From Treponema brennaborense (GTDB lineage Bacteria; Spirochaetota; Spirochaetia; Treponematales; Treponemataceae), in contig JAMPCJ010000002.1 of NCBI GenBank assembly GCA_023666275.1, forward strand, positions 248,001 to 312,000: a stretch of DNA of 64,000 bases, read 5' to 3'. The notes under the pieces are model-generated. The model saw nothing but the letters and a program-made list of their open reading frames with translations, was not told the origin of the DNA and ran no database searches. Each line of letters begins with the position of its first letter. Position 1 is the first letter of the stretch. This document shows, one piece after another, positions 1-64,000 of the stretch. A program made the translations under genes and the position numbers.

Positions 1-829
1 TCCCGGAAAGTCCGCAGTCGCAAACATTTCCCGCGCCGAGCGTTGCTTCTGTGCCGTAGCGGATAATCGTTCCGGCAGTGTCCTCCGCGAGAAAATCGGC
101 AAATTCATCGTTTGCCGGAATAAAACCGGTACATTTTTCCGAAAAATACATGAAAATATGTTTTTTTTCTTCAGCGATCGCCTCTTTTGAGCCGAGAATT
201 CCGATATGGGCGGTACCGATGTTTGTGATTATCACATAATCGGGAATAAGCACCGACGCAAGTTCCGCTATTTCTCCGGAACGATTCATTCCCATTTCAA
301 AAATGCCGACTTGATGCTTTTCGCGGATTTTAAAAACGGAAAGCGGCAGTCCGGTTTCCGAATTCAAATTGCCTTCATTTGCCAAAACTTCGTATTTCTG
401 CGACAATACGGCAGCCGCAATCTCTTTTGTCGTTGTCTTTCCGCTGGAACCGGTGATGCCGATCTTTATCAATGACGGAAATTTCTTTACGTATGCTTTT
501 GCCGCACGCTGCAGCGCCGAAAGCGTATTGTCCACAATGATAATGCAGCACGATTCCCGCTCAAGCTCATCGCAATGCCGCGATGCATATTGTTCTGCGG
601 CAAAAACAACAGACGCTCCTTTTTTTACTGCATCAGGGATAAACGCATGCCCGTCCTGATGCGTTCCGATCAGAGGCACAAAAAGGCTTCCTTTTACGAC
701 ATTGCGGCTGTCCGTTGCGACCGACGTAAACGCAGGCATTTTTTTTTCGGCAGTATTTTTCCCGCAAAGAATCTTTCCGGCAACTGCGGCAAGGAGCTCT
801 TGTTCTGTCAGCAATGATTCAAGCGGCAT
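1..829 (-). CDS. murF: UDP-N-acetylmuramoyl-tripeptide--D-alanyl-D-alanine ligase (MurF), 3' end cut by window edge
   Basis: Adds D-Ala-D-Ala to UDP-MurNAc-tripeptide, the last cytoplasmic step of peptidoglycan precursor synthesis. About 276 N-terminal residues are visible; the C-terminal domain lies outside the window. The N-terminal part has the MurF substrate-binding pattern (ATDSRNVVKGSLFVPL near residue 38), followed by the Mur-ligase ATP loop GITGSSGKTTTKE at about 124-136 and the central-domain pattern FEMGMNRSGEI. The start ATG at 829 lies 9 bases after the ftsL stop, so the gene is translated within the mraZ-rsmH-ftsL-murF operon. No ftsI or murE separates ftsL from murF, unlike the classic dcw order. 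Confidence 0.95.
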   Translation of the reverse strand, partial: MPLESLLTEQELLAAVAGKILCGKNTAEKKMPAFTSVATDSRNVVKGSLFVPLIGTHQDGHAFIPDAVKKGASVVFAAEQYASRHCDELERESCCIIIVDNTLSALQRAAKAYVKKFPSLIKIGITGSSGKTTTKEIAAAVLSQKYEVLANEGNLNSETGLPLSVFKIREKHQVGIFEMGMNRSGEIAELASVLIPDYVIITNIGTAHIGILGSKEAIAEEKKHIFMYFSEKCTGFIPANDEFADFLAEDTAGTIIRYGTEATLGAGNVCDCGLSG

Positions 830-838
830 ATTTTTGCT

Positions 839-1135
839 TCACCTTTTTATTTCCACGCGGACTATTTCATCGCTGTCCGCCGGACGCATGCCGAATTTTT
901 CGACAACAATTTTTTCAATTCTTTCCGAACTGCCCAAAAGACTTATTTCCGATATCAATTGCTTGTTGTTTTCTATGAGTTCCTGCTGCTTTTTTTCCAT
1001 TTGGCGCAACTCGCTTTCACGCGAAACATACCGCCATGATTGAATTCCCTGAACGGCGAGCAGCAGCGGAATACCGGCCGCAACCGCAGCTAATTTTATT
1101 TTGTAACCGAAAGCCTGTTTTTTCAATTTTGCCAC
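839..1135 (-). CDS. ftsL: FtsL-like cell division protein
   Basis: A 98-residue bitopic protein with a basic cytoplasmic start, one membrane segment at about residues 13-30, and an extracytoplasmic helix rich in E, K and Q with a leucine-zipper-like pattern at about 38-68. This architecture and its place between rsmH and murF are those of FtsL, which joins FtsB/FtsQ in the divisome. FtsL sequences diverge strongly, so the name rests mainly on size, topology and context. It starts 4 bases after the rsmH stop and ends 9 bases before murF. Confidence 0.75.
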   Translation of the reverse strand: MAKLKKQAFGYKIKLAAVAAGIPLLLAVQGIQSWRYVSRESELRQMEKKQQELIENNKQLISEISLLGSSERIEKIVVEKFGMRPADSDEIVRVEIKR

Positions 1136-1139
1136 CTCT

Positions 1140-2087
1140 CTACGCTGTTTTTCGGATTACGCGCAGCTTTGCGCTTCTTGACGGAGAATTCTGCCGGATT
1201 TCTTCTTCCGACGGCAGCACAGCTTTTCTTGCAAGCAATACTGCTTCAGCTTTCCCTCTACAAGTACATATCGGCTGTTCCGGCGGACAAATACACTGTT
1301 TTGAAAGCATCCTGAAATAATCTTTTACGATTTTATCTTCCAAAGAATGAAATGTAATGACGCCGAGTTTCCCTTCCGTTTTTAAAACCGAAAAAGCCGA
1401 TTTCAGCGCCGGAAGCAGATGTTCAAGTTCGCCGTTGACGGCAATGCGGAGTGCCTGAAACGTTTTTGTTGCCGGATGAATTGCTCCGTGCCGATAAGAA
1501 GCGGGAACCGCGCGATATATAATATCCGCCAGCATTTTCGGGGATGAGATTCTTGCATTCCCGCGCGCTTCGATTATCGCACGCGAAATACGCCGGCTGT
1601 ATCGTTCCCCGCCGAACTGATAAATCAAATTTGCCAGTTTTTCTTCATCGAGCGTGTGAATCAGCGTTTCGGCGCTTTCTCCGGCATTTTGGTTCAGCCG
1701 CATATCGAGATGCCCGTCCTTTCGAAAAGAAAATCCTCTGTCTGATTTTTCGTAATGAAACAAAGAAATTCCCAAATCAAATAAAATAATATCGGGACGG
1801 GGAATTTCCGCAGGATACGCCGCGTAAAAATCATTGAACCACCCCGAATAAAAAGCCATTCTATCGCCGAAACGGGCAAGACGCTCCTTGGCCCGCGCCT
1901 GAATTTCGGCATCCGCATCCACGCCTATCACACGCAATGCATTAAACTGCGAAAGGAACGCTTCGGAATGACCGCCCTCGCCCAATGTCGAGTCAACCAT
2001 AAAAGCGTTTTTTTCGTACGGCTCCCCGACAGGAGTCAAAAAACGCAGGCATTCCTGCAATAAAACCGGCGTATGCACAATTTCCAT
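1140..2087 (-). CDS. rsmH: 16S rRNA (cytosine(1402)-N(4))-methyltransferase RsmH (MraW)
   Basis: About 315 residues. RsmH methylates N4 of C1402 in 16S rRNA using SAM. The family N-terminus HTPVLLQECLRFL is followed by the SAM-binding region (DSTLGEGGHSEAFL), DLGIS, the segment FQALRIAVNGEL and the C-terminal ITFHSLEDKIVKDYF. I chose the ATG at 2087 (MEIVHTPV) because AGGA sits 6 bases upstream; an adjacent in-frame ATG at 2090 is possible. It begins 8 bases after the mraZ stop, so the two are probably co-translated. Confidence 0.97.
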   Translation of the reverse strand: MEIVHTPVLLQECLRFLTPVGEPYEKNAFMVDSTLGEGGHSEAFLSQFNALRVIGVDADAEIQARAKERLARFGDRMAFYSGWFNDFYAAYPAEIPRPDIILFDLGISLFHYEKSDRGFSFRKDGHLDMRLNQNAGESAETLIHTLDEEKLANLIYQFGGERYSRRISRAIIEARGNARISSPKMLADIIYRAVPASYRHGAIHPATKTFQALRIAVNGELEHLLPALKSAFSVLKTEGKLGVITFHSLEDKIVKDYFRMLSKQCICPPEQPICTCRGKAEAVLLARKAVLPSEEEIRQNSPSRSAKLRVIRKTA

Positions 2088-2095
2088 CATATATC

Positions 2096-2539
2096 CTAAA
2101 AGCAAATATCTTTCAATTCTTCTGTTGCCGCAAGAAACGAAGATTCCGTTTCAGCCAGATATTCCTGATATTTCTCGGCATCCCACAACTCAATATATTT
2201 ATTGATACCCAAAATCACGCAGTCTTTTGAAAGCGACGCATATTCGCGCAAACTTTGCGGAACAGAAAGTCTTCCGCTGCGGTCAAATTCGATTTCCTGC
2301 GCCGGCGCAACCAGGCGGCGGATAACAGAACGTGAATTCGCATTAAACGGAGATGCCGTTTCCATTATTTTCGAAAGAAATTTTTCCCACTCACCGGCAG
2401 TAAAAAGCCATAAACAGCAGTCCATAGCATGCGTAATATACAGAGAATTCCCCGTTATTCCTGCCCGCAATTTTGCCGGAAACAGTATTCTGCCTTTTTC
2501 ATCAAGCGTATTGCGGTATTCACCGGTAAGCAATTCCAT
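2096..2539 (-). CDS. mraZ: Transcriptional regulator MraZ
   Basis: A 147-residue protein with two SpoVT/AbrB-like repeats; the family hallmark DEKGRILFPAKLR is near the N-terminus and DRSGRLSVPQSLREYA in the second half. MraZ is the first gene of the division/cell-wall cluster and in other bacteria binds tandem repeats in its own promoter to control the operon. The ATG at 2539 gives the usual start (MELLTGEYRNTLDEKG). A GTG at 2554 is also in frame but falls inside the predicted operator repeats, so it is less likely. Confidence 0.95.
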   Translation of the reverse strand: MELLTGEYRNTLDEKGRILFPAKLRAGITGNSLYITHAMDCCLWLFTAGEWEKFLSKIMETASPFNANSRSVIRRLVAPAQEIEFDRSGRLSVPQSLREYASLSKDCVILGINKYIELWDAEKYQEYLAETESSFLAATEELKDICF

Positions 2540-2540
2540 T

Positions 2541-2564
2541 CCACTATTTCCCACTATCTACCAC
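2541..2564 (-). promoter_or_regulatory. MraZ boxes: three GTGG repeats at 10-bp period
   Basis: On the minus strand GTGG occurs at 2564-2561, 2554-2551 and 2544-2541, exactly 10 bp apart, each preceded by an A (AGTGG). MraZ proteins are known to bind such TGGG- or AGTGG-type repeats with a helical-turn period upstream of mraZ. The array lies between the predicted -10 and the ATG at 2539, so bound MraZ could block both transcription start and translation. Confidence 0.75.
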
Positions 2565-2573
2565 TTATTTCTT

Positions 2574-2602
2574 ATTCTAATCAATAAAATAAAAAAAATC
2601 AA
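2574..2602 (-). promoter_or_regulatory. Sigma-70-type promoter of the mraZ operon
   Basis: On the minus strand -35 TTGATT (2602-2597), a 17-bp spacer and -10 TAGAAT (2579-2574). Initiation about 7 bases downstream falls at the first MraZ box. Confidence 0.6.
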
Positions 2603-2673
2603 TAAAATTACCCGATACAGGCAAAGAAAATACAACTATTTACTTTCATCATTAACATTTATATAGTTATTTG

Positions 2674-3375
2674 ATGATAAATACGTATAACGAAAATTCG
2701 CTTCATCTGAAACTTAAGAATGATTACGCTGAAAAAACAAACGGAAAAACGGAACAAAAAATCGGCAGATATATATGCGACGTTCTGACGCCGGAAAATA
2801 CAATAATCGAAATTCAAACCAAAAATCTCGGAAAGCTGAAACAAAAACTGCATTTTTTCCTGCGCAATTATTCCGTCCTGCTCGTCTATCCCGTAGCCTG
2901 CACTACATATATAGAACGCCGCAGAAACGACGGAACACATATTGCAGCAAGAAAAAGTCCTAAAAAAAACGACATATATACTGCACTGCGCGAACTTTTA
3001 GGGCTGCATCAGCTGCTGCTCGATCCGAATTTTACATTGGAAATTCTGCTGACAACGCAGACAGAAATCCGCATACAAACAGAAAAACCTGTTCAGCTTA
3101 TCAATAAGAGCCGCCGCCACTTGAAAAACTGGTATACCGACGAAAAGATTTTGAATGAAATACACGGCATCAAAACATTTTCTTCGGCAGCAGATTATCT
3201 CGCACTGCTTCCGGCGCACATTGCAGAACCTTTTTGCGCAAAAAATATACAAGATACCGGCATCTGCGCAGATGCGCATTGCCTGCTTTGGCTTTTGCAC
3301 AAAACCGGACTCATTCGGCTCACGGAAATAAAAGGAAAAACAAAATTTTACTGCCGAACCGAAGGCGATTTCTGA
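2674..3375 (+). CDS. Conserved-type hypothetical protein, possible PD-(D/E)XK nuclease-like core
   Basis: About 233 residues, divergent from mraZ. I do not recognise a named family with confidence. Residues about 20-70 read as Glu-rich helix, a strand CDVLTPENTIIEIQTKN, then helix and strand FLRNYSVLLVYPVA, which resembles the D-x(n)-E-x-(Q/K) core of PD-(D/E)XK nucleases. The C-terminal half (about 150-230) looks helical with a possible winged-helix end (LLWLLHKTGLIRLTEIKGKTKFYC). No signal peptide or membrane segment is seen. The ATG at 2674 is preceded in frame by TTG at 2671; neither has a clear ribosome site. Nuclease activity is only an inference. Confidence 0.6.
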   Translation: MINTYNENSLHLKLKNDYAEKTNGKTEQKIGRYICDVLTPENTIIEIQTKNLGKLKQKLHFFLRNYSVLLVYPVACTTYIERRRNDGTHIAARKSPKKNDIYTALRELLGLHQLLLDPNFTLEILLTTQTEIRIQTEKPVQLINKSRRHLKNWYTDEKILNEIHGIKTFSSAADYLALLPAHIAEPFCAKNIQDTGICADAHCLLWLLHKTGLIRLTEIKGKTKFYCRTEGDF

Positions 3376-3409
3376 CAAGTACCTTGCGCTGCCGTAATAA
3401 AAAGCACCG

Positions 3410-3437
3410 AAAATAAAAAAAAGCGGACAGTGTCCGC
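3410..3437 (-). terminator. Rho-independent terminator of the flaA operon
   Basis: Perfect stem GCGGAC/GTCCGC with a 3-base loop (3423-3437), followed on the minus strand by T8-A-T4. It lies about 40 bases past the second flaA stop. Confidence 0.85.
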
Positions 3438-3474
3438 AATAAACACCGCCCGCTTTCAAAACCAGAATGGAATT

Positions 3475-4245
3475 TTACCAGTTATCGACCATATCATCTT
3501 CATCCATATGGCTTATATCATACAAGTCCGTAAACGCACGCAAATCGTCGAAATACATATAATACGATCCCATGGCAAGCTCCGGATCGCAGTCAACACG
3601 GAAACCGACAACCCGCACTCCGGGGCGATCTCCGTGATACGCACTTGACTGAATGATGCCTCTCCGTCCGTCCGGCGACGGCGGAATTTTTACACTCATC
3701 TTTTTCCAGCCGGAAAAATCGAGCGTGCCCATATACAATTCAAAATTGTGTCCGTAATAATCCTGAATAAGCAATGTAAGCTTATGCGGCTGATTCCGTC
3801 CCGCAATATACACGGAAATCATCTTGGTTACGCCTTCTATCGGAAGAGGACGCACCGCCGTAATGTAAAACGAATTCACGCCGCGATGGAAAAATTCGGC
3901 TTTAACACCGAGAACATGTTTCGATTTTGTTCCTTCTTCTTCCGATTGTTCGCCGTCGATAGACGGAATAGGATCGCCGCCGTCGCTTTTTGCTCGGTAT
4001 TTATTTTCAAAAGCCGGCGCATCGAACAGTCTTGCGGCGATAACGCCGTTATCGGGGGAAATTCGTGCATTCCAGGAACCTTCCCGTTCAAACAGATCGA
4101 CGGAAACCTCTTTTATATCCCATTCTGCGGAATCCTGCCCCTCATTCGGATCCGGATCGGAAACCGAAGATGTAACGCCCTGCTGCGCGAACATAAAACC
4201 GGCAATTCCGGCGGTCAGTATCAAAGTTGCCCATATTTTTTTCAT
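3475..4245 (-). CDS. flaA: Flagellar filament outer layer protein, FlaA family (second of pair)
   Basis: A 256-residue secreted protein with a signal peptide (MKKIWATLILTAGIAGFMFAQ, cleavage after about residue 20). FlaA proteins coat the periplasmic flagellar filaments of spirochaetes. Family features: VLGVKAEFFHRGVNSFYI, the beta-rich segment ISVYIAGRNQPHKLTLLIQD, MGTLDFSGWKKM and VVGFRVDCDPE followed by YYMYFDDLRAFTD. It overlaps the upstream flaA paralogue by 4 bases (ATGA), so the two are translationally coupled. A strong terminator follows. Which numbered FlaA (FlaA2, FlaA3) it matches cannot be decided here. Confidence 0.9.
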   Translation of the reverse strand: MKKIWATLILTAGIAGFMFAQQGVTSSVSDPDPNEGQDSAEWDIKEVSVDLFEREGSWNARISPDNGVIAARLFDAPAFENKYRAKSDGGDPIPSIDGEQSEEEGTKSKHVLGVKAEFFHRGVNSFYITAVRPLPIEGVTKMISVYIAGRNQPHKLTLLIQDYYGHNFELYMGTLDFSGWKKMSVKIPPSPDGRRGIIQSSAYHGDRPGVRVVGFRVDCDPELAMGSYYMYFDDLRAFTDLYDISHMDEDDMVDNW

Positions 4246-4976
4246 GCTCCGGCCTCCTCACTGTTTTCGGAAAAATCTACGGAACGCAGTTCGTATCCGT
4301 CATAAATATTGTTCAGCGTATGCGTCGTGTATTTCAGCTGATCAAAATATATGACAAAATCATCGACAAATTCATTCGGATCGCTTTTTACGCGGAAGCC
4401 GACAAATGTAAGCGACTCCGGACCGGAACGCAGACGGGACTGCTGTCTGATATGACCGGGAACATTCACGATAAGATTCCGCCAGCCGGAAAAATTCATT
4501 GTTCCGGCTTTCAAAACATGCACGCGTCCGTCCGCATCACGGATCATAACATCAAGCGTATATACATAATTCGCGCCCCATACCCAAAAGTCAATCTGCG
4601 TTACCAAACCCTGCAGCGGAATTTCGTGGTTTTTCTGTTCGCCGTTTTCGTCGTCTGTCACCGGAACAATTTCAAACCAGTTGTCGCCTTTCCGATTGAA
4701 ACTCGTCTTGACGCCGAGAACTTTCGGATCCGGATCGCCTTCCTTTCTCAAAGGACGCAGGGAATTCGGAATGCCGTCGAAATATCCCATTTTCGGATAT
4801 CCTTCGGCAACAAACCTGCTCGCAAGAACATGCCACGACCATTCATCGTTCGTTGTGTCAAAATCGTCTAAAATGATGGTCTCGACGCTCTTTGTGCTCG
4901 GCTGCGCAAAAACAGGTATGCACAAGACACAAAACAGCAAAAGACCCGCACAGATAATTCTGCCCTGTTTCATCAA
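4242..4976 (-). CDS. flaA: Flagellar filament outer layer protein, FlaA family (first of pair)
   Basis: A 244-residue FlaA paralogue with a signal peptide ending near CIPVFAQ (about residue 25). The conserved frame is the same as in its neighbour: VLGVKTSFNRKGDNWFEI, IDFWVWGANYVYTLDVMI, AGTMNFSGWRNL, FVGFRVKSDPNEFVDD and YFDQLKY. It is the promoter-proximal gene of the pair, with AAGGAG upstream of the ATG and a consensus sigma-70 promoter at 5029-5057. It diverges from fba, an arrangement also found in Treponema pallidum. Confidence 0.9.
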   Translation of the reverse strand: MMKQGRIICAGLLLFCVLCIPVFAQPSTKSVETIILDDFDTTNDEWSWHVLASRFVAEGYPKMGYFDGIPNSLRPLRKEGDPDPKVLGVKTSFNRKGDNWFEIVPVTDDENGEQKNHEIPLQGLVTQIDFWVWGANYVYTLDVMIRDADGRVHVLKAGTMNFSGWRNLIVNVPGHIRQQSRLRSGPESLTFVGFRVKSDPNEFVDDFVIYFDQLKYTTHTLNNIYDGYELRSVDFSENSEEAGA

Positions 4977-5028
4977 TAAAACTCCTTTTCGGTATATAAA
5001 AACATAGTCTGTCTATAGTATCGGCTAG

Positions 5029-5057
5029 ATTATATTTGTTCAAACAATATTTGTCAA
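5029..5057 (-). promoter_or_regulatory. Perfect consensus sigma-70 promoter for the flaA pair
   Basis: Minus strand: TTGACA (5057-5052), 17-bp spacer, TATAAT (5034-5029). Both hexamers match the housekeeping consensus exactly; nothing resembling a sigma-28 promoter is seen at this gene. Confidence 0.85.
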
Positions 5058-5086
5058 ACTCTTTTGATTATTTTCATTTTTTCTAC

Positions 5087-5115
5087 TTGATTATTTTACA
5101 CCATAATTCTAAAAT
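5087..5115 (+). promoter_or_regulatory. Promoter of the fructose-bisphosphate aldolase gene
   Basis: TTGATT (5087-5092), 17-bp spacer, TAAAAT (5110-5115); divergent from the flaA promoter, with -35 elements about 30 bp apart. Confidence 0.6.
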
Positions 5116-5178
5116 CAACGAAAGATTTCACCAACGTTTATTGCTTTCGGTAAATTTTACAGATTTCAAGGAGCCGTT

Positions 5179-6174
5179 ATGATCAGTTACAAAGAGCTCG
5201 GACTGGTAAACACCCGCGGAATGTTTGAAAAAGCAGTGAAAGGCGGATATGCCGTTCCGGCGTACAATTTCAATAATATGGAACAGCTTCAGGCCATTAT
5301 TCAGGCATGCGTGGAAACAAAATCGCCGGTTATACTGCAGGTTTCCGCCGGCGCGCGGAAATACGCGAACCAGACGCTGCTGCGCTATATGGCGCAGGGT
5401 GCAGTCGAATACGCAAAAGAACTGGGATGCGCAAATCCGCAAATCACGCTGCACCTCGATCACGGCAATTCTTTCGAGCTGTGCAAATCATGCATAGATA
5501 TGGGCTTTTCGTCGGTCATGATTGACGGTTCTTCGCTTCCATTTGACGAAAATGCCGCGCTGACGAAGCAGGTTGTCGATTACGCGCATCAGTACGACGT
5601 AACGGTCGAAGGGGAACTCGGCGTTCTTGCCGGCGTGGAAGACGATGTCTGCGCGGAAGAAAGCCACTACACGAAACCGGAAGAAGTTCAGGAATTCGTA
5701 AAGCGGACAGGCGTCGATTCTCTCGCGATTTCCATAGGAACAAGCCACGGCCGCCAAAAATTCAAACCGGAACAGTGCGTGCGCGGCGCAGACGGCATCC
5801 TGATTCCGCCGCCGCTTGCTTTCGACGTACTCGAAGAAATAGAAAAAAAACTTCCCGGATTTCCGATCGTTCTGCACGGATCTTCGTCCGTTCCGCAGGA
5901 ATATGTGCGCCAGGTGGAACAATTCGGCGGGAAACTTGCCGACTCCGTCGGTATTCCGGAAGAACAGCTACGCAAAGCCGCAAAATCGGCAGTCTGCAAA
6001 ATCAATATAGATTCCGACGGCCGGCTGGCAATGACAGCCGCTATCAGAAAAGTTTTTGCCGAACATCCGGAAGAATTCGATCCGAGGAAATATCTGGGGC
6101 CGGCGCGCGACGAACTGAAAAAGCTTTATATGCATAAAAATATAGAAGTTCTCGGTTCCGCAAACCGCCTGTAA
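5179..6174 (+). CDS. fba: Class II fructose-bisphosphate aldolase
   Basis: A 331-residue zinc-dependent aldolase that cleaves fructose 1,6-bisphosphate into DHAP and glyceraldehyde 3-phosphate. It starts FEKAVKGGYAVPAYNFNN; the catalytic/zinc segment is ITLHLDHGNSFE (Asp94, His95), with further metal and phosphate-binding segments AISIGTSHG and IVLHGSSSVP, and NIDSDGRLAMT near the end. AAGGAG lies 6 bases before the ATG. It is monocistronic, with its own promoter and a strong terminator. Confidence 0.97.
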   Translation: MISYKELGLVNTRGMFEKAVKGGYAVPAYNFNNMEQLQAIIQACVETKSPVILQVSAGARKYANQTLLRYMAQGAVEYAKELGCANPQITLHLDHGNSFELCKSCIDMGFSSVMIDGSSLPFDENAALTKQVVDYAHQYDVTVEGELGVLAGVEDDVCAEESHYTKPEEVQEFVKRTGVDSLAISIGTSHGRQKFKPEQCVRGADGILIPPPLAFDVLEEIEKKLPGFPIVLHGSSSVPQEYVRQVEQFGGKLADSVGIPEEQLRKAAKSAVCKINIDSDGRLAMTAAIRKVFAEHPEEFDPRKYLGPARDELKKLYMHKNIEVLGSANRL

Positions 6175-6244
6175 TACAGATTTCTGCCGGAATTCGGCCT
6201 TTTGACCGAAAACCGCTGTTCAAAAGCCAAAAGGCTGAAAACAC

Positions 6245-6295
6245 AAAAAAACGCCCTGCGCTGCCGTTATTCCGCGCACGGCGTTTTTTATTTAA
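6245..6295 (+). terminator. Bidirectional-looking terminator after fba
   Basis: A-run then ACGCC-TGCGC, loop, GCGCA-GGCGT with one C:C mismatch, followed by T6. The stretch 6175-6485 between fba and the response regulator otherwise holds only this hairpin, short imperfect inverted repeats and the downstream -10 element (TATAAT at 6356). Confidence 0.8.
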
Positions 6296-6485
6296 AAATA
6301 CTTGATATTAAATCGCATAAGAAGCTATCTACTAGAAATATCCGTTTTTTTTCGCTATAATTCAAATAAATTTTACAGACATATTTTCATGCGGACTGCA
6401 ATTATCCGCATGAATTACAGCAAAATATTGCGGCGTGAACTTCGGGTATTTATCTGAATGAAAAAAATATTTTTGTGAGGAGAAA

Positions 6486-8054
6486 ATGGCCAAACACAAA
6501 ATTTTGATTGTAGATGATTCGGAAATAAACAGAGCGTTGCTGACGGATATGCTTGAGGACAACTTTGATATTTTCGAAGCAACCGACGGAACGGAAGCAT
6601 ATTCCATGATTCTTGCCGGCAAGCATGATTTTTCCGTAATGCTTCTCGACATTATGATGCCGAAAATGGACGGATTCGAACTGCTTGAAATCATGAATCA
6701 AAAGAAATGGATTCAGGATATTCCGGTTATTATGATTTCATCGGAAAAAGGCGAATCCTCAATGGAACGCGCATACGATTTAGGGGCGCTTGATTTTATC
6801 GATCGGCCGTTCAACGAGCGCATCGTCAAGCGGCGGATTATGAGCACAATCATGCTTTCCGCCCGGCAGAAGGAACTTTCGAATTTCGCAGCAAGCCAGA
6901 TTTACGAAAAAGCGAAAGACAACATGCTGATGATAAACATTCTTTCGCATATCGTCGAATTCCGCAACGGAGAAAGCGGTCTGCATGTTTTTAATGTTTC
7001 GATGATCACAAAAATGATTCTGGAGCATCTGATCAAAAAAAATGCCGCATACGGAATTTCGGAAAAAGACGTTATGCTGATTTGCAGCGCTTCGGCGCTT
7101 CACGACATCGGAAAAATCGCCATTCCCGACGAAATTCTGAACAAACCGGGACGATTTACGCCGGAAGAATTCGCAGTCATGAAAACGCATTCCATGAAAG
7201 GCGCGGAAATGCTCGACGAATTGGGAATGTGGAAAGACGAACCGCTTGTGAAATACGCATACCAAATTTGCCGCTGGCATCATGAGCGCTGGGACGGCAA
7301 GGGATATCCGGACGGAATCGCCGGCGAACAGATTCCGATTGCGGCGCAGGTTGTCGCGCTTGCCGACGTGTATGATGCACTGACAAGCAAAAGATGCTAT
7401 AAAAACGCATTTTCGCATGAAAAAGCCGTAGAAATGATTCTGAACGGTGAATGCGGCGCAATGAATCCGGATTTGCTTTCCGCGCTGTCCGAAATTTCAG
7501 ATGATCTCAAAAACGAAATGATAAAAAGCTCGCACGGAATCCAGCAGGAAATCGAAATACCGGAAGAGCTTAACGAAGAATTCAGGATAGGAAATTTCGA
7601 CCGTTCGCATCATCTTGTGGAACGGCTGCGGCAGCAGGAGCAGAAAAATGAAATTATCGAAATGCTCACAAAAAATATCGTATTTGAAATCGACCATAAT
7701 TCAAATATCATAATTTTTTCGGAAACAGCGGCAAAACGGCTCGGCAGCGCCGAAACGATTATTCATGCCGAAAAATCATCCGGAGAAACCAGTTTGTTCA
7801 AAGACGGCGACTTTGCGCTTCTGCTTGAACGCGCAAGAAACACAACAAAAGACGAACCGTTTGCGGAAAACAAATATTTGCTGAAAATCAACGGGCAGGA
7901 GAAATGGATGAACATTATAACCCGTTCGATTTGGTCGGAAGATATCGTAAGCGAATATCAAGGTGCCGTGGGCGTTATCAGCGCAACGCAGGGACTTCTT
8001 GAAAAAGCAATCGGTCTGCATGACACGGCAAAGGAAGCCGATGCTTCTTCCTGA
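6486..8054 (+). CDS. Response regulator with REC, HD-GYP and C-terminal PAS-like region
   Basis: A 522-residue predicted cyclic-di-GMP phosphodiesterase under phosphorelay control. REC domain at 1-125 with the acidic pair at residues 10-11 and phospho-acceptor Asp55 (LLDIMMPKMDG). HD-GYP domain at about 145-340: HDIGK at 206-210, HHERWDGKGYPDG near 264-276 and ALADVYDALTSKR. All metal ligands and the GYP signature look intact. Residues 385-520 form a separate domain with PAS-like strands (KNIVFEIDHNSNIIIFSE). GAGGAGAAAATG gives a clear start. The Hpt gene follows after a 72-bp gap, suggesting the two belong to one relay. Confidence 0.92.
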   Translation: MAKHKILIVDDSEINRALLTDMLEDNFDIFEATDGTEAYSMILAGKHDFSVMLLDIMMPKMDGFELLEIMNQKKWIQDIPVIMISSEKGESSMERAYDLGALDFIDRPFNERIVKRRIMSTIMLSARQKELSNFAASQIYEKAKDNMLMINILSHIVEFRNGESGLHVFNVSMITKMILEHLIKKNAAYGISEKDVMLICSASALHDIGKIAIPDEILNKPGRFTPEEFAVMKTHSMKGAEMLDELGMWKDEPLVKYAYQICRWHHERWDGKGYPDGIAGEQIPIAAQVVALADVYDALTSKRCYKNAFSHEKAVEMILNGECGAMNPDLLSALSEISDDLKNEMIKSSHGIQQEIEIPEELNEEFRIGNFDRSHHLVERLRQQEQKNEIIEMLTKNIVFEIDHNSNIIIFSETAAKRLGSAETIIHAEKSSGETSLFKDGDFALLLERARNTTKDEPFAENKYLLKINGQEKWMNIITRSIWSEDIVSEYQGAVGVISATQGLLEKAIGLHDTAKEADASS

Positions 8055-8126
8055 CAGGAAATCAATGACATGAATCTGTTTGCGTTCATGCAGAATCAAT
8101 AGAATCAGTTATAAACGGAGTGAAAT

Positions 8127-8486
8127 ATGACAGTACAGGAATGCTACACCACACTGGGAGCAGATTATGATGGCGTTTTCAACCGTCTCAGAAAAGATGA
8201 AAGAATCGTAAAGTTTCTGCTGATGTTTTTGAAAGATCCGAGTTACGATCAGCTCAAATCTGCTATAGAAGCGCGGAATGCGGAAAATGCTTTCCGTGCG
8301 GCGCACACGATAAAAGGCGTCGGACAGAATTTGTCACTCACCGCCTTGTATGAATCGGCAAGCCGTCTCTCCGATATTTTTCGGAACCGCACGGATTTCT
8401 GCGATGATGCGCTGCCGGAATTCGAAACGCTCACACGCGAATACCAAAAGGCTGTAGACTGCATACAGCAGCTTAACGCGGAATAA
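8127..8486 (+). CDS. Histidine-containing phosphotransfer (Hpt) domain protein
   Basis: A 119-residue single-domain all-helical protein. The phospho-acceptor motif AAHTIKGVGQNLS (His about residue 59) is the canonical Hpt signature. Stand-alone Hpt proteins shuttle phosphate between a hybrid kinase and a response regulator. The adjacent REC/HD-GYP protein is the obvious partner, but no kinase is encoded in the window. A hairpin ends the unit. Confidence 0.9.
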   Translation: MTVQECYTTLGADYDGVFNRLRKDERIVKFLLMFLKDPSYDQLKSAIEARNAENAFRAAHTIKGVGQNLSLTALYESASRLSDIFRNRTDFCDDALPEFETLTREYQKAVDCIQQLNAE

Positions 8487-8545
8487 TTTTTCAAGCGAAC
8501 ACTGCTTTTTGCACGATTCATAAAAAACGTTGCAACGCTTCGTAG

Positions 8546-8582
8546 CCGGCGCATTACATTTCTGCGCCGGAAGCGCATTTTT
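8546..8582 (+). terminator. Probable terminator after the Hpt gene
   Basis: Perfect 8-bp stem CCGGCGCA/TGCGCCGG (8546-8570); the short T-run (8578-8582) starts 7 bases beyond the stem, so termination may be weak. Confidence 0.5.
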
Positions 8583-8609
8583 CTATCACGCATACACGGA
8601 ACGCGCTAC

Positions 8610-8638
8610 TTCCATATCAAACGGAATTTCGGTATACT
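8610..8638 (+). promoter_or_regulatory. Possible leuS promoter
   Basis: TTCCAT, 17-bp spacer, TATACT (8633-8638). The -10 is good and the -35 is weak. No T-box leader is seen in the short 5' region. Confidence 0.4.
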
Positions 8639-8694
8639 GAAAAAATACACGAGCGCATTCTCCGGCGTAACTACTTTTATCAAGAGGCAGCGAA

Positions 8695-11376
8695 ATGGCA
8701 AAATATCCCTTTGAAACAATAGAACCGAAATGGCAGCGATTTTGGGAAGAACATAAAACGTTCAAAGCAACAGAAGATCCGGGCTTTCCGCAGGAAAAAA
8801 GAAAATACGTGCTTGATATGTTTCCGTATCCGTCCGGAGCAGGACTTCACGTAGGACATCCAGAAGGATACACTGCGACAGATATTTACTGCCGTTATTT
8901 GCGCATGAACGGCTACAATGTTCTGCATCCCATGGGATACGATGCATTCGGTTTGCCCGCCGAAAATTACGCGATAAAAACAGGAACGCATCCCGCCGCG
9001 ACGACAAATGCAAATATCCGGAATTTTACCAGACAAATAAAAGCGTTTGGTTTTTCCTACGACTGGGATCGCTGTATTTCTACCTGCACGCCGGATTATT
9101 ACAGATGGACGCAATGGATATTTCTGCAATTGTACAAAAAAGGTTTGGCATACGAAGCCGAAACGCCCATAAATTGGTGCCCCGACTGCAAAACCGGTCT
9201 TGCGAATGAAGAAGTCAAAGAAGGAAAATGCGAACGCTGCGGAACAATCGTAACGCGGAAAACTATCCGCCAATGGATTTTGAAAATAACGGAATATGCC
9301 GACCGCCTGCTGCAAGATCTTGACAGTCTCGACTGGCCGGAATCCGTAAAACTGATGCAGCGGAACTGGATCGGCAGAAGCGAAGGCTGCGAAATGTCAT
9401 TCGCAATCGCCGATAAAAACGGAAATCCGACAGAAGACGCGCTGCGCATTTACACGACCCGCTGCGACACATTATACGGAGCAACGTACATGGTTATCGC
9501 TCCCGAACATAAAATGGTGCAGAAACTGACAACGGCGGAACAAAAAGAAGCCGTAGAAACTTATGTCAGCGAAGCTGCGAAAAAAAGCGATCTCGAACGA
9601 ACCGACCTTGCAAAAGATAAAACAGGCGTATTCACCGGAAGTTATGCCGTCAATCCGGTAAACGGCGCAAAAATTCCTATCTGGATATCCGACTACATAC
9701 TTATTTCATACGGAACAGGCGCCATCATGGCTGTTCCCGCTCATGACAAACGCGACTGGGATTTTGCGGTTAAATTTTCGCTTCCGGTAATCAAAGTTGT
9801 TTCTTCAAAAGAAGAAATAGCATCGCTTGCAGACGGAAATTACCAGGCAGGACTTAAACTTCTTCAAGATGCCGCAGAATGCATGCAGCGCGGAGATTCA
9901 TCAAAATACGAAGCACTGGCAAAATCACGCCCGGATGTATTCAGTACAGCTTCGGAATGCACAAGTGCGGACGGCATTACAATCAATTCGGGCCGTTTTA
10001 CCGGAATGGAAACAAAAGACACCATTCCCGCTATGATTGCAGACCTTGAATCAAAAGGAATCGGAAAAAAAGCCGTCAATTACAAACTGCGCGACTGGAT
10101 TTTCAGCCGGCAGCGATATTGGGGAGAACCGGTACCGCTGATTCATTGCGAAAAATGCGGATGCGTTCCCGTGCCGGAAGACCAGCTGCCTGTAGAACTG
10201 CCGGATGTGCAATCGTATCAGCCGACGGGAACAGGTGAAAGTCCGCTTGCCGCCATAACGGACTGGGTGCAGTGCGTTTGTCCGCAATGCGGCGGGGCAG
10301 CAAAGCGCGAAACGAACACTATGCCGCAATGGGGCGGTTCCTGCTGGTATTATCTGCGCTATCTTGATCCGCACAATACAGCTGCTTTTGCGTCGAAAGA
10401 ATCCATAAACTACTGGATGCCGGTTGATTTATATATCGGCGGAACAGAACATGCCGTTCTGCACTTGCTGTATGCACGCTTCTGGCATAAAGTGCTGTAT
10501 GATTTGGGACTGGTAAACACAAAAGAGCCTTTTCAGCGACTTGTCAACCAGGGGCTCATTACATCGTTTGCGTTTCAGCGCAAAAACAAAACGCTTGTGC
10601 CCGCAGACGAAGTTGAAGAAAAAAACGGCGTATACATCGAAAAAAACACAGGCGAAATTCTTGAACGCGTCATCGCGAAAATGTCGAAATCGCTGAAAAA
10701 CGTTATTAATCCCGACGACGTTATCAAAGAATACGGCGCAGACACTGTGCGCGTGTACGAAATGTTCATGGGACCGCTTGAAGTTTCAAAACCATGGAAC
10801 ACACAAGGACTGACCGGAATCAGCAGATTTTTGGAAAAAATATGGGCTATCGGAGAAAAACCGCTTAACACTGATTCTCCCGTCGATCCGAAATATGCCG
10901 CAATCAGGAAATCTTTGCATAAAACCATAAAAAAAGTTACGGAAGACACAGCATCGCTTAATTTTAATACGGCTATAAGCGCAATGATGATTTTTATCAA
11001 TGACGCCGCAAAATTTGACAGTCTGCCTGCCGCACTTTGGCAGGATTTTGTCAAATTGATTTCCGTTTACGCACCGCATTTAGGGGAAGAATTATGGCAG
11101 AAAATAACACACGGTACGGAAAAAGAAAATAAATCTATCGCGTACGAAAGCTGGCCGTCTTATGACGAAACGCTGTGCCGAGACGACACGTGTACAATTG
11201 TCGTGCAGATAAACGGAAAACTCCGTGATAAATTCGAAGCAGCCGCCGGAGAAGAAAAATCGGCCCTGCAGGAAAAAGCGCTTGCAACAGACGGGGCAAA
11301 ACGTTTTACGGACGGAAAACAAATTGTAAAAATTGTCGTAATTCCGAACAAGCTTGTCAATATCGTCGTAAAATGA
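8695..11376 (+). CDS. leuS: Leucyl-tRNA synthetase
   Basis: An 893-residue class Ia synthetase charging tRNA-Leu. The HIGH-type motif is HVGH at 52-55, KMSKS is at 662-666, and Cys pairs in NWCPDCKTG and CERCG form the zinc-binding insert. A CP1 editing domain follows ([20 protein letters not shown], with [19 protein letters not shown]). The anticodon-binding and C-terminal domains end in [13 protein letters not shown]. Length is normal for bacterial LeuRS. The stop overlaps the start of the CDF transporter by 4 bases (ATGA). Confidence 0.98.
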
Positions 11377-12317
11377 TTTTTACGAAAAGCGCAGCCGGCC
11401 GCGTGCAGCTTATACAAGCGGCCGGCATTATTTCGCTGACCGGCAATCTGCTGCTTGCTGCATTGAAACTCGCCGCAGGGATATTCGGAAAAAGTCTCGC
11501 GGTTACCGGCGACGGTTTCGATTCAGCTGCCGATGCTGTCATTTCACTGGTGACCGTAATCGTGGGAAAAATTATAAATCATCCGTCAGACAGAGAACAT
11601 CCCTGGGGACACGGCAGGGCGGAAACAACAGCGACCATGATTCTTTCATTTATTATTGCACTCACGGGTTTTCAGCTTGCGCTTTCCGCCGTGCGAACGT
11701 TGATTTCCGATTCTCCGCAGGGATATCCGGAAACTGTCGCCGTTATTGCAATGCTTATTTCTATTGCGGGAAAAACAGCGCTCGCTTTTTCGCAGTATGC
11801 AATCGGAAAGCGTGCCAACAGCGCAATAATTCTTGCAAACGCGCAAAACATGAAAAATGACATTGTCATTTCTTTTTCCGTACTCGCAGGGACATGCGCA
11901 ACACGCATATTCGGCATGGCATTTTTCGATCCGATAGCAGCGCTGCTTGTAAGCCTTTGGATTATAAAAAATGCCGTCATGTTATTCATGGAAGCAAACA
12001 TGGAACTCATGGATGGAAACGCTGACAAAGAATTATACAACCGTTTATTTGAAGCAGTACGGCGCGTCCCCGGCGCAGCAAATCCGCACAGAGCCAGAAT
12101 ACGAAAAATCGCCGATAAATGGGACATTACGCTTGATATCGAAATAAATCCGGCAATGACCGTTCATGCGGCACATGAAATAACCGAAAAAGTCGAAGCT
12201 GCCGCACGGGACGCTATTCCGGACATATATGATATAGTAGTACATATCGAGCCGGCGGGACATAAAAACCACCACCCGCAAGAGCAGTACGGCTTATCGG
12301 AACAAGATATTGATTGA
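11373..12317 (+). CDS. Cation diffusion facilitator (CDF) family metal transporter
   Basis: A 314-residue inner-membrane antiporter of Zn2+/Fe2+/Mn2+ type. Membrane segments occupy the first about 200 residues. The metal site of helix 2 is [10 protein letters not shown] (D...D), followed by HPWGHGRAE in the loop; the cytoplasmic C-terminal domain is about 205-295 with [11 protein letters not shown] and [11 protein letters not shown]. Residues after about 296 are a His/Gln-rich tail that could bind metal. It is coupled to leuS by a 4-base overlap, an unusual pairing without a clear functional link. The actual metal cannot be told. Confidence 0.9.
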
Positions 12318-12347
12318 CAGCAAAAGAACAAGTTTTTATTTTTGCGT

Positions 12348-13235
12348 CTATTCAAAAGAACGCCATGCATGAATAAATTCAAGCATATACTGCTGAATAT
12401 TATTAAACCACCGCTGCTGAAAACGGACGGCAGGAACACCGATATATCGATAATGCCAGCATTCCCAGCGGTAGCCGGTAACAGCTTCATATCCCTGCGG
12501 AAATGAAAGCGAAAATCCGAATTCCGCAGCATGCTCGGTAAGCCATTTTCCGGCAGCAGTTTCCGCATATTCATCCGAAATCGATCCGAAATCGATGACC
12601 GTCCCCAGCTGATGCTGGCTTGCACCCGGACGTGAAGATTCCCGGTCCGCAGCTTCCTGCCCCATTTCCGCGACAATATTGGCATATACCCGTTTCTGAT
12701 AATCATACGAACGGAAAGAAGAACTGACAACAAGCTTTACGCCGGATTCGCGGGCAGCGGAAGCCATTTGCTCCAGCGCCGGCAATACCGGCGAACGCAA
12801 AGCAAGCCCGTTTTTATTCAGCAAATACGATTTATCAGCTGTCAGCGCCGTTATATCGGCAGGTTTATATGATTCGGCAAGATAATGTGATTTATCTGCC
12901 AAAATCAGCAAGTTGTCCGTGTCTGCGGCAAGCACTTTATGCAGTTCATTGCAGAATTCATCCTCATTTTGCAGGATATGACTGCCGATATTTTGCCATT
13001 CATTGAACGGATCCGGAAAAAAATCACCGTGCAGCAGCTGTTCAAGCCGTACAATATCCGGATTTTGCTCCGCGGTATTCTGCTTTGGGAATTCCGGTGC
13101 AGCTTCCTTTGCTTGATTCGGCATCTTTTCCGCATTTAAATTCAGAAAAACACCATGCACCGTAAAGAAAAAAATTACCGCGAAAGTAATTAAAAGCAGT
13201 CCGAGAGCTGTTGCCAATTTCCATTTCGGAAGCAT
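12348..13235 (-). CDS. VanY-type D-alanyl-D-alanine carboxypeptidase (peptidase M15B)
   Basis: About 295 residues with an N-terminal membrane anchor/signal (residues about 6-28 from ATG at 13235) and a periplasmic zinc peptidase domain. Zinc-site motifs: SSRPGASQHQLGTVIDFG (His and Asp) and ECWHYRYIG (Glu and His). It trims the terminal D-Ala of muropeptides. The start at 13235 lies 4 bases after the STAS gene stop; longer in-frame readings would overlap that gene. Last gene of the phosphatase/STAS operon. Confidence 0.9.
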   Translation of the reverse strand: MLPKWKLATALGLLLITFAVIFFFTVHGVFLNLNAEKMPNQAKEAAPEFPKQNTAEQNPDIVRLEQLLHGDFFPDPFNEWQNIGSHILQNEDEFCNELHKVLAADTDNLLILADKSHYLAESYKPADITALTADKSYLLNKNGLALRSPVLPALEQMASAARESGVKLVVSSSFRSYDYQKRVYANIVAEMGQEAADRESSRPGASQHQLGTVIDFGSISDEYAETAAGKWLTEHAAEFGFSLSFPQGYEAVTGYRWECWHYRYIGVPAVRFQQRWFNNIQQYMLEFIHAWRSFE

Positions 13236-13239
13236 ATTT

Positions 13240-13566
13240 TCAGCCGACCTCTGTAACGGAATAAATGATAGGAAACATATCCGTAAATCCCGTAGAATCA
13301 AGCGCACGGCGGGCTTCTATAGACGGCCGCATAATATATAACGTGTGCCCGTTGGCTTTGCCGTCATTATACGCACCGAAAATAACACTTAATCCCGACG
13401 AATCAATCTCCGTAACTTCCGCAAGATCAATTATCAGATTTGATTCGTTAATAAATGAATACGCTTTTTTCTGAAATTCCGTAAATGTATAAGAAGTTAC
13501 CATGCCCTGCACTTCAAGCAGCATGTAATTGGCGCCTTTTTTTTCCTGAAGCTGTATCTGATTCAT
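13240..13566 (-). CDS. STAS-domain anti-sigma factor antagonist (SpoIIAA/RsbV-like)
   Basis: A 108-residue single STAS domain. The key motif IDSSGLSVIFGAYND carries the serine that a partner kinase would phosphorylate. The dephosphorylated form typically binds an anti-sigma kinase and frees a sigma factor or other target. Its stop is 4 bases from vanY and its start overlaps the upstream phosphatase by 4 bases, consistent with translational coupling. No anti-sigma kinase gene is next to it. Confidence 0.92.
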   Translation of the reverse strand: MNQIQLQEKKGANYMLLEVQGMVTSYTFTEFQKKAYSFINESNLIIDLAEVTEIDSSGLSVIFGAYNDGKANGHTLYIMRPSIEARRALDSTGFTDMFPIIYSVTEVG

Positions 13567-15743
13567 ATCGCTGCATCCTGTGTATCTTGTTTCGGCAGAT
13601 ATTTTACCGCAACAACGGTAATATCATCTTCCTGTTCCTTTGAAGTAAATTCAAACAATCCGTCGATTAAAAACTGCACCATGCGCTCCGCAGGATATCC
13701 CTGATTTTCAAGGATGGAATTCTGAACTCTGCCTTTGCCGAACATTTCGCCGCGCAAAGATTTTGAATTGATAATTCCGTCAGTGCATGCAACAAGAATA
13801 TCGCCGTCGGAAAATTTAACTTTTTTTACTTTCAGCAGTTTTCCGATATCTTCGACAAAACCGAGGACACGCCCCGCACCTTGAATTTCCACGACATTAT
13901 TGTACGAATGATTATACATAAAAAGACCGGGAATTCCGCAGTTTATGTAATACATTGAATTATCGGAAAAATCCAGAATGCTGAATAAACCCGCCCAAAA
14001 CGTTCCTTTGGGCAAATTGAATCTGATAAACGCATTTATCTTCTGCACAAGCTCTTTGAAATCGGCAGTTTCGCCCAAAAACGTTCTGACCATGGATTTC
14101 ATGATGATAGAAGACATGCTCGCATTTATGCCTTTTCCGCTCATATCGCCGATAATAAACATGTACCTGTTTGCCGATAAACGGATAAAATCCAGGAATT
14201 CCCCGCCGAGCGTATGTGCGGAACGCACTTGATATCCGACATCAACGGACGAGCAGGCGATTTGGTCGATATTTTTCTGAATCGATTGAATAATTTGTCC
14301 GGAAAACTGAAGCTCCCTATTTATAGTTCCGACGACGGCTTCATTTGCAATGTTTTTCATGTAATATCCGATTACAAAAAAATACGAATATAATTTCAGA
14401 AAAACATTTAAATCGTAATCCGTATATATATTGCCCAGCTTTTTCGGTCCGAGCAGAATCACACCGAATACGTGTCTTCCTTCCCGCAAAACAATCATCG
14501 CATCGGCACCGGACTTTTCGAATGTCCTTGCAAGTTCCGTTTTTATTCCGGAAAGCACGTGATGCGTCCCGATATGCGATTTAAAAACAACAGGATGATC
14601 TGCATTCAAAATCGTATCGAACATAACATTATCAAGCGGAATATCCATGCGCATATCATTTGTGCTGTAAACGGTTTTCAAGATTTTTTCATTTGATTCT
14701 ATCAAAATAGCAACAGACGAAGTATCCACATTCCGCTGAAAAATATCAGACAGCCGTTCGGTAATTACATCGGTACTTTCATCATAGTCTATGGAAGACA
14801 AATCCGATTCAAGCATTTTGGCATATTCATACGTATCATAACTGTTTCGATAGCTTTTTGCTAATTTCAGCAGATAATAGCTGACTGCCATAATTGCGCA
14901 AATGCCGCCAGCATAAACAATATGGAACAAAAACAGCGAATATCCGCGAAGCGGCTGCAGTCCCGCAAATAAAAGCCCCGCCAGCACACATTGAATCACA
15001 TATGTGTAAAAAAAGCGGAACACAGACATAATCATGGTTTTTATGTCGAACAGCACGGACACGGACACGGACCGATACAGGAAAAACAAAAAAACACATA
15101 ACGAAAACGGCAGCAATGTATTATAAATGCGCCCATGCGGAACAGAAACGGACGCATAATAAATCATATAAAATATCAGACCGAATGCCGCCGTGGAACA
15201 AATAATCAGAAAAATTTGCTGATGAACAAATTTATTTTTGATTGAATCCACACGCAGAATCATATTCAAAACACCGATCAGCGGCTGTCCGACAATATAC
15301 AGCAGCACAAATATATCTTTCCAGAATAAATTAAAAAAACCGACCGGCCCGCTGGCAATCACAAGACCTTCTTCATAATTTATTTTAACCGACTTAAACT
15401 TGTTTAATAAAATATACAGTGCAAAAATACACAGGATTGCCGAAAAAATTCCGGCAATCCGCGGTTTTTCGCGATCCGGAAATTGGAAGCAAAAAAGCAT
15501 AAACTGCCGGGACAGGAATGCAACGCAAATAAGCATAAAACCGCCCGCAAGTGTTGTCGGTTTTTCGCCGAAGATAAATGAAAATATAAGACATGCCGCG
15601 TATAAAAAACTTATTACCGCACTTGTCAATGACATTGAAACAATCGGCTGGATATATTTTTTATCTTCATTTGTATCGGCAATAAATGCAAATCCTATAA
15701 AAAACAGACCGAACAATATATTAAGACCGACATATACCCACAT
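13563..15743 (-). CDS. SpoIIE-family PP2C phosphatase with 7-TM-like N-terminus and GAF-like domain
   Basis: A 726-residue sensor phosphatase. Residues 1-295 hold about eight hydrophobic segments, a membrane input region like the 7TM sensor modules. A GAF-like region follows at about 320-475, then a PP2C (SpoIIE/RsbU) domain at about 490-715 with metal-binding motifs LGGEFLDF, IGDMSGKG, ACTDGI and EDDITVVAV. All catalytic Asp residues look present. The likely substrate is the phosphorylated STAS protein encoded immediately downstream. It abuts the upstream phosphatase gene with no gap. Confidence 0.92.
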   Translation of the reverse strand: MWVYVGLNILFGLFFIGFAFIADTNEDKKYIQPIVSMSLTSAVISFLYAACLIFSFIFGEKPTTLAGGFMLICVAFLSRQFMLFCFQFPDREKPRIAGIFSAILCIFALYILLNKFKSVKINYEEGLVIASGPVGFFNLFWKDIFVLLYIVGQPLIGVLNMILRVDSIKNKFVHQQIFLIICSTAAFGLIFYMIYYASVSVPHGRIYNTLLPFSLCVFLFFLYRSVSVSVLFDIKTMIMSVFRFFYTYVIQCVLAGLLFAGLQPLRGYSLFLFHIVYAGGICAIMAVSYYLLKLAKSYRNSYDTYEYAKMLESDLSSIDYDESTDVITERLSDIFQRNVDTSSVAILIESNEKILKTVYSTNDMRMDIPLDNVMFDTILNADHPVVFKSHIGTHHVLSGIKTELARTFEKSGADAMIVLREGRHVFGVILLGPKKLGNIYTDYDLNVFLKLYSYFFVIGYYMKNIANEAVVGTINRELQFSGQIIQSIQKNIDQIACSSVDVGYQVRSAHTLGGEFLDFIRLSANRYMFIIGDMSGKGINASMSSIIMKSMVRTFLGETADFKELVQKINAFIRFNLPKGTFWAGLFSILDFSDNSMYYINCGIPGLFMYNHSYNNVVEIQGAGRVLGFVEDIGKLLKVKKVKFSDGDILVACTDGIINSKSLRGEMFGKGRVQNSILENQGYPAERMVQFLIDGLFEFTSKEQEDDITVVAVKYLPKQDTQDAAI

Positions 15744-17159
15744 TTATTTCTCCAATTTTGCCGCAAGCATAGTAACATCATCACGAAGCTTTTTATCGCC
15801 GTTATAACTTAATACAAGATTAGCGATATCATCTATAAAAGCGGATGCTGATTTTGCCGCACTTGTTTGAACGGTATTCATGTACAGCTCCGTATTTCCA
15901 AGTTCAACGCCGTTTTCATCCATTACTTCCGAAACACCGTCCGATGCCATGAAAATAAGATCGCCGTTATACAATTTTTGATCGGCAACTTCCACATCAT
16001 CAAGATCGATAATGCCGACAAGACTGCAGTTTGAAGCAAGCGGTTTTACTTTATATCCCGCCGGTGTCTGCGTAACAATGATAGGATCCGACATAGATGC
16101 GTTTATGTAGCGGATAATCATTTTTTTCGTATCGATGACACCGAGAAATAAAACCGTGTATTTATCCTGCAGCTTCATGCCCTTGACGGCTTTGTCAACA
16201 GCCTGAACCATACTCACAAGATCTTCTTTGTCCTGCATGATTTTCACTGTGTTCATCACGACGCCCATAACCAGTGCGGCAGCAAGTCCCTTTCCAGAAA
16301 CATCGCCGAGCATCACCAGAGTTTTATGCTCATCGATAGGCAGAACCGTGTAATAATCTCCCGAAACATTAACCAGCGGCCGGAAATACGATGCGACATC
16401 AAGCCGCCGTGTTTCCGGCATTGTCTGAGGAAGGAAAGAACGCTGCGTTTCGGCAAGCAATGACCATTCTTTTGAAAGTTCGGCTATTTCACTCAAGCCG
16501 CTGATTATTCCCGCCCTTTTTTCAAAACGCGAAAATTCATCAAAGAGCTGCTGGAACACGACAGGATCAAACAAACGCGTATAGCGGCAGAATACATACA
16601 AATGTTTTGTTCCGCACACAAGGAAAAATCCGCGCGCATCTTGAATGCGGGAAACAACTCCGAAATTCAAATCCATGAAAAAATAGCCGGGATTCCAGCT
16701 TTTGGTATAATTCAGTTCAAGCATGCGGGCTGTTTCATCAGAGCAAGATACTCTGTCGGGGCTGTTGTATATGACATAATTATTTTCACGGTCAATGTAC
16801 AGCACGGCACAGCCCGCCTGCACTTCCAGTACGGTCTGCACGGCATCGATAAAATCATCCAGCGTGTAACAAAAGCGCAGTTTGTCCATAAAACGCGAAA
16901 GCAGCGCCGTTTCGTGAGTCATCAATGCTTTTTTTTCTATCCAGGAAGTATAAAACGTCAGAATCTGCGACGAACAAACATACAGCACCGCAAAAATGAC
17001 CGCTGCAATGCAGAAATACGGCACCAGGGCTGACAAAGAAAACGCCTGTTCAAAAATTACAAATTTTTTCGGCAACAGAAGCTGCGTCAACATGAAAAAC
17101 AGAATTCCTGTCAGTACATTCAACAGAAGCGTCGCTAAACGCCGTTTGGTATTATACAT
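15744..17159 (-). CDS. SpoIIE-family PP2C phosphatase with two-TM N-terminus and GAF-like domain
   Basis: A 471-residue paralogue. Two hydrophobic segments (about 10-30 and 43-68) are followed by a GAF-like region (about 85-225) and the PP2C domain (about 240-470) with VSGDYYTVLP, MLGDVSGKG, ASDGV and LRDDVTMLAAK. It is the first gene of the four-gene operon; TATACT at about -40 on the minus strand could be its -10. Two differing membrane sensors feeding one STAS protein suggests that several signals converge. The operon lies next to dnaJ/dnaK/grpE as in other treponemes. Confidence 0.92.
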   Translation of the reverse strand: MYNTKRRLATLLLNVLTGILFFMLTQLLLPKKFVIFEQAFSLSALVPYFCIAAVIFAVLYVCSSQILTFYTSWIEKKALMTHETALLSRFMDKLRFCYTLDDFIDAVQTVLEVQAGCAVLYIDRENNYVIYNSPDRVSCSDETARMLELNYTKSWNPGYFFMDLNFGVVSRIQDARGFFLVCGTKHLYVFCRYTRLFDPVVFQQLFDEFSRFEKRAGIISGLSEIAELSKEWSLLAETQRSFLPQTMPETRRLDVASYFRPLVNVSGDYYTVLPIDEHKTLVMLGDVSGKGLAAALVMGVVMNTVKIMQDKEDLVSMVQAVDKAVKGMKLQDKYTVLFLGVIDTKKMIIRYINASMSDPIIVTQTPAGYKVKPLASNCSLVGIIDLDDVEVADQKLYNGDLIFMASDGVSEVMDENGVELGNTELYMNTVQTSAAKSASAFIDDIANLVLSYNGDKKLRDDVTMLAAKLEK

Positions 17160-17250
17160 AGAACCTCGTATCCAGGTAATTTTCCATACAGTATATCATA
17201 CAATCAAAAAAAATTACAGAAAAATTACTTGCATCAACAAGATTCTATTT

Positions 17251-18378
17251 CTATGCATTTTCCCGCAGTTCTGACAGAGATATCGGACGCGGAGATTCAT
17301 TCTCGCCTTCTATCCGCGAAATTTCTTCCAGCAGAGATTTCGAGCGCGACGAAATATGCGACGGTATTTGCACAATGATTTTTATATATAAATCGCCTTT
17401 TTTTTGTGTTCCGGCGATAGGCACACCTTCTTCACGCAGCCGGAGAAGTTTGCCGTATTTTGTACCGGCAGGCACTTTTAATTTTATCTTTTTGCCGTCA
17501 AGTGCCGTAACAAAAATTTCCGAACCGAGCGCTGCCTGCGTCATCGAAATCGGAACGGCGCAGTACAAGTCCTGTCCGCTCCGTTCAAAATATTGATGCG
17601 GCGACACGTGAATCATTACATATAAATCACCCGCAGCACCGCCGTTGCGGCCGGCATCGCCCATGCCCGGTATTGTTATGCGCCTGCCGTCATCCATTCC
17701 GGCAGGAATAGTAACGAGCACTTTTTTCCGTTTTGTTTGGACGCCGCTGCCCCCGCAAGTTTTGCACGGATTATCGATAACCGTGCCCGCACCCTGACAG
17801 CCGGGACATGTCTGCGCAACGGCAAAAAAACCGGCGCTCCGTCTGACTTGCCCGGAACCGCCGCATGTCGGACAGGTTTTTCGTTTCGCGCCGTCTGCGC
17901 CGCCGGTTCCGCGGCAGGTACCGCACGCTTCGCTGTGCTGGAACGCTATTTCAGCCTTTGTGCCGTATACGGCGTCCTGAAACGATATTTCCAAATCGTA
18001 GCGGAGATTGGCGCCGGGATTCGCGCCCGAAGCGGATTTCCCTCTGCGGGATCCGCTGCCGAAAAAATTCTCAAACACGCCGCCGAAATCGCCGAATATA
18101 TCTTCAAAATCATGAAACACATTGGAATAGTCCGTTTGACCGCCGCCCATGCCTTCCAGTCCGGCAAAACCGTATTGGTCGTATATCTGCCGCTTTTTAT
18201 CATCGGATAAAACTTCGTATGCTTCCGTTGCTTCTTTGAATTTATCTTCCGCTTCTTTATTGCCGGGATTCCGGTCCGGATGATACTGCACGGCAAGTTT
18301 CCGGTAGCCTTTTTTTATTTCATCCGTTGTAGCGTTTTTTTGAACGCCAAGAACTTCGTAATAATCACGTTTTGCCAT
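17251..18378 (-). CDS. dnaJ: Chaperone DnaJ
   Basis: A 375-residue type I Hsp40 stimulating DnaK ATPase. J domain 1-70 with the HPD motif ([11 protein letters not shown]), Gly/Phe-rich linker about 75-125, four CxxCxGxG zinc repeats ([32 protein letters not shown]) and the C-terminal substrate-binding domains. Terminators separate it from dnaK, so it probably has its own promoter: TTGTTC and TATATT with an 18-bp spacer on the minus strand at about 18398-18435 is a candidate. Confidence 0.98.
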
Positions 18379-18445
18379 TCTCGAACCTCTAAATCATTTT
18401 ACAATATATCAAAAAACATGATTGCAGAACAAGACAAAAGCGGCC

Positions 18446-18474
18446 AAAAAAAAGCCCGCCGAAAACACGCGGAC
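18446..18474 (-). terminator. Rho-independent terminator in the dnaK-dnaJ gap
   Basis: Minus strand stem GTCCGC/GCGGGC (one G-T pair) with T8 directly after. It separates dnaK from dnaJ transcription. Confidence 0.7.
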
Positions 18475-18531
18475 TTTTTATCCAAAACACAGCAAAACCG
18501 GCGGAAACACGAATCCCGCTATAAAAAAGGA

Positions 18532-18576
18532 CTGCATGAAACTACACGCTTTATTTTTGCATGTAATTTCATGCAG
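18532..18576 (-). terminator. Long inverted repeat after dnaK, probable first terminator
   Basis: Perfect 10-bp repeat CTGCATGAAA/TTTCATGCAG with a 25-base loop, followed on the minus strand by TCCTTTTTTAT. A second palindrome, ATTTCAT/ATGAAAT (18583-18600), sits between it and the dnaK stop and shares the TTTCAT half-site. Confidence 0.55.
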
Positions 18577-18641
18577 CGCCGCATTTCATTTATATGAAAT
18601 AATTTCGGCAGCTTTTGCTGTTTTATTCTTTCAAAACAGTG

Positions 18642-20570
18642 CTATTTATCATCGTCGACTACTTCATAGTCGACATCGTCTGCTTTGCCCTTGCCGTTTT
18701 CGGCGGATGAAGAACCCGCAGATTTTTCACCGGAAGCAGAAGCTCCCTCTGCCGATGCACCGGCTGCCCCCTGCTGCTTGTACACTTCTTCGGCAATCTT
18801 GTAGGAAGCCTGCTTCAGTTCTTCCGTTTTCGCTTTGATGGCTTCCGTATCGTCGCCGGCGAGCGCCTGCTTTAAGGCAGCGGCGGCGTCTTCGATTTTC
18901 TGTTTATCGGCGGGAGATATTTTATCGCCCAGTTCTTTTACGCTTTTTTCCGTAGCATACAACAGCGAATCGCCTTCATTGCGGACATCGACTCGTTCGC
19001 GCTCGCGTTTGTCGGCTTCCGCGTTAGCTTCCGCCTCTTTAACCATGCGGTCGATTTCGCTTTCGCTTAATCCGCTCGAAGATTCAATGCGCACGCTTTG
19101 TTCTTTGCCGGTACCGAGATCTTTTGCCGATACGTGAACGATGCCGTTTGCGTCGATATCAAACGTAACTTCTATTTGCGGAACACCGCGGGGAGCCGCA
19201 GGAATGCCGACCAAATCAAAGCGGCCGAGCGTTCTGTTCTGAGACGCCATTTCCCGTTCGCCTTGCAGCACATGAATCGAAACCGCCGTCTGTCCGTCCG
19301 CCGCCGTAGAAAAAATCTGACTCTTCCGCGTAGGAATCGTCGTGTTGCGCGGTATCAATTTGGTAAAGACCCCGCCCATAGTTTCAATGCCGAGCGAAAG
19401 CGGCGTAACATCGAGCAGCAGGACATCTTTTACATCGCCGCCGAGAATGCCTCCCTGAATCGCAGCGCCGACTGCAACAGCTTCATCGGGATTGACGCCT
19501 TTTGAACCGTCTTTGCCGAATATCTCCTTGACGGTCTGCATTACTTTCGGCATGCGGGTGGATCCGCCGACAAGCAGAACTTCGTCAATCTTCGAAGCAT
19601 CGACTCCGGCATCTTTCAGCGCGCGGAAACACGGCTCCTTTGTTCTTTCCAAAAGATCCTCTGTCATCTGTTCGAATTTTGCGCGCGTCAAAGATTTCTG
19701 CAGGTGCTTCGGACCGGATGCATCCGCCGTAATAAACGGCAGATTGATTTCCGTGGAAGACTGAGCCGAAAGATCGATTTTAGCTTTTTCGGCAGCTTCC
19801 CGAAGACGCTGAAGCGCCATGCGATCTTTAGACAAATCTATTCCTGTTTCGTTTTTGAATTCATCGACAAGCCAGTTTATAATGCAGCGATCGAAATCAT
19901 CTCCGCCGAGGTGAGTATCGCCGTTTGTCGATTTTACTTCAAAAACGCCGTCGCCGAGTTCCAGAATCGAGATATCAAATGTACCGCCGCCGAGGTCGTA
20001 TACCGCAATCAATTTTTCGTTTTTCTGATCCTGCTTGAAACCGTACGCAAGCGACGCGGCGGTCGGCTCGTTTATGATGCGCTTCACGTCAAGACCGGCT
20101 ATTTTTCCGGCGTCTTTTGTGGCCTGCCGCTGCGCATCGTTGAAATACGCAGGAACGGTAATAACCGCTTCGGTTACTGTTTCGCCCAGATAATCTTCCG
20201 CGGTTTTTTTCATTTTCTGAAGAATGAACGCACTTATTTCCTGCGGCGAATACGGCTTGCCGCTGATATCGATGCGCACATCATCACCGTGATCCACAAC
20301 CTTGTACGGCACAAGTTTCGCTTCGCCGGTTAATTCGTTATATCGATGCCCGATAAAGCGCTTAATCGAATAAACGGTGTTTTCGGGATTTGTAATCATC
20401 TGATTTTTGGCAGGCTGTCCGACGATGCGCTCGCCTTTTGCCGTAAAACCTACGATAGACGGCGTTGTGCGTCCGCCCTCGGAATTCTGAATAACGACAG
20501 GTTCTCCGCCTTCCATAACCGAAACACACGAATTAGTTGTTCCCAAATCAATACCAATAATTTTTCCCAT
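18642..20570 (-). CDS. dnaK: Chaperone DnaK (Hsp70)
   Basis: A 642-residue Hsp70. The nucleotide-binding domain opens with [20 protein letters not shown] and contains [14 protein letters not shown] and [12 protein letters not shown]. The substrate-binding domain includes [18 protein letters not shown] helical lid leads to a low-complexity Gly/Ala/Ser tail ending in the acidic [12 protein letters not shown] typical of bacterial DnaK. It starts 37 bases after grpE and is probably co-transcribed with it. Two inverted repeats follow the stop. No CIRCE repeat is seen nearby. Confidence 0.99.
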
Positions 20571-20607
20571 TTTCTTACTCCCAACGACACAAAGTCGACT
20601 ATATCAA

Positions 20608-21309
20608 TTATAATTGTTCCGAATGATTATTTTCATCGGCAGACGCGGTTTCTTTTTCGGCACCGTCGGCTGCCGGCGCATTGCCGTCCGGCATGTGCAC
20701 CAGAACTTTCGCAGGACGGATAACGCGGTCTTTCAGCATATAGCCTTTCAAATAAATTTCCGCGCAGACGGGTTCTTCAACCGCAGCGGGAACGCTTGCT
20801 ATAGCTTCGTGGCGGTCATGATCGAACGCGTCGCCTTTTTCGCCGTAGCTGGTTAAATTATACTTAGCGTCAAGCAGTCCGCGCAGCTGTTTATTTATCA
20901 TCTTGATGCCGTCGATGACTGCCGCGGGATCGGAATTCTGCGACTGCGCATCGGCGCCGGCTGCAAGCGCCCGATCGAAATCATCGAGAATCGCGACAAG
21001 ATCCGTAAGCAAATTCGTATTCGCATAATCGAACGCTTCCTGTTTTTCGCGGATCATGCGTTTTCGGTAATTATCGAAATCGGCACACTTCCGCAGATAC
21101 TGATCTTTGAGTTCCGTCAGCTCTTTTTGCAGTTCCGGAAGTTTGTCCGCGGAAACAGTTCCGGCGGATTCCTCCGCAGACTTTTGTTCCGGCATTTCAG
21201 CAGCCGAAGAATCCGCATGACAGCTTTCCGCAGCCGATGATTCCGCGCTTTTTGTTTCTGCCTGTGTCCTTTCCGCAGATTCCGTAGATTGCTGTTCTTT
21301 TTTATTCAT
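20608..21309 (-). CDS. grpE: Nucleotide exchange factor GrpE
   Basis: About 233 residues. A long, low-complexity N-terminus of about 65 residues rich in Ser, Ala and Glu (repeats of SAE/ESA type) precedes the GrpE coiled coil (LKDQYLRKCADFDNYRKRM) and the beta domain (YLKGYMLKDRVIRPAKVLV). The ATG at 21309 has AGGA 8 bases upstream; a longer reading from 21351 would begin inside the predicted -10. It is the first gene of the grpE-dnaK unit. Confidence 0.97.
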   Translation of the reverse strand: MNKKEQQSTESAERTQAETKSAESSAAESCHADSSAAEMPEQKSAEESAGTVSADKLPELQKELTELKDQYLRKCADFDNYRKRMIREKQEAFDYANTNLLTDLVAILDDFDRALAAGADAQSQNSDPAAVIDGIKMINKQLRGLLDAKYNLTSYGEKGDAFDHDRHEAIASVPAAVEEPVCAEIYLKGYMLKDRVIRPAKVLVHMPDGNAPAADGAEKETASADENNHSEQL

Positions 21310-21346
21310 TATTTCATCCTGAACATTATATGTATTTGTTATAAAT

Positions 21347-21376
21347 AACATACTAAAGGTATTCGTTTATGGTCAA
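21347..21376 (-). promoter_or_regulatory. Probable grpE-dnaK promoter
   Basis: Minus strand TTGACC (21376-21371), 18-bp spacer, TATGTT (21352-21347). No CIRCE inverted repeat (TTAGCACTC-type) overlaps it, so an HrcA-type control is not evident. Confidence 0.5.
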
Positions 21377-21471
21377 GGAAAAAACATGCTTTTTTTCTTG
21401 ACAGCAATTCGTTTTTATCAAATAATAAATCAGTCTGTATATTCAGACATAATTTTTAATGGAGGTTTTTT

Positions 21472-22041
21472 ATGAAAAAACTCTTGGCAATACTGGGGGG
21501 GGGTATACTGGCATTCGCCGCGGCAGGCTGCGCTTCCAACAAAGTAGCGCCGGCACCGGCAGAAGAAGCTGCACCCGCACCGGCTGAAGCGGCAGCGCCG
21601 TCGATTGCACCGACGACAGAAGTCAAAACAGTTGTTTTCTCCGGAAAAGAACTGAAAATTTCGATTGCGGATATGTCATTGACTAACTGCGAAATTGTTC
21701 CGGATCCGAAAGCCATGAACGGCAAAGCGGTAAGACTGCTCGGCGACGATTCGACAGCAAAAATCAATATTACAATTCCGAAAGGCGAATACACCGGTCT
21801 TGTAAATGAAAACGCACCCGACGGTGCTCATGATGCATTTTATGTGCAGCTCGGAGAAACATATTTCCGCTGCTATCCGTCTGATCCGCCGATCGGCGAC
21901 TATGAACTGACGGAACGGAACCCGATGGCTATCGATATTGCAGAAGATGCAACACTCGAAATGATTGTGCAGCCGCACAGCCCGTCCCGCAAAGGCGAAT
22001 TCGGAATGCTTCTTGATTACGTCATAATTACAAAAGACTAA
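21472..22041 (+). CDS. Treponemal-type lipoprotein with a G9 tract in its signal peptide
   Basis: A 189-residue lipoprotein. The signal peptide (1-20) ends in a lipobox FAAAGC, with Cys21 predicted to be lipidated. A low-complexity Ala/Pro/Glu linker (about 26-48) tethers a beta-rich domain (about 50-189) whose pattern (NGKAVRLLGDD, AFYVQLGETYFR, GMLLDYVIITKD) resembles galactose-binding/CBM-like jelly rolls; this fold assignment is inferred. Codons 8-11 are encoded by nine consecutive Gs (21495-21503). Losing or gaining one G gives a premature stop shortly after, so expression may be phase-variable. GGAGG precedes the start and a strong terminator follows. Confidence 0.88.
   Translation: MKKLLAILGGGILAFAAAGCASNKVAPAPAEEAAPAPAEAAAPSIAPTTEVKTVVFSGKELKISIADMSLTNCEIVPDPKAMNGKAVRLLGDDSTAKINITIPKGEYTGLVNENAPDGAHDAFYVQLGETYFRCYPSDPPIGDYELTERNPMAIDIAEDATLEMIVQPHSPSRKGEFGMLLDYVIITKD
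21495..21503 (+). repeat. Homopolymeric G9 tract inside the lipoprotein signal peptide
   Basis: Nine Gs starting at the third base of codon 8. With G8 the frame meets TAG at the AAAGTAG segment near the lipobox; with G10 it meets TGA in the Ala/Pro linker. Both slippage products are truncated. Confidence 0.95.
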
Positions 22042-22070
22042 TCGGTTTTACATAATACGGAGAAGCCGTA

Positions 22071-22114
22071 AAAAACGCTTCCGGTTGACAAAAGTCTGCC
22101 GGAAGCGTTTTTTT
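22071..22114 (+). terminator. Strong terminator after the lipoprotein gene
   Basis: A5, perfect 9-bp stem CGCTTCCGG/CCGGAAGCG (22076-22107), then T7. It can also work for the opposite strand, downstream of asnA. Confidence 0.92.
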
Positions 22115-22192
22115 GTATCTGATGAATGCCGGCATTCGGCAGGGGAACGCCCTTTCATATACGAACTGCCGCGCAGCAATGTGCACACGGAT

Positions 22193-23230
22193 TTACAGCA
22201 GCGGTATTCCCGCCGTACTGCATGAATCAAGCATTGCAGAAGGCCAAATACTTACTTGAGTTTCTCCGATGTGGGCTTTGCGCAGGAAATACATGCACAG
22301 CCGCGACTGTCCTATGCCGCCGCCGCACGAAGGAGGCAAAGCGCCGGATAAAAGCTGCTGATGAAAATACAAGTCTGCCCGCTCCGGACAGCCGCGTTCG
22401 GCAAGCTGCAGCTTCAATGATTCCGGAGAAACACGAATTCCCATAGAAGAAAGCTCCAACGCAGTTTTTAAGACGGGATTCCACACCAAAATATCGCCGT
22501 TCAATCCGCGATGGTTATCGTCTGCGGGAGAAATCCAGTCATCATAATCGGGAGCACGGCCGTCATGCACAGTCCCGTCCGCAAGGCGCGCACCGATTCC
22601 TTCGATGAAAACCGCGCCGTATTGTTCCGCCGCGATATTTTCCCGTTCTTTCGGCATTTTATCGGGATAGCGGCGCTGCAAGTCTTCCGCATATAAAAAC
22701 GTAATATCATCCGGCAAAATCGGCACAATATCGGGATACCGGTCATATATGAAAAACTCGGTGCGCTTGAAGCAGCGGAAAATCCTGCGGACTGTATCCC
22801 GCAAAAACTGCGCAGTTCTGTTTTTTTCATCGATAACCATTTCCCAATCCCATTGATCGACATATAAGGAATGGATATTGTCAAGTTCTTCGTCGGCGCG
22901 GATAGCATTCATATCGGTATAAATGCCGAATCCCGCACGAAGGTCCATTTCCGCAATTTTCACCCGCTTCCATTTTGCAAGGGAATGCACGATTTCCAGC
23001 TGCGTTTCCTGCATATCTTTTACCGGAAAACAGACAGGCCGTTCGACACCGTTCAAATCATCATTCAGCCCTGTTCCGCGCCGCACAAAAAGCGGAGCGG
23101 TAACACGCGTCAAATTCAGCTCGGTTGAAAGAGCGAGCTGAAAAAAATCTTTTATCATGACAATAGCATGTTCTGTTTCTTTCACGGAAAGAATCGGTTT
23201 GTAATCCTGCGGAATAATAAGCTGCGGCAT
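22193..23230 (-). CDS. asnA: Aspartate--ammonia ligase (asparagine synthetase A)
   Basis: A 345-residue enzyme making asparagine from aspartate, ATP and ammonia; class II aaRS-like fold. Family features: VTAPLFVRRGTGLNDDLNG, ERPVCFPVKD, HSLAKWKR, DMNAIRADEELDNIHSLYVDQWDWE, and the ATP-binding end GGGIGQSRLCMYFLRKAHIGE. Length is near the usual 330-340. It faces the lipoprotein gene convergently and diverges from the endonuclease gene. It may provide asparagine for protein synthesis where tRNA-dependent amidation is insufficient. Confidence 0.97.
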   Translation of the reverse strand: MPQLIIPQDYKPILSVKETEHAIVMIKDFFQLALSTELNLTRVTAPLFVRRGTGLNDDLNGVERPVCFPVKDMQETQLEIVHSLAKWKRVKIAEMDLRAGFGIYTDMNAIRADEELDNIHSLYVDQWDWEMVIDEKNRTAQFLRDTVRRIFRCFKRTEFFIYDRYPDIVPILPDDITFLYAEDLQRRYPDKMPKERENIAAEQYGAVFIEGIGARLADGTVHDGRAPDYDDWISPADDNHRGLNGDILVWNPVLKTALELSSMGIRVSPESLKLQLAERGCPERADLYFHQQLLSGALPPSCGGGIGQSRLCMYFLRKAHIGETQVSIWPSAMLDSCSTAGIPLL

Positions 23231-23368
23231 TATGAGTACCTCTTAAAATACAAATTGGGTGCGGAACATTCGACTGCGTGCGTTTCAGGCGCATCAAGCT
23301 GTCAATCAATGTTATACATTTTTTAAACTCTGTTGTAAAGATAAAATGATTTTTGCTATCATGGAATT

Positions 23369-24571
23369 ATGAAGCGGTCAAAACAACGGAAAATACGGCG
23401 CGCATTGTTTCTATATATGCTGCTGTGCCTTAAAACGATTATTCCCGCACAGGTGCCGCAAAACGGCATTCCCGCCGGATTTGAAATACCGCGGTGCGCC
23501 GGAACTGTCTGCCGCCGTGAACAAAAACCGCAAAACGAACAGCTCGTATCTATAATAGAAGAATCGGAAAAGGAACGTGATAACTCTTTCAGCACAGATA
23601 AAACAGGCGATGAAAATGCTTCGGAGCAAAACGGCGGCTTCATTACCGAAAACACAATGCCGGCTCTGTCAAATTCCGTCATCGAAGCAGAACATGATCA
23701 CGTCATCAGAAAATTATCCGCGTTTTCGCTGTGCTACAGAAAAACATACAGCCAATCGGAATGGGCAGCGTATATTCTGACAAAAGACAGCCTTGCGAAA
23801 AACGCCGCAAGAACAAACAGATTCAAAACAGACACAGAAATAGACGGATATTCCGCATCGCCGGATATGTATGCAAAAACAGGCTACGACCGCGGACACC
23901 TTGTTCCTGCGGCTGACATGCGCGGAAACAGCACCTCCATGAACGAATCGTTTTTGATGAGCAATATAAGTCCGCAGCTGCCGCGCTTCAACAGAGGCAT
24001 CTGGCGGAAAACGGAAGACGCAGGACGGCAGTGGGCGGATTTTTTCGGCTGCGTATATATCGTAACAGGACCGCTGCTCGAAAATCCGCCGGAATCATAC
24101 GAAACAATCGGGAAAGACAAACGGATTTCCATTCCGGAGTATTTTTACAAAATTTTCCTTGCGCGCATGCCGGACGGATGCGGCACCGCAGACGAAACGG
24201 CAGATGACGCACTTTGCGGAAACACGGAAAAACCTGCACCGGCAAATAATGCAGACGGCACACACCAGAAAGATGCGGCCGCCGCGACAGACGGAAGCGC
24301 TGCCGTCAATGAAGAAAATCCGCCGACGCAGAGCATAAATCGAACGGCAAACTGGAACCGATTTAAAGCAGGCGGAACGGAATGGTACGTCTGTGCGTTC
24401 ATTATTCCGCAAAACGCGAGTCCCCAGGAAGAATACACGGCATTCTGCGTAAGCATTGACGAAATAGAAGCGCGGACAGGCATTGATTTTTTTCCGCTCC
24501 TGGACGATAAAACCGAACAAATCGTCGAATCATTCGTATGGAACGAGCTTCCGTATTCCGAAACCGAATAG
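23369..24571 (+). CDS. Secreted DNA/RNA non-specific endonuclease (NUC1 family) with low-complexity insertion
   Basis: A 400-residue beta-beta-alpha-metal nuclease. A basic start and hydrophobic segment (about 10-28) suggest export. Residues 30-110 are a low-complexity linker. The catalytic core has YDRGHLVPAADMRGN (His of DRGH is the general base) and NESFLMSNISPQLPRFNRGIW (Asn ligand of Mg2+). Residues about 270-325 are a Thr/Ala/Asp-rich insertion between two core strands (FYKIFLARM and GTEWYVCAFIIPQ), absent from the compact members of the family. It may degrade extracellular nucleic acid for nutrition; no immunity or inhibitor gene is adjacent. Confidence 0.88.
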   Translation: MKRSKQRKIRRALFLYMLLCLKTIIPAQVPQNGIPAGFEIPRCAGTVCRREQKPQNEQLVSIIEESEKERDNSFSTDKTGDENASEQNGGFITENTMPALSNSVIEAEHDHVIRKLSAFSLCYRKTYSQSEWAAYILTKDSLAKNAARTNRFKTDTEIDGYSASPDMYAKTGYDRGHLVPAADMRGNSTSMNESFLMSNISPQLPRFNRGIWRKTEDAGRQWADFFGCVYIVTGPLLENPPESYETIGKDKRISIPEYFYKIFLARMPDGCGTADETADDALCGNTEKPAPANNADGTHQKDAAAATDGSAAVNEENPPTQSINRTANWNRFKAGGTEWYVCAFIIPQNASPQEEYTAFCVSIDEIEARTGIDFFPLLDDKTEQIVESFVWNELPYSETE

Positions 24572-24711
24572 CCAATCAATGCATCGGGAAAATCTTTATT
24601 GCAGCATATTGCGCGGCACACATTCTTCATGCGGAAAAAAATTCAGGCTCGATATTTTTTCCGCGGCAAACGGATTTTTCCGAAAAAAAATTCATTCTTT
24701 AAGGAAATCAC

Positions 24712-24740
24712 TTGACTTTTTTTTTTGCGCATATTATCAT
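24712..24740 (+). promoter_or_regulatory. Promoter of the tRNA-Leu/tRNA-Gly unit
   Basis: TTGACT (24712-24717), 17-bp spacer, TATCAT (24735-24740). The spacer begins with a run of Ts (T10 counting the last base of the -35). Predicted transcription starts about 40 bases before tRNA-Leu. Confidence 0.65.
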
Positions 24741-24784
24741 CATTTTTGTTCGTAAAACGAAGTTGCCAGCTCGGCTTGTTACGA

Positions 24785-24865
24785 GCGAGAGTGGTGAAAT
24801 TGGCAGACACGCCAGACTTAGGATCTGGTGCCTTAGGCGTGAGGGTTCAACTCCCTTCTCTCGCA
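24785..24865 (+). tRNA. tRNA-Leu (anticodon TAG)
   Basis: An 81-base cloverleaf with 7-bp acceptor stem GCGAGAG/CTCTCGC, anticodon stem CCAGA/TCTGG with loop CTTAGGA (anticodon TAG, reads CUN codons), a variable arm typical of class II tRNA, T arm GAGGGTTCAACTCCCTT, and discriminator A. The 3' CCA is not encoded. Confidence 0.97.
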
Positions 24866-24931
24866 TCCGCAACGATGTGAAGCCCAAGGCTGACAATAAC
24901 ATGTGTCTGCAAGTATTCGTACCAAATTTCT

Positions 24932-25003
24932 GCGGGAATAGCTCAGTGGTAGAGCGCCACCTTGCCAAGGTGGATGTCGCGGGTCCGACTCCCGTTTCCC
25001 GCT
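24932..25003 (+). tRNA. tRNA-Gly (anticodon GCC)
   Basis: A 72-base cloverleaf with acceptor stem GCGGGAA/TTCCCGC, D arm GCTCAGTGGTAGAGC, anticodon stem CCACC/GGTGG with loop TTGCCAA (GCC), T arm CGGGTCCGACTCCCG, discriminator U. The 3' CCA is not encoded. It is co-transcribed with tRNA-Leu 66 bases upstream. Confidence 0.97.
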
Positions 25004-25013
25004 CTAAATGAAG

Positions 25014-25043
25014 GCGATTCGGAGTAATCTGAATCGCTTTTTT
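25014..25043 (+). terminator. Terminator of the tRNA unit
   Basis: Perfect 7-bp stem GCGATTC/GAATCGC with a 10-base loop followed by T6, 10 bases past tRNA-Gly. It separates the tRNAs from tig. Confidence 0.9.
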
Positions 25044-25097
25044 GTTATCTGGCGGCAAGACATTATCTGCCGTTAAATTATTAGTAAGGATTCAGCT

Positions 25098-26465
25098 GTG
25101 AAAGTAACCAGAGAAATTACCAGACTTGAACATTCTGCCGTAAAATTGTCGATGACGGTCGGCAAGGATGAGGTCGCAAAAGCCTATGCCGAAACTGTCG
25201 GAAATTATGCAAAAAATCTTCAGCTCCCGGGCTTCCGAAAAGGAAAAGTTCCCGTATCGGTTCTTGAACGGAAATTCGGCGATGCTCTGAAAGCGGAAAC
25301 AACATCCGCCGTATTGGAAAAAGCACTTCAGTCTGTTTTTGAAGAAATGGATAAAAACAACGAAGCAGAACGTCCGCTTCCCTACTCACAGCCGGAACTG
25401 GACGGCGAACTGCCGCAATTCGATGCGGAAAAGGACATGTCTTTCGCGGTTGTGTACGACATACTTCCGAAAATCGGCACCGTCGATTTTTCCGGCATCG
25501 AAGTAAAAGAACCGCAAGTCGAAATCGGCGACGCCGAGCTGGAAGAAGAACTTCAGGCTATCCGCGAACGCAACGCTGTCGTTCTCGACAAAAAAGACAA
25601 TGAAAGCGCGGAAAAAGGCGACATCGTGACTATCAACTACAGCGAGCTCGACGAAAAAGGCAGCGTTATCGGCGGAAGCGCGCGCGAAGGATTTGTATTT
25701 ACAATCGGCAGCGGAGAAAACATTTACAAGATTGACGACGAAATCATCGGGCTGAAAAAAGACGAAACGAAAATTATCGAAAAAACATACAAAGAAGATG
25801 ATCCCGACAAAGATCTTGCCGGAAAAACGAAAAAAATCAGCGTAAAAATTACCGCGCTGAAAATCCGCAATCTTCCCGAACTGGATGACGAACTGGCACA
25901 GGATGTCAGCGAAAAATACAAAACATTGGATGACATGAAAAACGACATACGGAAGAATTTGCGGAATGCGCTGGAAAACCGTACGCGGGAAATAAAAACA
26001 AACAGTTTAATAGAACAATTGATCGAACGGAATCCGATTGATTTGCCCAAATCGATGATCAAAGCGGAAGAAGAATCCCGCTGGAGAATGATGGCTCAGC
26101 AATACCGCATGACGCCGGAACAGCTCGACAAGATGATGAGTTCCGCAGGACAAAAAAAAGAAGATTTGCTGAAAGAAATGGCAGGCGATTCCGAAAAAAT
26201 GCTGAAAGGCAGAATTATTATCGAAACATTATTGAAAGAACGAAATATTTCGGTTTCGCCTGAAGAAATTGATGCGGAATACGAAAAAATAGCGGAAAGC
26301 GCAGGAATTTCTGCCGAAGAGGTAAAAAAACACTATGCGGATCCGCATAGAAAAGAGTATCTTATAGACGACGTGAAAGAACAAAAGCTGTATACAGAAC
26401 TTTTCGGCCAGATAAAAATAACAAAAGGCGAAAAAAAATCGTTTGCAGATTTGTTTAAAAACTAG
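25098..26465 (+). CDS. tig: Trigger factor
   Basis: A 455-residue ribosome-bound chaperone. The N-terminal ribosome-docking motif GFRKGKVP is near residue 47-54; the middle PPIase-like domain (about 165-250) contains GDIVTINYSELDEKG and FTIGSGENIYKIDDEIIG; the C-terminal domain is helical and highly charged. The start is GTG at 25098 with TAAGGA upstream. Trigger factor upstream of clpP and clpX is a widely conserved protein-quality operon, and spacing to clpP (64 bases) fits co-transcription. Confidence 0.97.
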   Translation: MKVTREITRLEHSAVKLSMTVGKDEVAKAYAETVGNYAKNLQLPGFRKGKVPVSVLERKFGDALKAETTSAVLEKALQSVFEEMDKNNEAERPLPYSQPELDGELPQFDAEKDMSFAVVYDILPKIGTVDFSGIEVKEPQVEIGDAELEEELQAIRERNAVVLDKKDNESAEKGDIVTINYSELDEKGSVIGGSAREGFVFTIGSGENIYKIDDEIIGLKKDETKIIEKTYKEDDPDKDLAGKTKKISVKITALKIRNLPELDDELAQDVSEKYKTLDDMKNDIRKNLRNALENRTREIKTNSLIEQLIERNPIDLPKSMIKAEEESRWRMMAQQYRMTPEQLDKMMSSAGQKKEDLLKEMAGDSEKMLKGRIIIETLLKERNISVSPEEIDAEYEKIAESAGISAEEVKKHYADPHRKEYLIDDVKEQKLYTELFGQIKITKGEKKSFADLFKN

Positions 26466-26529
26466 CGTCGGCAAACGCAGGTAAAATCTTTTTTATCCGC
26501 GCGGAACATTTTATAAGACAGGATCCGGT

Positions 26530-27138
26530 ATGACTGAACAAATGAATAATCTGGTTCCGTATGTTGTTGAACATACGGGAAACGGCGAACGCACATACGA
26601 TATTTTTTCTCGGCTTTTAAAAGACCGGATTATTTTTATTGACGGCGAGATTACCGATGTTTCGGCGGATCTTGCGGTAGCGCAAATTTTATTTCTGGAA
26701 TCGCAGAATCCCGATAAAGACATAAGCATATACATCAATACGCCCGGCGGTTCTGTTACGGCAGGCTTGGCTGTGTATGATACGATGCAGTATGTGAAAT
26801 GCGACATTCAAACAATCTGCATGGGACAGGCTGCGAGCATGGGAGCTATTCTGCTTGCAGGAGGAACAAAAGGCAAACGCTTCGCACTGCCGTCTTCCCG
26901 TATTATGATTCATCAGCCATGGGGAGGCGCGCAGGGACAAGCGGCGGACATTTCCATTCAGGCAAAAGAAATTATACGGCTGAAAAAGCTGACCATACGC
27001 TATTTTGCCGGACAGACAGGCAAAAGCGAAGAAACCGTTGCGCAGGATATGGAACGGGATTTTTATATGTCCGCAGAAGACGGACTTGCATACGGCATTG
27101 TCGATTCTATTATGACAGGGAGGAAACATGGCGCGTAA
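26530..27138 (+). CDS. clpP: ATP-dependent Clp protease proteolytic subunit
   Basis: A 202-residue serine peptidase that forms the tetradecameric degradation chamber. Catalytic triad visible as Ser103 (GQAASMGA), His128 (MIHQPWGG) and Asp177 ([11 protein letters not shown]). A short propeptide-like N-terminus precedes [21 protein letters not shown]. Its 3' end overlaps clpX by 11 bases, so the protease and its unfoldase are made together. Confidence 0.98.
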
Positions 27139-28387
27139 TACAAAAGGAACAAGCGGGCAATTTTGCTCATTTTGCGGACAGCCGGCAGCGCCATCCCGCC
27201 GTCTTGTATCGGGACCGGATAATGTATGTATTTGCAGCCGCTGCATAGCTGTTTGCCAAAGTCTTATCGGCGAAGAAGAAGCATCCGTACCGGAAATCTC
27301 AATGGAAACGGTTCCGACTCCGAGGGAATTCAAAGATTTTTTGGATCAATATGTCGTCGGACAGGATGAAACAAAAAAAGTTCTTTCCGTCGCCGTATAC
27401 AATCACTATAAGCGCCTCGCATCACAGGCTTCGGCATTAGCAGAAAGCGACGTTCAAATAGAAAAATCCAATATACTGCTGATAGGCCCGACCGGATCGG
27501 GAAAAACGCTGCTGGCAAAAACGCTTGCACAGCGCTTGAAAGTTCCGTTCGCAATTGCCGATGCGACAACATTGACGGAGGCCGGCTATGTCGGCGAGGA
27601 TGTGGAAAATGTGCTGCTGAAGTTAATAAATGCGGCAAACGGCAATATATCCGCAGCGGAACGGGGCATCATTTTTATAGATGAAATCGACAAGATTGCG
27701 CGGAAATCGGAAAATACATCGATAACAAGGGATGTTTCCGGTGAAGGCGTGCAGCAGGCACTGTTAAAAATCATTGAGGGAACAAAAGCAAGCGTGCCGC
27801 CGCAGGGCGGACGCAAGCATCCGAACCAAGAAATGATTGAAATTGATACAACAAATATTTTGTTTATTTGCGGCGGCGCGTTTGTGGGACTCGATAAAAT
27901 CATCGAGGCAAGAATTCACCAAAATACAATGGGATTCGGAGCCGCTGTCAGCACAATGACGGCGGATGAACGCACGGCATTGTTAAATCAAGTCATTCCG
28001 GATGATCTTGTAAAATTCGGTCTTATTCCGGAACTTATCGGAAGGATGCCTATAACGGCGGCACTGAAAGAACTCTCGCGAGATGACTTAAAACGCATAC
28101 TGACAGAACCGAAAAACGCCATTACAAAGCAGTTCAAAGCCTCGTTTGCGCTTGATGATGTCGACTTGGAATTCACAGACGACGCAATAGAAGCAATAGC
28201 CGATACGGCAATTATACATAAAACGGGTGCCAGAGGCTTGCGTTCCATCGTTGAAAAACTGCTGCTGGATATTATGTACGAAGTTCCGTCTTTAAAAGGA
28301 CATCAGCATCTTACAATTACACGCGACATAGTGGAACACAAAAAGAAAGCTGATATATCTTTACTGCTGGAGCAAAAAAGCGCATAA
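27128..28387 (+). CDS. clpX: ATP-dependent Clp protease ATP-binding subunit ClpX
   Basis: A 419-residue AAA+ unfoldase. N-terminal C4 zinc domain (CSFCGQ about 13-18 and CICSRC about 37-42); Walker [13 protein letters not shown], Walker [12 protein letters not shown], and [21 protein letters not shown] sensor-2 region. A ClpP-docking loop (equivalent to IGF) appears as [11 protein letters not shown] nearby. The start overlaps clpP. It ends without a clear hairpin terminator; the 255 bases to the next gene carry that gene's promoter. Confidence 0.98.
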
Positions 28388-28554
28388 TACGCTTCTTTTC
28401 GCCCCGGAACGGATAATCTGCCGCGCGTTTCCGCACAATTTCGGCCTGCCGGCGAAATTCATTTTGAATGCAAAACGAATTCCGCGGTTTGCGCCGAAGT
28501 TTATTCATTCCGCAGCAGCAAAAATCGATTTCCGCAATAATCCGTTCCGATAAC

Positions 28555-28583
28555 TTCACTTTTTTCATGTCATGTGATATACT
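28555..28583 (+). promoter_or_regulatory. Promoter of the KDPG-aldolase fusion gene
   Basis: TTCACT (28555-28560), 17-bp spacer, TATACT (28578-28583); about 60 bases before the ATG at 28643. Confidence 0.55.
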
Positions 28584-28642
28584 GGTTATCAGAAATTTAT
28601 GCGGTTTTTACAAAATCGCGGTTTTTTACAGGAGATATATCC

Positions 28643-29620
28643 ATGTCACAGCTTACTGAACTTGAGACAAAAATGAGGAATATCGGAATTATTCCGGTGG
28701 TTGTTATCAACGATGCGGCAAAGGCAGTCCCGCTGGCGAAAGCGCTTATCGCGGGAGGAATTCCGGCGGCTGAAGTTACATTCAGAACGGCGGCGGCAGC
28801 TGACGCGATCCGCAAAATTTCAAAAGAATGCCCGGACATGCTGGTAGGTGCAGGAACGGTTATCAATGTCGATCTGGCTGAAAAAGCCATTGCCGCAGGA
28901 TCGAAATTCATCGTTTCGCCCGGATTTAATCCGGCAGTTGTACAGTACTGTATCGATAAAAAGATTCCGGTCATTCCCGGCGTTTCAAGCGCATCCCAAA
29001 TAGAACAGGGACTTTCCATGGGGCTTACGACGCTTAAATTTTTTCCGGCAGAACAAGAAGGCGGCGCGGCAAAATTAAGTGCATTGGGCGGACCGTTTCC
29101 GCAGGTTATGTTTATGCCGACGGGCGGCGTAAACGCAAAAAATGTCGGCGACTATGCAAAACTCAAAAATGTTCTCGCATGCGGCGGTTCATGGATGGTC
29201 AAAGCGGATCTGATTGAAAAAGAGGATTGGAACGGCATCACGGCGCTGTGCAAAGAAGCTATGACGGCTATTCACGGTTTTTCATTTGCGCACGTCGGCA
29301 TCAATCAAGAAAATGAAACAGAAGCGCAGGAAACTTCCGCTCTGCTGGCACTGTTCGGCTTTGCAAAAAAAGAAGGGAACGGTTCCATTTTCAACAGCAC
29401 GGAATTTGAAGTAATGAAGCATCCGTTCCGCGGTACGAAAGGTCATATCGGCATAAAAACGTTTAATGTTGACCGCGCGGCAGCATATTTGAAACAATTC
29501 GGTTTTAATCCTGTCATGGAAACAGCAAAATATTTGGGCGAAGAAGGCAATTCTCCTTTAAAAGTCGTATACCTTGACAAGGAAATCGGCGGATTTGCGG
29601 TGCATTTAGTAAAAGCATAA
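28643..29620 (+). CDS. eda: KDPG/KHG aldolase fused to a VOC (glyoxalase-like) domain
   Basis: About 325 residues. Residues 1-210 are a class I KDPG/KHG aldolase: AAEVTFRT carries the catalytic Glu and TTLKFFPAE the Schiff-base Lys; GAGTVI and MPTGGVN shape the phosphate site. It cleaves 2-keto-3-deoxy-6-phosphogluconate to pyruvate and glyceraldehyde 3-phosphate, or acts on 4-hydroxy-2-oxoglutarate. Residues about 215-325 (FAHVGINQ..., GHIGIKTFNVDRAAAYLKQFGF, GGFAVHLVKA) form a glyoxalase/VOC-like domain of unknown role. AGGAG upstream fixes the ATG at 28643; a longer reading from 28574 would overlap the promoter. Confidence 0.93.
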   Translation: MSQLTELETKMRNIGIIPVVVINDAAKAVPLAKALIAGGIPAAEVTFRTAAAADAIRKISKECPDMLVGAGTVINVDLAEKAIAAGSKFIVSPGFNPAVVQYCIDKKIPVIPGVSSASQIEQGLSMGLTTLKFFPAEQEGGAAKLSALGGPFPQVMFMPTGGVNAKNVGDYAKLKNVLACGGSWMVKADLIEKEDWNGITALCKEAMTAIHGFSFAHVGINQENETEAQETSALLALFGFAKKEGNGSIFNSTEFEVMKHPFRGTKGHIGIKTFNVDRAAAYLKQFGFNPVMETAKYLGEEGNSPLKVVYLDKEIGGFAVHLVKA

Positions 29621-29631
29621 CTTTTCCCGCA

Positions 29632-29678
29632 GAATGAACGAGCCTCGTTGCAGAGCACGTACAGGGTATCGTTCATTC
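29632..29678 (+). repeat. Inverted repeat after the aldolase gene
   Basis: Perfect 10-bp arms GAATGAACGA (29632-29641) and TCGTTCATTC (29669-29678). The gap 29621-29993 between eda and argD has no credible gene; it holds this repeat and the two terminators listed next. Confidence 0.6.
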
Positions 29679-29742
29679 TCGAAGTACCGCAAGCCGGAAC
29701 CGGAACCGTATCCGCATTCCGTTCCGTTTTTGCCGAGGCACG

Positions 29743-29810
29743 GCACACGCCTGACGGCTGCAAGCAATCTGCTTGACGCGGCGTCAGGTGTGTGCAGACT
29801 GTTTTTCTTT
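29743..29810 (+). terminator. Large hairpin terminator of the aldolase gene
   Basis: 14-bp stem starting GCACACGCCTGACG (29743-29756) paired with 29782-29795 through one G-T pair; the loop holds a smaller CAAGC/GCTTG hairpin. GTTTTTCTTT follows at 29801. Confidence 0.65.
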
Positions 29811-29867
29811 CCGGCTGCCGTATAGATCCGCGGCAAACGCACTTTTTTGTAAATCCTAAGGCATTTT

Positions 29868-29927
29868 TAAAAATTGCGGGAAAATATTCGGCTTCGGCTG
29901 TCCGCTAGCACAAACATTTTCCCCGCA
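29868..29927 (-). terminator. Terminator of the arg operon
   Basis: Stem TGCGGG-AAAAT (29875-29885) paired with ATTTTCCCCGCA (29916-29927) with one bulge; on the minus strand it is followed by a T-rich stretch. Confidence 0.6.
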
Positions 29928-29993
29928 CGCTTTCTGCGCTTTGCTTTGCAGAATGTTTTGTCTGAATGAGTGCATAAAGGCAGAACCAGAGCG

Positions 29994-31178
29994 TTATGAT
30001 TCAAGGCATTTTTTGAAAATTCGCAGTCCGTCGTCGATATTTTCGTCGGAGATGACAAGCGGCGGCAAAAACCGAATGGTATGGGCTCCGGCTGTTGATA
30101 CGCATAAACCGGCGGCAAGGCATTTTTTCTGCATGTCCGCGGCAGACTGCTCGATATCGATTCCGATCATAAGCCCGCGTCCGCGTACGTCGTTTACGCA
30201 GCACAGCTGCCAGCTGCGCACGGCAGAGCGGATTTTTTCTCCTTTTTCTTTCACGGCATCCAAAAAACCGGAAGAAAGCAGTTCTTTGAGGACAACGCGG
30301 CCTGCGGCACACGCGAGAGGATTTCCGCCGAATGTCGACTGGTGATCGCCCGCAGAAAAAACATCCGCCGCACGATTGCGGAACAAGCAGGCTCCCATGG
30401 GAATGCCGCCGGCTATTCCTTTTGCAAGCGTAAGAACATCGGGCGATATGCCAAGCTGCTCGGAAGCAAGCAGCGTTCCGGTGCGTCCCATGCCGGTTTG
30501 CACTTCATCGACCATAAAAAGCGCGCCGCAGTCATGCGCAGCTTTTTCAGCCGCCTGCGCCCAGCTGCTGTCGATTAAATTAACGCCGCCCTCGCCCTGC
30601 ACGCATTCTATTAAAACCGCGGCAACATCGTTTCCGAGCGTTTTCAGGCTGTTATAATCATTCGCCGCAATATGCCTGAATCCGTCAGGATACGGCGCAA
30701 AAAACGGAGCATGAAATTTATCCTGACCGGTAGCGCGGAGCGTGGAAATCGTGCGCCCGTGGAAAGATTTTTCGAGCGTAACAATCACATTTCTCATGCA
30801 GCTGTTCGGCGCAGCGCCGTTTTTTCCCGCCGAAGCAAGATATCCGTATTTGCGGGCAAGTTTTATCGCCGCTTCGTTTGCTTCCGCGCCTGAATTGCCG
30901 AAAAACACGCCGGTCATTCCGGCAGCACCGAGAAGTTCTTCCGCAAAAGCAAGCTCGGTGTCTGAATTATAGTAATTGGAAATGTGCATCTGCTTGGCAG
31001 CTTGTTCCTGCACCGCTTTTACCAGCGCGGGATGCGCGTGCCCGAGACAATTCACGCCGATACCCGATACGAAATCGATATAGTTTTTTCCGTCTTTGTC
31101 CGTGAGTACGGCGCCGTTTCCCGATGTAAAAACCGCCGGCAGGCTGCCGTAATTGTTTACTATTTTTCCGTTATTCAT
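29994..31178 (-). CDS. argD: Acetylornithine aminotransferase
   Basis: About 394 residues, PLP-dependent class III aminotransferase converting N-acetylglutamate semialdehyde to N-acetylornithine. Features: NYIDFVSGIGVNCLGHAHP, GNSGAEANEAAIKLARKY (PLP phosphate), VDEVQTGMGRTG with the PLP-binding Asp, and Lys in LAKGIAGGIPMGA. The ATG at 31178 is preceded by GGAGG at 8 bases; a longer in-frame start at 31250 would overlap argB. Last gene of argJ-argB-argD. Confidence 0.95.
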   Translation of the reverse strand: MNNGKIVNNYGSLPAVFTSGNGAVLTDKDGKNYIDFVSGIGVNCLGHAHPALVKAVQEQAAKQMHISNYYNSDTELAFAEELLGAAGMTGVFFGNSGAEANEAAIKLARKYGYLASAGKNGAAPNSCMRNVIVTLEKSFHGRTISTLRATGQDKFHAPFFAPYPDGFRHIAANDYNSLKTLGNDVAAVLIECVQGEGGVNLIDSSWAQAAEKAAHDCGALFMVDEVQTGMGRTGTLLASEQLGISPDVLTLAKGIAGGIPMGACLFRNRAADVFSAGDHQSTFGGNPLACAAGRVVLKELLSSGFLDAVKEKGEKIRSAVRSWQLCCVNDVRGRGLMIGIDIEQSAADMQKKCLAAGLCVSTAGAHTIRFLPPLVISDENIDDGLRIFKKCLES

Positions 31179-31246
31179 ATTGCGTCCTCCGTAATTACTG
31201 CACGATGGTATGTTTCCGGCAATTTTGTTTTTGCCGGTGGAATCGG

Positions 31247-32107
31247 TCAATGCAGCATGGTTCCTATGCCGCGGTCGCTGAACATTTCTATCAGCAAGCT
31301 GTGCGGCACGCGTCCGTCTATTATATGAGTGCGCGGAACGCCGCCGTTCAAGGCTTCAAGGCAGCATTCGATTTTCGGAATCATGCCGGAAGAAATAACG
31401 CCTGTCGCAATCAAAGACGGAATTGCTTCCCGCGCGATTCGTTTGATGAGCGAAGAAGGATCGCCGACATCGCGCAGCACGCCGGGAACGTTTGTGAGCT
31501 GCACGAATTTTTCCGCACCGAGCGCAACGGCGATTTTTGCGGCGGCGGTGTCGGCATTGATGTTGTAACGGCTTGTATCACCGTCCTCCCCAAGCGCAAC
31601 CGTTGAAATAACGGGAATAAAACCAAGCTCCAGCAGCGAGTGCACAATTTCGGGATGAACTTCCGTTATATCGCCGACAAATCCGAGATCCTCGTTATCT
31701 TTGCATATTTTTTTCGCCCGCAGAAGCCCCGAATCGACGCCGCTCAAACCGACGGCTTTTCCGCCGTTTTGAAGAAGGATGCCGACGATATCTTTGTTCA
31801 ATTTTCCGGTAAGTACCATTTGAACGATTTCCATGGTTTCCGCATCGGTATAGCGAAGTCCGTTTACAAATACGGATTTTTTGCCGACGCGTTCCAGCAT
31901 AGCATTTATTTCGGGTCCGCCGCCGTGAACAAGCACAACTTGAATGCCGATTGTATTCAGCAGCACAATGTCTTCCATAACGGCTTTTTTCAAATCGTCA
32001 TTGAGCATAGCATTTCCGCCGTATTTTACGACAACAACTTTGCCGACCCATTGTTTGAAGTACGGAAGTGATTGAACAAGCACTTCCGCCCAGTCTTTAT
32101 TATCCAT
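31247..32107 (-). CDS. argB: Acetylglutamate kinase
   Basis: About 286 residues, amino-acid kinase fold, phosphorylates N-acetylglutamate. Features: VVKYGGNAM (ATP phosphate), [11 protein letters not shown] (acetylglutamate site), [30 protein letters not shown], and [15 protein letters not shown]. The ATG at 32107 carries GGAGG upstream and matches the usual family start ([16 protein letters not shown]). It lies 122 bases after argJ and 68 bases before argD. Confidence 0.96.
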
Positions 32108-32229
32108 TCCCCAGCGCCTCCGTAATTTGCATCGCAGAAAACACAGCAGCATCCGAAAATCAAACGGCGGCACGAGATTCTGCAAAGAAGCACGCAAGCC
32201 GCATCAGCTCCGAAGCCGCATTGCTGTTA

Positions 32230-33513
32230 TTATGTGCGGTAGTCTCCGTTTATCCGCACATAGTTATAGGTAAGATCGCAGCCCCAGGCAGTTCCCGATG
32301 CGGCGCCGTCTTCCATTTCCACAAGAATTTTTACTTCGTTTTCGGATAAAATATTTTTCGCACATTCTTCGTCAAAATCAAGCGGAACGCCGTGATCATA
32401 CACTTTCACATTCCGCTGCGCGCTGCCGCCGTTTTCAAAACCGCCGCAAGCTGCGAACGAAACAGATGTTTTTTCTATTGTGAACGGAACTCCCGAATAT
32501 CCGAGCGCACACAAAATGCGTCCCCAATTCGCGTCTTTGCCGAACATCGCGGCTTTCACCAAATTAGATGAAATGACGGATTTTGCCAAGACGCGCGCGG
32601 CATCAGTCGTTTCCGCGCCGGATACAACACATTCGATTAAGCGGCCGGCGCCTTCGCCGTCAGCAGCAATTGCCCGCGCCATTTTTGTGTTCAAAGCATT
32701 CAGCGCATCGAAGAAAGCATCACAATCCGCTCCGCTTTCGGTGATTTCGGCGTTGCCCGCCATTCCGTTTGCGAGAATAAGCAGCGTATCATTGGTGCTC
32801 GTATCACCGTCAATGGACACGCAGTTATACGTACCCGCGGCGCTTTTTCGCAGAAGCGAATTCAGCATATCGGCTGATATGGCGCAGTCCGTGGTAATAA
32901 ATCCGAGCATTGTTCCTAAATTGATGTGAATCATTCCGGAACCTTTTGCCATGGCGCCGAGGCGAACTTTTTTTCCGCCGATTTCCGTTTCAACGGCGAA
33001 TTCTTTATATTTTGTATCCGTTGTCATAATGGCAGCGCGCGCTTTTTCGTGCCCCTCTTTGGAAAGCCCTGCCGTCAGTTCGCTGATATGCGCCTCGATT
33101 TTCTCCACGGGCAGCTGCTGGCCGATAACGCCGGTAGAACATACGAGGACATCATCTTCGTCGATTTTTCCGAAAAATCCTGCTGTGCCGGAAAAATCGG
33201 CATCGGTAAGCGCGGCGGCGGCGGCACGCGCCATGCGGACGGCATTTCGTGCGCCCTGTTCGCCTGTGCAGGCATTTGCATTGCCGGAATTGACAATGAC
33301 GGCTTGAGCACGGCGGCGGGAAAGCCGAAGGGCCGTTAATTTTACCGGTTCCGCCCGCACGGAATTTCGGGTAAACATTCCCGCAGCGGCACACATTTTT
33401 TCGGATACAATCAGGGCTGTATCTTCCTGCGTCCGCCCGGCTTTTATGCCGCATAAAACGCCGTTTGCAAGAAATCCCTTCGGTGCAGTAACTCCGCCGT
33501 CAATAAATTGCAT
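32230..33513 (-). CDS. argJ: Bifunctional ornithine acetyltransferase / N-acetylglutamate synthase
   Basis: About 427 residues. ArgJ recycles the acetyl group from N-acetylornithine to glutamate and autocleaves into two chains at a conserved Thr. Here the site reads MAKGSGMIHINLGTMLGF: the catalytic Thr is kept in GTML, while the usual preceding Ala is Gly. Other features are VVNSGNANACTG, FFGKIDEDDVLVCSTGVIGQQLP and GKDANWGRILCALGYSG. First gene of the arg cluster; argC and argF/G/H are not in the window. Presence of argJ implies a cyclic arginine route, richer than in host-restricted treponemes. Whether it also uses acetyl-CoA cannot be told. Confidence 0.95.
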   Translation of the reverse strand: MQFIDGGVTAPKGFLANGVLCGIKAGRTQEDTALIVSEKMCAAAGMFTRNSVRAEPVKLTALRLSRRRAQAVIVNSGNANACTGEQGARNAVRMARAAAAALTDADFSGTAGFFGKIDEDDVLVCSTGVIGQQLPVEKIEAHISELTAGLSKEGHEKARAAIMTTDTKYKEFAVETEIGGKKVRLGAMAKGSGMIHINLGTMLGFITTDCAISADMLNSLLRKSAAGTYNCVSIDGDTSTNDTLLILANGMAGNAEITESGADCDAFFDALNALNTKMARAIAADGEGAGRLIECVVSGAETTDAARVLAKSVISSNLVKAAMFGKDANWGRILCALGYSGVPFTIEKTSVSFAACGGFENGGSAQRNVKVYDHGVPLDFDEECAKNILSENEVKILVEMEDGAASGTAWGCDLTYNYVRINGDYRT

Positions 33514-33528
33514 AAGTATACACTCCAC

Positions 33529-33551
33529 TGTAATAAATATGCATCAGTATA
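33529..33551 (-). promoter_or_regulatory. Possible argJ -10 element and ARG-box-like sequence
   Basis: Minus strand TATACT (33551-33546) followed at once by GATGCATATTTATTACA, which partly fits the AT-rich ARG-box half-site pattern. No good -35 is seen. Weak evidence. Confidence 0.3.
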
Positions 33552-33587
33552 CCACAAACCGCATGCACATGTACAGACAACGCATAA

Positions 33588-33617
33588 TTGTAACTAAGCG
33601 CTTTTTTGTGATATACT
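33588..33617 (+). promoter_or_regulatory. Promoter of the pyrimidine phosphorylase-recJ operon
   Basis: TTGTAA (33588-33593), 18-bp spacer, TATACT (33612-33617); AGGAG precedes the ATG at 33643. Confidence 0.6.
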
Positions 33618-33642
33618 TATCGTTGTCCATTAGGAGAAAAGC

Positions 33643-34989
33643 ATGCGCGCAGCAGATATTATCATCAAAAAGCGAGGTTCCGTTTTAAATCCGTCCGGTG
33701 CGGAACTAACCGCGGAAGAAATTACATTTCTGATAAACAATTTCGTCAGCGGAAATATTCCCGATTATCAAATGGCAGCCTGGCTTATGGCGGTTTATTT
33801 CAACGGCATGACTTTTCGGGAAACTGCCGCGCTGACTTCCGCTATGCTGAACTCCGGGGACGTGATGCCGCTTGATTCCATTACTGCCGTCAAAACATGC
33901 GCAGACTTTAACGGCATTTTCGCCGACAAACATTCGACAGGCGGCGTGGGCGATAAAATTTCGCTGCCTTTGGCGCCGATTGCCGCAGCCTGCGGGTGCG
34001 CGGTTCCCATGATGAGCGGACGCGCGCTCGGTCATACCGGCGGAACGCTCGACAAACTGGAATCCATAAAAGGATACAGAACAAATTTGCAGCCGGATGA
34101 ATTTATGCGGATTTTGTCGCAAACGGGTTTTGCAATGACAGGACAAACCGAAAAAATCGCGCCCGCAGATCGTCTGCTGTACGCACTCCGCGATGTAACG
34201 GGAACGGTGGAATCAATCCCGCTGATTACGGCAAGCATTCTTTCCAAAAAAATAGCGGAAGGTTCCGACGTGCTTGTTTTTGACGTAAAATACGGAACGG
34301 GCGCTTTTATGCAGACGGCGGAAACGGCGGAAACGCTTGCCCTCAGTCTCGTAAATACGGCAAAATCCATGGGCAAAAAAACGGCGGCGCTGATAACAGA
34401 TATGAACACGCCGCTTGGATTCAAAACCGGTAATTTTCTCGAAATCGAAGAAACATTGGACTGTCTTGACGGGAAAGGTCCCGACGACATCATGGAATTA
34501 ACATATTCGCTTACCGAAAAAATGCTGCTGCTTTGCGGATTGGCGGCAGATAAAACCGGCGCAGAAAAAAAATGCCGGAATGCCGTTTCATCAGGCAAGG
34601 CAAAAGAATTGTTTTTTGAAAATATCCGTTTGCAGGGTGGAGATCCAGAGCGCGTTCTCAAAGAATACGGAACACGGCGATCGCCGTATAAACAAGAACT
34701 GACCGCGGAAAAAGACGGATTTCTGTCAATTGACGCGCGGGGCATCGGCACGGCGGGAATTTATCTGGGCGTCGGGCGGAACAAAACAACAGACTGCGTA
34801 TGTCCCGACGCAGGAATTATTTTTCACAAGCGGCAGGGCGACGCCATATCGAAAGGCGACATTCTTATGGAAATTTACGGGAAAGACGAAGAATGCTTTT
34901 CCGCAGCAATGCCGTGCATACATGATGCGGTTCGTTACTCGGACACGCAAAACGCCTCGCGCAGCTTAATCCTTAAGGAAATCGTGTAA
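33643..34989 (+). CDS. Pyrimidine-nucleoside / thymidine phosphorylase
   Basis: A 448-residue phosphorylase (DeoA/Pdp family) splitting thymidine, uridine or deoxyuridine with phosphate. Signature ALGHTGGTLDKLESIKGY and phosphate-site KHSTGGVGDK are intact; the C-terminal beta domain has the lipoyl-like hinge YGKDEECF. I leave the symbol blank because DeoA and Pdp differ in substrate range and cannot be separated by eye. Its stop directly abuts the recJ start. Confidence 0.93.
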   Translation: MRAADIIIKKRGSVLNPSGAELTAEEITFLINNFVSGNIPDYQMAAWLMAVYFNGMTFRETAALTSAMLNSGDVMPLDSITAVKTCADFNGIFADKHSTGGVGDKISLPLAPIAAACGCAVPMMSGRALGHTGGTLDKLESIKGYRTNLQPDEFMRILSQTGFAMTGQTEKIAPADRLLYALRDVTGTVESIPLITASILSKKIAEGSDVLVFDVKYGTGAFMQTAETAETLALSLVNTAKSMGKKTAALITDMNTPLGFKTGNFLEIEETLDCLDGKGPDDIMELTYSLTEKMLLLCGLAADKTGAEKKCRNAVSSGKAKELFFENIRLQGGDPERVLKEYGTRRSPYKQELTAEKDGFLSIDARGIGTAGIYLGVGRNKTTDCVCPDAGIIFHKRQGDAISKGDILMEIYGKDEECFSAAMPCIHDAVRYSDTQNASRSLILKEIV

Positions 34990-37131
34990 ATGGCTGTATG
35001 GGAGAAAAAAGCAATAGCCGGTGAAATCGTAAAAGAACTGCACACACGATACGGCTGCGATGCACTAACGGCTTCAATCTTAGCCCGCCGTTCGATTACC
35101 GGCGGACAGGATGTTCTTTTCTATTTGGAAAATGACGAACGATATTTTCACAATCCGTTTCTCATTGATTCAATGGAAGACGCCGTCGACAGAATTCTCG
35201 ACGCCCGCGAAGAAGGCGAAAAAGTCCTCATTTTCGGGGACCGCGATGTAGACGGAATAACGAGCACAACGCTGCTGTATGAATATCTATGCGAACTCGG
35301 CATCGATGTTCAATGGCGGCTTCCTTCCGGAAATGATGCCTACGGACTTTCAATGGATGCGGTGAATGATTTCGCAAAAGAATACGGCACACTGATTATT
35401 ACCGTGGACTGCGGCATTTCAAACTGCGCGGAAATTGCCCGCGCCAATGAATTAGGCATAGACGTTATCGTAACCGATCATCATAATCCGCCGGAAGCGC
35501 TTCCCGAAGCCGCAGTGATTATCAATCCCAAAATAAAAGATTCCGGCTATCCGTTTCGGGACATTTCCGGCTGCGCAGTTGTTTACAAGCTTGTCTGCGC
35601 GCTGCGGTTCGCGCAAAGTTCCCTGTATAAGCAGGAAATTTGTCTTTTGAACGTCCGTCCCGCAAATGACGCATACATCATCGAAGGACTGAAAATAATC
35701 AACATGGCGGAAAAACAGCGCATCACGGAAACGATAATTCCCGGTATCGTTTCAATCACGCAGACGCGGCTGCTGCCTTTTCTGGCGAGACAGCATATTT
35801 ACGTGTGGGATGTTTCGCTGCAGCAAAAGCAATTGAAAAAAATTTTCGGCGGCTCCGCGCAGTTCAATCTTACCGATATAAGACCGGAAATCGCACAGCT
35901 GATTCCTTCCGTCGAAAACTGCAGTCTGCTGAAGATACGCGAAAAATCCCGCATCGTCCGCTATCAGGAAAAACCGTCAGGCGAGCTCGACAGTTTTTTC
36001 AACATTTTCATTACGTATATTTTGCAGCAAACAACGGAAAAAAAACACGCACTCCGCAACGCGCAGGATCTTCAGCTTGTTTCGCTGGCGGCACTTGCCG
36101 ACATAATGCCGCTGAAAAACGAAAACCGCATTTTTATCCGCAAAGGACTTGCTTCGATGAACGCAGGACAAATGCGGCACGGTTTGCTGGAACTCGCATC
36201 ACGCTTGAATTTGCTCGGGAAGCATATCGGAAGCGCCGAGCTTTCTTGGAATATTATTCCCGTATTAAATGCGGCGGGCAGGCTCGGCAGACCGGAACTT
36301 GCAATGCAGTTGTTTGCAGAGAAAGATTCCGCAAAACGGGATCAAATAGCGGCACAAATTATCGAATTAAATAAAGAACGCAAAAAACTCGGTGCCGAAG
36401 CATGGAAGTACGCGGAAAAAGAGGCATACAGCAGCATGGAACTATACGGCGGCAAACTGATTATGGTTGCCGATGAACATATAAACCGCGGAGTTACGGG
36501 CATCGTCGCGGCAAAACTCGCCAAATATTTCGATATTCCCGCTATGGTCATTGCTTTTTTGCCGGATGGAACAGCCGTCGGTTCCATGCGATCTGTCCGC
36601 GGCTACGATATTACGGGAATTCTTGATTCTTGCAGCGATCTTTTCATAAACCACGGCGGACACAATTTTGCCGCAGGATTCAGCTTTAAGCAGGATATGT
36701 TTCCGCAGCTTTCGGCGCGGATTGAACAGCTTGCGAAAACCATTGAATTTGCGGAAGAAAAAACAGATGAAACGCTTTCCATAGACGCCGAGCTTCCGCA
36801 CAATTATATCACGCCGGATTTGCTCAGTCTTACGGATAAATTCGAACCATACGGCGAAGGAAATCCGCAGCTTCTTTTTTCCGCAAAAAACATACGCATT
36901 GCTGCCGCCGATATCATAGGAAAAACCGAAAAACCCCATTTAAAACTGACACTTGAATGCGGCAAGCTGAAATGGCCGGCATTATTTTGGGATGCCAGCA
37001 GCAAATTGAAAACAACATTTTCGGCAGGCGATTATGCGGATATTGTATTTGAAATATCACGCAATTCATTTAACGGCATAGAATCGGCGCAAATAATTTT
37101 AAAAGACATCAGGAAAGCATCGGAAAGTTAA
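34990..37131 (+). CDS. recJ: Single-stranded-DNA-specific exonuclease RecJ with large insertion
   Basis: A 713-residue DHH-family 5'-3' exonuclease for recombinational repair. Motif I is DRDVDG (84-89; usually DHDADG), followed by VDCGISN and DHHNPP. The DHHA1 domain has NHGGHNFAAGFS near 555, and the C-terminal OB-like part is present. Between GCAVVYKLVCAL (about 197) and LQLVSLAALADIMPL (about 360) lies about 145 residues, where typical RecJ proteins have a short linker. The gene starts at the base after the phosphorylase stop. The His-to-Arg change in motif I and the insertion deserve attention. Confidence 0.93.
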   Translation: MAVWEKKAIAGEIVKELHTRYGCDALTASILARRSITGGQDVLFYLENDERYFHNPFLIDSMEDAVDRILDAREEGEKVLIFGDRDVDGITSTTLLYEYLCELGIDVQWRLPSGNDAYGLSMDAVNDFAKEYGTLIITVDCGISNCAEIARANELGIDVIVTDHHNPPEALPEAAVIINPKIKDSGYPFRDISGCAVVYKLVCALRFAQSSLYKQEICLLNVRPANDAYIIEGLKIINMAEKQRITETIIPGIVSITQTRLLPFLARQHIYVWDVSLQQKQLKKIFGGSAQFNLTDIRPEIAQLIPSVENCSLLKIREKSRIVRYQEKPSGELDSFFNIFITYILQQTTEKKHALRNAQDLQLVSLAALADIMPLKNENRIFIRKGLASMNAGQMRHGLLELASRLNLLGKHIGSAELSWNIIPVLNAAGRLGRPELAMQLFAEKDSAKRDQIAAQIIELNKERKKLGAEAWKYAEKEAYSSMELYGGKLIMVADEHINRGVTGIVAAKLAKYFDIPAMVIAFLPDGTAVGSMRSVRGYDITGILDSCSDLFINHGGHNFAAGFSFKQDMFPQLSARIEQLAKTIEFAEEKTDETLSIDAELPHNYITPDLLSLTDKFEPYGEGNPQLLFSAKNIRIAAADIIGKTEKPHLKLTLECGKLKWPALFWDASSKLKTTFSAGDYADIVFEISRNSFNGIESAQIILKDIRKASES

Positions 37132-37137
37132 TGCGCG

Positions 37138-37166
37138 CGCGGATTGCCGCGGAATTTTATTTTTTC
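37138..37166 (+). terminator. Weak terminator after recJ
   Basis: 5-bp stem CGCGG/CCGCG with a 4-base loop, then AATTTTATTTTTTC. Confidence 0.45.
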
Positions 37167-37168
37167 TG

Positions 37169-37750
37169 TCACTCACGGATAAAACGAACCGTTCCGTCTG
37201 AATCAACGGCAAGCAAATAGACAACGCCGCTTTCGCATCCGGCAAGCGACACGCGTTTTTTTATTCTGTGTCTGCCCAAAAGAATTGTCCCGGTAAAATA
37301 CAAAACTTCCGGAAACAACGCGTACCGCGCAAGACGGTATACGGATTTTTCCGCAGACGGCAGCCGATACAGCGCGCACGACGGATTTTTGCCCTGCGTG
37401 AAATAATACGGTACAAGCTGAATGCCGGAAACCGACACGGGGAACAGCAGCGTTTTTCCGGAAAAACTGCTGCCCGCAAAATCAATTTCCAGCGTCCGGT
37501 TCTGCCATGAACGTTCTATTGTCCTCAGTTCTTTTCCGCTGCTGTCATATAATTTCACAACAGCACTCGCGGATGTGTCATCTGTTCCATACACCATGCA
37601 TCGGGCAAGCACGACATTCTGAAAATCGGGAATGTCATTGACAGCCGAAAAACATATTACAAACCGATACAGCAATACCGAGCAAATCAAAAGCAGCGCG
37701 CATAACAGTATGTTTACAAAAATCAGCAAGGTATGCAGTTTATCCGTCAT
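37169..37750 (-). CDS. Hypothetical single-pass membrane protein downstream of ligA
   Basis: About 193 residues, not recognised. One membrane segment at about 7-30 (LLIFVNILLCALLLICSVLLYR), then an extracytoplasmic beta-rich region with patterns like AVVKLYDSSGKELRTIERSW and a C-terminal strand pair GVVYLLAVDSDGTVRFI. It may be a small periplasmic sensor or envelope protein. The ATG at 37750 lies 2 bases after the ligA stop, indicating co-translation with ligA; a TTG at 37756 is the alternative. Confidence 0.6.
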   Translation of the reverse strand: MTDKLHTLLIFVNILLCALLLICSVLLYRFVICFSAVNDIPDFQNVVLARCMVYGTDDTSASAVVKLYDSSGKELRTIERSWQNRTLEIDFAGSSFSGKTLLFPVSVSGIQLVPYYFTQGKNPSCALYRLPSAEKSVYRLARYALFPEVLYFTGTILLGRHRIKKRVSLAGCESGVVYLLAVDSDGTVRFIRE

Positions 37751-37752
37751 TA

Positions 37753-39786
37753 TCAAAAATCCTTTTCTTCATTCAGCATTTGCAAAAAAGCAAGTTCATC
37801 GATAACAGGAATACCGAGCTCTGCGGCTTTTTTGTTTTTGGAAGAACCGGAAGAAATATTATTTGTTACAAGGTAGGTTAAATCTTTTACGACAGAGGAT
37901 TTGACGCTGCCGCCGAGCGCTTTTACTTTTGATTCCGCATCGGCACGCTTGATTGTACGCAGCTCTCCCGTAAAACAAAACGACATGCCGGAAAGAGAAC
38001 CTGCTCCCGCGGAAATTGTTATCACGGATTCGGCAAGGCTGCGCATTTCTTCCGCATTTTCCGCGAGTCCCTGCACCAGAGTGCGGGCAGTAATTTCCGC
38101 AAATCCATTTACCTGAGCAACGGCTTGTTCATCTGCGGCAAGCAGTTTTTCGAGCGTATCGAAACCGGCAGCGACAACTTTTTCTACGAGAAGTTCCCCG
38201 ATTCCTTCTATGTCAAATCCGGCAACAAATCGGGGAAGCGAAACATTCCGATGCGATTGTATGGATTTTACAATTTTTTCGGCACCCAGCGATTTTTTTT
38301 CTTTGGTTATGCTTTTTTCCATCAAAAAAAACGGTGTTAAATCCGCTTCGGAAAGCGTGTATAAATCGGCAATGGAGCGGACTTTTTCCGCTTCAAAAAG
38401 TTTTTTAATAAGTGTTTCGCCCAAATCCCGAATATCGATAACAGAAATCCATTTTTCAAGCTGATGCAGCACGCGTTTCGGGCACTGCGCATTCGGGCAA
38501 CAAAGCCGCGTCCCTTCATCAACAAGGCGCGAACCGCAGACAGCGCAGGTATCAGGATATATAACCGGCTGCGTTTCGCAATGAACATCCGCAGGAAACG
38601 GTATAACCGATTCGATTTTGGGAATTATTTCGCCGCGCTTTGTAACGACAACATGGCTGCCTACGCGCAGGTTCAAATTTCTGATTGTATTCGGATTTGC
38701 AAGGCTTGCCCTGGACACTTTTGTGCCGGCAAGTTCCACCGTATCAAACAACGCAACAGGCGTGTATGTCGCGCCGGATTCGCTCCATTCTATGCCGCGG
38801 ACAACAGTCGCAGCTTCTTCCAAACTGAACTTGAACGCAATTTGTTTATCGGGACGGGCGCGGCGCGCATCTTCGATATCAATGTTTTCATTTTTGATAA
38901 CAAGCCCGTCAATATCATATTCAAATGTTTTCCGCTGTTCCATAACCTGCGCACGATAGGCTATCACTTCTTCCGCGCTTTTGCAGATACGCAGCGGGAC
39001 TGTATGAAATCCCTGTTCCGAAAGCCAGCGTATTTTTTCCGATTCCGCTGCAAAAGGCGGCTGCTGCCCGCCGAGATCACTGAAATACGCGTCATAGCAC
39101 ATAACAATCAAATGTTCGCTTCCGGAACCGTCTTTGCGTTTCATCAGACCGTTTGCCGCATTGCGGCAGTTTGCCTTATCGGGGAAAAACATATCATGCA
39201 CGGAATGTTTCATTAAAACTTCGCCGCGCACGCCGCCGGTAAACGGCAGCACATCTTCTTCCGCCGGAAAAAGCCCGCCGCCGTAATCGGCCATATCATG
39301 CCGAAGTTCTTTCGTGCAGCGGCGCAGTGTACGGACAATCCCCTGCATTTTCAGTGCGTTGCGCGTGATATTATCGCCTATAACGCCGTCGCCGCGAGTT
39401 ACCGCGCGGACAAAGATTCCTTTTTCATACTGCAATTCAAGGCTCGCACCGTCCAATTTATATTCCACCAGATATTCCGGGAAAGGATGTTTTTCCGCCC
39501 AGGAAATAAACTGTTCGGGATCCGCCGCTTTTTCCTGACTTCCCATCGGCATAAGATGCCGTGATTTTTCAAAACCATCGGCATGCGCATCATCACCATC
39601 GTTTTCATCTATGTCGCTGCCGATTTTCTGCAATACAGAATTGCCGGGGTCAAGCAATTTCAGTTCATCCCATAATGCATCGAATTCCGCATCGGAAATC
39701 TCGCCTTCGCCGGCATAGTATGTTTTTTGATATTTCTCGATAAGCGCGGATAATTCCCGTATCCGTTTCTTTTTATTATCAGTCAT
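37753..39786 (-). CDS. ligA: NAD-dependent DNA ligase LigA
   Basis: A 677-residue ligase that seals nicks in replication and repair. Ia domain about 1-75 (YQKTYYAGEGEISDAEFD), adenylation domain with the nucleophile Lys110 in VEYKLDGASLEL and RGDGVIGDN, OB fold, Cys4 zinc finger (CAVCGS...CCPNAQCPKR), helix-hairpin-helix region (FDIEGIGELLVEKV) and C-terminal BRCT domain (about 595-677, MSFCFTGELRTIKRADAE). Full length for the family. Followed by the small membrane protein and preceded by trmB at 25 bases. Confidence 0.98.
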   Translation of the reverse strand: MTDNKKKRIRELSALIEKYQKTYYAGEGEISDAEFDALWDELKLLDPGNSVLQKIGSDIDENDGDDAHADGFEKSRHLMPMGSQEKAADPEQFISWAEKHPFPEYLVEYKLDGASLELQYEKGIFVRAVTRGDGVIGDNITRNALKMQGIVRTLRRCTKELRHDMADYGGGLFPAEEDVLPFTGGVRGEVLMKHSVHDMFFPDKANCRNAANGLMKRKDGSGSEHLIVMCYDAYFSDLGGQQPPFAAESEKIRWLSEQGFHTVPLRICKSAEEVIAYRAQVMEQRKTFEYDIDGLVIKNENIDIEDARRARPDKQIAFKFSLEEAATVVRGIEWSESGATYTPVALFDTVELAGTKVSRASLANPNTIRNLNLRVGSHVVVTKRGEIIPKIESVIPFPADVHCETQPVIYPDTCAVCGSRLVDEGTRLCCPNAQCPKRVLHQLEKWISVIDIRDLGETLIKKLFEAEKVRSIADLYTLSEADLTPFFLMEKSITKEKKSLGAEKIVKSIQSHRNVSLPRFVAGFDIEGIGELLVEKVVAAGFDTLEKLLAADEQAVAQVNGFAEITARTLVQGLAENAEEMRSLAESVITISAGAGSLSGMSFCFTGELRTIKRADAESKVKALGGSVKSSVVKDLTYLVTNNISSGSSKNKKAAELGIPVIDELAFLQMLNEEKDF

Positions 39787-39811
39787 AAATACAGCGAGTC
39801 CCCTGCCCTGT

Positions 39812-40510
39812 TTATTTTTTTATAAAAAGCAGTTCATAAATATGCCGATTTGCGTTCAATCCTTTGCGCTCGAATTTCGTTTCCGGGCGCCACAATTGCC
39901 GCGGCGCGTACTGTGCGTATTTATTTTCAAGCCCCTGCGTCGCAGAAAGCTCTGCCGCAGCAGATTCCGCATAACTTTCCCAGTCCGTAGCCATATAAAT
40001 ATATCCGCCGGCCGCAAGTTTTGCCGCAAGCAGATTTGTCCGCGGGCGCTGAATAAAGCGGCGTTTATGGTGTTTCTTTTTAGGCCATGGATCCGGGAAA
40101 AAAATATGGAAAGCATACACGGAATTATCCACGAACATATTTTCAAGAACTTCAACAGCATCGTGTTCTATAATATATAAATTCGAAAGATTTCTGTTTT
40201 TAATTTCACCGAGCAGGCGCCCAACTCCGGGCGTATGAACTTCGATTCCCAGATAATTCATATTCGGATTTGATTCGGCAATTGCAGCTGTGGCGGTTCC
40301 CATGCCGAAACCGATTTCGACAGTAACAGGATATGTATTGTGAAATATTTCCGTAAAATTGAGCGGCAGCGGTGCATACGGAATGCACCAGCGTCCGGAA
40401 AAAATATCGTAATCACGTTTCTGCGCAGCAGTCATGCGGCCGGTACGCAGCACAAAAGTTTTTATTCCGCGTGGCGAATCAGCTGGCATCGGTTTCTTCC
40501 ATGTTTTCAA
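39812..40510 (-). CDS. trmB: tRNA (guanine-N(7)-)-methyltransferase TrmB
   Basis: A 232-residue SAM enzyme forming m7G46 in tRNA variable loops. Features: [19 protein letters not shown] (SAM loop), [14 protein letters not shown], the signature [16 protein letters not shown], and [10 protein letters not shown] near the C-terminus. Its 5' end overlaps the upstream lipoprotein gene by 32 bases with the ATG at 40510; an internal ATG at 40489 (MPADSPRG) would cut this to 11. Confidence 0.96.
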
Positions 40511-41186
40511 AATTATCGGAAATACTATGTTCCACTGCCGAAATCGGCAGCAGCACCGCAGCCGCAGAATCCTGCGTCAGCAGGCATATCCGTTTATGCC
40601 GCGCGGCAGCATACGCATCCGAAATACCGGAATCCGTCTGCAAAGCTGCCGTTTCCTCGCCGAAATACATCAGCGCGCCGGAAGCATCATACAGCGCAAG
40701 AAAACGCCGCGTAAATTCCCCGCATACTTTTCCGGATTCGATATCGGATACACGAATTTTACCGATATCATCGCTGTCAAACGACTCCGGTATTTTCACA
40801 AAAAATTGAATTTCCGCAGTGCGGCCGGCGCCGTCAATATACTGCGCCGTATATTTGCCTGTACGGATACGCCCGCTGCGTTCGGGATACAAAGCAGGAT
40901 AGCCTGCATATCCGGTTTTGTTTTTATCAAAAAGAACAAGCGGGTCATGCACAGTCCATGAATATCCCGCTTCGATGCTGCGCACAACAATCTGCTGCAT
41001 TCTTGCCAAATCGGAATCGGGCATGACAAACACAGACAAACGTTCCGCAGGTGCGCTTTCTGCCGTTTCAAAAACATACGCAACCGTATATAAAACAGAA
41101 GAAAGTTCGGGAAAAGAATCGGAACAGGAACAGCACAAACAGCAGGCAAACAACAGCAAACACGCGGCAGAAAAAGAATATCGCAT
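40479..41186 (-). CDS. Putative lipoprotein of unknown function
   Basis: A 235-residue protein with a Cys-rich signal peptide ([16 protein letters not shown]); the lipobox Cys is likely one of residues 18-21. The rest reads as a soluble mixed alpha/beta domain with an Ig-like segment ([49 protein letters not shown]). No family recognised. It lies 3 bases downstream of the GHKL-like gene and overlaps trmB, so it is made within the same operon. Confidence 0.65.
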
Positions 41187-41189
41187 ATA

Positions 41190-42356
41190 TTAAAAATTAA
41201 AAATCAAATTGATGACGGTTAAATCATTCGCGGAATATTGATTTACCAGCGATTCAAATTTCACATTTACTTTTTTGCAGGCTTCGTCAAGATACGACAA
41301 ATAATACAATCCCAAATCCGTCCCCTCCTGCCCTTCCGGAAGTTCCCGATAAAAATCAATCAATGATTTTTTATTTAAATTCGCCGACTTGCCTGTTTCA
41401 ATATTTTCCTTTACTTCCTCGAATTCATCATTTTTATTATACAGCGTAATTTGAATGCGTCCCTGTTTCCCGACTGACATAGAGCTGCCGCCGAGTTTCC
41501 AGGAAACAAACACCAATTCCTTTTTGCGTTCAAGCTCGGCAATGATTTTTTTTCTGATATCGGGATCGTAAATCAGCATGTCGTTATCAGGCAGTCCCCG
41601 ATACATAATGCCGGCTTCTTTGCGCATATTGGCGTTCTCGTTATTCAGCGCAAGTTCCATAATCATCAGCGAAATATATTCCGCTATTTTGCTTTTTTCA
41701 ATGAACTCGTTCAGCGCTTCGCGGATAATACCGACCATTTCGTCAAAGCCGTCCGCTTTGAAAAATTTTACGATTATATACCAATTGAACAAACTCAGGC
41801 GATTCAGAAATTTTTCAGTCATCAATAAATACACATTTTTTTCTTCCAGAGAAAATTCCGAATTTTCCATAATGCTTCTGTACACCGGATCAAGAATTTT
41901 CTTTTTCGCCTGTTCAATCACGGCATCTTTTCCCGCCATCTGAGCCCGCAGAACAGAATCGCGGACCACGGTTTTTTCATCGATGAGCTGGGACGGATTC
42001 AGTCTGTTGTGCCGCCTGACACAGTCTGTTGCCAATAATCCTGTCGAAATGCAGCGATCAAACTGCTTGTAAAGAAGCGAGAAAACAATGACTTTTGACA
42101 AATCCATGATTTCCTGCCGGGCAGAAACAAATTCCGGCAAAGATATTTCTATTTTCGAAACATAATCCACAAGAATCATGCGCTGCAAAGACGAAGGCGA
42201 AAACTGCTTGAACAAAACCCCGTATTCTTCGGTATTATCAGCCAGCGTAAATTTCAGGAGCCGTTTTTTTCTGCTTATAAAATGAGACGCGCCCTCTTCC
42301 GTTAAAATCACTTTCAAGGGCAAATCAAGCAGAGGTTTTCTTTCCGCTGCGCACAT
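41190..42356 (-). CDS. Unknown protein with degenerate GHKL-ATPase-like C-terminus
   Basis: About 388 residues. I do not recognise the N-terminal two thirds, which open with a PilZ-like beta-rich stretch (about 10-70) and continue as long helices. The C-terminal about 150 residues resemble histidine-kinase-type ATPases: MIMELALNNENANMRK looks like an N-box, VFVSWKLGGSS and IQITLYNKND like core strands, GTDLGLYYLSYLDE like the G2 box (GTGLGL), and TVINLIFNF like the last strand. The G1 box (DxGxG) and a phospho-acceptor His are not evident. The ATG at 42356 has AGGAG 9 bases upstream. Role unknown; assignment of the fold is inferred. Confidence 0.6.
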   Translation of the reverse strand: MCAAERKPLLDLPLKVILTEEGASHFISRKKRLLKFTLADNTEEYGVLFKQFSPSSLQRMILVDYVSKIEISLPEFVSARQEIMDLSKVIVFSLLYKQFDRCISTGLLATDCVRRHNRLNPSQLIDEKTVVRDSVLRAQMAGKDAVIEQAKKKILDPVYRSIMENSEFSLEEKNVYLLMTEKFLNRLSLFNWYIIVKFFKADGFDEMVGIIREALNEFIEKSKIAEYISLMIMELALNNENANMRKEAGIMYRGLPDNDMLIYDPDIRKKIIAELERKKELVFVSWKLGGSSMSVGKQGRIQITLYNKNDEFEEVKENIETGKSANLNKKSLIDFYRELPEGQEGTDLGLYYLSYLDEACKKVNVKFESLVNQYSANDLTVINLIFNF

Positions 42357-42507
42357 ACAAAACATCTCCTGTTTTATGACAAACTATAATTGAATAAATT
42401 ATACAGCTAACAGCAGTAAAAGTCCATATTTTAAACAAAAGTGCCGCTAATTCACGAATAAAAGCGCAGGCATGCCAAAAAAGCAGATGCCGCCGTCGCC
42501 GTGTATT

Positions 42508-43590
42508 TTATTCATAGCCGAGAGAAACCCAGGGCTGCCGATGAGAACGTACCGTTTTCCCCGATGCGGCGGCTTGATGCAGCAAAAGTGCAAGGTATGC
42601 GTCTTCAAGCGCTTCACAGAGCGGATACAATTCGGCGCCGGTTTCGACATAGCGGTTCATATCCATTAACAAAGATGCCAGCGCTGCTTCATCATCGTTA
42701 AATGCTTTCTGCGCGTCGTTTTCAAAAAACGAATTTTCATAAAGCACTTCTGTGCCGGCACAGATTTTGCCGGCATTTTTTCCAGCGGCACATTTTTCAT
42801 ACGCAAGCGGAATTTCCTGCGGTATATGCTGTTCGTTTGTATAAAGCATTTTTTCGGCGGTAAGTTCCCCGCGCGGTCCTTGTATTCTGAAATACTTGCC
42901 GCGAATAAAACTGTGATATTGAACGCCGCAAAAATCATAAAAGGCAGTTTTGCCGCCGGCAAATTCAAAAACGGCATGAAGCCGCGGCAGGCTGTCAATT
43001 TTTCCGTCAAAAAGCGCACCGTTTCTGGAATCCGTCGCTTCAACCGGAAACATAAACTGTTTCGCAGAAATGCGGACTTGAGTCAAACCCGTACCGAGGC
43101 AGCGGCGCATCAAACTGATCGCGTGATAATCGTGCGCGCAGGAAATATCCATGGCATACGGTTCCCCAAGATAACCTTTTTTCAAAGCGCAGACAGCCGC
43201 GGCAAAAAGCGGCATGCGGTGATATTGTTCCGCTACCTGCAGGCGCGCACCGGAACGCGAAAGGGACCACAGCCTGCGCAATGCGTTCAGATTTCCGGCA
43301 GCAGGAGTTTCGCACAGTACGGGATAACCTTTTTTCAGCCAATATTCGGCTACGGAAGCAATAGACGCTTTATTCACCGCCACAACAACATAATCGGGAC
43401 GGCTTTTTTCGCAAATTTCTTCGGAAGTCACTGCCGGAATACCGCAGCGGGTGCGCATAAAGTGCGCTTTTTCTTCCGAACGGCACAGCATGGCAGTCAT
43501 TTCAAGACGATCCGGACAGACACAGGCAATCCGCCAATAAAACAGAGAACGCCAGCCGGAACCGATGATAATAAATTTTTTTCTATTCAT
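42508..43590 (-). CDS. Gfo/Idh/MocA-family oxidoreductase
   Basis: About 360 residues, NAD(P)-dependent sugar or inositol dehydrogenase type. N-terminal Rossmann fold IIIGSGWRSLFYWR; the EKP-type active-site segment appears as PVLCETPAAGN (Thr in place of Lys), followed by VAEQYHRMPLFAAAV and the C-terminal beta-sheet domain. The usual catalytic Lys of EKP is missing, so activity may be altered. The ATG at 43590 has GGA close by; an ATG at 43605 is possible. No sugar operon surrounds it. Confidence 0.8.
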   Translation of the reverse strand: MNRKKFIIIGSGWRSLFYWRIACVCPDRLEMTAMLCRSEEKAHFMRTRCGIPAVTSEEICEKSRPDYVVVAVNKASIASVAEYWLKKGYPVLCETPAAGNLNALRRLWSLSRSGARLQVAEQYHRMPLFAAAVCALKKGYLGEPYAMDISCAHDYHAISLMRRCLGTGLTQVRISAKQFMFPVEATDSRNGALFDGKIDSLPRLHAVFEFAGGKTAFYDFCGVQYHSFIRGKYFRIQGPRGELTAEKMLYTNEQHIPQEIPLAYEKCAAGKNAGKICAGTEVLYENSFFENDAQKAFNDDEAALASLLMDMNRYVETGAELYPLCEALEDAYLALLLHQAAASGKTVRSHRQPWVSLGYE

Positions 43591-43641
43591 TTTTCCGTAA
43601 TTCATGCAGATGATGCATGCGCGTGATTTTCAACCGCATAG

Positions 43642-43968
43642 TTATTTCGGTTTATTTTTTTTAGGCTTCGGATCGGGCAGTTCCGGATACATGGCGAGGA
43701 ATAATTCCGCCAAAAATCGGCTGTCGTCAATATTTTCAACCAAAAGCATATCTTTTGCGCCTTTATACGGAGGTTCATGCGGAGCATCCGGCATCAGCGC
43801 TTTTGCAGCGTCAACAGGCTTTACCAACAGCCGATTGTCGCAAATATATGCCGCAATTTTCCCGCGGTAATAGACGATATATTCTCCCATCATGGAACGG
43901 CAGGCAATTTCATCAAGATCGCGCAGCTGATCGATAACAAAAGATACAAATTCTTTGCTGGATGCCAT
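43642..43968 (-). CDS. TfoX N-terminal-domain protein
   Basis: About 108 residues matching the stand-alone TfoX/Sxy N-terminal domain: ASSKEFVSFVIDQL, MMGEYIVYYRGKIAAYICDNRLLVKPV and YKGAKDMLLVENIDD. The C-terminal end is Pro/Lys-rich. TfoX is a competence activator in gamma-proteobacteria, but stand-alone domains in other phyla have no proven role, so competence should not be assumed. The start at 43968 gives the family N-terminus; longer in-frame starts add 11 residues. Confidence 0.8.
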   Translation of the reverse strand: MASSKEFVSFVIDQLRDLDEIACRSMMGEYIVYYRGKIAAYICDNRLLVKPVDAAKALMPDAPHEPPYKGAKDMLLVENIDDSRFLAELFLAMYPELPDPKPKKNKPK

Positions 43969-44005
43969 AGGTTTCCCACAAAACAAAAACAAATTATTCA
44001 AAATA

Positions 44006-44057
44006 AAAATGAGACAGCAGTCACTCCGAACGAACCGGAAATATGCTGTCCCATTTT
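44006..44057 (-). terminator. Terminator of the oad operon
   Basis: 14-bp stem AAAATGAGACAGCA (44006-44019) with TGCTGTCCCATTTT (44044-44057) through one G-T/A-C mismatch position, T-rich on both sides, so it may work in both directions. Confidence 0.75.
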
Positions 44058-44170
44058 TTCGTAAAACCGCCGATCAGCATCCGCTGCGGCGAAAATGCAT
44101 TCGCAGAAGCACACAGCGGAAATTCGTTTTGCCAAGGCAATCCGCGCACAGCGGTTTCAGGCTGCCGATA

Positions 44171-45583
44171 TTATTTTGCGTAAGTCGCAATAAATACGCC
44201 CGCAGCAATCGCCGTGCCGATAACTCCGGAAACATTCGGTCCCATTGCATGCATCAGCAGGAAATTTCCCGGATCGTATTCCAAGCCGACTTTGTTCGCC
44301 ACGCGCGCAGCCATGGGAACGGCGGAAACACCGGCAGATCCGATAAGCGGATTGATTTTTTCTTTGAGGAACAAATTCATAATTTTTGCCATGATGACGC
44401 CGCCCGCCGTTGCCACTGCAAAAGCCAAAAGCCCTAACGCAATAATACCGATTGAATTGGCATTGAGAATCTTTTCCGGCGTCATTTGGGAACCGACGCC
44501 GAGCGACAACAGTATTGAAACAATATTCAGCAGTTCGTTTTCCATGGTTTTCGATAAACGTTCGACAACGCCTGTTTGCTTTACAAAATTGCCGAAAGCA
44601 AGCATGCCGATAAGCGGCGCCGCGGAAGGCAGCAGCAAAATAGCAAGCGCAAGCAATACAAGCGGGAAAAGAATTTTTTCCGCCTTTGAAACAGGCCGCA
44701 GCTGATGCATTTTTATCCGGCGCTCTTTTTCCGTCGTAAGCGCTTTCATAATCGGCGGCTGAATCATCGGAACAAGCGCCATATAGGAATACGCAGCCAC
44801 CGCAATGACAGCCATCATTTCCGGAGCAAGTTTTCCGGAAACGTAAATGGATGTCGGTCCGTCCGCGCCGCCGATGATCGCTATTGCAGAAGCCTGAAGC
44901 ATATTATAATCGATACCGGGAATCAAATTCATCAGCGCAACGCCGAACAGCGTAAAGAAAACGCCGAGCTGCGCCGCACCGCCGAGCAATGCCATTTTCG
45001 GGTTGGCGATAAGCGGTCCGAAATCCGTCATTGCACCGATACCCATGAATATCAGCATCGGAAAAAATTCGTTGCCGACACCGGCATCATAAATAATGCG
45101 GAGCATTCCCGAATGTTCTGCGTACATACCGGCGCCGGGAATATTCACGAATACGGTTCCGAAACCGATCGGAATAAGCAGCATCGGTTCAAAACCTTTT
45201 GCCGCGCCGAGGTATATAATCAGGAAGCCCACAGCCATCATCAGAAGCTTCTGCCAGCCGGGAGCCGTTACTCCCGCAAACGGATCCGCTGCCGAAGCGG
45301 CTTCTTCTTCCGCATGCGATTCATCGGAAACTTCGCTGCCGTTTATAATCTGATACAAACCGGTATTTTTGAATATATTAGAAAGAAATTTCGATACGGA
45401 AATCATCGGAACATTTTCGGAACCTTTGATTTTTGCCGTATTCATCGTTCTAAAAGAAGCATGTTCTTCAGCTGAATCGGAAGCAAACGCAGTAGACGCA
45501 ACTGAAAACACGGCAGCGACAGACAAAATAACGCACATTGCGGTTATTACTTGCCGGCTGCATGTATTTTTCTGAAAAGGCAT
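44171..45583 (-). CDS. oadB: Oxaloacetate decarboxylase beta subunit (Na+-translocating), extended N-terminus
   Basis: A 470-residue integral membrane subunit that couples decarboxylation of carboxybiotin to Na+ export. Conserved: [17 protein letters not shown] (Na+-binding Asp), [29 protein letters not shown] and [20 protein letters not shown]. The usual protein starts near [15 protein letters not shown]. Here about 60 residues precede it, with a signal-like segment at 11-34, and an acidic insertion ([16 protein letters not shown]) follows. Last gene of oadG-oadA-oadB. Confidence 0.93.
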
Positions 45584-45632
45584 TTTGTTTCTCCTTATGC
45601 CTGAACGGATTCCAGTCGGGATTCCGTTCCGC

Positions 45633-47411
45633 TTATTTTATTTCCGCGAGCGGCTGTCCGGCGGAAATCGACGCACCGGCAGAAGCAAGAAAATGAACAG
45701 TCCCGTTTGCCGTCGCTTTTACATCCAGCTCCATTTTCATCGATTCTATCATGATAATGGTATCCCCCGATTTTACCGAAGCGCCCTCACCCGCAATCAA
45801 CTTAAGGATAGTGCCCGCAACCGGCGCGGCAATAGTAGTACCGCCGGATGACTGCGCGGCAGGCGCGGCGTTTTCTACACCGGAAGCCGAAGCTCCGATA
45901 ACGACATCGTATTTTGTACCGTCGACAGTAACAGCCATTTTATCGCCGGAAGCATTTGCGGATACATTGTAATTTGTTCCGTTCACGGAAATAACGTATG
46001 AACCATTGCCGCTGCCGGAAGCCGTTTTCGGCGCAGCGACAACAAACGAGTCGGAAGAAACCGGTCCCGATGCGCGCTCCTTGAAAAATTTCTCCGCTTT
46101 TTTGGGGAACATGGCATAAGTCAGCACATCTTCCGTACTGCCGTTGCCGCCCGCAGCCGCTGCTTCCGCAACCATTTTGTCCCATTCCATCGGAATTTCG
46201 TCTGCCGGACGGCAGTTAACCGGTTCCTGCATGCCGCTTTTTTCAAGTGCGAACTTTACAAGATCCGCATTGGGAGCGGCGGGGAGCTTTCCGTATTTTC
46301 CGGTAAGCAAAGACTGGAATTCGGGCGTCATCAATTTGTAGCGTCCCTGCAGTACATTCAGCACTGCCTGCACACCGACAATCTGCGAAGTCGGCGTAAC
46401 GAGCGGCACATAACCCACATCTTTATGCACTAACGGGATTTCTTTGAGCACTTCGTCCATTTTGTCGATTGCGTTCTGTTCTTTCAACTGATTTTCGAGG
46501 TTCGAAAGCATTCCGCCGGGAACTTGCGAAACAAGAATCTGCGGTTTTACGCCCTTCAGTGCGCTTTCGAATTTTGCGTACTTCGCGCGGACATCACGGA
46601 AATAGTCGCCTATCTCAACCAGTGCTTTTAAATCAAGCCCCGTGTCGTACGGCGTACCGCGGAAAATTTCCACAATCGATTCCGTAGGGCTGTGCGATGT
46701 CGTCATAGACATGGAAGAAATCGTCGTATCCAGCACATCGGCGCCGGCTTCCGCAGCTTTCACCAGCGTTGCGACAGACATGCCGGTTGTGGCGTGAGTA
46801 TGAATCTGCACCGGAATATCGACTTTTGCTTTGATTGCTTTTACCAAATCATACACATCATACGGACGCAGCAAACCGGACATATCCTTTATACAGATGG
46901 AATCCGCGCCGAAATCAGCGTAAACTTTTGCGAGTTCCGCATATTTTTCGTTTGTGTGATACGGCGTAACCGCATACGAAATAGCCATTTGAACATGCTT
47001 GCCGGTTTTTTTTGCGGCATCGGCAGCACGTTTTAAATTCCGCGGATCATTGCAGGCGTCAAAAATACGGAACACGCCGATACCGTTGGCAGCGGATGTT
47101 TCGACAAATTTATCAACGACATCGTCTGCATAATGGCGGTATCCCAAAAGGTTCTGCCCGCGGAGCAGCATCATTATCGGAGTATTCGGAAGCGCGGCAT
47201 GAAGCTTGCGCAGGCGTTCCCACGGATCTTCGTTCAAAAAACTGATGCAGCTGTCATACGTTGCGCCGCCCCAGGCTTCAAGACTTACATACCCGATTTT
47301 ATCCAGCTTATCACATACGGGCAGCATATCAGCAGTCGTCATGCGCGTTGCATGCAGACTCTGATGAGCATCACGCAGCACTAAATCTGAAATTCCAATT
47401 TTTCCTGCCAT
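45633..47411 (-). CDS. oadA: Oxaloacetate decarboxylase alpha subunit (biotin-containing)
   Basis: A 592-residue carboxyltransferase plus biotin carrier. N-terminal TIM barrel: [32 protein letters not shown] with the catalytic Lys and [13 protein letters not shown] with zinc His. A middle helical domain is followed by an Ala/Ser/Gly-rich linker and the C-terminal biotinyl domain with biotinylated Lys in [12 protein letters not shown]. Biotin transfer of CO2 feeds OadB. A pyruvate-carboxylase-type carboxyltransferase could look similar, but oadB and oadG beside it settle the role. Confidence 0.95.
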
Positions 47412-47431
47412 AATCTTCTGTCACTCCTAAA

Positions 47432-47668
47432 TTATAATTGTTTTTCATGAAGCGCGGCAGCTATCGCCGCCACAACCTGTTCCTTTCGAACAGGGCTTTC
47501 TTTCGCCGTATTTTGTGCAGCACCGGTTTCTTTATCCAATTTGAACATCTTTATGACCTTATGCAGCAATGTCATAAAAAAAATCATAATGATAAGGAAA
47601 CTGAAAACGACTCCCATACCAAGCCCGGTCAGAATAATACTCTGTCCCAGCATTTGAGTAATTGTCAT
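47432..47668 (-). CDS. oadG: Oxaloacetate decarboxylase gamma subunit
   Basis: A 78-residue single-span protein: membrane segment about 13-35 (LTGLGMGVVFSFLIIMIFF), followed by a charged cytoplasmic tail. OadG joins the alpha and beta subunits. GGAGG lies 6 bases before the ATG. First gene of the operon, 20 bases before oadA. Confidence 0.88.
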   Translation of the reverse strand: MTITQMLGQSIILTGLGMGVVFSFLIIMIFFMTLLHKVIKMFKLDKETGAAQNTAKESPVRKEQVVAAIAAALHEKQL

Positions 47669-47683
47669 AATTATTCCTCCATC

Positions 47684-47714
47684 ATATTACGCGCAAGCCA
47701 TACGCACGTAATAT
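47684..47714 (-). promoter_or_regulatory. Leader hairpin just upstream of the oadG ribosome site
   Basis: Perfect 8-bp inverted repeat ATATTACG (47684-47691) and CGTAATAT (47707-47714), with a 15-base loop, inside the predicted 5' leader. It sits 5 bases from GGAGG (47675-47679) and could gate translation or bind a regulator. Confidence 0.55.
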
Positions 47715-47730
47715 AATTTTTGTATGATTG

Positions 47731-47759
47731 ATTATAGTAAAACAAGTATGCTTGTTCAA
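47731..47759 (-). promoter_or_regulatory. Promoter of the oad operon with a palindrome in its spacer
   Basis: Minus strand TTGAAC (47759-47754), 17-bp spacer, TATAAT (47736-47731). The spacer and part of the -35 form the perfect palindrome AACAAG-TATG-CTTGTT (47741-47756), a likely operator. Confidence 0.7.
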
Positions 47760-47849
47760 GGCAGCGCAGCATTGATTAAAAATTTGCATAAAACAGCAGC
47801 AACCGGCAGCGAACAAAAGCGAAAAACACCGCAGCGCATAGTTTTTCAT

Positions 47850-48542
47850 TCATTTTGACGCAGAATGCGGAGCTGCCGGAATATGCGCATTCTCATCCGA
47901 ATCGGAAGCACCGCAATTCCAGCATCTTGTCAGCAGCGGCACAAGCATTCCGCCGGCAGCATTGCCGATTATAACAACGGCAATAAACGCCAGATTCCGC
48001 AGCGAAGCAAATGCTTGCATCCCGAAAACGATTCCGTTATACAGCGAATCGGCAATAGAATGTTCAAAGCCGCATAAAATAAATGTCGGAATATAAAGGA
48101 AACAGCCTATTTTATTTCCGCGTTTCCAGGTATCAACGGCGAGATACATTAAAAAGCCGCAAAAAAACGCGGAAACGCCGGAGCGTATAAGCGGCGAAGC
48201 GAGTTTTGTTTCATACAGATTGGCAGCAACGGGTTTAATTTCCGGAAACACATACGATGCGGCGATTCCGAGCAGAAAAGTCGACAAAAGATTAAAAACG
48301 AGCGTAAGCACAACAAGACTTTCATATTTGACGTCGCGGAAATGATACGCAATATAGCCGACTTTTCCCGTATACAAACCGAAACCGTATTCCAAAATTG
48401 TAAAAAGTCCTGCGGAAAATAAAACCGCACCGAGCCAAACGATTCCTTTTGAAATACATGAAAGATAAACAATTCCGCCGACACATATCGAAAATCCGGC
48501 AAGAACAGACTTTTTTATATCAGAAACTGCTGCTGAGTTCAT
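47850..48542 (-). CDS. Formate/nitrite transporter (FNT) family channel
   Basis: About 230 residues with six predicted membrane segments. FNT features: AGFSICVGGIVYLSC near the N-terminus, KLASPLIRSGVSAFFCGFLMYLAV and CGFEHSIADSLYNGIVFGM (the conserved central His of the pore). Members pass formate, lactate, nitrite or hydrosulfide. In a fermenting treponeme, formate or short-chain acid is plausible. The ATG at 48542 has AGAGG upstream. It sits next to the oad operon but is separately arranged. Confidence 0.88.
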   Translation of the reverse strand: MNSAAVSDIKKSVLAGFSICVGGIVYLSCISKGIVWLGAVLFSAGLFTILEYGFGLYTGKVGYIAYHFRDVKYESLVVLTLVFNLLSTFLLGIAASYVFPEIKPVAANLYETKLASPLIRSGVSAFFCGFLMYLAVDTWKRGNKIGCFLYIPTFILCGFEHSIADSLYNGIVFGMQAFASLRNLAFIAVVIIGNAAGGMLVPLLTRCWNCGASDSDENAHIPAAPHSASK

Positions 48543-48594
48543 AAAACAAGCCTCTATGAAGAATGAACTATAACGCAAAGCGTCAGAATTTAAC

Positions 48595-48903
48595 TTATTT
48601 CAGCGAATCCTGCCGTTTTTCAATTTCCGCACGGCATTCGGTTATTCCGCCGATAATTTCAGCGAATTTCGCATCCGAAAGCGAAATTTGTGCGCCGCTG
48701 TCTTTTTCAAACGCATCGTACACCGCAAGCCCCAAAACGGCAAGCTGTTTCTGCATTTTCGATTCCAGCTGTTTTATTTCAATCCGAGCGACGCTTTTTC
48801 CTCCGAAATCTTCAATAGAAGCATTCGCCTTGGCAAGCGCTTCTTTGGAAATTTCAACGCTTTTATCCAAATAATTTTTCATCAATTCGGCAAGGGTGCT
48901 CAT
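48595..48903 (-). CDS. Small helical protein coupled to the PUR-domain gene
   Basis: A 102-residue protein predicted to be mostly helical with coiled-coil character (KQLESKMQKQLAVLGLAVYDAFEKD, GGITECRAEIEKRQD). No named family is recognised. Its start overlaps the PUR gene stop by 4 bases (ATGA), so the two are translated as a pair, which points to related function. Highly charged and soluble, with no signal peptide. Confidence 0.65.
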   Translation of the reverse strand: MSTLAELMKNYLDKSVEISKEALAKANASIEDFGGKSVARIEIKQLESKMQKQLAVLGLAVYDAFEKDSGAQISLSDAKFAEIIGGITECRAEIEKRQDSLK

Positions 48904-49292
48904 ACATTCCTCTTTGATACAACATGCAGCTTCCCTGTCCGGCGGATACCGTCGTCAAGGCGTTCGTCGGAATCCGAAGACGTTTTTTTGCGGTACACGC
49001 GCTTTTTGGGGAATTCTTCGGAAGCGTTTTTTGCCGCACGCTTTTCGGCTGCCAGACGGCGGCGTTCGCGCTGATCTTTTTCGATAAAAGAAAGCGAATT
49101 ATCCATTCCGTGCAGAAATTTTTTCATATCTTCCGCGAAAACAACAATGGCATGCCGTTCCGATTCTTCGTTCCTTTTGCTTTCGACAATCTGAAGAAAA
49201 ACATCGCCGGCACGATTCTCTTTGACATTAAAAAAATACGCCCTGTTATCGAGCATCACCTGCGTCGTAAATAATTCGCCTCGAATACTCAT
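48900..49292 (-). CDS. PUR-domain nucleic-acid-binding protein (BpuR-like)
   Basis: About 130 residues. Residues 1-70 match the single-PUR protein of spirochaetes: IRGELFTTQVML, RAYFFNVKENRAGDVFL, IVESKRNEESERHAIVVFAEDMKKF, which align with Borrelia BpuR by eye. PUR domains bind single- and double-stranded DNA and RNA. The basic Lys/Arg-rich C-terminal tail (about 75-130, KDQRERRRLAAEKRAAKN, PKKRVYRKKTS) adds nucleic-acid affinity. GAGG precedes the ATG at 49292; longer in-frame starts lack the family fit. Role in this organism is inferred. Confidence 0.85.
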   Translation of the reverse strand: MSIRGELFTTQVMLDNRAYFFNVKENRAGDVFLQIVESKRNEESERHAIVVFAEDMKKFLHGMDNSLSFIEKDQRERRRLAAEKRAAKNASEEFPKKRVYRKKTSSDSDERLDDGIRRTGKLHVVSKRNV

Positions 49293-49409
49293 ATTAACCT
49301 CAAAATCTAAAACTGCTGACATTTCAAAGATAGCATATTGCATCACTATTTTCAATATCAGCGAATTATCGACTGAATCCGCAAAAAAATATAGCCGCGC
49401 CGCTTTGCA

Positions 49410-50309
49410 TTATACGTGATGAAGCAGCGCCTGTTCAACGCTGTCAATCACATCATCCGGCGTGGAAGCGCCTGCCGTAAGTCCCACAGCCGGAAACGTA
49501 AAAAAAACAGGAGGAATGTCATCGGCGCTTTCTATGAGCGCGGCGGCGGGACACAATTCTTCGGCGGTAGTAAAAAGCCGCTGCGTATTTGCGGAACGGC
49601 GCCCGCCGATTACCAGCACGCCGCTGACTTGACCGCATAAACGGCGCAGCGCGTTTTGGCGTTCTTCCGTCGCGGGGCAAATGGTATCGAGAACCTGCAA
49701 ATCTTTCATCTTTCCGCGCAAAATTTCTGCCACGGCAGCGTATTCCGAACGGCTGATTGTTGTCTGCGAAAGCAAAACGGCAGGAGTCTGCGGAAAATAT
49801 TCTTCGGCGCGTTTTGTATTTTCGATTACCGCGCAGTGCCTGCCGGCATATCCTGCCACAGCGGCGACCTCTCCGTGGTTTTTGTCGCCGGCTATAATAA
49901 CATGGCAGCCGCGTTCCGCAAACACAGCTGCGCGTTTTTGATTTGCCAGCACACGCGGGCATGTCGCATCGACAATAGTACAGTTTTTCTGTTCCAGTTT
50001 CTGCCGGACATCCGGGGGCACACCGTGCGCACGGATAATGACAACGGCATGCTCCTGCGAGTTTATTGAATCGATTTCCGATTCCCGAAGGATTGTAAGC
50101 CCGCGGCGGCCGAGCGACTCCAATACCGACGGATTATGGATAAGCGGTCCGAGCGTATATACCGATGTTCCTTTCGGCGCAGAATTAAGCGCCATTTCGG
50201 CAGCTTCAACTGCCCGCCGCACGCCCATGCAGTAACCGAGAATATCCGCGCGGACAACAGTTCTTACGGCGGAAATCGGAGAATCTGTTTTATCAGTCTG
50301 CGGCGCCAT
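49410..50309 (-). CDS. ispH: 4-hydroxy-3-methylbut-2-enyl diphosphate reductase
   Basis: About 299 residues, last step of the MEP isoprenoid route (HMBPP to IPP/DMAPP) using a 4Fe-4S cluster. The three cluster Cys are in LGYCMGVRRAV (Cys27), IVDATCP and LDTICPAT; His segments are LIHNPSVLESLGRRGL, IRAHGVPP and AGDKNHGEV. The end has LTAGASTPDDVID. The ATG at 50309 is within the end of the acyl-CoA synthetase gene (17-base overlap); longer in-frame readings extend deeper into that gene without family similarity. Confidence 0.93.
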   Translation of the reverse strand: MAPQTDKTDSPISAVRTVVRADILGYCMGVRRAVEAAEMALNSAPKGTSVYTLGPLIHNPSVLESLGRRGLTILRESEIDSINSQEHAVVIIRAHGVPPDVRQKLEQKNCTIVDATCPRVLANQKRAAVFAERGCHVIIAGDKNHGEVAAVAGYAGRHCAVIENTKRAEEYFPQTPAVLLSQTTISRSEYAAVAEILRGKMKDLQVLDTICPATEERQNALRRLCGQVSGVLVIGGRRSANTQRLFTTAEELCPAAALIESADDIPPVFFTFPAVGLTAGASTPDDVIDSVEQALLHHV

Positions 50310-52014
50310 TTTCCGAAGGAACGGACTGCTGCGCGCCGTCTTTTGCGCGGATCGCTTTGCGCATAATTTTTCCGCTCGCTGTTTTTGGCAGGGCGTCGAC
50401 AAATTCCACAATGCGCGGATATTTATATGGCGCCGTTGTTGTTTTGACAAAACGCTGAATATCTTTTACCAGTTCATCATTGCCCGGCTTATATGAAGAT
50501 GCAAGCACGATTGTCGCCTTTACAACCTGTCCGCGAACCGGATCCGGCGCGCCGGTAACCGCGCATTCCACAACGGCAGGATGCTGCATCAAAACGCTTT
50601 CCACTTCAAACGTTCCGATGCGGTAACCGGAGCATTTTATCACATCGTCGCGCCGGCCGACGAACCAATAATATCCGTCAGTATCCCGCCATGCAGTGTC
50701 GCCGGTACAGTAATATCCGTCTTTGAATACGGCGGCTGTTTTTTCCGGTTCGCCGTAATATTCCACGACAAGACCGGGAAACCGTCCTTTGTCCAGTTTA
50801 AAACACAGTTCGCCCACAACGCCGCTTTCGCATTCCTCGCCGTCTTCATCCCGCAGAACAACCGAATAATACGGAGCGGGTTTCCCGATCGAACCCGGCT
50901 TGATTTTTTCGCCTTCAAAATTGAACAAAGAAACGGTTGTTTCGCTTTGCCCGAAACCTTCGGTAACATCAAGTCCCGTTATTTTTTTCCATTTGTTGAA
51001 TACTTCTTCCGAAAGCGGTTCGCCCGCCGTGGAACAATGCGCAAGCGACGATAAATCTATGTGCGACAAATCTTCCTGAATTAAAAAGCGGTAAATAGTC
51101 GGCGGCGCGCAAAATGTGGTGATTTTATATTTTTCCACTTGATGCAGCAAATCAATCGGCTTGAACTTCGCATGATAATCATACACAAACAATGCCGTTT
51201 CGCAAATCCATTGCCCGTACAAACGTCCCCAGGAAGTTTTTGCCCAGCCGGAATCGGCAACGGTCAAATGAAGCCCGCCTTTTTGAACATGCTGCCAGTA
51301 CTTTGCCGTAACAATATGACCGAGCGGATACAAAAAATCGTGCACGGCGAGCTTCGGATGGCTTGTCGTGCCGGACGTGAAATATCCGAGCATAAGATCG
51401 CTGTTTTTCGAAACGGAACTGCGGTCGAGTTTCGGGAACGGCGGCGCATTTCTGCATCCTGCAGTAAAGTCCAGCCAGCCATTCGGAACGTATTCCGGCA
51501 CGCGGTTAACGCCGAATTCATTGACAAATACACGCTTTTTTACGGTAGGAGAATCGGGCATAGCGTCATCGACATGCTTTATCACGGCGGCATCATTGAC
51601 GGCAACAATCATTTTTATCGATGCGGCGTTATTCCGATACACAAGATCTTCGCGCGTAAGCATGTGCGTTGCGGGAATCGCGACTGCGCCGATTTTATGC
51701 AGCGCAATCATGGAAATCCAGAATTCATACCTGCGCTGCAAAATGAGCATCACAAAATCGCCGCGGCGAATACCGTGCTGCATAAAAAAAGACGCCGCCT
51801 GATCCGAAAACTTTTTCATCATATCGAATGTTATGCTGTAAAAATCGCCGTCATCATTTGTCCAGACAAGCGCCGGCGAATCGGGCGTTTTTTCGGCGAG
51901 AACATCCATAACATCGTAGCCGAAATTGAAATTTTCGGGGATGCGGAGTTCGTAATTTTGTTTAAAATCAGTATATGACGAAAATTCCGTTCTGGTTAAA
52001 AATACTTCTTCCAT
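50293..52014 (-). CDS. Acyl-CoA synthetase (AMP-forming), copy A
   Basis: About 573 residues of the ANL superfamily, closest to acetyl/medium-chain acyl-CoA synthetases. Motifs: GYFTSGTTSHPK (ATP P-loop), GYYCTGDTAWRD, GRRDDVIKCSGYRIGTFEVES hinge and the C-terminal catalytic Lys in PKTASGKIMRKAIR. It adenylates a carboxylic acid and transfers it to CoA; chain length cannot be told. The ATG at 52014 corresponds to the start of copy B (MEEVFL). It follows its XRE-cupin regulator by 57 bases. Residues encoded at 50380-50630 are almost identical to copy B while the N-terminus is much more diverged. Confidence 0.9.
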   Translation of the reverse strand: MEEVFLTRTEFSSYTDFKQNYELRIPENFNFGYDVMDVLAEKTPDSPALVWTNDDGDFYSITFDMMKKFSDQAASFFMQHGIRRGDFVMLILQRRYEFWISMIALHKIGAVAIPATHMLTREDLVYRNNAASIKMIVAVNDAAVIKHVDDAMPDSPTVKKRVFVNEFGVNRVPEYVPNGWLDFTAGCRNAPPFPKLDRSSVSKNSDLMLGYFTSGTTSHPKLAVHDFLYPLGHIVTAKYWQHVQKGGLHLTVADSGWAKTSWGRLYGQWICETALFVYDYHAKFKPIDLLHQVEKYKITTFCAPPTIYRFLIQEDLSHIDLSSLAHCSTAGEPLSEEVFNKWKKITGLDVTEGFGQSETTVSLFNFEGEKIKPGSIGKPAPYYSVVLRDEDGEECESGVVGELCFKLDKGRFPGLVVEYYGEPEKTAAVFKDGYYCTGDTAWRDTDGYYWFVGRRDDVIKCSGYRIGTFEVESVLMQHPAVVECAVTGAPDPVRGQVVKATIVLASSYKPGNDELVKDIQRFVKTTTAPYKYPRIVEFVDALPKTASGKIMRKAIRAKDGAQQSVPSENGAAD

Positions 52015-52071
52015 TCTTTGCAAATTCACCTTTCTGCGTGGTTTATGTATTTTTTACGGCGCACCGATTTT

Positions 52072-52623
52072 TCAGAGAATGACCGTCAAAAAACGGCAGC
52101 GCTTATCATCTGCATTCTGCATTCCGTGCGGCTTTGACGAATCGAAATACAGCGAATCGCCTTCTTTCAGCACTATTTCGGCATCGCCGATGAAAATTCT
52201 GACGGTTCCTTCTATTACGTAATTAAATTCCTGTCCGGGATGCGTTGTTTTATGCACTTCCGGAATATCGCCGGGATTGATAGTTACCAAAAACGGATCC
52301 GCTTTTCTGTTTGCGTAGCCGAAAGCCAGCGACTGAAAATTATAATCCGCAAGACGATCAACGGCAACACCTTTATCTTTTTTTGTGATGAAATAATCGA
52401 CCGGATGCGGCGTTTCGCCCGACAAAAACGCGGTCATGTCTATATTATATTTTTTCGAGATGCAAAACAATACACTCAGCGGAATATCGACGGTTCCCGT
52501 TTCATATCTGCGGTACTCGTCTTCCGTAATGCCGCAGACAGCGGCTGCGGCGGCAACAGAAACATCGAGAACATCACGGAGTCCTTTCAGCCTGTCCGCG
52601 ACAGCTTTCATCTGACTATTCAT
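52072..52623 (-). CDS. XRE-family regulator with C-terminal cupin, copy A
   Basis: About 183 residues. N-terminal helix-turn-helix (about 5-60: MKAVADRLKGLRDVLDVS, GITEDEYRRYETGTVDIPLS) followed by a cupin_2 sensor domain (about 110-180: HPGQEFNYVIEGTVRIFIG, LKEGDSLYFDSSKPHGM). This class typically senses a small metabolite and represses a nearby catabolic gene. GAGAGGA sits before the ATG at 52623. Between it and the upstream copy B synthetase are a terminator and a C9/G9 tract. Confidence 0.9.
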   Translation of the reverse strand: MNSQMKAVADRLKGLRDVLDVSVAAAAAVCGITEDEYRRYETGTVDIPLSVLFCISKKYNIDMTAFLSGETPHPVDYFITKKDKGVAVDRLADYNFQSLAFGYANRKADPFLVTINPGDIPEVHKTTHPGQEFNYVIEGTVRIFIGDAEIVLKEGDSLYFDSSKPHGMQNADDKRCRFLTVIL

Positions 52624-52707
52624 ATAATTCCTCTCCATAAAAAACCAAAAGCGCAGCTTCGGCTTCGAAATTGATTTTTTTATTGTTCCGCAGCGGACCG
52701 AAAAACA

Positions 52708-52735
52708 ATGCCGCCCGAAATTTTTCGTGCGGCAT
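52708..52735 (-). terminator. Terminator-like hairpin between the two cassettes
   Basis: Perfect arms ATGCCGC (52708-52714) and GCGGCAT (52729-52735) with inner CGAAA/TTTCG pairing; on the minus strand T5 follows. A second GCCGC/GCGGC hairpin with TTTT lies near 52800-52835. Confidence 0.6.
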
Positions 52736-52760
52736 GCAGCAAAATTTTCCGTGAAGAGCT

Positions 52761-52769
52761 CCCCCCCCC
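52761..52769 (-). repeat. Homopolymeric G9 tract (minus strand) upstream of XRE-cupin copy A
   Basis: Nine Cs on the plus strand, in the gap between synthetase B and regulator A, about 140 bases before the ATG at 52623. Poly-G tracts near treponemal promoters alter transcription by slippage. Confidence 0.85.
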
Positions 52770-52880
52770 GCTATTTGCAGCGAAGCCCCTCACACAAAAG
52801 CCGCAGCACAATGCTCGCGCGCCGCGGTTTCACAGCTTTGCACAGCAGGCGCGCAAAAGCTGCTTCCCGTTCCGGAATTT

Positions 52881-54629
52881 TTATTCGCTGACGGGTGCGG
52901 CATTCCCGTTGTCCTGCGCGCGTATGGCAACCCGCCGAATTTTTCCGCTGATCGTTTTCGGCAGTTCTTCGACAAATTCCACGATGCGCGGATATTTGTA
53001 CGGCGCCGTCGTTGTTTTGACAAAACGCTGAATGTCTTTCACCAATTCATCATTGCCGGGCTTATACGAGGAAGCCAGCACAATTGTCGCCTTTACAACC
53101 TGTCCGCGAATCGGATCCGGCGCCGCCGTCACAGCGCATTCCACGACGGCAGGATGCTGCATCAAAACGCTTTCCACTTCAAACGTTCCGATGCGGTAGC
53201 CGGAGCATTTTATCACATCATCGGATCTGCCGACAAACCAAAAAAAGCCGTCTTCATCACGCCAGGCGGTATCTCCGGTAAAATAATATCCGTCATGCAC
53301 AGCGGATTTATTTTTTTCCTCGTCGCGGTAATATTCGCGGAACAATCCCGGAAAACGCCCGTTGTCCAATTTAAACGCTATCTCGCCTATTTCGCCGTCC
53401 GCGCATTCTTCCAAATTTTCGTCAAGCAGCATCGTGTTGTAATACGGAGCCGGACGTCCGATTGAGCCCGGCTTTACTTTTTCGCTGCCGAAATTAAGCA
53501 GAGAAAGCGCCGTTTCAGTTTGCCCGAAACCTTCTTTTAATTCAAGCCCCGTAATGGCTTTCCATTTATTGAACACTTCTTCCGAAAGCGGCTCGCCTGC
53601 CGTAGAACAATGTTCCAGCGAAGACAAATCGAAATGCGATAAATCTTCCTGAATCAAAAAGCGATAAATTGTCGGCGGCGCGCAGAAAGAAGTAACGCGG
53701 TGTTTTTCTATTTGATGAATAAGATCGATCGGCTTAAAGCGCGCATGATAATCATACACGAAAACGGCGCATTCACAAATCCACTGCCCGTATAATTTGC
53801 CCCAAACGGCTTTGCCCCAGCCGGTATCGGCGACGGTAAGATGCAGTCCGCCTTTTTTTACATTCTGCCAATATTTCGCCGTAACGATATGACCGAGCGG
53901 ATAGGTAAAATCGTGCGCGACAAGTTTGGGATGGCTTGTCGTGCCGGACGTAAAATATCCGAGCATAATATCTTCGTTTTCGTTTAACTGCGCGCGGTCG
54001 GGCGGAACAAAGGCCGGTGCGGATGCGGCGCCGGAAGTAAAATCAATCCAGCCTTCCGGCAGCACGGCAGCTTCATGCGCGGTGCCGTCCGGAGAAACAT
54101 ACGATTCTCCGCAGCAGACATCAAAACCGTGCGGATTTACTGCAATGCGGACGCGCAGCGACGGAGATTCCGGCAGCGATTCATCAATGTGCTTGAGAAT
54201 ATCGCCGGAGTGAACGGCAACGACCGCCCGTATGTCGGCGGCATTATTGCGGTACACAATATCTTCTTTTGTCAGCATGTGCGTAGCGGGAATAACGGCG
54301 GCGCCGATTTTGTGCAGCGCCAGTATCGAAATCCAAAATTCATAGCGACGCTGGAGAATAAGCATCACGAAATCGCCCTTTTTGATTCCGCTTTGCATAA
54401 AAAACGAAGCCGCTGCGTCTGTCCGTTTTTTCAAATCGCCGAACGTGAATTCATGATACACGCCTTCGTCGTTAGTCCAAACAAGCGCGCGTTTATCGGG
54501 AATTTTAGCGGCAAGCGCATCGACGACATCGTATCCGTAATTAAAGTGTTCGGGAATTTTGATTGTATATGTATCCTTAAAATCCTGATATGATGAAAAT
54601 TCCGTTTTAGGCAAAAAAACTTCTTCCAT
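52881..54629 (-). CDS. Acyl-CoA synthetase (AMP-forming), copy B
   Basis: About 582 residues, paralogue of copy A with the same motifs: GYFTSGTTSHPK, GYYFTGDTAWRD, GRSDDVIKCSGYRIGTFEVES and PKTISGKIRRVAIR, so the catalytic Lys is kept. Compared with copy A, 4 of 85 residues differ in the segment CSGYRIG...LPKT, whereas 31 of the first 85 residues differ. A middle insertion (near residue 170-185) is also longer. AAAGGA precedes the ATG at 54629. Preceded by regulator B with a 83-base gap. Confidence 0.9.
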   Translation of the reverse strand: MEEVFLPKTEFSSYQDFKDTYTIKIPEHFNYGYDVVDALAAKIPDKRALVWTNDEGVYHEFTFGDLKKRTDAAASFFMQSGIKKGDFVMLILQRRYEFWISILALHKIGAAVIPATHMLTKEDIVYRNNAADIRAVVAVHSGDILKHIDESLPESPSLRVRIAVNPHGFDVCCGESYVSPDGTAHEAAVLPEGWIDFTSGAASAPAFVPPDRAQLNENEDIMLGYFTSGTTSHPKLVAHDFTYPLGHIVTAKYWQNVKKGGLHLTVADTGWGKAVWGKLYGQWICECAVFVYDYHARFKPIDLIHQIEKHRVTSFCAPPTIYRFLIQEDLSHFDLSSLEHCSTAGEPLSEEVFNKWKAITGLELKEGFGQTETALSLLNFGSEKVKPGSIGRPAPYYNTMLLDENLEECADGEIGEIAFKLDNGRFPGLFREYYRDEEKNKSAVHDGYYFTGDTAWRDEDGFFWFVGRSDDVIKCSGYRIGTFEVESVLMQHPAVVECAVTAAPDPIRGQVVKATIVLASSYKPGNDELVKDIQRFVKTTTAPYKYPRIVEFVEELPKTISGKIRRVAIRAQDNGNAAPVSE

Positions 54630-54712
54630 AAGATATATCCTTTTCAAACATGATAAAATAAGCGCGCGGCGGCGTTCACGGCAAAATGCCGGATACGATT
54701 AAAAACCGTCCG

Positions 54713-55264
54713 CTAAATAATTATCGCAAGGAATTTTGCCGGCTTGCCGTTCAGCGCCTGCATTCCGTGCTGCCGTGTCGCATCGAAATACAAAGAATCG
54801 CCGGCTTCGAGATCCATTGCCTTTCCGTCAACGACAATCCGCATTGTTCCCTCAAGCACGTAATTGAATTCATGTCCCGGATGAGAATTGAAATGTATTT
54901 CTTTTGTATTTTCCGGCGTTATGGTTACAATAAACGGATCGGCTTTCCGCCCCACAAAGCCGTAAGCAAGCGACTGATAATCATAGTCGCTTCTGCGGTC
55001 AACGGAAATGCCTCTGTTATGCTTTGTAAAAAAATAAGAGCGCATGTGCGGCTCTTTGCCGGAAATAAGCGTTGCCAAATCGATGCCGTATTTTTTTGCC
55101 ATGCACTGCAAAATGCCGACCGGAATATCGATTGTTCCGGTTTCATATAAGCTGTATTGTTCCGGCGTTATGCCGCAAACTTCCGCCGCTGTTTCAATAG
55201 AAACGTCCATAATATCGCGCAATCCTTTTAAGCGATCCGCGACAGCTTTTATTTCGTTGTCCAT
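54713..55264 (-). CDS. XRE-family regulator with C-terminal cupin, copy B
   Basis: About 183 residues, paralogue of copy A with the same HTH (KAVADRLKGLRDIMDVS, GITPEQYSLYETGTIDIPVG) and cupin (HPGHEFNYVLEGTMRIVVD, LEAGDSLYFDATRQHGMQ). The ATG at 55264 aligns with the copy A start; longer in-frame readings extend into the promoter repeats and are rejected. Upstream lie three AGTATAA repeats that could be its operator. Confidence 0.9.
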   Translation of the reverse strand: MDNEIKAVADRLKGLRDIMDVSIETAAEVCGITPEQYSLYETGTIDIPVGILQCMAKKYGIDLATLISGKEPHMRSYFFTKHNRGISVDRRSDYDYQSLAYGFVGRKADPFIVTITPENTKEIHFNSHPGHEFNYVLEGTMRIVVDGKAMDLEAGDSLYFDATRQHGMQALNGKPAKFLAIII

Positions 55265-55272
55265 GTTTGTAT

Positions 55273-55313
55273 AGTATAATTTTTTCAGTATAATTGCAAT
55301 ATCTTTAGTATAA
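55273..55313 (-). promoter_or_regulatory. Three AGTATAA repeats upstream of XRE-cupin copy B
   Basis: AGTATAA (TTATACT on the minus strand) at 55273-55279, 55287-55293 and 55307-55313. Each resembles a -10 element; together they may be overlapping promoters or binding sites for the regulator. Confidence 0.5.
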
Positions 55314-55345
55314 ATTAAAAACAACCGGCAGTAATATATCCGCGT

Positions 55346-55374
55346 TTGCACAAAACAACAGCACTGTGTATACT
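55346..55374 (+). promoter_or_regulatory. Promoter of the radical SAM gene
   Basis: TTGCAC (55346-55351), 17-bp spacer, TATACT (55369-55374), about 26 bases before the ATG at 55401. Confidence 0.6.
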
Positions 55375-55400
55375 TTTCGTCTTTGAAAAAAGGAACACAA

Positions 55401-56378
55401 ATGTTTTTACCGACAGAAATTATTTTTGCGCCGACGTCGGAATGCAATCTCCGCTGCGCCCACTGCTTTACGCGGCGGCACGGCAGGCAATTGGACAGCA
55501 AAACCGCAATACAGTTTCTGAAATCCTGCGTGCGGGAAAGCGGCGGACAAATACAGCGGATAGGATTTTCGGGCGGAGAACCGTTTCTGCGTCCGGAATT
55601 TATCGCGGAGCTTTCAGCGGAAGCCGCAGAACAGGATTTGCTGTTTGACCGGCTGATGACGAACGGAGATTTTTGGCAGACGGAAGCGGAACTTCGCGGA
55701 AAGCTTCAAATGATAACAAATGCCGGATTCGACGGAAAATTCGGTTTGAGCTTTGACTGCTTTCATAATCAGCCTGAAGAAAGAATCTTCACGTTTATAG
55801 AAACGGTTTTCGGCGTGTGCGGACAAAAAGACCGCATCGATATTTTGTCCGCAGTGCCGGCGCAGGGAAAAAAAGAAAAGCAGGAAGAGCATTTGCGGTT
55901 TCAAACACAGCTGCAAAACATTGCGGAGAAATTCGGCGGAACAATTTCCGGAAAAATAAACCGCAAAACGGGCTGCGGAACCGTGCTTGTTTCAAACAAA
56001 AACACGGGGCTGTACATGCCGGTATTCCGTTTTTCCCAGTCGCTTCATGCATCGCCGCAGCATCCGTGGAACGACCGCCGCTGGTTCAAAGACGACTTCT
56101 GCGAATACACCGGTCAAACGCTTTATGTTCATGCCGACGGAACCGTTGCGCCGTGCTGCGGTTTTGCAAACGAAGAAAAAGCGCTCTGCATAGGAACAAT
56201 ACACGATCCATATTCGCAGGTCATGGAAAACGCGCAGCGGAACCGCATTGTAAAATTGTGCTACGAAACGGGGCTTAACGCGTACCGCAAAAAATCGGAA
56301 AAACGCGGCGTCCGTTTTCCCGGAAAAACCGCCGATATGTGCATGTTCTGCGGCTGGCTGTGCCGTGAAAATTTATAA
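55401..56378 (+). CDS. Radical SAM protein with Cys-rich C-terminus
   Basis: About 325 residues. The radical SAM 4Fe-4S motif is CNLRCAHC near residue 14-21, followed by GFSGGEPFLRPEF (SAM contact) and a TIM-barrel-like core. The C-terminus has APCCGFAN and CMFCGWLC, additional Cys resembling a partial SPASM auxiliary-cluster domain. Such proteins modify peptides or complete enzyme cofactors, but no peptide or partner gene is visible nearby, so the substrate is unknown. AAGGA precedes the ATG at 55401; a TTG at 55383 is less likely. The stop overlaps alr (convergent) by 6 bases. Confidence 0.85.
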   Translation: MFLPTEIIFAPTSECNLRCAHCFTRRHGRQLDSKTAIQFLKSCVRESGGQIQRIGFSGGEPFLRPEFIAELSAEAAEQDLLFDRLMTNGDFWQTEAELRGKLQMITNAGFDGKFGLSFDCFHNQPEERIFTFIETVFGVCGQKDRIDILSAVPAQGKKEKQEEHLRFQTQLQNIAEKFGGTISGKINRKTGCGTVLVSNKNTGLYMPVFRFSQSLHASPQHPWNDRRWFKDDFCEYTGQTLYVHADGTVAPCCGFANEEKALCIGTIHDPYSQVMENAQRNRIVKLCYETGLNAYRKKSEKRGVRFPGKTADMCMFCGWLCRENL

Positions 56379-57569
56379 ACTGCCGCCGGCGGGACTGCTG
56401 ATATTTCCGCCGACATACACGCGCGGCACACGCTTATTGACTCCGCATAATATTTCATAGGGAATTGTTTGGATGCTGTGGGCTACATCTTCTGCCGTTT
56501 GAAAATCATCGCCGCAGCCGAAAAGCAGCGCAGTATCGCCGCGTTTTATTCCGTGATTTTTTCCGATGTCGACAATGCATTGATCCATGCATATTCTGCC
56601 GACTATCGGATAGTTTTTTCCGTTTATCCGCACTTTGAATCCCGGCGACAATCTTCTGAGCAATCCGTCGGCATAGCCGACCGGCAGAACCGCGGTGTCC
56701 GTATCATGTTCCGCCGTCCATTCTCGGCCGTAAGAAATCGCGTCGCCTTTTTTGCGCGGGATTACGGCTGTCACGGTTGAAACAAAATCCATTACCGGCT
56801 TGAATAACCGCGGAAGCCGCCCCTGTTTCAAAAGATAATCGGCAAGCTCGCGGTTCGGAAGGTATCCGTACATAATAATGCCGGGGCGTATCATATCGAA
56901 ATACGATTCGGGATATAAAAGCACGCCGCCGGAAGCAGCGCAGTGAATGATGCCGGTATCGATTCCCGCATCCTTAATCGATGAAACTGCGGTGCGGAAC
57001 GATGAAATTTGATGATTCGTATAGGCTGCGTCATCAGGCAGCAAAGAATCTGCCGCAGACAAATGAGTGCAGACGCCTTCGAGCGCAAGAACATTTTGGG
57101 AAACGATGAAGCGCGCGACCGAAGCGGCGTCTTCCGGACGGCAGCCGATGCGTCCCATGCCCGTATCGACGGCAAGGTGAACGGCACGCTTTGCTCCGAC
57201 AGCGCCGGATTGTTCGTTTTGCCGGCGCACAGCTTCCGCAAACAACGCGATAAATTCGAAATCGAAGACAAGCGGCGTAACATTGGCAGAAAGAATATCG
57301 GGCATTTCGCTGACATCGCTTACACTCAGCAGCAATATCGGAGCGCTGATGCCGGCTTTCCGCAATTCCATTGCTTCATTGATTGCGGCAACGGCTAAAC
57401 ACGACGCACCGTTTCTCAGCGCCTCTATTGCTATTTGAACCGCACCGTGCCCGTATCCGTCAGCTTTTACCGGCGCGCAGATTTTTGTTTTGCTTCCCGC
57501 AAGCTGTTTGATAACAGACAGATTATCCCGCAAATGATCCAGATATATATGCGCAACTGTAGCTCTCAT
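56373..57569 (-). CDS. alr: Alanine racemase
   Basis: About 398 residues, PLP-dependent, makes D-Ala for peptidoglycan. The PLP Lys is in PVKADGYGHGA near residue 37; other features are DTGMGRIGCRP, CAASGGVLLYPESYFDMIRPGIIMYG and the catalytic Tyr in ISYGREWTA. The C-terminal beta domain has VLPVGYADGLLRRLSPG and GRICMDQCIVDIG. The ATG at 57569 gives the usual start (RATVAHIYLDHLRDNL); 57578 is possible. D-Ala supplied here feeds the MurF substrate. Confidence 0.97.
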   Translation of the reverse strand: MRATVAHIYLDHLRDNLSVIKQLAGSKTKICAPVKADGYGHGAVQIAIEALRNGASCLAVAAINEAMELRKAGISAPILLLSVSDVSEMPDILSANVTPLVFDFEFIALFAEAVRRQNEQSGAVGAKRAVHLAVDTGMGRIGCRPEDAASVARFIVSQNVLALEGVCTHLSAADSLLPDDAAYTNHQISSFRTAVSSIKDAGIDTGIIHCAASGGVLLYPESYFDMIRPGIIMYGYLPNRELADYLLKQGRLPRLFKPVMDFVSTVTAVIPRKKGDAISYGREWTAEHDTDTAVLPVGYADGLLRRLSPGFKVRINGKNYPIVGRICMDQCIVDIGKNHGIKRGDTALLFGCGDDFQTAEDVAHSIQTIPYEILCGVNKRVPRVYVGGNISSPAGGSL

Positions 57570-57682
57570 ACTGCGCAATCATACCTTTTTCCGCGTTTTT
57601 TTTCAAACGCCCGCAGAGAAACGGCGCCGCGCGAGTTTTTTCAAAACGATTTTCGCCGCGATGCAGCTTTCGCCTTGCGCTT

Positions 57683-58654
57683 TTACATTGCTTCGTAGAT
57701 TTTCGAGGCGAGCAGAAGTTCCGGATGATACTCGAAATGCATGTTGTCCCAAACCGCCCAGCGGCCGCCCCAAATAAAGCCTTCGTCCTCGAACACTTTC
57801 ACCACGGCGGGCGGCGGCAGCCAGCGATCTTTGAGCGGAATGAGCATCCAGTCTGCGTTGCCTTTTTGCTTTTCGTAGTTCCAATAAACGATTTTGTTTG
57901 TCCAGCCGCGCGGCAGAATGTCCAGCGCAATTCCGTAGCTGTGGAACGATTTCGTCGGACTGTCGCGGATTTGCCGCCAATTGTAGCCGTAGCAGCTTCC
58001 GAGCGTTTGCAGAAATTCCGCCGTTGCCGCGTCCGTTTCGGCAAGTTCGTAAACTTTTGCCTCCGCGCGCTTCACCGCCTCGCTCACATCGCGGTTCACG
58101 TTGAGCGTTTTTTTCCAAAGCGTCATGCTGCGCAGATGCGTTTCGGCGGAATGCCGCGTGTCGCAGTCATAAATCGCATCGAAAATAAATTTCGCAGAAA
58201 CCGCGCCGTTTCTGCGGTTTTCGTCCGATCCGTAATTTCGGATGCGCTGCTTTTCTTCCTCCGTGAAATCCGCGGGATCACGCAGCTCGCGCCGATAATT
58301 GTAAATCACGCGCCAATAATGATCGCTGTTTGCAAGCTCTTCTTTCGGCAAATACAATCCGCCGCAGCGATAAAAAACCGTCGTCCTGCCGTAGGAAGTT
58401 ACCGAAAGCGTCCAGTCGCGAATTTCCTCGTCATAGCCCAATTCGAATTGTACGGAAGGATACGCTTCGCGGAAAATGCCGAATTCTTCTTCCGCCGTAA
58501 GATCGCGACTTTCATTGCCGGATTGTTCCTGCGCTTCCGCACTGACGCTTTCACGGCTGCGAAAACCGCGGGAAGCGGAAAACAAAATCGGACACAAAAG
58601 CAGTGCCGCGAAAACAGCCGCAGCTTTCGGCAGTACATTGGATTTTCTATTCAT
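57683..58654 (-). CDS. M15-family D,D- or L,D-peptidase, exported
   Basis: About 323 residues with a signal or anchor segment at about 10-27. The C-terminal zinc peptidase domain has SFHSYGIALDILP (His and Asp ligands) and DNMHFEYHPE (third ligand His). This fits the VanY/L-alanyl-D-glutamate peptidase (M15) group but differs from the first VanY in the window. The middle region (about 60-190) is longer than the core family and helical. Substrate cannot be set; peptidoglycan is likely. Confidence 0.85.
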   Translation of the reverse strand: MNRKSNVLPKAAAVFAALLLCPILFSASRGFRSRESVSAEAQEQSGNESRDLTAEEEFGIFREAYPSVQFELGYDEEIRDWTLSVTSYGRTTVFYRCGGLYLPKEELANSDHYWRVIYNYRRELRDPADFTEEEKQRIRNYGSDENRRNGAVSAKFIFDAIYDCDTRHSAETHLRSMTLWKKTLNVNRDVSEAVKRAEAKVYELAETDAATAEFLQTLGSCYGYNWRQIRDSPTKSFHSYGIALDILPRGWTNKIVYWNYEKQKGNADWMLIPLKDRWLPPPAVVKVFEDEGFIWGGRWAVWDNMHFEYHPELLLASKIYEAM

Positions 58655-59141
58655 ACAAGTTTCATTCACCATTTCGGATTATGCATCAGCGGAAAGTCCG
58701 CCGGAAGAAATCCGTCCGTTCATTGTTCACTTGTAATTATACGCCTGCCGAAGCAATATGTAAAATACTTATTTTTCATATTTGCGCATGCGCACAGGAC
58801 ATGACATGCTGCGCCGCAAAGCCGCAAAACAGAAGCGGCAGAAAACGCGGGCGGCGAGGATATATTTGCGCAGGCAGGAAGAAATCTATGCAAAGCCGGA
58901 AGACAGCGGCAATAAAAACCGCAGCCGGTTTGCCGATTGGGAATGCGGCTTGCGGCAGCGGACGGGAATGAATATTTCCGCGCCGGACAGCACGAAACAA
59001 TGCGCGGCGCGGAAGTCCGCAGATTCAGTGGCAAGTGCGGCATGGCGTTGCCGCGCACGGAACGCAGCTTTTTCAAGCGGATGCATCGGTTATCCGCATG
59101 CGCACGCTCGGCGCGGACTGCCTGCCGCAAATGAGATGCTT
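58655..59141. other. Gene-poor interval between the M15 gene and the ABC importer
   Basis: Nothing here looks like a gene. The left end holds the M15 promoter (below). The rest (about 58780-59141) is GC-rich with many short inverted repeats (GCCGC/GCGGC near 58814-58837, GCGGAT/ATCCGC near 59080) and two copies of GCATGCGCAC (58786 and 59095). Open frames on both strands here have no recognisable similarity. Confidence 0.5.
58736..58764 (-). promoter_or_regulatory. Promoter of the M15 peptidase gene
   Basis: Minus strand TTTACA (58764-58759), 17-bp spacer, TATAAT (58741-58736). Confidence 0.65.
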
Positions 59142-59990
59142 CTATTCTTTTCCGCCGCCGTATACGGCAGATCCGCCGACAAAATAGCGCGACAAGGTAA
59201 AAAACAAAATAAATATCGGAACGCTTGCAATAACCGCGACAGCCATCATCGCGCCCTCGTCCGTAAATTTTTCGGCGGCGAAGCGGACTATATACGCAGG
59301 AATTGTTTTCATGCGCTCGTTCTGCGCAATAAGCAGCGGCCAGAGCAGACTGTCCCATTGCTGCCGGAATGTCAAAACCGCAATGGTCGCTATCGCAGGA
59401 CCGCAATTCGGAAAAATTATCCTGAAGAAAATACCCGGCTCACCCGCACCGTCTATGCGGGCAGCGTCAAGCACTTCTTCGGGAAACGACAGCAAATACT
59501 GCCGCATCTGAAAAACGGCAAGCGCGCTTATCATAAACGGAAGAATCAAGCCCGCATACGTGTTTTGAATTCTCATGTTCAGCGCGACCATATACAGCGG
59601 AATCATGATTGCTTCAAACGGAATCATCATCGTTGCCATTATCGACATAAACACAAAATTGCGTCCGCGGAATTTATATTTCGCCAATCCGAATCCCGTC
59701 AGCGACGATAAAAAAACCGTGGACAGCGTAACGCTTCCCGCTACAACAGCGCTGTTCAAAATGTTGCGCAAAAACATGTACGAATTGTCGTTTCCGGCAA
59801 TTGCGCGGGGAAAATTCATAAAATACGGCGGAAACGATATCCATTTAAATGGAATGCTCATGATGCGCGCCGCCGGCATAAAACTTGCCGCAAACATGAA
59901 CGCAAGCGGCACCAACACAGCCAATCCCGTAATGCTCAGGAAAAACAGCACAATCGCGTCCGCAGCCAAAAATCTTTTTTGTTGAATCAT
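59142..59990 (-). CDS. ABC transporter permease, MalG-like (carbohydrate type)
   Basis: A 282-residue inner-membrane permease with six predicted segments. The binding-protein-dependent permease signature (EAA loop) appears as EEVLDAARIDGAGEPGIFFRIIFPNCGPAI. The MalG-type N-terminal region (VPLAFMFAASFMPAARIM) and C-terminal RYFVGGSAVYGGGKE fit the CUT1 sugar family. Last of three ABC genes transcribed together; the ATPase must be supplied elsewhere, as common for CUT1 systems with a shared MsiK/UgpC-type ATPase. Confidence 0.9.
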   Translation of the reverse strand: MIQQKRFLAADAIVLFFLSITGLAVLVPLAFMFAASFMPAARIMSIPFKWISFPPYFMNFPRAIAGNDNSYMFLRNILNSAVVAGSVTLSTVFLSSLTGFGLAKYKFRGRNFVFMSIMATMMIPFEAIMIPLYMVALNMRIQNTYAGLILPFMISALAVFQMRQYLLSFPEEVLDAARIDGAGEPGIFFRIIFPNCGPAIATIAVLTFRQQWDSLLWPLLIAQNERMKTIPAYIVRFAAEKFTDEGAMMAVAVIASVPIFILFFTLSRYFVGGSAVYGGGKE

Positions 59991-60014
59991 TTTATCACCT
60001 TTGTTTATCGCAAA

Positions 60015-60911
60015 TTAAAAGGATACTTCATCGCTTTTACTGAAACGCAGCTGCAGCAAAGTGAGCAGAAGTATAAGCAGGAACAATATGATGCTCATAA
60101 CGCATGCCCTGCTGATAGCGAGATCCCGCATCGCCGTATTGTAAATATTCAGCGTGATTACATGAATCGGCGCGAGCGGAGCTCCGGACTGCGTCAAAAG
60201 ATACTGCGTACTGAATGTTTTCAGACATTGAATCATTGCGGTAACCGAAACCATCACCGTTGTAGGCTTTAAAAGCGGCAGCGTTATCAGCCAGAATTGC
60301 TGCATTCTCGACGCGCCGTCTATGACCGCGGCTTCATACACAGCCACCGGTATTTTGCTGATTCCGGTTATGAATAAAATGGTAAAAAATCCGATGTATT
60401 TCCACACATATATTAAAACCGTCACAAAACGTACCATGGAAGCACTCGCAAGCCATTTATGGTCCGTACCGACAGTGCCGAGAACCGCGTTCACAAATTG
60501 ATTGGCAAGCCCGCGCGGATCAAACAGCAGCATCCAAATAATCACCGACACAACAGAAGAAAGCACGGCGGGAGAATAAAAAAGCATCTGCCAGACGCGT
60601 TTGTTTTTGCGGCGCGAAAGAATGCATTCCGCAAGGATTAAACTGCCTAACGTAAGAATCGCAAAACAGCACACGGCAAATATCAGCGTGGCATACAAGG
60701 AATTCCAGAAATCTCTGCTGGCAAGCGTGCTTATATAATTTTTCAAGCCGATAAATTTCGCCGCACCGACGGAAAGCAGCTTGCGGTTGTAAAAACTGGT
60801 GATAAACGCATTGATCATCGGATAAAACGAAAAAAACGAGAAAAACAAAAGACCGGGAAGCGTAAAAAAGAGTCCCCATTTATTTTTTTTCTGTTCGAAA
60901 GTTTTAGTTTT
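60015..60911 (-). CDS. ABC transporter permease, MalF-like (carbohydrate type)
   Basis: About 298 residues with six membrane segments (LFFTLPGLLFFSFFSFYPM at the start). EAA loop VAVYEAAVIDGASRMQQFWLITLPLL. Partner of the MalG-like permease in a CUT1 sugar importer. The ATG at 60911 overlaps the binding-protein stop by 8 bases; a longer reading from 60950 overlaps it more. Gap to the MalG-like gene is 24 bases. Confidence 0.9.
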   Translation of the reverse strand, partial: KTKTFEQKKNKWGLFFTLPGLLFFSFFSFYPMINAFITSFYNRKLLSVGAAKFIGLKNYISTLASRDFWNSLYATLIFAVCCFAILTLGSLILAECILSRRKNKRVWQMLFYSPAVLSSVVSVIIWMLLFDPRGLANQFVNAVLGTVGTDHKWLASASMVRFVTVLIYVWKYIGFFTILFITGISKIPVAVYEAAVIDGASRMQQFWLITLPLLKPTTVMVSVTAMIQCLKTFSTQYLLTQSGAPLAPIHVITLNIYNTAMRDLAISRACVMSIILFLLILLLTLLQLRFSKSDEVSF

Positions 60912-62202
60912 CATCGATAATTTCCTGCATATTTTTTTTGAGAGTTTCAAGCGCTTTTTCCGGTGCGATGCCGGAAAGCATCACCGATTCCACGGCGTTT
61001 TTCAAAAGCGCGTCAATCCGAGGGGAATTGTCGCCGAAGTACACGCACGTGCCGTTTTCGAGATCCTGCTTAAAAACATCGGAATACGGCATGTCCTTGA
61101 ATGTCTTCGATTCAAACAGCGATTTCAGCGGCTGAATAATGCAGACTTCTTTCAAATATTCTTCGCTGTGAGAAAGCAGCCAGCCGATAAACTGCCATGC
61201 CGCTTTCTGCCGTTCCGGGGAATTCTGCGCATTCACCATGTAATAATGGCCGTAATAATGGCACGGCACAATTTCTTTCGCGTTTTTCCATTGCGGATAC
61301 GGCAGCACCGCCCACTCGCCGCTTTCGTAAAAACTTTTGTTTACTGTGAATATGCGCTGCTGCTGATACAAGCCGCTGAGGGACATTGCAATTTCATTTG
61401 CGTTGTTGTCGAAAATTTTCCGCGCCGGCGTGTACGTAGGCGATCCCAGATTTTCTCCGGCAGGTCCGAAATCCGCCATAAAACGGAACGCCGTAAGCCA
61501 GGCTTCGTCATTGATGATAGGAACTTTTCCGTCGGCACTGAAAAGCCTGCCGCCGAGCTGCTCGACCATCGGCAGCCAGCTGATAAGATAATACGGATAG
61601 CGGAAATCAAAACCGCGGCGGATAATTATTTCGCCGTCGCGCAAGGCGATTTTTTTGGAAACGGAAACAATATCTTCCCAGGTACGCGGCGCGTCTTTTT
61701 CCGGATCGAGATGCGCATCGCGGAAAATATTTTTGTTCACGTATACGCACCAGTTTGTCAGTTCCAGCGGAAGTCCGTAAATTTTGCCGTTTTCCGTAAT
61801 CGGATCCAAAACGCCGTTTATATATGCGTCCTGAATATCTTTCATGCTGCCGTAGCCGGCAGCTTCCGGAATCACCGGCGCCACCCGCCCGTTCGCAACA
61901 AACGGATACGAATCGTTTATTTCTATATTAAAAATATCGGGACCGTTGTTCGCGGCAAATCCGGACACCAGGATATCTTTAATTTTTGCGGACGGATACG
62001 GAATATATTTCACAGAAATTTCCGGATGCATTTCCTGAAATTCGGCGATATACTTTCTTTCTAATGCGGAACGATTTATATCTTCATGTGTCCACAGGGA
62101 AAGCTCGATTTTTTTTGAATGGCGGCTTCCGGAACAGCCGCACATCAATCCCAATAATACCCCGAACAGCATGCCGATTGGTTTTTGCATAAATGCTTTC
62201 AT
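60904..62202 (-). CDS. Extracellular sugar-binding lipoprotein of an ABC importer
   Basis: A 432-residue solute-binding protein (SBP family 1). Signal peptide with lipobox LLGLMCGC (lipidated Cys about residue 21-23). The mature protein has the SBP pattern IELSLWTHEDINRSALERKYIAEFQEMHPEI and NNGPDIFNIE. GAGGGAG lies upstream of the ATG. Specificity is likely an oligosaccharide or glycerol-phosphate-like ligand but cannot be told. First gene of the ABC operon. Confidence 0.9.
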   Translation of the reverse strand: MKAFMQKPIGMLFGVLLGLMCGCSGSRHSKKIELSLWTHEDINRSALERKYIAEFQEMHPEISVKYIPYPSAKIKDILVSGFAANNGPDIFNIEINDSYPFVANGRVAPVIPEAAGYGSMKDIQDAYINGVLDPITENGKIYGLPLELTNWCVYVNKNIFRDAHLDPEKDAPRTWEDIVSVSKKIALRDGEIIIRRGFDFRYPYYLISWLPMVEQLGGRLFSADGKVPIINDEAWLTAFRFMADFGPAGENLGSPTYTPARKIFDNNANEIAMSLSGLYQQQRIFTVNKSFYESGEWAVLPYPQWKNAKEIVPCHYYGHYYMVNAQNSPERQKAAWQFIGWLLSHSEEYLKEVCIIQPLKSLFESKTFKDMPYSDVFKQDLENGTCVYFGDNSPRIDALLKNAVESVMLSGIAPEKALETLKKNMQEIIDEN

Positions 62203-62298
62203 TAGTTATACTCCCTCTATAAGTTCTGCTCTATAAGCATTCATCGATAAAGTATAATTTTCAATATATATCGCCGTTTTTTACAGCAAATAGCGTTA

Positions 62299-62327
62299 TT
62301 TACACAAAAAGAGTAAATTATTATACT
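62299..62327 (+). promoter_or_regulatory. Promoter of the aconitase-family hydratase gene
   Basis: TTTACA (62299-62304), 17-bp spacer, TATACT (62322-62327), about 35 bases before the ATG at 62362. Confidence 0.65.
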
Positions 62328-62361
62328 CTGCAAAAACCGACTAAAAAGAAGGAGTGTTGAA

Positions 62362-64000
62362 ATGATTAAATTATGGGAAACAGGCGCATATCTCGAAAAC
62401 GGGAAGCTTTCAGATCCATCTTTGTCAGCCGGAATTTCCGCGGAAGAAGCCGCGAAAAACACAATGTCATACCGCATACTTCAGTCGCACAATACATCGG
62501 AAGAAGACAATAAATTAAAAATCAAATTCGATAAAATCACATCGCATGATATTACATACGTCAGCATTATCCAGACAGCCCGCGCATCGGGACTGGAGCA
62601 CTTTCCGCTGCCGTATATTCTGACAAACTGCCACAACAGCCTGTGCGCGGTCGGCGGAACAATCAATGAAGACGACCACTGTTTCGGCTTGACCTGCGCG
62701 CAAAAATACGGCGGCATTTTTGTGCCCCCGCATCTGGCGGTAATCCATCAATACGCACGCGAAATGATTGCCTGCTGCGGCGAAATGATATTAGGTTCGG
62801 ACAGCCATACGCGGTACGGCGCGCTCGGTACAATGGCAGTCGGAGAAGGCGGCGGCGAACTCGTCAAGCAGCTGCTCGGAAAAACGTACGATATCGCGCG
62901 TCCGGATATTGTCGCCGTATATCTGACGGGAGAAATCAATCCAGGCGTCGGTCCGCAGGACGTTGCGCTGGCGATTATCAAAGCCGTATTTTCAAACGGA
63001 TATGTAAAAAACAAAGTAATGGAATTCGTCGGTCCCGGCATACGTAATTTGAGCGCGGATTTTCGGATCGGAATTGATGTTATGACGACGGAAACGACAT
63101 GCCTTTCTTCAATCTGGGAAACCGACGAAACAATCAGGGCATTTTACGCCGCGCACGGACGGGAATGCGATTACCGGCAAATGTCGCCGCAGGGAACCGC
63201 CTATTACGACGGCGCAGTCGAAGTAAATCTTTCGGACATTCATCCGATGATAGCAATGCCGTTTCATCCAAGCAACGTGTACGAAATAGACGAACTCAAT
63301 AAAAATTTATACGATATTCTCGGCGATATCGAAGAAAAAGCGAAAATCAGCATCGGAGATGCCGTTCCGTACCGGCTGCGCAATAAAATCATCGACGGCG
63401 GCTTATACGTCGATCAAGGCATTATCGCCGGATGCGCCGGCGGCGGATTTGAAAACATCTGCGCCGCCGCGGACATTCTGAAAAACGCAGACTTGGGTTC
63501 GGGCAGTTTTTCGCTGAGCGTGTATCCGGCAAGTCTGCCCGTTTATTTGGAACTTGTACGAAACGGCGCCACAGCAGCGCTGCTTGAAACAGGAACCGTT
63601 ATGAAAACAGCATTCTGCGGTCCGTGCTTCGGCGCAGGCGATACGCCGGCAAACAACGCTTTCAGCATCAGGCATTCCACGCGCAATTTCCCGAACAGAG
63701 AAGGCTCGAAACTGCAAAACGGACAAATCGCATCCGTAGCGCTTATGGACGCACGCTCAATCGCCGCGACTGCCGCAAATATGGGAAGGCTGACAAGTGC
63801 CGAAAAATACGCGGATCGGCTGACAGCTCACGCGTATCATTTTGACAGCGGCATCTACGCAAGACGCGTGTACAACGGCTATACTTCGCCGCATCCGAAT
63901 GTCAAAATTCACTTCGGACCGAATATCAAAGACTGGCCGGAAATGCCTGCACTTGCCGATGACATTCTGCTGAAAATCGTGTCGGAAATCCACGATCCTG
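62362..64000 (+). CDS. Aconitase-family hydratase (YbhJ-like), truncated by window end
   Basis: 546 codons are visible. Features: [30 protein letters not shown] (Ser-Asp-Ser-His segment typical of aconitases), [29 protein letters not shown] (Cys near the Fe-S site), and [12 protein letters not shown] (NRNF-like motif). The closest family I recognise is the putative hydratase YbhJ rather than classic AcnA/AcnB; the substrate is unknown. AAGGAG precedes the ATG. It is divergent from the ABC importer and has its own promoter. The 3' end lies outside the window. Confidence 0.85.

Follow-up and report, generated by a model that had tools for sequence, protein, structure and literature searches.

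Most work on poly-G switching in treponemes has concerned T. pallidum, a bacterium that is hard to grow. In Neisseria, the opa genes, which encode surface proteins, are translated or not depending on pentamer repeats within their signal-peptide codons. For T. pallidum, 17 tracts of at least eight Gs were tested and 76% varied in length, with promoter activity changing according to that length (PMC7864442). The tprL tract, for example, ranges from G7 to G11, with G9 being the commonest form (PMC7864442), and frame-changing tracts have been noted in T. pallidum ORFs as well (PMC3373638). A survey of Treponema species counted G/C runs of at least seven bases and found widely differing numbers (PMC8049484); in contrast to the analysis given below, the passages of that survey considered here contain neither a sorting of tracts by gene position nor a hump in their length distribution.

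The locus described here, a lipoprotein gene with nine consecutive Gs near its start, lies in a window (i.e., the whole stretch of DNA that was analysed) of 64 kb, and is of a known kind, namely that of contingency loci and of the poly-G genes of T. pallidum; the position of the tract in a signal peptide is its special feature. It resembles the T. pallidum poly-G genes tprE/G/J, tprL, and tp0126 in the base that is repeated, the length class (at least eight Gs, commonly nine), and the bacterial family (PMC7864442, PMC3373638), and promoter tracts of the tp0126-like spacer type are found elsewhere in the window genome as well. Unlike the best-studied T. pallidum cases, whose tracts are in promoters, the window tract sits inside codons 8-11, in the signal peptide. 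This arrangement is reminiscent of Neisseria opa, where a repeat in the signal-peptide coding region likewise serves as a translational switch of a surface protein, although the opa repeat is a pentanucleotide and its product an integral barrel, whereas the window gene has a mono-G tract and encodes a lipoprotein. The scale also differs, with 17 targets analysed in T. pallidum versus 71 tracts in the window genome. No direct precedent for tracts in treponemal lipoprotein signal peptides was found in the open-licence literature, outside of which most subscription papers fall. On the sequence evidence presented below, we consider it likely (probability roughly 0.8) that the window gene is a contingency locus, in which slippage at the G9 tract would turn a lipoprotein resembling carbohydrate-binding modules (CBMs) on and off.

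The lipoprotein gene and its G9 tract

The gene is an ATG-initiated ORF at positions 21472-22041 of the forward strand that begins MKKLLAILGGGILAFAAAGCAS and, as supported by its translation and homologues, encodes a 189-aa lipoprotein, its frame being open with the tract as recorded. Its product has the hallmarks of a bacterial lipoprotein, i.e., a signal peptide with a lipobox and its cysteine (MKKLLAILGGGILAFAAAGC), made up of MKKLLAILGGGILAFAAAG plus lipobox cysteine C20 (21472..21531, + strand), with Cys20 invariant in both alignments; an Ala/Pro/Glu-rich linker of low pLDDT follows the lipid anchor (21532..21609, + strand). The G9 tract, the proposed slippage switch, occupies 21495-21503 (+ strand) with a T on either side and spans codons 8-11 (CTG GGG GGG GGT), exactly as originally described from the sequence. 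The tract lies in the slippage-prone length range and exceeds chance; the 64-kb window contains four overlapping G8 8-mers (equivalent to two G9 tracts) versus 0.36 expected. By in-silico translation of G6 through G12, the frame is open only at G6 (188 aa), G9 (189 aa), and G12 (190 aa), with predicted products of 37 aa at G7, 24 aa at G8, 38 aa at G10, and 25 aa at G11. A one-base change thus alters the frame on translation, and the early stops that the original prediction had foreseen at G8 and G10 are borne out by peptides of 24 and 38 aa, respectively, versus 189 aa.

Upstream of the gene, a likely promoter (TTGACA, a 17-nt spacer, and AATAAT; 21398..21426, + strand) matches the consensus at 11 of 12 positions and is devoid of a G tract, and a ribosome-binding site, GGAGG (21461..21465, + strand), precedes the ATG by 6 nt. 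Downstream, a strong intrinsic terminator consisting of a hairpin and a T-run (22070..22113, + strand; folding energy -30.8 kcal/mol, z -6.7) closes a single-gene transcription unit. On one side, the gene is flanked by a divergent grpE-dnaK-dnaJ heat-shock cluster, and on the other by a convergent gene resembling asparagine synthetase, both identified by reading of the translations. Further along, tRNA-Leu (tag; 24785-24865) and tRNA-Gly (gcc; 24932-25004) genes separate the lipoprotein region from a trigger-factor-like/clpP/clpX cluster, named in the same way.

The G9 tract could alternatively act on transcription, as the spacer of a promoter within the ORF, TTGGCA-(atactGGGGGGGGG)-TATACT, whose hexamers match the consensus at 10 of 12 positions, much as other tracts of this genome sit in likely promoter spacers. 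We set this reading aside as extremely unlikely, given that the spacer is just 14 nt, a better promoter is present upstream, the ribosome-binding site and ATG lie ahead of the tract, and the start is conserved; the closest homologue begins at the same Met-Lys-Lys, and the lipobox cysteine is common to all aligned sequences.

The second G9 of the window (52761-52769, minus strand; 2462-2470 of locus L086) is intergenic; a gene on the minus strand that starts MNSQMKAVADRLKGLRDVL lies some 120-150 nt downstream of it. Hexamers of a promoter could not be clearly placed around this tract.

Long G-runs across the genome

G-runs were counted by exact length on both strands of the 2.35-Mb Treponemataceae assembly (18 contigs) to which the window belongs. 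There are 19 runs of G6, four of G7, 26 of G8, 35 of G9 (33 matching the exact pattern flanked on both sides, plus two at contig ends), eight of G10, and two of G11. Together with genome estimates for G3, G4, and G5 scaled from window counts (~21,550, 3,120, and 220, respectively), these numbers drop 5- to 14-fold per additional base up to G7 and then climb, yielding a bimodal distribution with 71 runs of at least eight Gs versus ~1 expected by extrapolation. A and T runs, by contrast, decay smoothly from length 3 to 10 with no hump in 309 kb of fetched sequence. Since the hump is confined in this manner to G-runs, and since GGG accounts for a mere 9.5% of glycine codons, the window G9 is one of a distinct tract class. 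The repertoire of ~71 putative switches is large and seemingly undescribed.

These counts bear directly on the reading that the tract is simply a chance run of glycine codons in a stable gene, with GGG GGG GGT encoding three glycines of the hydrophobic core and no switching taking place. The window gene is indeed in frame as recorded, a MutS homologue is present in the genome, and homologues keep the protein without the tract, all of which would fit such a view. At the observed usage of GGG, however, only ~0.9% of glycine triplets would be spelled in this way, no run of glycines is present here in homologues, and a chance origin would account neither for 71 tracts where ~1 is expected nor for the near-absence of G7; we therefore regard a chance run as very unlikely. 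Because a MutS homologue is present, the tracts are not explained by loss of MutS, and mismatch repair may limit slippage.

Among 195 members of the family, the number of flanked G9 tracts per genome ranges from 0 to 57. Several other Treponemataceae genomes combine many G9 tracts with few G7 runs, including G012 (20 and 1, respectively), G116 (44 and 2), G199 (45 and 5), and G214 (57 and 4), and similar phasomes therefore probably exist in other lineages.

Location of the tracts and the genes that carry them

When the tracts were sorted on the basis of their surrounding sequence, two designs emerged, with many of the remaining tracts assigned to neither. In the first, the tract is part of a lipoprotein signal peptide or comes shortly after it, as in genes for BspA-type LRR proteins, pectate lyases, a GH5 cellulase, and the window protein. 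Fifteen gene-start tracts, mostly of lipoproteins, could be assigned a state. Eight are in frame as recorded (the window gene, L064, L075, L079, L087, L100, L104-2521, and L111) and seven are one base out (L069, L089, L091, L093, L104-4309, L107, and L110-8813), with the state of L104-4309 hinging on a choice between two ATGs, of which the paralogue-like start puts it out of frame. Such mixed states within one assembly are the expectation for a set of random switches.

The BspA-type LRR lipoprotein paralogues are particularly informative. Their upstream flanks are 82-100% identical and yet the tract at the same site is G8, G9, or G10 in different copies; the run evolves faster than its flanks, an indirect sign of slippage in this genome. 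The family with near-identical signal-peptide sequence around G8-G10 comprises L069, L071, L073, L104, L107, and L109.

Homopolymers are prone to error, and it might be argued that the tract lengths are artefacts of assembly, such that the in-frame and out-of-frame states are not biological. Four further tracts are located at or adjoining contig ends; two contigs, C8 and C18, terminate right at an LRR-family tract, and C4 just past one. Some of the out-of-frame calls could well be homopolymer assembly errors. As a general explanation, though, an artefact has only a very small chance of being correct: the hump is missing from A and T runs of equal length, errors would not select the signal peptides and promoter spacers at which tracts recur, and a one-base error alters the state of a tract, not its existence.

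In the second design, the tract lies between the -35 and -10 hexamers, e.g., TTGACA-ctaCCCCCCCCCgtgc-TATAAA, which precedes genes belonging to one family; among these, L065 has a match to an outer-membrane barrel. Six promoter-spacer tracts score at least 10/12 against TTGACA/TATAAT, versus 0.4 in shuffled flanks. C9 runs in near-consensus spacers (TTGACA...TATAAA) were noted at L064 (1937-1945), L065 (4959-4967 and 6969-6977), L076, L092, and L067, where they precede outer-membrane-type or lipoprotein genes.

The sampled tract genes prominently include ones with surface and carbohydrate functions. Pfam matches include BspA LRR (L069, L104, L107, and L109), pectate lyase (L075, L091, L100, and L111), GH5 cellulase (L087), outer-membrane beta-barrel (L065), CotH (L067), transglutaminase-like (L103), GDSL lipase (L068), and acyltransferase (L101) families, while a few tract neighbours are ordinary cytoplasmic genes. 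The four pectate lyases and the cellulase carry G8-G9 at their starts in mixed frame states. Finally, an internal tract splits the frame of L084, a chemotaxis receptor by Pfam; this G9 (2344-2352) in a methyl-accepting receptor with a Cache domain could represent a chemotaxis switch.

Homologues and origin of the tract

Many Treponemataceae have homologues of the window protein; its profile finds matches in 93 of 274 genomes, with the weakest matches confined to the signal peptide. In ~30 homologues inspected over their first 100 bases, no G-run exceeds three, compared with nine in the window gene, and the aligned homologues lack a glycine run at the tract position. The closest of them is 68% identical and comes from a genome (G018) without any flanked G9. 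A scan of named genomes with the single protein as query gave no matches; with the alignment as query, it recovered nine relatives, which come from MAGs that are for the most part labelled Treponema, and no tract is present in any of the nine. Homologues fused into longer proteins yielded no informative partner domain.

Homologues without the tract had been named in the original prediction as one observation that would speak against phase variation. They do exist, as the ~30 sequences show, but every one of them comes from another genus; because of this, and because the closest genome lacks flanked G9 tracts, they point to a recent gain of the tract as opposed to an absence of switching. Most simply, an older lipoprotein would have acquired the tract in a lineage-specific manner.

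Predicted fold and candidate ligand

The window protein has no significant match among Pfam, NCBIfam, or PDB sequences, and no Pfam family is hit at E values up to 10, although profile methods may miss membership. An AlphaFold2 model built from nine sequences is confident for residues 47-189 (21610..22038, + strand; pLDDT mostly 80-97) and predicts a beta-sandwich domain of the CBM6/35/36 superfamily type. Foldseek matches this model to CBM35, CBM36, and CBM6 modules (E 1.6e-6 to 1e-4), and VIA gives Z 14.8 to 3zm8 and 13-14 to CBM36/CBM6/CBM35 structures, including Z ~13 to 4qb2 and 2w47, which are CBM35s that bind glucuronate and unsaturated galacturonate. What had been described from the sequence as a beta-rich domain of unknown ligand can thus be narrowed, with regard to its fold, by Foldseek and VIA. 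Insecticidal Cry proteins also appeared in the structure match lists and were discarded, as one Cry domain shares the common sandwich and nothing else is toxin-like. While the predicted fold resembles that of CBM35, CBM36, and CBM6 (3zm8, 1w0n, 5fui, 2w47, and 4qb2) with Z 13-15 across ~120 residues, those modules are attached to enzymes, whereas the window protein is a stand-alone lipoprotein with ~10% identity to them and no Pfam match.

Going by the model, the gene product is likely a carbohydrate-binding surface lipoprotein, with the conserved loop YPSxPPxGxxELTxR as a candidate ligand site. A Bacteroides CBM6/35-like module has been reported to bind polygalacturonate (PMC9843283). For the window protein, the presence of four pectate lyases among the tract-bearing genes makes a pectic or uronic-acid ligand attractive as a guess.

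Proposed mechanism and biological significance

The gene would be transcribed alone from its own constitutive-looking promoter. Slipped-strand mispairing at G9 in the signal-peptide codons would add or remove a G at high frequency. With G9, the open frame would yield the lipoprotein, presumably surface-exposed, with its CBM35/36/6-like and probably carbohydrate-binding domain, and with G8 or G10 only a peptide of 24-38 aa would be made, leaving the envelope without the lipoprotein. This putative switch would be one of the ~71-tract set, acting on translation where the tract is in a signal peptide or coding region and on transcription where it is in a promoter spacer. The initial proposal of a phase-variable lipoprotein gains strong support from a tract that is not due to chance, the loss of frame upon a one-base change, the mixed states among gene-start tracts, and the length differences among paralogues.

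More tentatively, and at somewhat less than even odds, this lineage may use its poly-G phasome of ~71 switches, with lipoprotein signal peptides reused as the switch site, to shuffle its carbohydrate-facing surface, that is, the LRR adhesin-like lipoproteins, four pectate lyases, a cellulase, and the CBM-like lipoprotein of the window, such that individual cells would bind and degrade different plant or host glycans. If this is true, switching would hedge bets in feeding no less than it would help to evade immunity. A simple test for such phasomes, needing only a genome sequence, is to look for plentiful G8-G9 runs with hardly any G7. A treponeme with ~71 G-tracts, many of them at lipoprotein starts, would allow slippage rates to be measured and would let one ask why surface proteins, polysaccharide-degrading enzymes included, are switched.
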